From positions 1 through 37,177 of the IMG/VR virus record IMGVR_UViG_3300021376_000154: 37,177 nucleotides of DNA; one strand, written 5' to 3'. A program made the position numbers and the translations under genes. Source of the stretch: a virus. The notes below the pieces were generated by a model that was not told where the DNA came from, ran no database searches, and saw nothing but the letters and a program-made list of their open reading frames with translations. This document shows, one piece after another, positions 1-37,177 of this stretch (position 1 is the first letter of the stretch; each line of letters opens with the position of its first letter).

Positions 1-1123
1 TTCTGGATTCTGGAACGTTCAATGAACGATAAAGTTTCTTTTGGAAATACTCAACGTCAGTGAGTTCTCCAAGATTTTGCCCGCCAGGAAGAGTTGTGAT
101 TTCAGTTCCTCTACCACCTTCTCTTCTGGGAAGCCAGAAATCTTCCATCATTGAAAGATGTTTTTTATCATCCTTGATTTCACCAGTCGAAGCATCGTAA
201 ACAAGTTTGTTACGATAACGACTCATAACCTCACGAAGGTATTGTTCTGCTTTTACCTTAGGAAGATTACCAACATCGATGTAAAAAATTCTTCTTTCTG
301 GTGCTCTTGAAAGTCTGTAGATGACAAGACTATCTTCAATCATTCTTAATTGATTAAGAGCCTTAATTGCTTTGTGAAGATAGGATAAAGTAGCTTGTTT
401 GTTTCTATCAACTAATCCAGAAGTAATGTATGTGATTGCATCTTTTGCAATTTTAATTCCCTTTCCATATGCACTTCCAACTTGCATACCACCAGAAGCT
501 TGAGGATTATAAACAAAATATTCATCAACATTTGGAGACTCAAACATTGTGAGTTCTTTTGCTGTATCTTGATTTACATAGGTTAGATTGCCAGCATCAT
601 TGATTGCTCTCTTTTTAAGTTCACGAACAAACTTAATTTTTAATGCATCAATATATCTAACTTCTTTAATTCCTTCTTCTGGATGCTTTAAATCAATGAC
701 TTTATGGTAGAAAATTCTTCCGTCAACATACCAATTTCTAAAGATCTCATGGGCTTTTTTGTCAAAATCCATGATTTCTTTGATATATTTAAACTCCTGT
801 CTAATAATATTTTTGATGTTATTATCAACATCTAGATTGGAGAGTTCAATTTCAACTGGAGAATCATTAAGATCTGCAACAATTGCTTCGTTTACAACAT
901 GTTCAATTGCAGTATCACACTCTGGGTGCAGAGACATCTCACGATATCTTTTTAACAAATCATATTCGGTTCTATAGACACCCTCAATATCTACATATTG
1001 TCCATAAAAACTACTTGCAACATAAAAATCAGAACCGTCCTCATTGTTTTTGGGGACGGGACTGATCGTAGTTGGAGATTTTACTTCACCGCTTTGAATG
1101 TTGAAACCGAACAACTTAGACAT
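1..1123 (-). CDS. 20: Portal vertex protein gp20 (partial, C-terminus missing)
   Basis: The frame from the ATG at 1123 (MSKLFGFNIQSGE) stays open to the left edge, giving about 374 residues of a protein that is 524 aa in T4. Clear portal motifs: GVYRTEYDLLKRYREMSLHP with ECDTAIEHVVNEAIV (residues about 48-83), RNWYVDGRIFYHKVID, EVRYIDALKIKFVREL, then LHKAIKALNQLRMIEDSLVI and YRLSRAPERRIFYIDVGNLP, and NKLVYDASTGEIKDDKKHLS with MMEDFWLPRREGGRGTEITT before the edge. gp20 forms the 12-fold ring through which gp17 pumps DNA and onto which gp13/gp14 bind. It is a standard member with no visible oddity. g20 is the classic marker gene for cyanomyovirus diversity, so this piece could place the phage. 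Confidence 0.96.
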   Translation of the reverse strand, partial: MSKLFGFNIQSGEVKSPTTISPVPKNNEDGSDFYVASSFYGQYVDIEGVYRTEYDLLKRYREMSLHPECDTAIEHVVNEAIVADLNDSPVEIELSNLDVDNNIKNIIRQEFKYIKEIMDFDKKAHEIFRNWYVDGRIFYHKVIDLKHPEEGIKEVRYIDALKIKFVRELKKRAINDAGNLTYVNQDTAKELTMFESPNVDEYFVYNPQASGGMQVGSAYGKGIKIAKDAITYITSGLVDRNKQATLSYLHKAIKALNQLRMIEDSLVIYRLSRAPERRIFYIDVGNLPKVKAEQYLREVMSRYRNKLVYDASTGEIKDDKKHLSMMEDFWLPRREGGRGTEITTLPGGQNLGELTDVEYFQKKLYRSLNVPESR

Positions 1124-1150
1124 TATAATTAACTATTAAATCTACTGATC

Positions 1151-1158
1151 TATTTATT
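1151..1158 (-). promoter_or_regulatory. Late promoter-like element before gp20
   Basis: AATAAATA on the minus strand, overlapping the gp19 stop codon and 27 nt before the gp20 ATG at 1123. It differs from the consensus only at the first base. No clear ribosome site follows (TTAATAGTTAATTATAATG). Confidence 0.5.
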
Positions 1159-1771
1159 TAACGTCTGAACCACCGCCAGCCTTGAGAGCCTCCCACCATT
1201 GAACTTCAAAAGTAACATCATATTGTTCAATGGTATCAGGAGAATCATAACTGAGTGGAATGCTTCCTACGCTAGATGGGAAACAACCATACATCTTGTA
1301 TGTTCTTAAGATAGGAACATTGCCTGCTGATCCAGAAGCTTTATATGGAGCTCTTCCAAGTTGATGAACAAGTAAATCTTTTTGATAGTCAGCAGGATTT
1401 ATATAACCAGAAGTATTTTCATGTTTGTTAATTCCATTCATCCACTTTTCAAACATTCTTTTGATTGCAAAATCAGTGTCATTGATAACAGTAATTGTCC
1501 AAGATTCAAATGTTCTATCTCCAGCAACATTTAAAACTCTTCCTCTAAAAGGAATGGGGACTGTTCCAATTGTTGAACCTGGAAGAGCTGCAGTTTTAAC
1601 TAACATTCTCAATTTATCGGTAAAATCTGTTACTCCGTCAGGTTTAGCAAAACTTGGTACAGGAATTACACACTCAAATAGATTGGCTCTTGCGCCGCCG
1701 CCAGTTAGTTTGGACTTGAACTTATCTAAAGTTCTTGAATTAACACTAATTTGTTGGATGTTGTTAGCCAT
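1154..1771 (-). CDS. 19: Tail tube protein gp19
   Basis: This 205-aa protein follows the sheath gene as in all T4-like phages (T4 gp19 is 163 aa). The sequence RANLFECVIPVPSF (residues 28-41), then LRMLVKTAALPGSTIGTVPI, and later GRVLNVAGDRTFESWTITVI with FAIKRMFEKWMNGINKHENT is typical of the gp19/T4-like tube family. Six copies per ring form the channel for DNA ejection. It is somewhat longer than T4 gp19, mainly toward the C-terminus. The start has the strongest ribosome site of the window. Confidence 0.96.
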   Translation of the reverse strand: MANNIQQISVNSRTLDKFKSKLTGGGARANLFECVIPVPSFAKPDGVTDFTDKLRMLVKTAALPGSTIGTVPIPFRGRVLNVAGDRTFESWTITVINDTDFAIKRMFEKWMNGINKHENTSGYINPADYQKDLLVHQLGRAPYKASGSAGNVPILRTYKMYGCFPSSVGSIPLSYDSPDTIEQYDVTFEVQWWEALKAGGGSDVK

Positions 1772-1780
1772 TTTTTTTAA

Positions 1781-1788
1781 TCTCCTTT
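1781..1788 (-). promoter_or_regulatory. Strong ribosome binding site of gp19
   Basis: The minus strand reads AAAGGAGATTAAAAAAAATG. The AAAGGAGA core is 9 nt before the ATG and is the best Shine-Dalgarno match in the window. It fits the high copy number of the tube protein. There is no separate promoter, so gp19 would be read from the gp18 promoter. Confidence 0.8.
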
Positions 1789-1791
1789 AAA

Positions 1792-3924
1792 TTAGAATCT
1801 GCCAACTACTTCTTCAAACGAGATTCCCGTTCTCGTAGCAACAAAAGTAAGTCCAATGAAGTTAATTGAACGAGCAGGTTTTACATAAACTTCAGCAACA
1901 AACTCATTTCTGTCGATGACTTCTGGAGTATTGTTGGTTTCATCACAAACAAGAAGGAATTCGTTGATTCCTCTCTTAGCTTCAACATCTCTTAAGTATG
2001 GTTCAACCTGAGCGACAAAACTTGTCCTAGTAAATTCATCATTAAATTCAAACAGGAATGTTTTTGCAATCTCAGAAATGGTTGATTCCAATTCTAAGAA
2101 TAGTCTCCTGACGTTAATTCTATCAAATGCAGAAGCATATGATAAAGCTGTCTTATCACCAAATAGAATTGTTCCACCGCCTGCACTTGAGATGATTGGA
2201 TTAATTCTATTTGTATAAAGAGTATCTCTTTGAGTTTTGGTTGGATTGTAAGATAGTTTAATTACGTTATTAATTTTACCTCTAGCATCACCAGCAGGTG
2301 AATACCATGAGTGATCATTTAATGAAGTTCTTACCATCACCCCTGCAACATCAGCGTTACATGCAACATATCTAAATTTTCTGGTAAATCTATCATAAAT
2401 TTGTTTGTATCCAGAATCAAATACGGCATAAGAACTTGAATCTATTGAGTTGTAGAAATTAACAATGTTGTTAGTTTGTGTATTTGAATTAGTTACATTT
2501 ACTACATCTGCTTTGTGTGGAGAAATTACTGTAATACAGTCTTTTCTGGATTCTGCAATTGAAATTAGTTTATTTGCTTTTGCTTGAGATTCAACCCTAG
2601 ATGTTAAAGATGGCCCATAAAGTAGAAAATCTACAGAAACCTCGTCCACATTACTAAAAAGTTCATACGAATTTGATAAGTCAGATAAAGTGGCTACATA
2701 TCCACCACCACTTGTATAGTTAACACCACCAACTAAATTGAAGATTTTATTTCCAATTACATTAAAGTAAAGTGGTTGTGTTCTAATTTCTTGTCCCCAA
2801 ATTCCATCAGCTGTTGTAATTCCTACGGAATTGTAAGAAACTTCTCCTGTTTGTGGATATCCAGCAAAAATGTAATTTGACTTATCACGGATAAAGTTCT
2901 TATAGTATCTTGATTCTGAAGAAATTACAGCATTTTCAGCTTTAGATAAATTGGTTAACTTTTCAATAATGTTGCCAACTTCGCCAGTTACTGCACCAGT
3001 GTCATCAATTACAACAACATGAACTGTGTCATTGTATGACTTTCTAGATCTTGCAAAATTACTAGTTCTTGGTTTTGGAGCTAAAGATCTCCAGTAAATT
3101 GTTCCACTTGAAAGTGTAAGAGTTTGTTCATCATACCAATCTTTTAAAGTAATTGAACTATTACCTGCAGTTCCAATGCCTGTACCACCAATGTAAATTT
3201 GATTTTCACTATCTAAATCTGTAGTTTTTAACTCATAAATTGAATTTTCCTTATATTCAATTGCAGTTGTAACTCCAGATAAAGTAGTGCTGCTCCATTT
3301 TACATACAGTTCACTGTTTCCAACACCTGTTACTATTCCATTTAATACGGTATCAGTATCTAAAATTGAGGTAGTTCCTAATCCGATTACAACTCTTTGA
3401 GCTGTTAGATTTACTGTTACTCCAGCGCCAACGTATCCTGTAGTGGTTCCAACACCAGAAATAATTTGATCAGCAAAATCATCGATGAAACAAACTTTTA
3501 AATTATTTGCCCAAGATCCTGGATTTCTTGCTGCCCATTCCCAAGCAAGATCATCAAAATGGTTTTCCGAATAATCTGTAGTATTTGCAATATTTAATGT
3601 AGTTGATGAAGTTGATCCAACAGAAACGTTTGCATTGTTGAGGTTTGAATCATTAGTTCTTACAACTTTAGCAATACCCCCATAAGACATAAAGTTTTCA
3701 ATTGCATAATAATAATCTACTTGATCTCCAGAAGAAACTGGTTTTCCAAAAGTTTCTACTAATTCTTTTTCATTTCTAATAGTTATAATTTCATCTACTG
3801 GGCCTTTTGGAAAGGGAGCTGCAATCCCAGCAGCAAATTCATTATCAGTTAAATCGGAACCTCTTGTAAGATCAATCTCTCTTACATCAATTCCTGGAGA
3901 CACCAAACCTATACCTAGTGCCAT
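1792..3924 (-). CDS. 18: Tail sheath protein gp18
   Basis: This 710-aa protein is a contractile sheath protein (T4 gp18 is 659 aa). The N-terminus (LVSPGIDVREIDLTRGSDLT, residues 7-26) and the AARNPGSWANNL segment near residues 129-140 are family hallmarks. So is the C-terminal part with FLFEFNDEFTRTSFVAQVEP and the closing YVKPARSINFIGLTFVATRT, which carries the inter-subunit strand exchange. The outer part (about 150-280) contains VGxGTT turns such as VIGLGTTSILDT, similar to the giant baseplate proteins, suggesting a marine-specific surface domain. It sits between gp17 and gp19, with 20 nt to the tube gene and its own late promoter. Confidence 0.96.
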   Translation of the reverse strand: MALGIGLVSPGIDVREIDLTRGSDLTDNEFAAGIAAPFPKGPVDEIITIRNEKELVETFGKPVSSGDQVDYYYAIENFMSYGGIAKVVRTNDSNLNNANVSVGSTSSTTLNIANTTDYSENHFDDLAWEWAARNPGSWANNLKVCFIDDFADQIISGVGTTTGYVGAGVTVNLTAQRVVIGLGTTSILDTDTVLNGIVTGVGNSELYVKWSSTTLSGVTTAIEYKENSIYELKTTDLDSENQIYIGGTGIGTAGNSSITLKDWYDEQTLTLSSGTIYWRSLAPKPRTSNFARSRKSYNDTVHVVVIDDTGAVTGEVGNIIEKLTNLSKAENAVISSESRYYKNFIRDKSNYIFAGYPQTGEVSYNSVGITTADGIWGQEIRTQPLYFNVIGNKIFNLVGGVNYTSGGGYVATLSDLSNSYELFSNVDEVSVDFLLYGPSLTSRVESQAKANKLISIAESRKDCITVISPHKADVVNVTNSNTQTNNIVNFYNSIDSSSYAVFDSGYKQIYDRFTRKFRYVACNADVAGVMVRTSLNDHSWYSPAGDARGKINNVIKLSYNPTKTQRDTLYTNRINPIISSAGGGTILFGDKTALSYASAFDRINVRRLFLELESTISEIAKTFLFEFNDEFTRTSFVAQVEPYLRDVEAKRGINEFLLVCDETNNTPEVIDRNEFVAEVYVKPARSINFIGLTFVATRTGISFEEVVGRF

Positions 3925-3961
3925 GTTTATCTACCCCTGAATAGTTCATTGATCTATAAGA

Positions 3962-3969
3962 TATTTATA
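3962..3969 (-). promoter_or_regulatory. T4-type late promoter before gp18
   Basis: The minus strand reads CTATAAATATC, a perfect TATAAATA, in the 57-nt gap between the gp17 stop and the gp18 start, 37 nt before the ATG at 3924. A CAGGGG ribosome-site-like run lies about 12 nt before the ATG. High expression of the sheath and tube genes fits a strong late promoter. Confidence 0.78.
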
Positions 3970-3981
3970 GAATTATGATTT

Positions 3982-5637
3982 TTAACGATACTCCCACATG
4001 TAAGCTCGATCACCATACTCATCTAACTTCCATACATCACCAGAGTTGTCTACAAAGGTATTTTCATGATCATCTAAACCATCTAGAATAAATCCAAAGG
4101 GAGCCATGTCTTGTTCGATCTGGTTTTTTTGTTCCTCATAGATGCGTTTACGAACATCATTCTCAGTCATCTCCTTGAAATAAGGTTGAACAACTAACCA
4201 AGAGAAGATCACAAGACACATTGATAAGTCATCATTTGCACCTTCTTCAGCTTCAAATGATTGATTCTTTTGAATAAAAGTTGTCAGTTCGGAGATAATG
4301 TCATAATCATTGAACATTAACTTGTCATCTTCTACCAAAGTCTTGAGGTTTGAACATCCAATCTTTTTGACTGTCTTTGACATCTTCAATCCAAGTTGAG
4401 ACTTATTACCAGAGAATCCTTGCCCAACAATTTGCCCAGCTCTACCTCGCATGGCGCACATTAAGATGTGATCATACTCAAGATCAAAATGTAGGATATT
4501 TGCAACTTGTTCCCCAATGTCGTTGATTTCAACCAACACATAAGCTTTATTATATGCCTTTGCAACATCTTCAATGATGTTGGGGAACAACATTGGTTTG
4601 ATCTGATTGTTTCGATATTTACCAACTACTCTCCAAGGAAAACTTGTAATATCAAAAATGACGAAAGCCGAGTAGTCACTTTCAACTCCTCTTGCAACGT
4701 CAACTGTCATAATATAGTTATGATCTTCGATTGGTTCTTGATAGATATCCAATCCTTTATTTGATTGAATTGGATCATCAAAAACCATTGACTTGAGTTT
4801 TGATGCAGAAATCAAAGTATCAGAAGATCCAAGGAAGTCACACTCAAATTCCTGTTGGAACTGTTGAGGTGAAGTGTTTGCAATCGTTTGTTCCTTCCAT
4901 TTTGCGTCTCTACCAGGAACTTCACTCCAATGAACCTCTGTTGGGATATATTCGTTTCTACTCCTCTCGGCGTCATGCCAGAGGCGGTAGAAGTGATTCA
5001 TACCCTTAGGGGTAGATACGATAATAACCTTTGTAGTTTTACCAGATGAAATGGTAGGATAAACTGAACTGAAGAAATCGTCAGCGATATGATTTGGAAT
5101 GAACGCAAATTCGTCAAGGAAGATGATATTGAATGACATACCACGAACAGCAGATGCTGATGTGGATGCTGCAATAATCTTTGATCCATTTTCAAGTTCT
5201 AAAGATGCCTTGTTCCAAACCATGACACCCTGTTGCATCCACTTAGGTAGATTCTCATAAGCCAACTGAAGTCTTCCCAAAAGATCTTTTGCAGTTGAAG
5301 CTTTGTTTGCAAGAATACCAACATTCACGTTAGCATTAAAAACAACATAATGCAATAGATAAGATACACAAGTCGTTGACTTACCTGACTGACGAGGCAT
5401 CTTACAGATATTGAATCTGTTATTATGAAAATTATTAATTAATTTTTGTTGAAATGGATAAAGGTTAAAAGAAACTAAACCTTCATCCAGAGAAACAATC
5501 TTGATATAATTTTTAGCAAAGTATACTGGATCATCCTTACACTTTAAAAATTCTTTAATTTGTTCCTCAGTAAATTCAATCGGAACATTTGCTTTCTTAA
5601 GCTGAGGGTTGCCCAAATAATGTTGATCGTTACTCAT
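3982..5637 (-). CDS. 17: Large terminase subunit gp17 (packaging ATPase and nuclease)
   Basis: This 551-aa protein is of T4 gp17 type (610 aa). ATPase domain: Walker A RQSGKST at residues 82-88, Walker B IIFLDE at 171-176 with catalytic Glu176, and the coupling motif STPKG at 208-212. C-terminal RNase H-like nuclease: TVDVARGVESDYSAF with the first metal Asp near 313, LVEINDIGEQV with Glu near 368, and ANDDLSMCLVIF with the third acidic site near 467. It powers DNA translocation into the prohead at the portal gp20 and cuts the concatemer. All key residues are present. The missing ~60 residues compared with T4 are probably at the ends. It overlaps the 81-aa gene by 8 nt and ends before the gp18 late promoter. 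Confidence 0.97.
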   Translation of the reverse strand: MSNDQHYLGNPQLKKANVPIEFTEEQIKEFLKCKDDPVYFAKNYIKIVSLDEGLVSFNLYPFQQKLINNFHNNRFNICKMPRQSGKSTTCVSYLLHYVVFNANVNVGILANKASTAKDLLGRLQLAYENLPKWMQQGVMVWNKASLELENGSKIIAASTSASAVRGMSFNIIFLDEFAFIPNHIADDFFSSVYPTISSGKTTKVIIVSTPKGMNHFYRLWHDAERSRNEYIPTEVHWSEVPGRDAKWKEQTIANTSPQQFQQEFECDFLGSSDTLISASKLKSMVFDDPIQSNKGLDIYQEPIEDHNYIMTVDVARGVESDYSAFVIFDITSFPWRVVGKYRNNQIKPMLFPNIIEDVAKAYNKAYVLVEINDIGEQVANILHFDLEYDHILMCAMRGRAGQIVGQGFSGNKSQLGLKMSKTVKKIGCSNLKTLVEDDKLMFNDYDIISELTTFIQKNQSFEAEEGANDDLSMCLVIFSWLVVQPYFKEMTENDVRKRIYEEQKNQIEQDMAPFGFILDGLDDHENTFVDNSGDVWKLDEYGDRAYMWEYR

Positions 5638-5875
5638 ACATTCTTTTCAAATCTTTCTCCATTTGATCCATATTATTTAATCTTGTTTGCCAACCATTTC
5701 CATCTGTGGTTCCTTTGGCTGGGTTGATGCAAGTATCATCTTCAAATTTGTCACATACTAAACTTGCAAGTTCAGTTTCGTTGCCTTTTTTTTGTGTTGC
5801 AGTCCAGTAGTGTTGATTTTCTATCCAAGTAGCACTACATTTAGGGCAAACTTTTATGCTCATAAGACTTATCAT
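5630..5875 (-). CDS. Small Cys4 (zinc-ribbon-like) protein, function unknown
   Basis: This 81-aa protein has cysteines at 10, 13, 41 and 49 (VCPKC ... LVCDKFEDDTC), which suggests a four-Cys metal site. The rest is polar, with a helical C-terminus (DQMEKDLKRMYE). It overlaps the start of gp17 by 8 nt, so the two are translated together. Neither the ATG at 5875 nor the one at 5863 (MSIKVCPKC) has a good ribosome site; the shorter form is as plausible. The tight overlap suggests a role linked to the packaging motor or its regulation, which is inference only. Confidence 0.72.
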   Translation of the reverse strand: MISLMSIKVCPKCSATWIENQHYWTATQKKGNETELASLVCDKFEDDTCINPAKGTTDGNGWQTRLNNMDQMEKDLKRMYE

Positions 5876-5974
5876 AAGACGGCAATCTATTATATAGACA
5901 AATCACCTTTTGTAATGTATTGAAATGAACACTATAATTGTTGAGAGTTTCCTAAATTTTAATAGATCCGTTCA
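5876..5974 (-). promoter_or_regulatory. 99-nt gap before the 81-aa/gp17 pair, possible promoter
   Basis: This is the longest intergenic gap of the window. On the minus strand it holds TCTATATAATAG about 12 nt before the ATG, with ATTACA 16 nt further upstream, which could be a weak sigma-70-like promoter. There is no TATAAATA. No hairpin or RNA gene was recognised. Confidence 0.3.
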
Positions 5975-7411
5975 TCAATTACAGTTCCAACGACGGAGGG
6001 CTTTATTAATTCTTGAATCAGGATCTCTTGCAGTTTTTGTTGAAGTGAGTTTAGATTTCATGCCGCTCATTCTTGAACAGAATGATTTGCGACGAGATGC
6101 TCTTTTACCTTCTGGATTTTTTTCAGTGACTGCAGTTTGAAGTTTTGATCCTGGATTTTCACGGCGATAAGCATTAACTGCTTTTTGACTCAATCCATCA
6201 GTTTTATCTTTACGATTCACTGATTGCCAATCCTCACCAATCACTCCGATATTGAGTAGATAGTTCTTTCTTCTTTTCTCTTTATCTGGATCTAAAACAA
6301 TTGCAAGAGCTTGTTCTGCAAAATCTTCTTTTGTTGGGAGATCAAATTCTTCAGCAGCAAGAAGAGTTGGTTTAGTTGGATCAATTCTTGAAGGCATATA
6401 AGCGTTTAACAATGCACCTGGATATACCTTATGAATTGCATCCTCCACTTCCTTTCTGGATGGAATTGTAGGAGTCGAAAAGAAGATTTGAAGTTTGTAA
6501 GTTGATCCGTGCCAAGTTAAAATGATGGTATAAGTTCTTCCATACTGTTGAATCTTATCAATATTTTCTTTTACAGAATCAGGAACCATGCGATTTCCTT
6601 TCTTCTTCATACCAACTTGTTTGTGGGTGCTCCAACATGCTTCTGAAACATCTTCATCACTTGACATATAATCTGCTGCAGTATCAATAAAATCTGCTGC
6701 TCTTGTGATCTTAGATTGAACCCATGCAGGAAGTTGTTGATTTGGATTCTTTACAAGTTTTCTTAAAATATTGATTGATCTTTCAATCTGATCAAACTCA
6801 ACATTTGACATGTATCCTTCTTCATCCTTCTTTTTACCAGAAGCAACCTCTTTATGATTTTCTGGAATGAAATCTTCAGACTTGTTCCCCCAATTTTTTG
6901 CTCCCGCTTTACGACACTTGACAAGTGCTCCAGATGCATATGCACTTGGCCAAACACTATAACGAGATTTGACTTTATGATAACAAGCATCTTTAGTACC
7001 ACTACCCTTTCCTGGTCTATCTTTTACTTCTTGTAAGTCTAATTCTTCTTTCATTTTTTTGGGTTTATCTGTTGGAACATAAGTTGGTTTTGCAGCACCA
7101 GTTTTTGCCTGTTGTCCAGGATCTGCTGACTTCTTTCTTCTTGCAGCAGACAACCTTTCTGCCTTCGTCATGCTTGCTCTTTTGGAAGAAGAAACGCATT
7201 TAGGAACTCCTTCTCCAGGTTCATCACTCGCACAGGTTCCACCAGTTACAACGTTTACCCATCCACCTTTACCATCTTTAGAACGCGAACCCTTAAACCA
7301 ATCAGTTAGGCCTTCTTCAAGTTTACAATCTTTCATACCATGTTTAGGGCACATCTTTCCCTTTGGTGTTTTATTACATTTAGATGGCTTACACCCACAA
7401 TGTTCTAACAT
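5975..7411 (-). CDS. Multi-module basic protein with DUF5872-type segment
   Basis: This 478-aa, very Lys/Arg-rich protein lies between gp16 and gp17. Visible modules in order: a Cys/His cluster (C5, C7, C12, C21, C29, H4, H24) that could bind metal; residues about 34-100 with LTDWFKGSRSKDGKGGWVNV and PKCVSSSKRASMTKAERLSA, a DUF6321-like pattern; residues about 128-174 with DRPGKGSGTKDACYHKVKSR and VWPSAYASGALVKCRK, the DUF5872 pattern; WSTHKQVGMKKKGNRMVPDS near 257-276; an alpha/beta segment at about 288-352 (YTIILTWHGSTYKLQIFF, EVEDAIHKVYPGA); and a C-terminal FCSRMSGMKSKLTSTKTARD ending in RRWNCN. Single modules of these kinds occur on different proteins of marine phages. The location suggests a DNA-packaging or head-assembly role, but no function is established to my knowledge. 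Confidence 0.8.
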   Translation of the reverse strand: MLEHCGCKPSKCNKTPKGKMCPKHGMKDCKLEEGLTDWFKGSRSKDGKGGWVNVVTGGTCASDEPGEGVPKCVSSSKRASMTKAERLSAARRKKSADPGQQAKTGAAKPTYVPTDKPKKMKEELDLQEVKDRPGKGSGTKDACYHKVKSRYSVWPSAYASGALVKCRKAGAKNWGNKSEDFIPENHKEVASGKKKDEEGYMSNVEFDQIERSINILRKLVKNPNQQLPAWVQSKITRAADFIDTAADYMSSDEDVSEACWSTHKQVGMKKKGNRMVPDSVKENIDKIQQYGRTYTIILTWHGSTYKLQIFFSTPTIPSRKEVEDAIHKVYPGALLNAYMPSRIDPTKPTLLAAEEFDLPTKEDFAEQALAIVLDPDKEKRRKNYLLNIGVIGEDWQSVNRKDKTDGLSQKAVNAYRRENPGSKLQTAVTEKNPEGKRASRRKSFCSRMSGMKSKLTSTKTARDPDSRINKALRRWNCN

Positions 7412-7436
7412 TTAAATTAAAAAAAACCTGTAATGT

Positions 7437-7444
7437 TATTTATG
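7437..7444 (-). promoter_or_regulatory. Late promoter-like element before the 478-aa gene
   Basis: CATAAATA on the minus strand, overlapping the gp16 stop codon and 25 nt before the ATG at 7411. It differs from TATAAATA only at the first base. The leader that follows is T-rich (GGTTTTTTTTAATTTAAATG) with no obvious Shine-Dalgarno site. It may drive the 478-aa gene, the 81-aa gene and gp17. Confidence 0.5.
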
Positions 7445-7850
7445 ATTTCTTGTCAGTTGTGTTACTCTGTTTGATCATCTTAAGAAGATCAGCGGTGGAA
7501 CCAACATACAATGCATTTGTGATATTGTTGGGCCCTTGATATTTGTTATCAAGATCTTTCATATTCTTATGAAGATTCATCAACTTATCAGTCACATCTC
7601 CCAAATTTTTGATCAACTGCCCTGCAACTTCATAAGCTCTTGGATGTTGGGAACTGTCTGCAACTTCAAGAATCCCATCAACAGCCGTTTGCCCTTTTTC
7701 AATCAGGGAATAAAGTTGCCCTCTGGTATATTCGTAGTCAGATTGTTGTTGATTTGTTGGTTTTGTGAGTTCTGCTTTGTCAACTTTTGACTCTACGATT
7801 GAAGTCTCCACATTCAAAGCTTCTCCAATTTTATCGAATGATTTACTCAT
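7440..7850 (-). CDS. 16: Small terminase subunit gp16
   Basis: This 136-aa protein is slightly shorter than T4 gp16 (164 aa). The family motif YEYTRGQLYSLIEKGQTAVD, followed by GILEVADSSQHPRAYEVAGQ (residues about 39-78), is clear. The next segment (LIKNLGDVTDKLMNLHKNMK) is the central coiled-coil helix. The protein forms rings that recognise DNA and stimulate the gp17 packaging motor. It starts 3 nt after gp15 with a GAGG ribosome site inside the gp15 end. Unusually compared with T4, two other genes separate it from gp17. Confidence 0.94.
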   Translation of the reverse strand: MSKSFDKIGEALNVETSIVESKVDKAELTKPTNQQQSDYEYTRGQLYSLIEKGQTAVDGILEVADSSQHPRAYEVAGQLIKNLGDVTDKLMNLHKNMKDLDNKYQGPNNITNALYVGSTADLLKMIKQSNTTDKKS

Positions 7851-7853
7851 GGT

Positions 7854-8696
7854 TTATACCTCTACATCAGTTCCTTGCGATGGGCTATAATCTTTATAAT
7901 CTTGGAAGAATGAAGTTGTTTCGTTAAATCCAAAGTTATCTCCATATTCAACTAATGGATCATCAGCTGGTGTGATTGAACCATCATTGTTATAATCTTC
8001 AAGAGCCTTAGGTGTAACTGTATATCTCATTTCTCTTCTTCTTTCCGAGTTCATACTGTAATCAACTTGAACTTTCTTAATCAATCCTTCAGTAGAACTT
8101 GCAATTGGGCCAAAGAGATGTGTTTTTGCAGTGAATGTCAATGTGTGGAGTAAAACTCTTCTTTCATCAAATCCACCAGAGTAATTATCCTGGAAATTGA
8201 TAGATTCTAAAACAATTGGAATGTCTTTTTTCTCACCAATAGATTGAATAAGATCAACTGTGATATTAATTGCTGGTTGAAAGTATGGTAAAATTTGTTC
8301 TATAATTTGCAAGGAATCTTCATTCAACTTTGACATAATGTTGAGTTCAAATGTAACATTGTATGGAACTGGCATATAAACTTTAAGTGGAGTTCCATCA
8401 GTTTTACTAGTTTTGAATGTTTGAACAACACCAGTTTTTCTTGATGGATCATATTGAATTCCCGTCATTTCAAATGAAAGTCTTGGGAGAGTTAATGTTT
8501 GTTTTGATGCAAGATCGGGTTGTTGTTCAATTCTTGCTAGAAACTTTTGAATTGGCCCATATGCAATGGGCACTTTCATAACACTAGCATCAGAACCGTT
8601 CTCATTTTTATGAACGATTTTAATATTGTTAAAAAGTGTTCCAAAACCTATAACGGTTTTTCTTAAAATTTCGTGATAATAGTAAGTTCCTAACAT
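7854..8696 (-). CDS. 15: Tail completion / sheath stabiliser protein gp15
   Basis: This 280-aa protein matches T4 gp15 in length (272 aa). The clearest motif is IIEQILPYFQPAINITVDL at about residues 129-147, like the T4 stretch IVEQILPYFQPHFNTTM as I recall it. The N-terminal YYYHEILRKTVIGFGTLFNN (residues 5-24), VPIAYGP and the RRVLLHTLTFTAKTHLFGP region also fit. gp15 forms the hexameric ring that caps the tail and binds the neck. The gene overlaps gp14 by one base and ends 3 nt before gp16. Confidence 0.95.
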   Translation of the reverse strand: MLGTYYYHEILRKTVIGFGTLFNNIKIVHKNENGSDASVMKVPIAYGPIQKFLARIEQQPDLASKQTLTLPRLSFEMTGIQYDPSRKTGVVQTFKTSKTDGTPLKVYMPVPYNVTFELNIMSKLNEDSLQIIEQILPYFQPAINITVDLIQSIGEKKDIPIVLESINFQDNYSGGFDERRVLLHTLTFTAKTHLFGPIASSTEGLIKKVQVDYSMNSERRREMRYTVTPKALEDYNNDGSITPADDPLVEYGDNFGFNETTSFFQDYKDYSPSQGTDVEV

Positions 8697-10126
8697 TAGA
8701 ATCTATCTCCCATGTTTCCATATTCTCCAAATGGATTTGATTGTTGGAAATCAATAATTAAATCTCCTGCATCTTCAAGTTCTTCATTTTGACTGAATAT
8801 ATCTATAAACTCATCATCTAAGTCGTGTGAAGTATTAATTGCAGAAATAACATAAGATCCTGTAAATCCAATTCCAGGATACTTCAATGTGCTTGCAGAT
8901 CCAACAATAACTTCTCCGATTTGGAAGTTGCCTGTGACATTTGATACATAAAGAATCTTTGTATCGAAATCCCAATTCTTGACAAGAGCTGTAACAGAAC
9001 TTGCAGCTCCAGTAACTGTTTCTAGTGGAGTAAAGTTTCCAGTTCCAATTCCTGCAGGATTTCCAATTATAATTGTTGGGGCAACGGTGTAACCAAAACC
9101 TGCATTTGTCAATATAATAGATGTTACAACTCCTGCAGTAATGTATGCATTTGCAGTCGCACTGACTCCCGTTCCAACATTTCCAACAAAAGTGACGGTT
9201 GGGTTAGTTACATATTTCGAACCGCCAGAAGTGACAGTAATAATTCCAACAGAATTTTGTGTGCTGATTCCAGCAGTTACTGCAATTCCTGTTCCACCAC
9301 CCCCAATAAATCTTATAGTTGGTGGTTCACTATATCCATATCCAGGATTTGTAATCAAAACATCGCTTAGATAAAGTTTTCCCGTTTGATTATTTTTGGA
9401 CATGACTGCAGTTGCACTTGCATTTCCGCCAGACGGAGATGTAGTGATTGCTACAATTGGAGTGTTGGTATAGTTTGTTCCACTATTGTTAATGTAGATA
9501 TCTGTAAGTGATCCAGTTCGTAGGGAAGTAATTGCAGTTGCAGTAGATCCAATACCAACTAAAGTGAGTTTGACTGAATATCCACGACTTAAGAAGTTAT
9601 CATCAACTTCTTCTACTCCAGTGTTAATGACTTCATCTTCATATTCAAAGACTTCACATCTCAACTCATAAACATAAACTTTATTGAGTTGATAAAACTC
9701 AACTTCATGTTCCACAAATTTAATTTCATAGATTGTATCTGTAAGTGGAAAATAAAGTAAATCTCCTTCACAAGGCCTTGTTGATAAGACAACATCATCA
9801 TCTCCGACTAAAAATGGAGATATAAAATCTTCATATCTTTCTTTAGATATAATTAAATTTAGTTCGTCTTTTGATTGAACTCCAAACTTGGTTAGTATAT
9901 CTCCAGCACCACCAAAACCTTGATAATTTGCAACATAGGCTTCAAGTGCAAAATTATCATCAAATCTTGCAAGGATATTTTCTCGAACGATATCTTTACG
10001 TGAGATATATTGTCTTGGCATGTAGATGATCTCAACACCATACATTCTCAGTTGTTCATTGATTAACTGTTGAACTAGGTTCTGTTCTGACTTGCTTCCT
10101 TGAAGGAAAAACGGATTGAGTGCCAT
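8696..10126 (-). CDS. 14: Neck protein gp14 with repeat insertion
   Basis: This 476-aa protein is nearly twice the length of T4 gp14 (256 aa). Residues 1-175 are standard gp14: NPFFLQGSKSEQNLVQQLIN at the start, GVEIIYMPRQYI (residues 30-41), YQGFGGAGDILTKFG (residues 69-83), and the STRPCEGDLLYFP block. The last ~55 residues (DDEFIDIFSQNEELEDAGDL) are also typical. In between, residues about 180-418 hold at least four GGxxY beta repeats that T4 gp14 lacks. gp14 works with gp13 at the head-tail connection. The insertion should project outward from the neck. The stop overlaps the gp15 start by one base. Confidence 0.93.
   Translation of the reverse strand: MALNPFFLQGSKSEQNLVQQLINEQLRMYGVEIIYMPRQYISRKDIVRENILARFDDNFALEAYVANYQGFGGAGDILTKFGVQSKDELNLIISKERYEDFISPFLVGDDDVVLSTRPCEGDLLYFPLTDTIYEIKFVEHEVEFYQLNKVYVYELRCEVFEYEDEVINTGVEEVDDNFLSRGYSVKLTLVGIGSTATAITSLRTGSLTDIYINNSGTNYTNTPIVAITTSPSGGNASATAVMSKNNQTGKLYLSDVLITNPGYGYSEPPTIRFIGGGGTGIAVTAGISTQNSVGIITVTSGGSKYVTNPTVTFVGNVGTGVSATANAYITAGVVTSIILTNAGFGYTVAPTIIIGNPAGIGTGNFTPLETVTGAASSVTALVKNWDFDTKILYVSNVTGNFQIGEVIVGSASTLKYPGIGFTGSYVISAINTSHDLDDEFIDIFSQNEELEDAGDLIIDFQQSNPFGEYGNMGDRF
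8870..9590 (-). repeat. GGxGY beta-repeat array inserted in gp14
   Basis: Four units in a row: INNSGTNYTNTPIVAITTSP, ITNPGYGYSEPPTIRFIGGG, VTSGGSKYVTNPTVTFVG and LTNAGFGYTVAPTIIIGNPA. Each reads (I/V/L)-T/N-x-x-G-x-x-Y-x-x-x-P-x-(I/V), followed by a Gly-rich turn and an Ala-Thr-Ala strand. Units repeat every ~45 residues. The same unit recurs in gp8 and in all three giant proteins of the window. Confidence 0.78.
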
Positions 10127-10129
10127 AGA

Positions 10130-10969
10130 TTAACCAATCATATCCAATGGTAGAGTTTCAAATTCGGTGCTCATTCTTTGTCTGATTTCTTCAAGTTCAC
10201 GAACAGCATCATCATAAATTTGTCTTCCATTTAACTCAACACCACCTGGAAGTTTGACTCCTTGAAATTTAATTAAATTTTGCCCCCATTGTTTTTTGAT
10301 GAGTGCAGTTAGATATAACTTAATAAAGTAATCATTATATATTTTTGGGAAATCATTTGGATCTAAAATGCGATAACATTCTATGATTATATACTCATCA
10401 ACTCTGGCATTCGTCCAGTTCATATCAATATATAATCTTCCTTGTCTTTTATTGAAACGAATGGCTTTATCTGGGCTTAAAATCCAGTTGATTGTTTCAA
10501 GATAACTTTTTGTCATTGAATATTGTAAGAGTTCAATGGAAGTAAAGTTATAAACGTCATTTAAGAAAATTTGATATGCAACGTTAAACATACCAACGGA
10601 TAAACTACTTGTATCTAATTTGAAGATGCCATTAACTCCAATGACACTATCTGGAATTTGAAGAAAACTTCCATCCTCTTCAAATTGGAATGTGGTTGAT
10701 AGTCCTACTGTCGATGTGCCAGTGCTTGTAATAATGCCAACAGGATTATCAATTGATCTTCCTTGAGCTCTATCTACTTCTTCTTGAGTAATTTTGTGCT
10801 TTAGATATACTTTTTCAACACCATCAAAGTGTCTTTCATTGAAATACTGCAGAGCGTCATCTACTAGATCGTCAATCTGATCGTCTTCTACGTTGATTTC
10901 TAATACTGGAGCTCCGAGTCTCCTTAGACAATAATCAATGAGCCCTTGTCTAGAGGATGGTTTTGCCAT
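10130..10969 (-). CDS. 13: Neck protein gp13
   Basis: This 279-aa protein is of gp13 type (T4 309 aa). The N-terminal SRQGLIDYCLRRLGAPVLEI stretch (residues 6-25) and DDQIDDLVDDALQYFNERHF (residues 29-48) are the hallmark of the family. Together with gp14, gp13 forms the neck that closes the packaged head and receives the tail. The C-terminal part has GVKLPGGVELNGRQIYDDAV at about residues 240-260, also conserved. Gene order gp13-gp14-gp15-gp16 is as in T4, with 3 nt between gp13 and gp14. The start at 10969 follows a late promoter-like element. Confidence 0.95.
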   Translation of the reverse strand: MAKPSSRQGLIDYCLRRLGAPVLEINVEDDQIDDLVDDALQYFNERHFDGVEKVYLKHKITQEEVDRAQGRSIDNPVGIITSTGTSTVGLSTTFQFEEDGSFLQIPDSVIGVNGIFKLDTSSLSVGMFNVAYQIFLNDVYNFTSIELLQYSMTKSYLETINWILSPDKAIRFNKRQGRLYIDMNWTNARVDEYIIIECYRILDPNDFPKIYNDYFIKLYLTALIKKQWGQNLIKFQGVKLPGGVELNGRQIYDDAVRELEEIRQRMSTEFETLPLDMIG

Positions 10970-10987
10970 TATTGATACTTTTTTCTA

Positions 10988-10995
10988 TATTTATG
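10988..10995 (-). promoter_or_regulatory. Late promoter-like element before gp13
   Basis: CATAAATA on the minus strand, with the following bases giving CATAAATATAG. It overlaps the stop codon of the 61-aa gene and lies 18 nt before the gp13 ATG at 10969. It differs from TATAAATA only at the first base. It probably starts the gp13-gp14-gp15-gp16 unit. Confidence 0.6.
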
Positions 10996-11176
10996 AAAAA
11001 TCTTCAGTTTTCTTTCTCGATCTTGATGCCTTGAGTGACTCTACTTCTTGAGTCAAAGAAGATACCTTTTGAGAAAGACTAATAACTCTTGTTTCTAGTG
11101 CAATTGATTGTGTAATGGATTCATTCAATCTTTTTTGATAAACTGAAATGAATGTATTGAAATCGATGTCATCCAT
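10991..11176 (-). CDS. Small coiled-coil protein, function unknown
   Basis: I place the start at 11176 (MDDIDFNTFISVYQKRL), giving 61 aa. A GGAG ribosome site at 11183-11186 stands 6 nt before this ATG. The longer frame from 11218 would begin inside the terminator hairpin and adds 14 residues with no ribosome site. Residues about 20-46 (LETRVISLSQKVSSLTQEVE) form a clear leucine heptad pattern. The C-terminus is basic then acidic (SRSRKKTEDFS). It sits between the fibre gene and gp13. A role in neck or fibre assembly is possible but not shown. No promoter is visible between the terminator and this gene, so it may be expressed by readthrough. Confidence 0.75.
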   Translation of the reverse strand: MDDIDFNTFISVYQKRLNESITQSIALETRVISLSQKVSSLTQEVESLKASRSRKKTEDFS

Positions 11177-11186
11177 AATTTTCTCC

Positions 11187-11213
11187 AAAAAATTAGGGGA
11201 GGTTTCCCTCCCC
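11187..11213 (-). terminator. Rho-independent terminator or attenuator after the 505-aa fibre gene
   Basis: The minus strand reads GGGGAGG-GAAA-CCTCCCC, a perfect 7-bp GC-rich stem with a GNRA tetraloop, followed by TAATTTTTT. It begins 9 nt after the fibre gene's stop codon. It is the only strong terminator-like hairpin found in the window. It directly precedes the ribosome site of the 61-aa gene, so any transcript of that gene from the fibre promoter must read through it. Confidence 0.8.
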
Positions 11214-11222
11214 ATCAATTAT

Positions 11223-12740
11223 TTAGAATGTGCCCCCATCTACAATTATATTTTGTAGATGTCTTCCAGTAACTCCACCAATTGTTGCATAAGAAACTAC
11301 AGCTTCTCCAGAACCAGCAGTGTCAGTAATATATAAACCTTTAAATTCAACATCTGCATAATATCCAGAATCAACTGTCAATACACCAGCAGCTTCTCCA
11401 ACTCTTGAAGCGAGAACAATTCTTGATGCTGAGTCATCCCAATAAACTGCACCTAATCGTGCTGCATTATCATAATAATGGAGAAGTAAACCAACATCTT
11501 TATTGACATCTGATCCTGGAGCGGATCCATCGACTTTTGCAAGTTCAATTAAGTTATCTTCAACCGTTAATGTAGTTGTATTAACTTGTGTTGTAGATCC
11601 GTCAACAGTTAAGTTAGCAACTGTTAAAGTATTTGTTGATGGATTATAGTAAATTGAAGAGTCTGTAAAAACTGTCTCTGGAGTAGCAGTTGCATTGTGA
11701 CTATCAACAAATGTTAGGTAGTATGATGCAGCATTATCGCCAGCAGTAACTGTTTCTACTTGTTTTGCAGTTGATGCAATACCAGTGATTGATCCGCCAC
11801 CACCATCAAAAATTATACTTCCAACAGTTAATGTGTTTGATGATGGGTTGTAATGGATGCCAGAATCAGTGTGGACAGATTCTCCAGTAGCAGATCCATT
11901 ATCACTATCTACAAATGTTAGAAAGAATGTTGCGTTTGTAGAATTTTGAACTGTTTGGACTTGAGTTGCTGCACCAGAAAAGGTAGTTGCAGTTACAATT
12001 CCTGAGAAGCTAGCGTTTCTCCATCTCTTACTAACGGATGCATCACCAATATCAAATGTAGCATCAGTATTTGGTAAAATACTTGAGTTTACATCAGCAT
12101 TAAATACTACATTATCGGTATTAGCATCACCAAGAGTGATTGTACCACCCTCAAAGGTTACTGCACCAACAAAGGTGGAGATACCAGTTACCTTTAAGTT
12201 ACCGCCAACATTTAAACTTTTCTCAATACCTACACCACCTTCAATAACTAAAGCCCCATTATCTTTTGTTGTTGAGTCTGTGGTATTACTAATCGTAGTA
12301 ATACCAGAAATATCTACATCACTATTGATATCAACTAATGTAGTATTAAATGTAGCAATACCAGTAAAAATTGGATTAGCAGATCCACTTCCCCAACTTA
12401 AATTACCACTTCCATCATTAGTTAATACAGAAGATGCAGAACCATTAGCTGCTGGAAAATAATACGTTACAGCAGCACCTACAGACGCTGGTGATGCTAA
12501 GGTAATAAAATGAGTACCGTTACTAGTACCTTCTACAAGATTTACACCACTACCTGCAGACGAGGTTTCTTTAGTCCAATATCTAGCGCTACCAAAATAC
12601 TTATTAGTTGAACTGTTTCCATCTACACCAATATAAAAATTGTATTCATCAGTAATAAAGGCTGGTTCCCCAGTATTCAAACCTACGGCAGAAAAAGCAC
12701 TTTGCGTGCCTCTTTTAAATCTAATTGTTGGATTAGCCAT
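11223..12740 (-). CDS. Tail fibre-like protein with Mtd-like N-terminus
   Basis: This 505-aa protein opens with TIRFKRGTQSAFSAVGLNTG and EPAFITDEYNFYIGVDG (residues 4-42). This matches the small N-terminal attachment domain of the major tropism determinant type that begins many phage fibres. The middle has repeated shaft-like units: an internal duplication at residues about 257-385, and STFVGAVTFEG-type beta strands. The C-terminus (TTLTVEDNLIELAKVDGSAP, then AVYWDDSASRIVLAS) is of the type found in marine T4-like fibre proteins and ends in VDGGTF. It is probably a trimeric fibre on the tail or neck, taking the place of T4 gp12 or wac. The gene has a near-consensus late promoter and is followed by a strong hairpin. 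No receptor-binding tip or peptidase is recognisable. Confidence 0.83.
   Translation of the reverse strand: MANPTIRFKRGTQSAFSAVGLNTGEPAFITDEYNFYIGVDGNSSTNKYFGSARYWTKETSSAGSGVNLVEGTSNGTHFITLASPASVGAAVTYYFPAANGSASSVLTNDGSGNLSWGSGSANPIFTGIATFNTTLVDINSDVDISGITTISNTTDSTTKDNGALVIEGGVGIEKSLNVGGNLKVTGISTFVGAVTFEGGTITLGDANTDNVVFNADVNSSILPNTDATFDIGDASVSKRWRNASFSGIVTATTFSGAATQVQTVQNSTNATFFLTFVDSDNGSATGESVHTDSGIHYNPSSNTLTVGSIIFDGGGGSITGIASTAKQVETVTAGDNAASYYLTFVDSHNATATPETVFTDSSIYYNPSTNTLTVANLTVDGSTTQVNTTTLTVEDNLIELAKVDGSAPGSDVNKDVGLLLHYYDNAARLGAVYWDDSASRIVLASRVGEAAGVLTVDSGYYADVEFKGLYITDTAGSGEAVVSYATIGGVTGRHLQNIIVDGGTF
11590..11969 (-). repeat. Tandem duplication within the 505-aa fibre protein
   Basis: Two consecutive units of about 60-66 residues share the pattern QVxTVxxxxNAxxxLTFVDS, then ATxExVxTDSxIxYNPSxNTLTV. 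The first copy spans 11770-11969 and the second 11590-11769. DNA similarity is visible too (both contain acaaatgttagg-like and ggatt(g/a)ta(a/g)t segments). This is typical of a fibre shaft growing by duplication. Confidence 0.75.
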
Positions 12741-12773
12741 GCCCTATCCTACTTTAGTTACTTTATCTTTTAC

Positions 12774-12781
12774 TATTTATT
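12774..12781 (-). promoter_or_regulatory. Late promoter-like element before the 505-aa fibre gene
   Basis: AATAAATA on the minus strand differs from the T4 late consensus only at the first base. It is located between the stop of the 109-aa gene and the ATG at 12740, 33 nt upstream. The start codon is preceded by a purine-rich ribosome site (AGGATAGGGC). Confidence 0.55.
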
Positions 12782-12786
12782 GTTTT

Positions 12787-13116
12787 TTAAAAATTACCAC
12801 CATCAAAATCTATATTTTGTCCTCTATTAAGGTCAGTATCTAAAACATTAATGAAATCATCAGGAATTCCACCAGAAACTGCATCTTGTAAAATTTGATC
12901 TGGATCTACAAATTTAAATTTTTGATCTGTAGAGTTATATTGTAAAACATAATTATCTTGCAATCCTGTACCATCTACATCATTCAATCCAAGTAAAGAT
13001 GAAACTAAAACAAGTTCACTATTCGCTGCTATTTGTGATGAAATTACTTTAGATGTTTGTGAAGGCCCAACTGTAACTTTTAAAATATTTGTGGGTTGAA
13101 TTTTAATGTTTGTCAT
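12787..13116 (-). CDS. Small fibre-like structural protein
   Basis: This 109-aa protein has a fibre-type central segment (LLGLNDVDGTGLQDNYVLQY, then NSTDQKFKFVDPDQIL, residues about 44-84). This is the 'LxDVDxxGxxxxxVLxYNxxxxKFxFVD' style common in trimeric phage fibre shafts. It ends in FDGGNF, almost the same as the VDGGTF end of the 505-aa fibre protein downstream. The start overlaps the stop of the 111-aa gene (ATGA), indicating translational coupling. It is likely a minor fibre or adaptor protein working with its neighbours. No catalytic motif is visible. Confidence 0.78.
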   Translation of the reverse strand: MTNIKIQPTNILKVTVGPSQTSKVISSQIAANSELVLVSSLLGLNDVDGTGLQDNYVLQYNSTDQKFKFVDPDQILQDAVSGGIPDDFINVLDTDLNRGQNIDFDGGNF

Positions 13117-13448
13117 TGGGTACTAACTCCTGCAGTTACTAATGCCATTCCTTCTACTATTCTAATTTTGACACCATTAGAACCAGTTAATAAAACATCA
13201 TAAACATATCTTCCTGGTTTTAATGAAGATGTCTTTCCTGAAGTGAGTCCAATCGAAACTGAACCAGTAGAACTAACAATACTTACAGTAAAACTAGTTT
13301 TTGATGAACTTGCCGGATGTTTAGCTAAAGTAGCTGTGCCAGTATATCCTGCAAGATTCAAAACGGTATTGTTTGAATCTTCTACAAAATAAGTGTTAGT
13401 AAAACTAGCACCTTGTTCAATTACAATATTGGATACTCTTGCTGGCAT
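13113..13448 (-). CDS. Small beta-rich structural protein (fibre/whisker cluster)
   Basis: This 111-aa protein is predicted to be nearly all beta strands: RVSNIVIEQGASFTNTYFVE, NLAGYTGTATLAKHPASSS, and a GRYVYDVLLTGSNGVKIRIV segment near the C-terminus. The layout resembles small immunoglobulin-like or BppU-N-like domains that sit at the base of phage fibres, but the family is not certain. The gene has its own late promoter and overlaps the next gene by 4 nt (ATGA), so the two products are probably made in fixed ratio and may interact. It lies in the position of T4 wac and the short tail fibre genes. A virion role is likely; a precise one cannot be given. Confidence 0.78.
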   Translation of the reverse strand: MPARVSNIVIEQGASFTNTYFVEDSNNTVLNLAGYTGTATLAKHPASSSKTSFTVSIVSSTGSVSIGLTSGKTSSLKPGRYVYDVLLTGSNGVKIRIVEGMALVTAGVSTQ

Positions 13449-13471
13449 TACCCTAAGGGATCATTTATTAT

Positions 13472-13479
13472 TATTTATA
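13472..13479 (-). promoter_or_regulatory. T4-type late promoter before the 111-aa gene
   Basis: The minus strand reads CTATAAATAA, a perfect TATAAATA that overlaps the TAA stop of the preceding 75-aa gene. It is 23 nt before the next ATG. An AGGG Shine-Dalgarno-like run lies within the palindrome CCCTTAGGG, 2 nt before that ATG. Confidence 0.72.
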
Positions 13480-13702
13480 GTTTATCCAGAATCTTAGTCA
13501 TTAGTGACTTTATTTCGGAAAGTTCTGTGTTAATATTTTCAATTTGAGTTTCAACTTCATTCATTCGATTTAACTCATCGAGTTTTCTTTGTCTATCAAA
13601 AAGATAACTTTTATAGGCTTCTTTATTATTGTTTATGATAGCTTGACTGGACTTATCTCTGACAAGTCCAGGATGCCCATCAACCTTTACATACTCTGAC
13701 AT
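13475..13702 (-). CDS. Small coiled-coil protein, conserved type, function unknown
   Basis: This 75-aa protein starts 9 nt after the DUF4815 gene. The N-terminal half (YVKVDGHPGLVRDKSSQAII) is polar. The C-terminal half is a heptad-like helix (MNEVETQIENINTELSEIKSL) that should form a coiled coil. Small proteins with a similar 'xLVRDxxxxAIxNxN' opening are, from memory, common next to structural genes of marine T4-like phages, but I know no function. Its stop codon lies within the late promoter of the next gene. It could be a minor virion protein or an assembly factor. Confidence 0.78.
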   Translation of the reverse strand: MSEYVKVDGHPGLVRDKSSQAIINNNKEAYKSYLFDRQRKLDELNRMNEVETQIENINTELSEIKSLMTKILDKL

Positions 13703-13711
13703 AATATTCTA

Positions 13712-16700
13712 TTAGAATAGTGCTAGAATTCTTAGATCTTTAATAAACGGAACGACTGCCTGATTATTGGAGATCATTACAATCTTGACTTGGAATGCGC
13801 TAAATTCTGGAAGATCAACTACAGTGTAAGTATAATCATCATAATCTTTTAAGAGTGCTGTAGCTGCTGAAGCAGTACCCAAATCTTTATCAGATCTTCC
13901 ATCTCCATTGAATCCTCTAAAGAGTTGATATTTACTTGGAACATCAGATCTGAACACTTTGTAGTATACTCTGAAGTTTGTTCCAGTTGGCCTAAATCCA
14001 GCAAATTGAACTTTCAATGAAGTAGCAGAAGTTTCCAGTCTTACAACTTTTGTGAGATAAACACAATCATGTTTATCGTCATTGATACTCTTTACTTTAT
14101 ATCCTCTTAGATATAATTCAGAATCATCATTATATGGACTATTGATTCTATTTGTTGTAGTAATTGCAAACATTCTATCAAGATCAATTACTGGAGACAC
14201 GTCAGTATCATTAGTGTTAAATACGGTTTCAATATTTAAAGATCTTCTTCCAGGAACATCAGTTAAGAAAGTATTTTCATTAACTATTGATGTAATTATT
14301 CTTGGAGTATTATAAGTATTAATTGCATTTAAAGTGATTGCATCAAACCCTTGATCAACAAATGAAACTTGTTTTTTTGTTCCGACAGATGTTGCAGTAA
14401 AAGTTCTCGCTCTTGCTGCAATACTTGTCTTTGGAGGTTGGAAAGTTTCTACAATTGGAGTTAGAGTTTCATATTGAATATTTTTACTCGCTCTAACATT
14501 TTTACCACCGTCAAATTTTGCATCTCGGATAAACAATGGCCCTAAAGAAGAACCTGCAGTTCTATTGGATTTATTTATTCCAGAATTTCTATTTATTTTC
14601 AGATAATAACTATCTAAAGTTATATCTGCTTTTTCATTATCATCTTCTCCAACATCAACATTTGCAAAATCATGAGTTGTATTAATTCTGAACAAACTTA
14701 CACCAGCAATTTCATATTTTCTAATCCTCTTACCTACAGCGTGTTCATCAACTGGAGTGTTGTTATTGAACCCGTCTTTTACTCCTCTCTCAACAATTGT
14801 AAGAGTATTTGTTGATGAGTTACATTCAGTGTACTTAATAATCTCGTTACCAACTTTAAAGTATCCTGGGTTTGTGCTAGAAACTCCAACATTTTCAAAC
14901 GTAGTAAATATGCTAACATTTTCAACATAGACTGGATTTAAAGACTCGTCTGCAATCTTTTGAGTCAATTTAACTGCAGAGCCATCACTTGATACATGAT
15001 TTAGTTCAACTTTGTTATTTCTGGAATGCATTCCATGATTGGGTTGATACACCTTAAAGAATACACCTTGTCTAATTCTTTCAGTTTCATCATCTGGATC
15101 TGAAGACATTCCATTTGTAGTTCCAAATCCAACAGTGCTTCCATCAGAATAAACTACTTTGAGGTAATCATTTTGACTAAAGTTACCTTGAATATCTTCA
15201 ACAACCATTGCATTGATTGCAGAAACAATTCCAACAGTAAATGTTACATTGTCACTCACACCAATATTTGCTAATACAACGTCTCCAGCATTGTAAGATG
15301 TTCCTCCAGAAGATACATTTACTCCAGTTACTGTTCCATCAGTTACTGTAATATCCCCAACAAGTCCCTTGCCCAATTTACTTAGAGGTAGTCCTCTCTC
15401 ATAATCTGGAATAGAAACAAAAGATACACTTGTATAAGTTGCAACTCCAGACACTGGCGTTAATCCAATACCAGCATTGTTGTAAATTAATGAAGTTGTC
15501 CCTACACCGACAGAACCACTAGTAATAACAATTTTTCCAGTAGCACCAGTGTTGTCTTGTTTAATGGAAACTCCAGAAGTCAAAATACCTGCATTTACAA
15601 TTGGTTCTTTAAATTCAAATAAAGATTGTCTAGACAAGAAAAGTAATGGATTTTTCTTCAAAACTACAATTCCATAATTATCATAATCCAATTGAGAATT
15701 ATATAACTTTACAGTTCCTGGTGTTTTGAATTTACAATAATTAAATTTAAATTTCAAGTCTTCATTTGTGCTTGAAGTCCAAGCACCACCGAGTTTTGCT
15801 CGATATAAATTCATAATTAGTGGTTGTTTTGAACCTACAACCTTATTAACTCCAGACTTAGTTACATCATCTTCACCATGTCTAGAAATCCACACATCAT
15901 AAGAATCATCAGATGTACTTAAAACTAAAGCATATTGTTTCCCATTTCCTTCTAAGTAAACTGGGGATTGGAAAGTAAATGTAGTCGCATCTGATGCATT
16001 GTTTGAAACCTTGACTTGACTTGGAATTTTTGTAACTTCAGAGAATGGAACAACTTTCTTTCCAGGTTTGCCTCCACTAAGATATCTAAGGGAGACGGTT
16101 ATTGGAGTTAATGCATCATCATCTTCATCATCATCAGCTTTCTTTTGTTTTGCAGTATCTGCTGGTAATGGTTTTGATTTGAAGAATAATTCAACTGATC
16201 TTAAAAATACTCCGTTCTCTTTATCAATTTTAAAGGTTTGCCCTAAAGGTTCTGGTTGTTTTGTAAGAATTTTTTCAACGTTTCCAGTTAAATCATCCTT
16301 AATATCATCTGATGCAGTGATTGTACCATCAGTAATACTAGTCTTGGAGAAAATTGAACCTCTTATACTAAACACTCCATCAGCATAAGAATCAACTACA
16401 CCTCTAGATTCAAACAAAGCTTCAGCAATTGATTTTACTGCTTTTGTATCAGTGTCTGCATTTTTGCTACTTGTTGAAAGTCTAAAAGATTTGGTTCCTA
16501 CAGTGAATCTTGGATTACCTGACTTTCTTTCATACTTTGGTATGAAGAAAGATCCTATTAATCCACCCATCACATCACTAATAAGTCGAACGTTAGTAAC
16601 TTTACATTTTGCTTTTGAAGACTCTCCATATAAAACCATACCCTTTTCAATCCAGCCACTGAATCTTGTTTCTGAAGCTAATCCTAGAGATCCAGTATCA

Positions 16701-19700
16701 ATATTCAAAATGGTTGTATTTGTGCTATACTTACCTGGTAATGTTTGTGTAGTGTTATATGGATTTTTTGTATATTTTAATGTTGGTTTGTAGTAAGGCC
16801 CTTCTTTATGTCTTGGATCTGCAAGTCTGCATTTAAGTGATGCATCATTAACTTTGATCTTATCTTTCTCATCATCTTTTGCTTCTCCATAGATTGTTTC
16901 TCCCATCTTGAAAGTTCCAGAAATCATTTGAACTTCAACTAATTTTGGAAGACAATATTTTGTAATATTTTTTCCACTGAAAAAAGCATAAAACTGTGTA
17001 AATGGTTTTAATCTAGTAGCATCAAATTCAACATTTCTACTTCTCATATATTTGATGACACTTTCATTTATAAGTTTGTTGGCAACTTTAGTGTCATACT
17101 TACTTGGAACATTGTTATATTGGACGCCATCAATAGTATCTGTTGCATTGGCATCGTATACATCTAAGTCTGCTGCCGAGACTGGGCTTTCTACAGCTTC
17201 AATTTGAGAACCTAAGGTAATATTATTAACATCTTTATTACTCTTAGTTTTTAATTCATTTGGTATACCAGTATGGTAAATTACCCAAGATTTCCAATCA
17301 ATTGGAACAAATCCTGGATCTGGATCATCTTGAAAAATATCAACTAAAACACTATAATCTGCCTTAAGATCTGACTCATCGGCTGAAACTTGTTTTTCTT
17401 CTATCCAACAATCTGAGAATGGATTTAGTTCAATTCTACCAATCCAGTTTTCAACATCAAATGGATTTACAGATATTGATCTAGTTGCAAATTTTGATTC
17501 TAGTCCGTCTACAACAGTATAATCTAAAGTAACTAGATCTCCAGTTTTTCTGATGTTTGGGCTAATAAGTCCATCTTTGTGTTTTTGATCTTCATTTGGA
17601 TCAAGAATAATATCTCCACCTAAAAATAGATCAACTCCAGTTGTATGGTGAGAAGGCCTTAAAAGTCCTTGCTCCATATCAATAGAAGCTTTAAATCCTT
17701 TTAAATCGTGTGCTGCGTGAGACTTAAAGTTATCTACAAAGAAACCACACTTAAATCTGTCTAATCCAGTAACTTCATCTTTGATGACAAGAGAAGCAGT
17801 ATCAATTTCTAAGAGTGATAACTGAGTATAATATTCTAAATTTTTAATTCTATCTTCCAATCTACCAATATCTTCCATCGTATATCTTCTATACGATGGG
17901 AAAGTAACTCTTGCATCAGAAGAACTAAAGAGATATGGTGGTAGATAAATGGAAGCAATTTCCATTTCACCTTTATTGCCCGGCGGTTCTAGTAAAATTT
18001 CAGCTGGTTCACCAATTTTTAACTCAAATTCTCCTTGTTTATTCAGAGAAAGTTTATCAACTCTTCCCAGATAATATGAATATGATAAAAGTATATTTTT
18101 ATTTGTAACTAAAATATTTGGAATTGTAGCTTGAGAACCACTAAAGTCTCTTGACTCAAATTGGAATGGAGAGTATATTTGTCCACTAAAAGGAGCAACT
18201 CTAGGCCTGAAGTCTAACCAATCACTAGCTTTATACTTTTTAATTGTCGGTAGATTTTCTGAATAGTCATCTGGAGAATAACTATTTACAGTTATAAAAT
18301 CGCCAACTTGATTTTGATCAATTTCATATCTATCATAAACAATAGTTAATCTACCTTTTGGAGTGGATTGTTTATCTTTTCTAGTTAATCTAGAAAAGTC
18401 ACAATAGTCATCTTTTTGTCCATTATCAAACCCATAGTTATTTCTAATATCTTTACTTCCAGAACTAAATGAAGCAACATTACCGACAATTCTACTTGTT
18501 TTGAATGTTACAGTTTCTCCTACAGTAAATGACTTATTATTTTGAAGAACAAAATTGACTTGGTTTGATCCAGTTACACTTACGACTAAACCTCTACACG
18601 TACTTGTATTTCCATAAATTACTTCACCAACACTCAATCCAGTAAGATTTCCTGATATTTGAGTCAAAGTAATATTAGGTAAAACTGGGTTACTGTTATC
18701 TGCAGACTCAAAAATTGAATGAACTCTTAGAACATCTGGATAATTTAAAGATAATGTATCATCTTCAACTCTAGTGCCAAATGCTGTTTTGGATGTTAAT
18801 CCATTTGAGCTAGATTTCTTAACTGTTCCATTAATAGTGAGAGTTTCACATTTTTTGAGATTTAACTTTTTAGAGACAACATTGTTTTTCTTTAAAGTAG
18901 CTGTCAGTTTTGCTACACCAGTTACAGATGTAATACCAGATATAGTTACAGTTTTAGCGTCTTCAGAAACTGTAATTTTTTTAGAAGTTATAGTTTCGAT
19001 GTTGCCACCAGAACTTGCATCAAATAACATGTAATCTTCTGGAGCTTCAAATGGTTCAAAAAATAAATTAGGATCAGATTCTGTAGCGGAACAAGATCCA
19101 GCCCCGTTTACGGTAACATTATATTGTTTTCTGACTGTCAACTGAGCTTCAGACAAATCTACATTTGATATAAAATTCTTAGGTAAAGGAGCTAAGAGAT
19201 CTGATAATTTACGATCTCTAATTGTAGATCTTAAAACTCTAAGATCATTTGCAGAAGTTGCTGACGCTGGTAAAGATCCTACACAAACATCAGAAACACT
19301 GGAAACTGCTTGTATAGTAATTGTTGATCCATCATCACTTATTGTTTTTACTTCATTAAAAGTTGGTAATGTGTCAGTTTCTTTATCATAAGTAATAATA
19401 TCTCCAATCCTAATTTTATCTTCAGAAAATCTAAACTTCGTGCTAGTTACAGTAGATATTCCACTACTTGCCGCACTGAAACTATATTTTGCTCCAGCTA
19501 CATCCAAAGTTGAAGATACATCAAGAAGAGTATCTGCTGTAAATATTACTCCAGAAGATCCATAAGCTTCTATTGAATGAACATCTCCGATTCTATAATC
19601 AGTAACATTTTTTACGAATGCTGATTTATCGGAGTCAATATTACCGCTGGTAGATTCATCAAATATTAATTTTTCTCCTTTAATAAAAGTTCCACTTACA

Positions 19701-21256
19701 TCTGACAAACTAATAGTGGTAGTTGTTGCGTCAAATGCAAGGTATCCTCTTGCACCACTACTTGATCCTTCAACTTTACATGGAACTTTTAATTCTTTTA
19801 ATCCATTAGTTTTTGGTATTCCACCAAGTTCTAATACTGTATATGTATGAACATCTATGAAATAAGTTTCATACTTTGTGGATTTGTTCTTATGAGATCC
19901 TTCATCGATATTGATTTTAAAGTCATATAATCTTGCTTGTCCTATTTCAATTCCTGTTGAAATTCCTGCAGTTGCATTTCTCTTATTTCGTAAACTTACA
20001 TATGCAGTGGTTCCAAGTCCAACAATCGGAGTTCCATATACATTATTAACAACTAACTTATTACCCATCTTGAAGGTATAGTTAGTATTGTTTACTGTTT
20101 TTATTGTTCTTGGCTTTTTAGCATCAATGTAAGTATCAATTTTTTTCTCAATTTCAAAACCTCTGACGTAAGCTTTACCTGGGCTAACTCTTAGTGTAAA
20201 GAGATCATCAGATGCTGTGTTTCCATTACTGGTAATTTCTCCCTCATCATACAATCCATTATTACTGATGTAATCATCTACCGTATTTCTTACAGAAACT
20301 CTGAAGGGGGTAATTGTATAGTCTCCAGATTCATCGTATGTTCTTCTTGCAAGTTCTTCTCTTAGTTCATTCTCATCATCTCTTTTATCTTTCAGTGATT
20401 GAACTTGTCCATTTACAACTCTTAAAAGTTCAATGAAATTATCATCATTGAAATCATCAATTGGTTTCTTAATTAATGTGACTGATATTTGTAATCTGTC
20501 CGCTCCAGGAGCTGAAAAGTTTGAATATCCCTTGGCATTATCAAATAAAGTGGGATCATCATATGCAGTTACAATTTGTTCATCAACTAAAAATCCAATT
20601 CGATATGTTGGAGTATTGCTATACTGATCGAGAATGATTGTTTGTTTCTTAACATTTACAAAGAATCCTCTAATAAAATAGACTCCCTCATCAATTGTTG
20701 CAGCAGATCCACTTCTACTTGCATCAACGGTAGTTGTATTTGCAAAAGAAGAATTTAATTTGATTGTATTATTTCCGACTTTTATAGCCTTACCAGAGGA
20801 AAGAATTAAATCTTCATCCTCTAAAAATTCTTTTGTAGTATTATCTACTTTAGATGCAGAAATGTATTTAATGTAAAGCGTATCAAATCCCAAAGAAGAT
20901 TTTTCAGCTGTAATATAATTTCTAACTTTAGCCGTAACTCCAGATCTTTTCCCTGTAATTTTTCTTCCAATTAATGATGAACCATAATCAGAAACATCTA
21001 AACCTCTAAAAGTTGGATCAATCAAAACAGCATCATAACTAGCAATAAAAGCTAAGTTGCCTGGGATAACTTTATCGCCATTGTTAAAAAAGTGATCACC
21101 AAAACTCTCAATCTGATTTTGTAAACTTGATTGTAAAGTAGTTAGTTCTCTAGCCTGAACTGTAGTTCCTGGTTTAAAAAGAACCCTCTTATAGTTCTTC
21201 TTTGGATCGAAGTCGTCAAAATACGGAGAAACGTTTAGATTAGTTTTTTGTGGCAT
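13712..21256 (-). CDS. Giant DUF4815-type virion protein
   Basis: This 2514-aa protein begins with NVSPYFDDFDPKKNYKRVLF and a VQARELTTLQSSLQNQIESF stretch (residues about 33-52), the typical opening of the DUF4815 family of marine T4-like and other phages. A second conserved block near residues 1010-1170 has KASDWLDFRPRVAPF and TMEDIGRLEDRIKNLEYYT. A beta-sandwich-like domain follows at about 1665-1840 (LGQTFKIDKENGVFLRSVEL), interrupted by an acidic loop near residue 1700 (ADDDEDDDA). Then come GGTSYN-type and 'GNEIIKYT' hairpin units and a C-terminal beta-rich domain. It stands between gp8 and the fibre cluster, where T4 has gp9-gp12. It is therefore probably a peripheral baseplate or fibre-network component. 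No recognisable T4 gp9, gp10, gp11 or gp12 was seen. The family call is firm; the role is inferred from position. Confidence 0.83.
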   Translation of the reverse strand: MPQKTNLNVSPYFDDFDPKKNYKRVLFKPGTTVQARELTTLQSSLQNQIESFGDHFFNNGDKVIPGNLAFIASYDAVLIDPTFRGLDVSDYGSSLIGRKITGKRSGVTAKVRNYITAEKSSLGFDTLYIKYISASKVDNTTKEFLEDEDLILSSGKAIKVGNNTIKLNSSFANTTTVDASRSGSAATIDEGVYFIRGFFVNVKKQTIILDQYSNTPTYRIGFLVDEQIVTAYDDPTLFDNAKGYSNFSAPGADRLQISVTLIKKPIDDFNDDNFIELLRVVNGQVQSLKDKRDDENELREELARRTYDESGDYTITPFRVSVRNTVDDYISNNGLYDEGEITSNGNTASDDLFTLRVSPGKAYVRGFEIEKKIDTYIDAKKPRTIKTVNNTNYTFKMGNKLVVNNVYGTPIVGLGTTAYVSLRNKRNATAGISTGIEIGQARLYDFKINIDEGSHKNKSTKYETYFIDVHTYTVLELGGIPKTNGLKELKVPCKVEGSSSGARGYLAFDATTTTISLSDVSGTFIKGEKLIFDESTSGNIDSDKSAFVKNVTDYRIGDVHSIEAYGSSGVIFTADTLLDVSSTLDVAGAKYSFSAASSGISTVTSTKFRFSEDKIRIGDIITYDKETDTLPTFNEVKTISDDGSTITIQAVSSVSDVCVGSLPASATSANDLRVLRSTIRDRKLSDLLAPLPKNFISNVDLSEAQLTVRKQYNVTVNGAGSCSATESDPNLFFEPFEAPEDYMLFDASSGGNIETITSKKITVSEDAKTVTISGITSVTGVAKLTATLKKNNVVSKKLNLKKCETLTINGTVKKSSSNGLTSKTAFGTRVEDDTLSLNYPDVLRVHSIFESADNSNPVLPNITLTQISGNLTGLSVGEVIYGNTSTCRGLVVSVTGSNQVNFVLQNNKSFTVGETVTFKTSRIVGNVASFSSGSKDIRNNYGFDNGQKDDYCDFSRLTRKDKQSTPKGRLTIVYDRYEIDQNQVGDFITVNSYSPDDYSENLPTIKKYKASDWLDFRPRVAPFSGQIYSPFQFESRDFSGSQATIPNILVTNKNILLSYSYYLGRVDKLSLNKQGEFELKIGEPAEILLEPPGNKGEMEIASIYLPPYLFSSSDARVTFPSYRRYTMEDIGRLEDRIKNLEYYTQLSLLEIDTASLVIKDEVTGLDRFKCGFFVDNFKSHAAHDLKGFKASIDMEQGLLRPSHHTTGVDLFLGGDIILDPNEDQKHKDGLISPNIRKTGDLVTLDYTVVDGLESKFATRSISVNPFDVENWIGRIELNPFSDCWIEEKQVSADESDLKADYSVLVDIFQDDPDPGFVPIDWKSWVIYHTGIPNELKTKSNKDVNNITLGSQIEAVESPVSAADLDVYDANATDTIDGVQYNNVPSKYDTKVANKLINESVIKYMRSRNVEFDATRLKPFTQFYAFFSGKNITKYCLPKLVEVQMISGTFKMGETIYGEAKDDEKDKIKVNDASLKCRLADPRHKEGPYYKPTLKYTKNPYNTTQTLPGKYSTNTTILNIDTGSLGLASETRFSGWIEKGMVLYGESSKAKCKVTNVRLISDVMGGLIGSFFIPKYERKSGNPRFTVGTKSFRLSTSSKNADTDTKAVKSIAEALFESRGVVDSYADGVFSIRGSIFSKTSITDGTITASDDIKDDLTGNVEKILTKQPEPLGQTFKIDKENGVFLRSVELFFKSKPLPADTAKQKKADDDEDDDALTPITVSLRYLSGGKPGKKVVPFSEVTKIPSQVKVSNNASDATTFTFQSPVYLEGNGKQYALVLSTSDDSYDVWISRHGEDDVTKSGVNKVVGSKQPLIMNLYRAKLGGAWTSSTNEDLKFKFNYCKFKTPGTVKLYNSQLDYDNYGIVVLKKNPLLFLSRQSLFEFKEPIVNAGILTSGVSIKQDNTGATGKIVITSGSVGVGTTSLIYNNAGIGLTPVSGVATYTSVSFVSIPDYERGLPLSKLGKGLVGDITVTDGTVTGVNVSSGGTSYNAGDVVLANIGVSDNVTFTVGIVSAINAMVVEDIQGNFSQNDYLKVVYSDGSTVGFGTTNGMSSDPDDETERIRQGVFFKVYQPNHGMHSRNNKVELNHVSSDGSAVKLTQKIADESLNPVYVENVSIFTTFENVGVSSTNPGYFKVGNEIIKYTECNSSTNTLTIVERGVKDGFNNNTPVDEHAVGKRIRKYEIAGVSLFRINTTHDFANVDVGEDDNEKADITLDSYYLKINRNSGINKSNRTAGSSLGPLFIRDAKFDGGKNVRASKNIQYETLTPIVETFQPPKTSIAARARTFTATSVGTKKQVSFVDQGFDAITLNAINTYNTPRIITSIVNENTFLTDVPGRRSLNIETVFNTNDTDVSPVIDLDRMFAITTTNRINSPYNDDSELYLRGYKVKSINDDKHDCVYLTKVVRLETSATSLKVQFAGFRPTGTNFRVYYKVFRSDVPSKYQLFRGFNGDGRSDKDLGTASAATALLKDYDDYTYTVVDLPEFSAFQVKIVMISNNQAVVPFIKDLRILALF

Positions 21257-21260
21257 GGTT

Positions 21261-22850
21261 TTAGAACTCTACGATTATTCTGATATCTTCAGTTTGAGTT
21301 GATGATCTGGTAATGCTCGCTCTATGATCCACATAAATGATATCACCAGAAAGGGGATTGAATTCAGGAGGAGCAATCCCATTTGTAAAGGAAAGTCCTA
21401 AGTTATAATTTACATTATTTATTGAAGTAGAAACACCAGTAAATGTGCTTGCAATATCTAAATCCGATCCAACGCTTGCCCCTTCAATAGTTAGACTTCC
21501 ACCTGTTGCTGGAGAAGAAGTGAATTTATGAATTTTAAATCCATATCCAGCCGTTGCAAGTCCAACTGGTTGGTAGTATTTTAATATTCCAGTAACTTCA
21601 TCATAAGAAACAACATATCCATATGCTGTTGATCCAACTCCAACAGATTGATAAACCAAACTATCTGCAGTATATGATGTTAAAGTTGTTCCTGATCCTA
21701 CAAACTTAATTGCGCCAACACCACTTAACACCGCTTGATTTTGAATTTCGGTTTTTGATCCATACGTTGTTGGATTTTTAATAATTCCAATTCTAGCAAA
21801 AGTGTTTCCTGTTAAGAAATCTGGATTATCAACGGAGTTTTCAAAAGATGAAAACACCATTATTCGATATGCTCCCAGTTCACGATAAATGTCATATCCA
21901 TGCCCACCTTTAGGTGGAATGATAACTTCAAAATTAGCAATAGCAGTATCACCAACCCCAGTATTTGTTAGTCCTTCTAAAGGCCCTCCAACTTGAGTTC
22001 CAGGGCCGGCTGGATAAAAATTTAGAGTTCCTTTAGTATAATCTACTCCACCGTTAGTTACTTCTACATTAGAAATCTTTCCATCTGCTCCAACAAGTAT
22101 TGTTGCAGTTGCTCCTTCACCATCTCCTAAAATCGGTACGTTTGTCCAAGTAGTATTAGGAGAATATCCAACTCCTGACGACTTTATATTTACAATTTTA
22201 ATTTCTCCATCAACAGCATTATCTTTGATATCTTTTGATTCTCCCTCTTCACCCCAATTTGAGGGTACTGGTATATAATTGATTGAATCAAACCTAATTA
22301 TTTGTTGTGGAGTTAAAGTATAAAGATATTTCCAAATATATCCATCTCCACTTGATCCCGCAGTCCTAGGTTCAATGTCAACGAAATCTGGTTCGTCAAC
22401 TGATGGTTGTCCATTTGGATTACTTGGATTTTCCCCATTATTGAGACATAAGTAAACCCTATAATTTGAATTTACCACAACATAGTGAGCATCATACAAA
22501 CTTGTTGAGTCAGTAACAGGACTTGGATTATTGATATCATAATCTGGTTTGTACATTTCATATGTACGTCCAGCTTCCCACTTTACTTTTTTTATAACTC
22601 TTATACTATCAGACTCATTAATTCTTTTTAATGAAACTATTGTAGGCCTATATGTATTCTCCTCTTCAAAATTATCAATAGGGGTAGGAGTATTTGCATC
22701 CCAATTAGACAATCCTCCACTTTCAGGATTAGTTGAGTTTGACAATCCAATAAAAGTATATAATATGTTTGTCTCGCCAACTCCAACAAAATTTGTTAAA
22801 AATGTTGATGCATTAAATATTCTAAACTGATCAGTAATAATCGCTGACAT
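21261..22850 (-). CDS. 8: Baseplate wedge subunit gp8, enlarged
   Basis: This 529-aa protein is considerably longer than T4 gp8 (334 aa). The family signature is a GDGYIWKYLYTLTPQQI segment at about residues 168-184, followed by INYIPVP, which matches the T4 stretch GDGYVWEYLFEI...EYIVVP as I recall it. The N-terminus (ITDQFRIFNASTFLTNF) and the C-terminal Q-T-E-D-I-R-I-I-V-E-F end also fit gp8, whose T4 end is QTEEINILFTF. The extra length includes a GGxxY repeat pair at about 210-297 (SSGVGYSPNTTWTNVP, TNGGVDYTKGTLNFYP) and glycine/threonine-rich hairpins such as VGVGSTAYGY. gp8 is a dimeric wedge protein that binds gp7 and gp6. A late promoter precedes it, and it ends 4 nt before the DUF4815 gene. 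Confidence 0.92.
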   Translation of the reverse strand: MSAIITDQFRIFNASTFLTNFVGVGETNILYTFIGLSNSTNPESGGLSNWDANTPTPIDNFEEENTYRPTIVSLKRINESDSIRVIKKVKWEAGRTYEMYKPDYDINNPSPVTDSTSLYDAHYVVVNSNYRVYLCLNNGENPSNPNGQPSVDEPDFVDIEPRTAGSSGDGYIWKYLYTLTPQQIIRFDSINYIPVPSNWGEEGESKDIKDNAVDGEIKIVNIKSSGVGYSPNTTWTNVPILGDGEGATATILVGADGKISNVEVTNGGVDYTKGTLNFYPAGPGTQVGGPLEGLTNTGVGDTAIANFEVIIPPKGGHGYDIYRELGAYRIMVFSSFENSVDNPDFLTGNTFARIGIIKNPTTYGSKTEIQNQAVLSGVGAIKFVGSGTTLTSYTADSLVYQSVGVGSTAYGYVVSYDEVTGILKYYQPVGLATAGYGFKIHKFTSSPATGGSLTIEGASVGSDLDIASTFTGVSTSINNVNYNLGLSFTNGIAPPEFNPLSGDIIYVDHRASITRSSTQTEDIRIIVEF

Positions 22851-22867
22851 TTTTACGTTTTTTTAGT

Positions 22868-22875
22868 TATTTATA
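22868..22875 (-). promoter_or_regulatory. T4-type late promoter before gp8
   Basis: The minus strand reads CTTATAAATAAC, a perfect TATAAATA, in the 34-nt gap between the stop of the 1431-aa gene and the gp8 ATG. Only 17 nt separate the element from the start codon and no Shine-Dalgarno sequence is seen there, so the mRNA leader would be very short. It would start a new unit covering gp8 and the DUF4815 giant. Confidence 0.72.
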
Positions 22876-22884
22876 AGTATAAAA

Positions 22885-25800
22885 TCAAGCATTTCTTGGT
22901 AACGTTGTGGATCCAATAGATGTTACTCGTACAACTTTTGCTGATGTTGATAATCCAGCAGATCCATTTGAAACTTTTGCTGCAAAAGAAGATGGAGATT
23001 CTCTTGCATCAAAATCATATATCTTGCCCCAAGAATAAATTCCATATTCATATCTTGATGGAATTGTCAAAATTCCACTCACTGAGGAAACATTACTAAT
23101 TACAGTGACAATTCCAGTTGCACTTTTTGTGACTTGATCTGCTCTGTAAACACAATCAATGAAGGTTGTAGCTACACCTACAACAGATCCATTTGAAGTT
23201 ATTGCTATAATTCCAGAACCAATATTTGTTTGATATGTTGCAAAATAGTCTCCTGTTTCTATTTCGGACTCCACCAAAGATAAAACTGGATCTACTTTTA
23301 TTTCAAATTTAACAGCTGGAGTTGATGTTGATATACCAGAAACAGTTGAAACCCCCACAACAACTCCATAATCTCCTTTAATTTTACATGAATTAAATCT
23401 TTCTCTAGTTAATGGTGGTGAAGCTATAATAACTGATGGTTTATTTGTAGATGAAGTATCATAGAATAAACCTCCTTCAGAAATGACAATGGAAGTTACA
23501 GTTCCAGCAGTTGAAACAACTGCTGTTGCTGCAGCGCCAACTTTTTCATATGAACTTGTATATGACTTACCATCACCAACAACCAGATATTTTCTATTAG
23601 ATTCGGAGTAAACAATATCATTGAAGTTGGTAGATCCAATACTAATCTTTTCCCAAGTGTTAAAAGAAGTTGATCTATATGATCCATAGGCTGTTCCAGA
23701 AGCACCTACTACTATTACTCTTTCACTTTCAGGATCATAAATCACTGAATTCAAATTATCAGTTGTAAAAGAAGAAACTATGGTAAAATTACCTGGATCA
23801 AATCTATTATTTGGAAACTTGACTACCAATCCATTATTTCCAACAACAATGAATGGAAGAGTGTTTATGCCAGTATAAGCTATATCATTAAGTTTTTCAC
23901 TTGATAATCCTGTAGTTGAAACTGCATCAGACATTTTGACTTGCCATACCACTCCAGGGGTTCCAACTAGTTCATTATTAATAGAAGAAGCTGATACTAA
24001 AATAGTTGCTGAATTTCCTACAGCTACATACTGGGGTTTTATTTGATTTTCTCCGATATCATAAACTTGATCAAAAATTACAGAATTAAGATTTTGAGAA
24101 GTTCCAGAACTTCTAAGAATTGCATTGTCTCCATATCTAGAGGTTAACTCCTCATTTGTGACATCATAGGAAAATATTTTTCCTTGATCGGAAACAATTG
24201 CAAATCTACCTTCAGACTCTGAATATGCAATATCATTAAAGTTGCCTGTAAATGATATCGAAGTTATTTCTTCTGGTAAAGAATCTTGAACAATACTCGA
24301 TATTCCAACACTATTCCAAGAAGTTAAACTTGTGGAAGTTGATATAAATCCACTATTTCCCACTGCAACCCAAACACCATCACCAAATGATACTGAATTT
24401 AATACTGTAGTTCCAGTTCCAATAGTTGTGAAGTAGAATCCAGATAAATTATATGAATATCTTACTGATAAAGAACTTCCCACTGATACAGTTGTAGTTT
24501 CATTAGAAAAACTTGAATTATAGAGAATTGAAGAATCTTCATCGATCAATGTCCAGTTTTTACCAATTGCACTCTTTAAAATTTGTTTTGTTGTAATAAC
24601 AACCCCAGGTGGATTTGTTTGAGAATATCCAGATCCTCCGTTAGTTACAGATATTGAAGAAACTGTTCCAGCTACAGAAACAATAGCTTGTGCTTCAGCT
24701 TTTGATACTGTAGAATCTTCTATGACTTCAACACTAGTTTCTCGTTCACTAATCCCATCATAATCAAAGAGATAACTATTTTCGACATAAATTGATTGTG
24801 TTGTAGATCCTATTCCAGCTATTAGTCTGGATCCAGGCCTAATCTGTGGCGAATATGAGTTTCTTGTCTTGTAAAAATTAACCCCCCTTATTTGCAAGTC
24901 TCTGGTTTGTTTAGTCCAATCCAAAAGCCTTAAGTTATCTAAATTATCATCAATCCCTATTCCAATGTAATTTGAAGTTCTTGCAGAAGTTCTAGTCGGT
25001 ATTTTTGTTATGATTCTTTTTTCTTGATTTTCAATTTCTACAGAGTCGCCAATTTTAATTGTTTCATCTACAAGAGTTTCTGCAGAATCGTCATCAGACG
25101 CAACATAAATGAAAGCTGATATGGAACTGCCATTAGCTGGAGGATCATTTAAAATCAAATTATTTCCATTCAAATTATATTTGTCTTTTGGTTGTAGAAC
25201 ATCATCAATAAAAACTAGTAAGTTTGCCTCAATATTAAATCTTGCATCAAAAGAGTTATTTTCAAAATTAATTGTCAAATCGTTTTCAAAGTTAAGTAAT
25301 TGAAAAGTTTTTAAAGATCCATTTGGAGACTCAGTAATTTTTAATCTTAAAAGTTTTCCAAATGTCCAAAAAGAAAACTTATCTTTTTGGGTGTCTTTTA
25401 CTGTTAGTGTAAATGGTGAGTATCCAGATACTGTACCAATACCACTTACAGTTAAAACATCTCCAAAAGAGTATCCTATTCCAGTATTTCTAACATTGAC
25501 AGATGTTATTGATCCACCAGTTCCGACTACTAAATCCACAGTAGCTTGAGTTCCAATGCCAGATCCTGACTTATAAATCAATGATAAATTTTTATATCCA
25601 TAAGGTTCATCAACTATAATCACTGGTAGACTTGTAGATGTGTATCCAATTCCAGCATTTGTAATTGTAAATCCAGTAATAAATCCAACTGAAGATCCAG
25701 TTCCAACTAGAGCTGTAATTGTTGCACCAGATCCAATGGTTGAATAGATACTAACTTTTGGAGTGGTTAAGTATCCAGAACCATTGCCAGTCAGGTATAC

Positions 25801-27180
25801 ATTTGTTATCGTTCCAGCAGCACTCACAGATACTGTAGCTGCTGCAGAAACTAAAGGTTGATATCCAGATCCACTATAAAAGTCATAAGATAAAATTTTA
25901 CCAGATTTTGGCAAATCTTCTTTTGTGCTTCCTGTAAAAGTTACAGTTGTAACTCCTGAGTTGCTAATTAAATCATAATCAACTCCAGGTTTTTGGAAAA
26001 TGTTGTTTATCAACAAAACACCATATGGAATACCAGTGGTATTTGAAGTTGTGATTCCAATATTTGTAAATTCATTTTTAACCGTGAAAGTTTTGCCTAC
26101 GCCAGTAAAATTGTTTGATACATCATCAAATACAATATTAGTATCATATAATTTTTTATAGAAAACTCTACCCTGGAAAGATGATCCTTCAAATGGTGGG
26201 GAACTGAAATAAATATTATCTTTTTTGATATTATAATTGCCAGTATAAAGTTTAATTGAGTCTCCGTTAGTGTGAGCAGCTGCAACTGTCCCCATAGAAC
26301 CTCTATTTACAGTAACAGTTGAAGTTGATGTAGATACTCCTGTTATCTGTAAATATTCATCACCCAACAAAATAAAATCTGAAGTTGTAACTGAAGATAT
26401 TCCTGTAATATCAATTATTGTAGTAGATATACCAATAGAAGTAGTTCCAAGTCCAACAGTGTCTGTTTTTCTGTATAGTGGAGATTGAATTATTCCATCG
26501 ATGACTATTATTGATCTAGTATTTGCGTTTGTTGTATAAAGATAATGCGTGGTTCCTGCTCCAACTGAAGAAAAAGTTAAAGCTATACCAGAAAGAGCAT
26601 TCTCCTCAGATCCAGAAATTTTAAAACGACTTGAAGATTCTCTAATTGCATATACCTTTGAAGGTAAAATAGTTGTTGTTCCAACTCCAACTATGTTTGT
26701 TGAAACTATGTTAATTGGAGTGGAATCATATTCATATAATAATTCTTCTGCAGTCGCAAAGTCATGATTAACTTTTAATATCTCCAAATCTTCTGAGGTT
26801 TCAGACTCAATATCACTAACGTTTACCTGACATTTAAATAATGATTTATTTAAATTTTTTAAAGAAAAAGTAGAAACACCTATTATAGAATCTCCATAAA
26901 ATTCACTTGTAACACCAACAAATTGATCGGAAATGTCATCAACGTTTAAAACTAAGTTAGTATTAAATTCAACATAGTTTGTCAAATTTTTACCAAAGAA
27001 ATTAATTTCAACACTAGTTTTAGTTTCATTACCTAAGTTAATTACTTTTTCATTTACATAGGCAAAATTTGGTTTAGTATAAAAACTAATTTCTTCTGTA
27101 TATTCCCTTCTAGATCTAGGAGCTAAGGCTTCTCCGTTAGAATCTAAAGGTACTGTTGGAATAAGATTTAGTTTTGACAT
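22885..27180 (-). CDS. Large virion structural protein with predicted beta-propeller
   Basis: This 1431-aa protein lies between the gp7-like giant (3-nt spacing) and gp8, where T4 has no gene. I recognise no T4 counterpart. Visible parts: an N-terminal ~150-residue beta-rich region; three 'fibre-like' units of the type VFIDDVLQPKDKYNLNGNNL (near residues 230, 405 and 675); a row of GGxGY repeats at about 445-600 (GNGSGYLTTPKVSI, NAGIGYTSTSLPVI); another before and one after a set of six propeller-like blades at about 925-1205; and a beta-rich C-terminus. The blades read LNSVSFGDGVWVAVGNSGFI, FNDIAYSESEGRFAIV and similar. The gene belongs to the gp25-gp6-gp7 unit and is therefore most likely a baseplate or tail-fibre attachment component. 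Its role in adsorption is inference. Confidence 0.82.
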   Translation of the reverse strand: MSKLNLIPTVPLDSNGEALAPRSRREYTEEISFYTKPNFAYVNEKVINLGNETKTSVEINFFGKNLTNYVEFNTNLVLNVDDISDQFVGVTSEFYGDSIIGVSTFSLKNLNKSLFKCQVNVSDIESETSEDLEILKVNHDFATAEELLYEYDSTPINIVSTNIVGVGTTTILPSKVYAIRESSSRFKISGSEENALSGIALTFSSVGAGTTHYLYTTNANTRSIIVIDGIIQSPLYRKTDTVGLGTTSIGISTTIIDITGISSVTTSDFILLGDEYLQITGVSTSTSTVTVNRGSMGTVAAAHTNGDSIKLYTGNYNIKKDNIYFSSPPFEGSSFQGRVFYKKLYDTNIVFDDVSNNFTGVGKTFTVKNEFTNIGITTSNTTGIPYGVLLINNIFQKPGVDYDLISNSGVTTVTFTGSTKEDLPKSGKILSYDFYSGSGYQPLVSAAATVSVSAAGTITNVYLTGNGSGYLTTPKVSIYSTIGSGATITALVGTGSSVGFITGFTITNAGIGYTSTSLPVIIVDEPYGYKNLSLIYKSGSGIGTQATVDLVVGTGGSITSVNVRNTGIGYSFGDVLTVSGIGTVSGYSPFTLTVKDTQKDKFSFWTFGKLLRLKITESPNGSLKTFQLLNFENDLTINFENNSFDARFNIEANLLVFIDDVLQPKDKYNLNGNNLILNDPPANGSSISAFIYVASDDDSAETLVDETIKIGDSVEIENQEKRIITKIPTRTSARTSNYIGIGIDDNLDNLRLLDWTKQTRDLQIRGVNFYKTRNSYSPQIRPGSRLIAGIGSTTQSIYVENSYLFDYDGISERETSVEVIEDSTVSKAEAQAIVSVAGTVSSISVTNGGSGYSQTNPPGVVITTKQILKSAIGKNWTLIDEDSSILYNSSFSNETTTVSVGSSLSVRYSYNLSGFYFTTIGTGTTVLNSVSFGDGVWVAVGNSGFISTSTSLTSWNSVGISSIVQDSLPEEITSISFTGNFNDIAYSESEGRFAIVSDQGKIFSYDVTNEELTSRYGDNAILRSSGTSQNLNSVIFDQVYDIGENQIKPQYVAVGNSATILVSASSINNELVGTPGVVWQVKMSDAVSTTGLSSEKLNDIAYTGINTLPFIVVGNNGLVVKFPNNRFDPGNFTIVSSFTTDNLNSVIYDPESERVIVVGASGTAYGSYRSTSFNTWEKISIGSTNFNDIVYSESNRKYLVVGDGKSYTSSYEKVGAAATAVVSTAGTVTSIVISEGGLFYDTSSTNKPSVIIASPPLTRERFNSCKIKGDYGVVVGVSTVSGISTSTPAVKFEIKVDPVLSLVESEIETGDYFATYQTNIGSGIIAITSNGSVVGVATTFIDCVYRADQVTKSATGIVTVISNVSSVSGILTIPSRYEYGIYSWGKIYDFDARESPSSFAAKVSNGSAGLSTSAKVVRVTSIGSTTLPRNA
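23555..24410 (-). repeat. Six-fold propeller-like repeat in the 1431-aa protein
   Basis: Six degenerate ~45-50-residue units start with LN/FN-S/D-V/I and contain a V-V-G-x-x-G core: LNSVSFGDGVWVAVGNSGFI, FNDIAYSESEGRFAIVSDQG, LNSVIFDQ...YVAVGNSATI, LNDIAYTG...FIVVGNNGLV, LNSVIYDPESERVIVVGASG and FNDIVYSESNRKYLVVGDGK. The pattern resembles Ycf48/Asp-box-like beta-propellers. It is flanked on both sides by GGxxY repeats, as if the propeller had been inserted between two of them. Confidence 0.7.
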
Positions 27181-27183
27181 TTT

Positions 27184-30100
27184 TTACGATGGTTCCGATA
27201 TGATTATGGAGCTAGCAAAAGATTTTTGCCCTGCAACATGATTTAAAGAATCGACAGTTTCTTTCCAAAGACTTGGGCTTAAAGTTGATTTAATATCATA
27301 AGAAAGTTTTTGATAATAGTCACTATCTTGTATCTTTTGGTTGGATACATTTAACTTTCCATTTTCTTTTTCCCATCCAATTGGAGCATTATAAAATGGC
27401 GATACGACAGCATCAGCTGTTGATATATTTACATCATTGACAGTTCCCTTTTGTTTGGAAATAACACCTTCTACCTTATCATTTATATCAATAGTTGTCT
27501 GAGTATTTTTATTTTTGTAGAAAAGTTTTAACGTTTTTCCATCCCATCCATTAACCGATGCAACTCTAAAAATTGTTTGAGAATTATCAGGTTTTGTGAC
27601 TATAACATTTTCATCATTTTTAAAATTACCTCTTACAAATCTAGGAGTTAGGATTACCAAATCCGATTCCAGAATTACATATCCAGAAGAATTTTCCTCA
27701 TCAATGTTACCTGGAGAATCACTATCTATTTGATATGAAATTGTTCTTGATGATGTATTTACTCCGACTATCTCAAATAGTTCATAACTATGATCTGAAG
27801 AGTTGTATCCACTAGTAGTTAATATTCCAGAATATGAAGTAAGTCCTTCAACAAATATTTTTTGTCCAGTATTAAATACAAATTTATTAGTTGGTAAATT
27901 AGTATTTAAAGTTAAAGTTACAATTTTGGTAGAAGTATTGAAAGATACGGTATCAATGTCATACCCATTTGAATTGTTTGTAGATACAAGTTTAATGTCA
28001 TTTTTCAACCCTGTAGCATTTTGAATAATTGAAACATTTGATATATGTCCAGAGTCAACAGTTGCTTCAAAAATTAAATTGTTGATGATTTGATTAGCAT
28101 TGTCCAATGCAATAATAGTTGGAGGTTCTAAGTAATTTTTTCCTCTATATTTTTTGTTTACAGATACTCCTTTAATTGTATAATTATCTTCTATTTTTAG
28201 ACTAATTGGAAACTCTAACTTTGGATTAATTGTAAAATCTGAAGGAATTGAATAGGTTGATCTAAAAACTATGTGTCTATTAGATCTTCCTATATTATTG
28301 GATGAAGTTAGTAACTGAGCCCCAATTCCTTGATCACTTACAACGTCTTCAATTGAAGGAATTGATTCATATCCAAATCCACCAAACTCTATTTTTATTG
28401 AATTGATGTTACCACTAGCAGTAGTAGAAGTTGTAGTATAACTCATACTATTGGTATTAGTTATACCATATCCAGTTGGTTCTTTAATATCTGTTGGATA
28501 TAATTGCAAATAGAAATTTTTATCATCAAAAATATCAAAAGCAGTTCCACTAACGTTGAACTTACTATTAACAACTCTTATTTTTGAATAATTTGAAACC
28601 GAATTGTCAATATTAAATTTTAATTTTGTGGAATTTGTGGGAGAATCAATATTTTTAAGTTTTAAACTATAAAATAAATTTTTTGGAACTCTATATTTTG
28701 TGTATATCTCAAAATATGAGTCACTAAAACCTGGAGTTCCAGATAAACTACTTTCAAACGAACTTGAAGAAAAATAAGTTCCAGTTCCAACAAATTGATT
28801 CAAGAATTGATTATCGTAGAATAATACTAAATCAAAGTTTTTTAATGAAGTGTCTGACAGATTAAGTCTTAAAGTATTTCCTTTAACAATTTTTATTTGT
28901 GGATTAATAGGAGATAAAGTATGAATTCCTGATCCAGCAGAAGTTAATTCTACATATGAATAATCATATTTTACATCATATTCATTTTCCGATAATCTGA
29001 TGATGTTATCATCTACTTTAATAACATAATATTGTTCGTTATTTTTTAGTGGTAAAGCAGGATCTGAAGATTGGTAGAAAATTCTATCACCATTATATAA
29101 TCCATGATTTGAAATTGCAAACGATGATGATGTTGTTCCAATTCCAATTTCGGAAGATAAAACTGTTGCAACTCCAACACACAATTTGCCAATTGTTTCA
29201 TTATATACTAGTTTTTGAGTTATTATTTCATTTGGAATTACAGATAATGTAACAGAATCTCCTTTAGAAAGCCCATGTGTTTCTCCCACAGAAACAGTAG
29301 CGTATTGTCTAATGAGATCACAAAGAAGTGTTTCGCCAAAGTCTGTAGTTAATACATGTGAAGTTCCTGATCCAATTCCAGTAAAGTAAACTCCAGTATT
29401 TGTTGTTCCTCCCAACCCAACTCTATTAGTTGATAATCCAATAAAATCTTTACCTTTGAAAACAGCAAAAACTGTGCTTCCCAAAGATACAGAATTTGTT
29501 AAATTGGAATTTGTTGAGAATGATAAAGCTATTCCAACTCCAGGAGAATATAATAACTTATCTCCAGTTTTTAACCCATGATCCTTAACATATATTCTTT
29601 GAGTATCTACAAATCTGATTGATTGATTTAATGTGCTACCAATGCCAACTTCATAACTTAAATATGATCCAGTAGTGCCCAATCCAACTGAAGTTGTGGG
29701 ATCGAAGTAGAAAGATTTCGTTAATAGTGGAGCTTTTGTACCTCTAAGGAGAGGAACTGTAAATTTAAACTTATTCGTTTTTACTTCTAGTATGTCTCCC
29801 GTTGTATAAGCTATTCCTGACAAAGATGGATTATTTGGATTTTCTGGATTATATCCTCTTAAAACTCTCAGTCGATTATTTAAATCATCGATATTCAAAA
29901 TTTTCATATACTCGGATTTTATACCGACAATACCATCAATCTGGAATTTTTCCACTAAATCAACTTTCTCATTTAATCCAATGAAAGTTGTAAATCCTGC
30001 AGCGTCAGTGGTTGAATAACTTGGTATGTCCGTAGAAAGTCCTGAAGTTGCTGTAGAAATAGATAAAGTTCTTATTCCTAAAATATTTTTGAAGAACTTA

Positions 30101-33100
30101 GAGTCTGTGGTATCATTTTCGGGTTCGGAGTCATCAGATCTAACATTTTGAATACTTATGATATCACCATTCTCAAAATCATGTGGAATCGTAGTGAATC
30201 CAGTTATGATAGGTGGATTATACTCCAATTTGACATTTTTAAATGTTTTTGTGGTAATATTGACGGAAGTTACACCCTTACCAACAATAGAGTTGACAAA
30301 AGCTTGAGCACCATCTCCACCAGTTTTAAAATTATCAAATACTAAAGTATCTCCAACCTTATAATTTGATCCTGGATTAACAATTTTAATATCATCAATA
30401 ATATTATTTTTTTTGAAAATACTCTTAATTTCAAAAATATTATCTTTAGGTATAAAATTCAAATCTAAAAATTCATATGAATTGAGATTATATGGAGAGA
30501 CATTTTTAGATAAATTGGTATTCGGAGAATCTAAATCAGACTCAGAATAAAAATTTCTAAGATTATTTAAATCAATTGAATTATTAAAAGATTTTCCAAC
30601 AACATAAGGAAATTCTGGAAGTTTATTATTATTAAAAGATCCAAATCCAAATGTATCTGATAATGTTGAAAAATATGCATATGACCCATTTGGAAATTCT
30701 GGAGTTACACAGAATCTTCCATTATTTTCATCCAAATCTCCTGTATTGGTGAAAATATAATCATCATAGAAGAAACCTAAAGGATATGTCACAGTAGAAG
30801 GCCTATTTGATTTTGTAATTTTCTTATATCCAGATTCAAGTCTTTTGACTGATGTAATGTCAGTTGAAGATGTATAACCATATGGGCCATATATTGGATT
30901 ACCATCATAAGCCCAACCAACTATTGGTGAGTGATTAGTGAGATTCTCTTCAAAATTATTTGTTATATTATCTCCAAGTTTATATCTGAGATCTCTATTT
31001 AAAGTAAAATTAATATATCTATTCCCATAATTATCATTCCCTGTTGGGATTATAGCTCCTTCATTGTTATTGGTATAATTTGACTTATGAAATTCAAAAT
31101 TATCTACAAACCATTTTTGAATATTTGGTTTCAAAGATACTCCAATCGAGGATCCAACGCTTACTACTCTTACTGTAGTATTGTAGGAACTATATCCAGT
31201 TCCAGCATTAATAATATTGACACTACTTATTTTTTCATCAACGATATTTGCAGTTAGCTGAGCATCAACTCCAGAACCCTCTACAATTAAATTTGGAGGG
31301 GTGACATAATTACGCCCTTTATTTTGGATAATAATGTCTACTATTTTTCCCTCTTCAGAAACAATTGGTTTAATTACTCCACCACTTCCAGTGGTAACAG
31401 TTACTTTAGGATCTCTTTCATAATTTAAAGTATCTTCAGATCCATATGAAGATCCACCCTTTGTTAGATATACGTTATCAATTTTACCTAAGCATATTGC
31501 TTTTTGATACACTGAAGTATATCCAATAGAGGTAAACCCTTGAGTTCTTACTCTAATATCTGGATATTTAAATACATGAGTACCAACACCAACACTATCA
31601 AATTTAATAATTTTATTCTGATCTAGAAATTTGGTGGTTACTTCATTTGTAACAATTGTAGAGATTCCAGTTATATCTAAATTAACTACTAAACTTGTTG
31701 ATATAGAAACATTAGTCAAATGAAATTTATTTTTATCAATTTTAACAATATAGTATGAAGATGAAGTTGATAGTCCAGAGATGGAAGTTCCTGTTCCAAG
31801 AATTGAATATTCAACTAAGTCCCCAGTTGAAAATCCATGATTTTTTGCAAAAATATAATCATTTTCTACACTAATGCCGGAAAATACATTATTTGTTTCT
31901 AGATAATCTTGTGGAGGGTATGTTTGAGATAAAACATGAATTTTTCTATTTTGATAATTTGAACCACCGTCAACAACATTAATACTAGAAATTTTTGTAA
32001 TAACTTCATTTAGTCGTAAAGATTGATTTCCAGTTCCACCAATACTTACAAAATCTACAGTATTGAGCCCAACAAAGGCATCATTTTGAGTATAGAAAAG
32101 TTTAATTGATCTTTCACTTACAACACCAACATAATAAATCTCAGTATCACTTAAGTTTGATTCTGTGGTTATAGTTTCTCCAGTGCTGCCTAAACCGACT
32201 CTAATGACTTCTGGTGGCGTTTGATCCAATTCATCATAGATTACAGAATCTCCATTTATAAAGTCGTGTTTTGTTGAAAACGTAATTATATCAGAGTCAG
32301 TATTAATTCCTGCATTATTGAATGTTTTCACATAATCTGAATTATCAATAATTACATTTGTCTCCAAAACTGCACCAGATCCATTTCCGCCAATAATATC
32401 TGAAACTGGTTCACCCAAAAATCTAAATCCTTCATTTTCAATAATAACTTCACTAATAGATCCAGATAGTTGGACTATCCCTTCAGCGCCAGATCCAACG
32501 TTGTCGGTTATTAAAAGTTTTGGAGAATTAATAACATCAAAATTGTCTAAACTTTTTTTGACTTCAATACTTTCTACTTTTCCATAAGAAATAAAATTAT
32601 TTGATCTAGCATGAATGATTTCAACACCATTTACAAACAATCCTACACTAGTGTTTACATCAGTAATTTCTGCGGTGTTATTTTTTCTCTTTGGAACTAA
32701 TGGAAAAGATTTTAGTAAATTTTGAGATGTTAATTTTTTGCCATAAGTTGGTTCTGGATAAATTTCATGAGTTTGAGCAGTTATTGCATCAGAAACAATT
32801 TCAATAATTTTTCCTTCATCAACATTTACTAAGTTATATGCAAAAGCAATCCTGTCAGAATCTATTCTCTTAATATAAACTCTACCTTCATCAAAAGGAA
32901 GAATAGAAGTTCCAGAAGATGCTTTTTTATAGTAAACTAATTGCCCACTATAAAAATTATGAGATGATATAGTAACATAATGAGTTTTATTGCTTACATT
33001 AGATTTTGAAAAAGTTTTTTGTCCAGATTTAATGTCTATCTCATTATTTGGCAAACTTGAAGATGAAACAAAGGCACTACTTTCATCTGTATATGTATTT

Positions 33101-34716
33101 TGAACACCAGAAACATATTGATTTACTCCATCATATATGAAACTGGATGGTTTTGATAGAATTCGAATTAATTTTAAGTTTTTAGAATTGGATCCAGAAA
33201 TTAAAGATGAGTTAACTGTAATATTTACTTTAGATCCAACCAGAGTAACACTACCAGTATCAATTACAGTTTTATTAACATAAATTTCTACTTTATCATT
33301 AAGTTTTAAATTTTTTGTATTATCAAGTTCAAACTCAACTAGACTTGAAGAAAGAATTTTATAACCATTAACCCTGTAAGTATTTTTTATATTGTATATC
33401 CAGGATGTAAAAATTGGATCAGAATTATTTTCATATCCAAATGATTTAATATTTACTTTATCTCCAGGATATAAGTATCTGGTTTTATTATTTTTGAATG
33501 AAGATAAAACATTTGTTATAGCGAAATAATTTTGTTTTCCATCAATTTCTCCAGTTAAAAGATTATCTTCATAAACTGTTGTTCCTTTTGCAATGGACTG
33601 TCCAATAGTAGTTGTCGATCCAAGTCCAACGCATCCAATGAGTTGAGTTAAAGTTTTTGAAGTATATGTAATATACTGAAGTCCAGTATTAGTTTTAATT
33701 GCAATAGATCCTGTTTCTGGAAATCCAACAGTAGAATCTAAACTAATAATTGTTTCTCCTACATTAACAGGTTCTAAAATCTTGGAATATGAAGTATTAA
33801 AAAAGACGCCACGAACTGTTTCTCGATCAAATCCAATCTTACTGAAAAATTTATTATCTCTTTCAGGAATATCTGTAGAGTAATAAAGAACAGCAGTAGC
33901 TCCATCAGTATTAGAGTTTGGTAATTGAGTAAACTCTGTACCTTTTTGAATTTTACGAATATCCCCCGTCAAATCTTCAACGATTAAAAATTGATTTTCA
34001 ACCCATTGTCCATCTGAGGGAGTAAATAGAAAATCAGCTGGTTTTGTAAAAGAAACCTCTACGCCAAATAGTATGTCAAATAAGATTTTGAATGATCTCT
34101 CAGTTCCTTTTGTACGGTAGAAATCCTTAGCGTATTGGAAAAGATTTTGAGTATCTAATTCAGTACTGACACCAACATTTTCAAATCCTGGAGCATATTG
34201 GTACTTTAGAGATTCATAAAACTTTCTAAGAAAAAGATTACTTAGATTTAAAACTTCAGATCCAGAGGTATGTTTTTTTGCAACAGTATCTAGGAAAACA
34301 AAACTGTCTGGATCTCCATATTCATTTAAACTTTCTACGCCACAAAATCCTCTAATGCATCCAGTAAAGGATGTTGATGTGATTCCAGTATAAGTAATAA
34401 TCTCATCATCAATTTTCAACAATCCATAAGATTTTGGCCAGCCAAAAGTTGAATCTACTTCAATAGTTTGACTGAAAGCGGTTATATTAGAAGAGAGAGT
34501 TGTGTTCTCTATCAGATTTACATTTGTAAAAGTATTAGGCCTGTTATACACATCAATATTTTCAAGAATATTGATAGGGCCACCTTGATACTCTTGAGAA
34601 ATATAATACTGTTTTAGAAAATCGACTAAACCTTGATCAGATTCTAAAAAATATTCTGGAATCTGACTTTCAATAATTTGACTAATCTTGATGGATTGTG
34701 GAAATCTATCTGACAT
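27184..34716 (-). CDS. 7: Giant gp7-like baseplate wedge protein with YHYH domain
   Basis: This 2510-aa protein occupies the gp7 position between gp6 and gp8. Two end regions resemble the C-terminal part of T4 gp7 as I recall it. Residues about 190-225 contain FYRTKGTERSFKILF, like T4 FYSTKGIEASYKFLF. The last ~45 residues (SDYYQKLSYDIKSTLSPSLW) resemble the T4 stretch SYYVMKIKSNLPSSRW. Between them lie some 2200 extra residues. These include a YHYH-type domain at about 1264-1350 (VGWAYDGNPIYGPYGY, later LDENNGRFCVTPEFPNG), at least seven HGxxxGD repeats, several GGxxY repeats and many VGxGTT turns. gp7 links wedge arms at the baseplate periphery in T4. The insertions probably form an enlarged outer baseplate. 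The gene starts 2 nt after gp6 and ends 3 nt before the next gene. The structural role is solid; the exact gp7 equivalence is inferred. Confidence 0.82.
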   Translation of the reverse strand: MSDRFPQSIKISQIIESQIPEYFLESDQGLVDFLKQYYISQEYQGGPINILENIDVYNRPNTFTNVNLIENTTLSSNITAFSQTIEVDSTFGWPKSYGLLKIDDEIITYTGITSTSFTGCIRGFCGVESLNEYGDPDSFVFLDTVAKKHTSGSEVLNLSNLFLRKFYESLKYQYAPGFENVGVSTELDTQNLFQYAKDFYRTKGTERSFKILFDILFGVEVSFTKPADFLFTPSDGQWVENQFLIVEDLTGDIRKIQKGTEFTQLPNSNTDGATAVLYYSTDIPERDNKFFSKIGFDRETVRGVFFNTSYSKILEPVNVGETIISLDSTVGFPETGSIAIKTNTGLQYITYTSKTLTQLIGCVGLGSTTTIGQSIAKGTTVYEDNLLTGEIDGKQNYFAITNVLSSFKNNKTRYLYPGDKVNIKSFGYENNSDPIFTSWIYNIKNTYRVNGYKILSSSLVEFELDNTKNLKLNDKVEIYVNKTVIDTGSVTLVGSKVNITVNSSLISGSNSKNLKLIRILSKPSSFIYDGVNQYVSGVQNTYTDESSAFVSSSSLPNNEIDIKSGQKTFSKSNVSNKTHYVTISSHNFYSGQLVYYKKASSGTSILPFDEGRVYIKRIDSDRIAFAYNLVNVDEGKIIEIVSDAITAQTHEIYPEPTYGKKLTSQNLLKSFPLVPKRKNNTAEITDVNTSVGLFVNGVEIIHARSNNFISYGKVESIEVKKSLDNFDVINSPKLLITDNVGSGAEGIVQLSGSISEVIIENEGFRFLGEPVSDIIGGNGSGAVLETNVIIDNSDYVKTFNNAGINTDSDIITFSTKHDFINGDSVIYDELDQTPPEVIRVGLGSTGETITTESNLSDTEIYYVGVVSERSIKLFYTQNDAFVGLNTVDFVSIGGTGNQSLRLNEVITKISSINVVDGGSNYQNRKIHVLSQTYPPQDYLETNNVFSGISVENDYIFAKNHGFSTGDLVEYSILGTGTSISGLSTSSSYYIVKIDKNKFHLTNVSISTSLVVNLDITGISTIVTNEVTTKFLDQNKIIKFDSVGVGTHVFKYPDIRVRTQGFTSIGYTSVYQKAICLGKIDNVYLTKGGSSYGSEDTLNYERDPKVTVTTGSGGVIKPIVSEEGKIVDIIIQNKGRNYVTPPNLIVEGSGVDAQLTANIVDEKISSVNIINAGTGYSSYNTTVRVVSVGSSIGVSLKPNIQKWFVDNFEFHKSNYTNNNEGAIIPTGNDNYGNRYINFTLNRDLRYKLGDNITNNFEENLTNHSPIVGWAYDGNPIYGPYGYTSSTDITSVKRLESGYKKITKSNRPSTVTYPLGFFYDDYIFTNTGDLDENNGRFCVTPEFPNGSYAYFSTLSDTFGFGSFNNNKLPEFPYVVGKSFNNSIDLNNLRNFYSESDLDSPNTNLSKNVSPYNLNSYEFLDLNFIPKDNIFEIKSIFKKNNIIDDIKIVNPGSNYKVGDTLVFDNFKTGGDGAQAFVNSIVGKGVTSVNITTKTFKNVKLEYNPPIITGFTTIPHDFENGDIISIQNVRSDDSEPENDTTDSKFFKNILGIRTLSISTATSGLSTDIPSYSTTDAAGFTTFIGLNEKVDLVEKFQIDGIVGIKSEYMKILNIDDLNNRLRVLRGYNPENPNNPSLSGIAYTTGDILEVKTNKFKFTVPLLRGTKAPLLTKSFYFDPTTSVGLGTTGSYLSYEVGIGSTLNQSIRFVDTQRIYVKDHGLKTGDKLLYSPGVGIALSFSTNSNLTNSVSLGSTVFAVFKGKDFIGLSTNRVGLGGTTNTGVYFTGIGSGTSHVLTTDFGETLLCDLIRQYATVSVGETHGLSKGDSVTLSVIPNEIITQKLVYNETIGKLCVGVATVLSSEIGIGTTSSSFAISNHGLYNGDRIFYQSSDPALPLKNNEQYYVIKVDDNIIRLSENEYDVKYDYSYVELTSAGSGIHTLSPINPQIKIVKGNTLRLNLSDTSLKNFDLVLFYDNQFLNQFVGTGTYFSSSSFESSLSGTPGFSDSYFEIYTKYRVPKNLFYSLKLKNIDSPTNSTKLKFNIDNSVSNYSKIRVVNSKFNVSGTAFDIFDDKNFYLQLYPTDIKEPTGYGITNTNSMSYTTTSTTASGNINSIKIEFGGFGYESIPSIEDVVSDQGIGAQLLTSSNNIGRSNRHIVFRSTYSIPSDFTINPKLEFPISLKIEDNYTIKGVSVNKKYRGKNYLEPPTIIALDNANQIINNLIFEATVDSGHISNVSIIQNATGLKNDIKLVSTNNSNGYDIDTVSFNTSTKIVTLTLNTNLPTNKFVFNTGQKIFVEGLTSYSGILTTSGYNSSDHSYELFEIVGVNTSSRTISYQIDSDSPGNIDEENSSGYVILESDLVILTPRFVRGNFKNDENVIVTKPDNSQTIFRVASVNGWDGKTLKLFYKNKNTQTTIDINDKVEGVISKQKGTVNDVNISTADAVVSPFYNAPIGWEKENGKLNVSNQKIQDSDYYQKLSYDIKSTLSPSLWKETVDSLNHVAGQKSFASSIIISEPS
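29075..32970 (-). repeat. Dispersed HGxxxGD protein repeats in the gp7-like giant
   Basis: At least seven copies of a degenerate repeat are visible in the translation: SHNFYSGQLVYY (near 32950), KHDFINGDSVIYD (near 32255), KNHGFSTGDLVEYS (near 31830), PHDFENGDIISIQ (near 30165), DHGLKTGDKLLYS (near 29570), THGLSKGDSVTLS (near 29265) and NHGLYNGDRIFYQ (near 29095). Several are followed after 15-25 residues by a YYVxxIDxxxIxL segment, for example YYVIKVDDNIIRLS. The unit resembles the small beta modules often repeated in phage fibre proteins. It suggests growth by duplication. Confidence 0.7.
30650..30930 (-). other. YHYH-type domain in the gp7-like giant
   Basis: This coding segment gives VGWAYDGNPIYGPYGY, and about 60 residues later DLDENNGRFCVTPEFPNGSY. 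Both are signature stretches of the YHYH protein family, which is otherwise seen in secreted or surface proteins of bacteria. The domain lies mid-protein (residues about 1264-1350) with repeat-rich sequence on both sides. Its biochemical role is not known to me; in a virion it would be surface-exposed. Confidence 0.75.
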
Positions 34717-34718
34717 TA

Positions 34719-36611
34719 TTATTTTCTAATATATTGAGTTTCTTTGGAATCGATATAGCTGGAACTAGAAATAAATCTAGTACCTGACGTGTTTGCTCCA
34801 GAATCTATTAAGTCTGGTATAATATCTATATTGTTTCTCTTAAGCACAAATCTGACATAGAGATCTGATAGTCCAATGACATCATTGGACTCTGGAATTG
34901 CTTCGATTTCAATGATGTTATTTGGTTTTTGTGTTGATGAGATAATAATTGTATCTATTAAAATCTCTCCAGTTGTATAGTTAACTTTTCCAACATTTCT
35001 CGAAACAATGACTGGACGATTTTTTACTAATTTAAAAATAAAAAGAGATCCTCTAGTTGAATTTATTTTTAAATCTGCAAAATATACAAATGAACTCTCT
35101 CCAGGGATTTTAAACTTTGTAGACTTTATATTGTATGAAGCTTTATAAACATGGAATTGATTTCCATAACATAACTCATAGTTTGCTTCCAATCCAATTT
35201 GAGTTTGTAATTGTCTAAAGATTACAAGTTTTGTGATATTTGAAGTTATTGATTTATCAGAAGTATCAATAACATTAACAAGTTTACTATATTTAACTCT
35301 ACCTCCAAATTTGTTTAAATCGGAAGTTTTTGCATATCTTGTGATTGATTTTACAACCCTATCTTCAATTTGTTTTTGATTTGAAGTAACAGTTTGGTTG
35401 TAGTAAACACTTGAGAATACTTCCACAAACAAGAATTTGAGATCAATAAACTCTGGAACAATTCCTGCAACAGAGTACGTTTTAAGTTTTTGTTGAAGAT
35501 CTTTTTTAGTAAAGTTTGATAAGAAAAATCCTCTTCTTGGTTTAACTGCAATTAAAACTTTTCCATACTGGGGGGGAGTTAACTCTTCTCCACCAATTGC
35601 AATAACTGATTCGGTATTTGGGAAAATTTCTGATACTACAGCTTCATAATCTTGTGTTGTTACCGCTCTATACTGAGATGAATAAACTTTAGGTGCAAAC
35701 TTTTTAATTGATTCAATGTCTTCAATAAAGTCACCATTTTCAGCTTTGTTAACGGTTACAATTGCCGGAATTACTGAAGTAATTCTTGAACCTTCATTAT
35801 CTTCTAAAATTCCAGCAAAAGTAAATTTCTGAACTCCATTTCCTTTTGTTGCACCACTGACAATATAAGTGCATTCAATCTTATTTTGATTACTTAACTT
35901 TCTACCAAATGTTCCATCACCAAAAACAAGTTCATATTTTTCATCAGAAACTTCATAAAGATAATAAATTTCACTTGAACTTGTCGCTTTAAAAATATTA
36001 TCTATTTTATTGTATTCTCTATATGATGAAGTTTGATTATTCAAATACACTTTAACTCTTAAAGTATCAGTATCAACGTATGGGTTAGGTAAAATGAATT
36101 TTTGATTTGATTGATCATTATTTACAATAAAGTTAGTCTTTACAAAAGATCCCTCATAAATTTCAACATTGTCGAAGAACGCAATTCCATCATTAACTGG
36201 AGCAGTAATATCTTCTGGAATGCAAAAAGTAACAGCACTATTTTCGGCGGAACCAGTTGCAATTAAACCTGCTTTAACTGTTAATGAAACTGCATCAGTA
36301 TTTGCTCTTAGATTCACAGCAAAGTCAACAGTTGCAATTGCAGATCTTCTCGATCTTGGAATATATCCAATATTTCTTGCAAGAGATACCACGTTTTCTC
36401 TTAATGTTGCAGTCTCAAGAAAAGACTCATTCGCTGCCATGTTGGCATTGTATGAGTTAATATAAGTGTTATATGCTAAAATATCAATCAGAACAGAGAG
36501 ATTTGAACCTTCAAAGTCGAAGTCAGTAAATCTTTTATTTGCTCTGAGATAATTTCTTATACTCAGTTTGATTTGATCGAAGTCTAAATTTGTGTACTGA
36601 GTAAATGCCAT
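34719..36611 (-). CDS. 6: Baseplate wedge subunit gp6
   Basis: This 630-aa protein is close to T4 gp6 (660 aa), the dimeric wedge protein of the gp6/J family that forms the inner ring of the baseplate. The N-terminus carries the characteristic TNLDFDQIKLSIRNYL-like region (residues 6-21), followed by a NSYNANMAANESFLETATLR block at about residues 53-72 that is typical of this family. The middle contains a QYRAVTTQDYEAVV segment, also a family hallmark. It sits between gp25 (1-nt overlap) and the gp7-like giant (2-nt spacing), where a wedge protein is expected. No insertion or truncation is apparent, and it is one of the least modified genes in the window. Confidence 0.95.
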   Translation of the reverse strand: MAFTQYTNLDFDQIKLSIRNYLRANKRFTDFDFEGSNLSVLIDILAYNTYINSYNANMAANESFLETATLRENVVSLARNIGYIPRSRRSAIATVDFAVNLRANTDAVSLTVKAGLIATGSAENSAVTFCIPEDITAPVNDGIAFFDNVEIYEGSFVKTNFIVNNDQSNQKFILPNPYVDTDTLRVKVYLNNQTSSYREYNKIDNIFKATSSSEIYYLYEVSDEKYELVFGDGTFGRKLSNQNKIECTYIVSGATKGNGVQKFTFAGILEDNEGSRITSVIPAIVTVNKAENGDFIEDIESIKKFAPKVYSSQYRAVTTQDYEAVVSEIFPNTESVIAIGGEELTPPQYGKVLIAVKPRRGFFLSNFTKKDLQQKLKTYSVAGIVPEFIDLKFLFVEVFSSVYYNQTVTSNQKQIEDRVVKSITRYAKTSDLNKFGGRVKYSKLVNVIDTSDKSITSNITKLVIFRQLQTQIGLEANYELCYGNQFHVYKASYNIKSTKFKIPGESSFVYFADLKINSTRGSLFIFKLVKNRPVIVSRNVGKVNYTTGEILIDTIIISSTQKPNNIIEIEAIPESNDVIGLSDLYVRFVLKRNNIDIIPDLIDSGANTSGTRFISSSSYIDSKETQYIRK

Positions 36612-37015
36612 TATGATTTATTCTCTTTGAGGATGAACTTTAAATTTTGAGGAACAACTTCTGATCCAAGAATATTATATGTAATTGTCACATCGCAAGA
36701 ATTATTTTCTTCACTAAATACGGACTCTACTTTTTTAACATCAATTCTTGGTTCATAGTTTTTCAAAACTTGTTTTATTGTATCTTCGAGTCCAATAATT
36801 GTTTCATCTGTTCCGAGTCCAAAAAGATAGTCTCTAATGTTACTTCCAATTAGGGGATTAAAAAATCTTTCACCCTGATTTGTAAAAACTAGATTCAAAA
36901 TTGATCTTTTAATAGCATTCTCGTCACGAAGAGTGAGAATATCATTCGTGAAAGGATGTTTTTTAAAAGAGAAACTAACATCGACAAATTTCTTATCGAC
37001 TCTTTGAATCGGCAT
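36611..37015 (-). CDS. 25: Baseplate wedge subunit gp25
   Basis: This 134-aa protein matches the gp25/GPW family of contractile tails in length (T4 gp25 is 132 aa). It has the typical central TNQGERFFNP stretch at about residues 45-54 and the conserved Glu-Pro-Arg motif at residues 88-90 (NYEPRID). gp25 is the wedge component that sits next to the first sheath disc and, with gp6 and gp53, forms the core of each baseplate wedge. Its stop codon overlaps the start of gp6 by one base (TAATG), so the two are probably translationally coupled. As in marine T4-like phages, and unlike T4 itself, it stands directly before gp6. It is preceded by a perfect late promoter. The start at 37015 is the first ATG after that promoter. 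Confidence 0.96.
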   Translation of the reverse strand: MPIQRVDKKFVDVSFSFKKHPFTNDILTLRDENAIKRSILNLVFTNQGERFFNPLIGSNIRDYLFGLGTDETIIGLEDTIKQVLKNYEPRIDVKKVESVFSEENNSCDVTITYNILGSEVVPQNLKFILKENKS

Positions 37016-37037
37016 TAAAATATTATAATACTATAAG

Positions 37038-37045
37038 TATTTATA
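37038..37045 (-). promoter_or_regulatory. T4-type late promoter before gp25
   Basis: The minus strand reads CTATAAATAC, a perfect match to the T4 late promoter octamer TATAAATA. It lies in the 37-nt gap between the upstream stop codon and the gp25 start, 22 nt before the ATG. In T4 this element is read by RNA polymerase carrying gp55 and driven by the sliding clamp. It probably starts the gp25-gp6-gp7-like-1431aa unit. Confidence 0.75.
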
Positions 37046-37052
37046 GTGATTT

Positions 37053-37177
37053 TTACATCGTGATTTTCCCATATGTGGGTTCAGTTCCATATTCCCAGTC
37101 ATCATAGTCCTCATCATTTCTGATTTTTTCATGCAATTCAGTTTGTTTTGAGAGATTATGACGATTTTTGACAAGAT
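37053..37177 (-). CDS. C-terminal end of an unidentified late gene (partial)
   Basis: An open frame enters from the right edge and ends with TAA at 37053-37055. It gives about 40 residues that end in an acidic, aromatic stretch (NDEDYDDWEYGTEPTYGKITM without its last residue). The frame is open across the whole visible part, runs the same way as the downstream genes, and is followed within 10 nt by a late promoter element, all as expected of a true gene end. In marine T4-like phages the gene before gp25 is often a baseplate gene, but too little is visible to name it. It could be any small late protein. The start lies outside the window. Confidence 0.6.
   Translation of the reverse strand, partial: LVKNRHNLSKQTELHEKIRNDEDYDDWEYGTEPTYGKITM

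Follow-up and report, generated by a model that had tools for sequence, protein, structure and literature searches.

A mosaic T4-GC119-family protein encoded between the terminase genes is a candidate head-cargo polyprotein

A 478-aa protein encoded between the two terminase genes of a virus record most likely serves as head-internal cargo that works like the internal proteins of T4. The window (i.e., the whole stretch of DNA analyzed, 37,177 bases) holds its gene at positions 5975-7411 on the minus strand. The reading that we favor, and to which we attach a fair degree of confidence, is that the product is a late polyprotein, probably cut by a gp21-type protease into mini-proteins that would be packaged in the head and injected with the DNA. 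More specifically, the polyprotein would be made late and enter the prohead core, and the protease would probably cut after hydrophobic-x-Glu in front of modules M2, M3, M5, M6, and M7 during head maturation. The small modules set free in this way, which are largely basic and for the most part have a conserved Cys pair, would remain with the DNA and be injected along with it; like the T4 internal proteins, they would most likely act by binding to nucleic acid or to targets in the host.

A probable late gene between the terminase genes

The ORF is open from its ATG to the stop codon. It starts 28 nt after the gene for the small terminase subunit (terS, gp16-like; 7440-7850, minus strand; phrog_445, E = 8e-52), and 99 nt separate its end from a Cys-rich ORF of 81 aa (5630-5875, minus strand; phrog_484), which overlaps the gene for the large subunit (terL, gp17-like; 3982-5637, minus strand) by 8 nt. 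The earlier note had therefore located the gene correctly between small and large terminase. The closest isolate is the lake Synechococcus phage DSL-LC02 (79% identity), whose gene occupies the same locus, with two additional genes ahead of the Cys-rich ORF.

The protein matched phrog_727 (E = 1.3e-99) and phrog_3477 (E = 4e-90), and its significant similarity and common locus place it in the T4-GC119/PHROG 727 family. Orthologues of this family (PHROG 727/3477) are present in most of the cyanomyoviruses examined, and in most of them they lie between terS and terL. A tblastn search matched 510 of 50,697 phage records, nearly all of them from cyanophages and pelagiphages; the names tallied were those of cyanophages, pelagiphages, and other marine phages, with no Escherichia phage among them. 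No similarity to T4 IPI-III, or to any other T4 protein, was found, in keeping with the earlier suggestion of a system not present in T4. We saw no homologue in S-PM2, no match below E = 0.6 in a PDB sequence search, and no informative match in NCBIfam.

An ATAAATA late-promoter core lies 25 nt upstream of the ATG (7437-7443, minus strand). On the minus strand of the window, 8 of 11 ATAAATA sites are followed, at a distance of 17-37 nt, by a gene of 100 codons or more (1151-1157, 3962-3968, 7437-7443, 10988-10994, 12774-12780, 13472-13478, 22868-22874, and 37038-37044), a placement never matched by random placement in 2000 trials, and the genes behind these cores include gp18, gp20, and a neck-protein gene. 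Given this non-random placement, the 478-aa gene very probably belongs to the late genes and has a T4-type promoter core to itself, which supports late expression alongside structural genes. CTAAATA was also considered as a late promoter and was dropped, as it occurred at two sites only.

The earlier note proposed an accessory packaging factor acting with gp16 and gp17, and the usual place of the gene, between the two terminase genes in most of the cyanomyoviruses that we examined, speaks for it. We consider this very improbable, because the linkage is not fixed: the family gene precedes terS in P-SSM2, and in P-SSM4 it is found apart from terL, at the cytidylyltransferase locus. Moreover, the late promoter core is separate, the modules stand alone next to capsid genes in T7-like phages, and the virion label found on the family is absent from terminase genes (see below).

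Modules and their shuffling

We built profiles for six modules (M2 to M7) and scanned all fetched loci with them; in the window protein, they span residues 35-112, 134-179, 195-249, 259-282, 289-341, and 393-477, respectively. The protein begins with a Cys/His segment (aa 1-33; 7313-7411) containing five Cys. M2 (aa 34-117; 7061-7312; charge +8) resembles the C-terminal half of DUF5872 and has Cys 60 and 72, and M3 (aa 129-184; 6860-7027; +7) resembles its N-terminal half and has Cys 143 and 166. M4 (aa 185-257; 6641-6859; -4) is an acidic helical hairpin (AWVQSK) without Cys. It is followed by M5 (aa 258-282; 6566-6640; +4), with the pattern CW..YK..GMKKKGNRMVP, and by the Cys-free beta-beta-alpha-beta module M6 (aa 283-350; 6362-6565; +3), which in single-gene relatives is preceded by a T4-like capsid-targeting leader. 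After a linker (aa 351-393; -4), the protein ends with M7 (aa 394-478; 5978-6232; +14), which has Cys 445 and 477. All of these coordinates refer to the minus strand. The whole protein has a charge of +31 and a pI of 9.6. The statement that all segments are basic fails for M4 and the linker, and the statement that most contain Cys is right for M2, M3, M5, and M7 but not for M4 and M6.

The usual order among the fetched loci is M2-M3-M4-M5-M6-M7. Variants include an exchange of M4 and M3 (M2-M4-M3, locus L069), duplication of M5 (loci L057 and L071), M2-M5-M3 in S-CREM2_160, M3-M5 in P-SSM4_156, and M6-M7 in S-CREM2_137. In the S-SM2 orthologue SSM2_109 (L114:3802-5928), a complete DUF192 domain is inserted between M2 and M3 (E = 3.6e-24). 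Single modules also occur, M7 in proteins of 83-94 aa and M6 in proteins of 104-112 aa, and in CRP-901, M3 and M2 are each a separate small ORF. P-SCSP1a has two adjacent genes whose families are fused in PHROG 11180; hence, fusion and separation both occur. With orders and numbers varying among relatives, the 478-aa protein is a mosaic of small interchangeable modules, as the earlier note had proposed. The accompanying claim that each module occurs singly applies to M2, M3, M6, and M7; neither M4 alone nor M5 alone was seen among the fetched loci.

Two side observations concern individual members of the family. The DUF192 insert of S-SM2 lies between MKSVKE|S and EIDIEE|G, and at L009:4519-6506 M7 is encoded in a separate frame that overlaps the remaining polyprotein, indicating a frameshift or a natural split.

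At E ≤ 1, the only Pfam match of the 478-aa protein, in which we found no enzyme domain, was DUF6321 (PF19846) at residues 401-475 (E = 1.2e-14; 55.1 bits against a gathering cut-off of 28.5). DUF6321 is the C-terminal FCSRMSGMKSKL module, M7; it had been placed near the N-terminus before and is in fact the last module. DUF5872 (PF19197) gave no match in the whole window protein at E ≤ 1, and M3 alone reached 16.6 bits (E = 0.012; cut-off 27.5 bits) in a match to the first third of the family. In the Roseobacter phage CRP-901 (L134:2981-3500), two adjacent small ORFs without annotation specify M3 and M2, and their products, joined in that order, matched DUF5872 over positions 1-113 of 116 with 32.7 bits, above the same cut-off; since this join was assembled from two neighboring ORFs for the search, it tests homology and does not represent a real protein. 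The N-terminal and DACYH modules (M2 and M3) each correspond to one half of DUF5872, and in the window protein these halves are set apart and swapped in order. A DUF5872-like segment is consequently present as suggested, with M3 resembling the start of the family, whereas its other half is M2. A DUF5872 annotation also exists for an algal giant virus (PMC12085832), and it is possible, at slightly less than even odds, that the phage modules of the DUF5872-half type are shared with giant viruses of algae.

Exactly two Cys are found in 70 of 72 distinct M2 sequences, all 62 of M3, 51 of 52 of M5, and 74 of 77 of M7; in the M5 of the window, the second one is gone (VPNC to VPDS). Every one of them thus has its full cysteine complement within itself, which suits separate units, each presumably closed by one disulphide. 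A zinc-finger reading was rejected, since each has two conserved Cys and the alignments contain no invariant His partner; a disulphide or a half-site is more likely.

Structure prediction of the whole protein, which the earlier note had recommended, gave beads on a string, with small separate elements joined by flexible linkers; the confidence of this AlphaFold model is low (pTM 0.22), and therefore no overall fold comparison was made. M6 modeled alone (pLDDT 73.9) is a beta-beta-alpha-beta structure whose best solved matches were the crAss001 vertex protein (Z 5.3, rmsd 3.4, 68 residues aligned) and T7 Gp2 (Z 5.0, rmsd 2.3, 50 aligned), followed by ribosomal proteins and an RNA-polymerase-binding protein. 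As these scores lie below the level that means relationship, we do not claim an RNA-polymerase-binding role for M6.

Candidate prohead-protease sites at module edges

In gp23 of three cyanophages, FISE|A, LLTE|A, and ILTE|A align exactly at the T4 gp23 site FLTE|A. Candidate sites of this hydrophobic-x-E type lie 0-6 residues before five modules of the window protein: LEE|G after E33, before M2 (7310-7321); LQE|V after E128, before M3 (7025-7036); VSE|A after E257, before M5 (6638-6649); VKE|N after E282, before M6 (6563-6574); and IGE|D after E393, before M7 (6230-6241; all minus strand). M4 has no clear separating site in the window. Overall, 9 of the 10 hydrophobic-x-E positions fall within the 173 linker residues and only 1 within the 305 module residues.

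We counted hydrophobic-x-E|[AGSC] in 42 non-redundant homologues and compared the counts with shuffled windows (500 shuffles). Such sites stand just before M2 in 19/39, M3 in 19/38, M5 in 19/37, and M6 in 22/29 cases, numbers that were never reached by the shuffles (means of 2-4); examples are VKE|GNLHQWFK, VQE|AKDKPGKG, VSE|ACWVGYK, VDE|ATRLQAQTG, and VSE|GAAWTKK. Just after M3 (2/38), M5 (4/36), and M6 (2/29), their occurrence is at the shuffle level. The strict site is weakly enriched at M7 starts (6/39), and M4 has few sites in the homologues, the site behind it being that of M5. In total, hydrophobic-x-E positions are about as numerous in a protein as chance predicts; the information lies in their placement alone. 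Most modules, then, begin right after sequences resembling T4 prohead-protease sites, and cutting at the module edges, which the sequences support well, would use these candidate sites. Because these statistics were drawn from related sequences, and kinship inflates the counts, we sought an independent test in leader peptides.

Capsid-targeting leaders on relatives

In the T4 record, IPII and IPIII start with MKTYQEFIAE|A, and the first ten residues of IPIII, which include the processing residues, suffice for targeting (PMC9026906). In many relatives, the gene directly after the polyprotein encodes a single-M6 protein whose leader reads MKSFKQFLSE|S or MKTYNQFLSE|S; leaders of this T4-like type include MKSFKQFLSES and MKSFKQLRSDITEA. 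Across ten cyanophage genomes, a DNA pattern for the leader gave 10 matches versus 0 for a reversed control, 4 of which were the single-M6 protein and another 4 a cytidylyltransferase found in virions. S-RIM44 has a single DUF6321 at the polyprotein locus with the leader MKSFKQLRIDINE|S. Internal leaders also occur in polyproteins, namely, the T4-GC119 protein of S-ShM2 (SShM2_108; KKTYEEFVSE before DUF6321), those at loci L066 and L075, and that of P-RSM1.

Single DUF6321 proteins from viral contigs allowed a comparison between phage groups. On T4-like contigs, they carry a leader of 12-13 residues ending in hydrophobic-x-E at the module (e.g., MKSFKQLRSDITE|A), and outside such contigs, they start at the module itself (MAKTPAWQRKEGKNP). 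The raw split was 16/20 T4-like versus 1/39 others (Fisher p = 7e-10). The four leaderless "T4-like" exceptions were tied to T4 solely by a distant terL of ~23-25% identity (for two of them, the check extended to the entire contig), and the contig of the one leader-bearing "other" has a T4-like terL (68%) and gp21 (65%). The corrected split is 17/17 T4-like contigs versus 0/42 others; these contigs were reached by two queries, one per kind, and the counts include related sequences. DUF6321 also occurs without a leader in T7-like cyanophages and pelagiphages, and its function therefore cannot require cutting.

In the window, no targeting leader was found, N-terminal or internal, in any frame, and thus the route of the window protein into the prohead is not explained by a leader. 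The protein might instead be a head-internal chain of basic modules that stays uncut and, for instance, neutralizes or orders DNA, its sites being inherited edges that are no longer cut. The missing leader, the strong positive charge, the orthologues in virions, and the less usual P1' residues at 3 of the 5 window sites (V, N, and D) are consistent with such a chain. We nevertheless judge it unlikely, as the sites are kept before modules even though linkers vary and are rare after modules, and the same sites terminate true leaders of single-module relatives. We thus continue to prefer a polyprotein that is probably cut. Whether it amounts to a shuffling polyprotein, by which one gene would load the head with different injected mini-proteins, most of them two-Cys units bounded by protease sites, that recombine between phages as units, is a more tentative proposal, to which we give slightly less than even weight.

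Several further leaders were noted along the way. Cytidylyltransferase/NMNAT-like virion proteins carry MKSFFQFLSE|A, MKKFSAFLKE|A, MKNFSSFLTE|A, or MKRFLQFLSE|A (loci L115:32762-33988, L003:2403-3554, L005:21609-22469, L150, L157, and L158). Published papers left open whether this enzyme is carried by the virion, and a T4-like leader would explain its packaging there. In S-CRM01 (L154; record positions 139045-139074 onward), a 131-aa protein that looks acetyltransferase-like by eye starts with MKTFDEFLTE|G and is a candidate injected protein. Two genes between terS and the polyprotein also have such starts: SCRM01_033 of S-CRM01 (L136:3133-3792; MRTFESFLAE|A) and S-CREM2_136 (L005:4302-5015; MQTFSMFFSE|D), the latter listed in the virion table with 8 peptides. 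A second possible leader type, S-x-WR-x-D/E-L/F followed by hydrophobic-x-E, directly precedes M7 or M5 at loci L068, L063, L043, L004, and L144 (e.g., FSNWREELGLTE|DWQ).

Orthologues in virions

Virion proteomics, which had been named as a check, places orthologues in purified virions of S-CREM2 and, by records, of S-SCSM1 and S-SM1. The virion MS table of S-CREM2 (PMC10665884) lists 4 unique peptides for ORF137 (M6 and M7, between terS and terL; coverage of 4.1% only) and 7 for ORF160 (M2, M5, and M3). The orthologue gp029 of S-SCSM1, a phage with 45 proteins detected by MS (PMC9602691), is labeled a virion protein in its record. In addition, the note "similar to Synechococcus phage S-SM1 protein" accompanies T4-GC119 in the S-SM2, P-SSM2, P-SSM4, and S-ShM2 records. 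This note also marks the virion proteins gp13, 14, 15, 18-21, 23, and GC190, and in the stretches of cyanophage records that we checked, it is absent from terS, terL, polymerase, and replication and recombination genes. Given these notes and the published set of 41 S-SM1 virion proteins with orthologues marked (PMC3037559), we infer that T4-GC119 is one of the 41. Records in which orthologues carry a virion label have none on terS and terL. The M7 (_192) and M6 (_191) proteins of S-SZBM1 were not detected. Judging by its orthologues, the window protein appears to be a virion component. For the cutting by gp21 that was also to be checked, the module edges offer candidate sites; no cut peptide was seen.

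These MS data come from whole virions and do not distinguish head from tail, and tail-fiber-like genes are among the neighbors at the locus, so that a capsid-surface or tail structural protein might be considered. We find it very improbable, since relatives carry capsid-targeting leaders; furthermore, the capsid of P-SCSP1u lacks a decoration protein (PMC10575957), and in relatives of this phage a lone DUF6321 gene neighbors the capsid gene. A head-internal location would fit better.

Aquatic systems everywhere contain T4-like cyanophages. With the rules for leaders and sites, DUF6321, DUF5872, PHROG 727/3477, and T4-GC119 acquire a role that can be tested. The leader rule may also explain the recurrent cytidylyltransferase in cyanophage virions. 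If cutting is true, the family would form a cargo-delivery system with modules swapped as units and offer a possible route to load cyanophage heads.

Comparison with known systems

We found no description of internal head proteins or targeting leaders of T4-like cyanophages in the literature; a review found on capsid-targeting leaders deals with T4 only. The T4-GC119 family of Sullivan et al. 2010 (PMC3037559) is the same family at the same locus, a hypothetical protein tied by records to the S-SM1 virion; its text, as far as consulted, describes no modules, leaders, protease sites, or function. In Pfam terms, M7 is DUF6321 and M3 and M2 resemble the DUF5872 halves, which stand apart in reverse order; both families are of unknown function.

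In the giant phages SPN3US and phiKZ, internal head proteins are likewise processed behind a short motif whose last residue is Glu. In SPN3US, 13 of 14 prohead-protease sites remove N-terminal propeptides (PMC10052503), whereas the sites of the window protein would separate modules that are retained. Polyvalent proteins (Iyer et al. 2017, PMC5512222) are also multidomain, mosaic, and likely virion-delivered and processed; they carry enzymes, often including their own metallopeptidase, and the window protein, lacking any enzyme domain that we could find, does not belong among them.

The closest parallel is with T4 IPI, IPII, IPIII, and Alt, which have a leader and gp21 processing, the IPs being small basic head cargo as is proposed here. 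A hydrophobic-x-E site before the mature part is found, by sequence, at five modules, and the protein is basic with orthologues in virions. The N-terminal leader is absent from the window protein, which, having no similarity to the IPs either, is therefore not filed as one; it is present on M6 and M7 single-module relatives, matching the IP form M-K-S/T-F/Y-x-x-F-hydrophobic-x-E with A, S, or G following. Unlike the IPs, the window protein strings several modules on one chain, with candidate sites between them and paired Cys within them.
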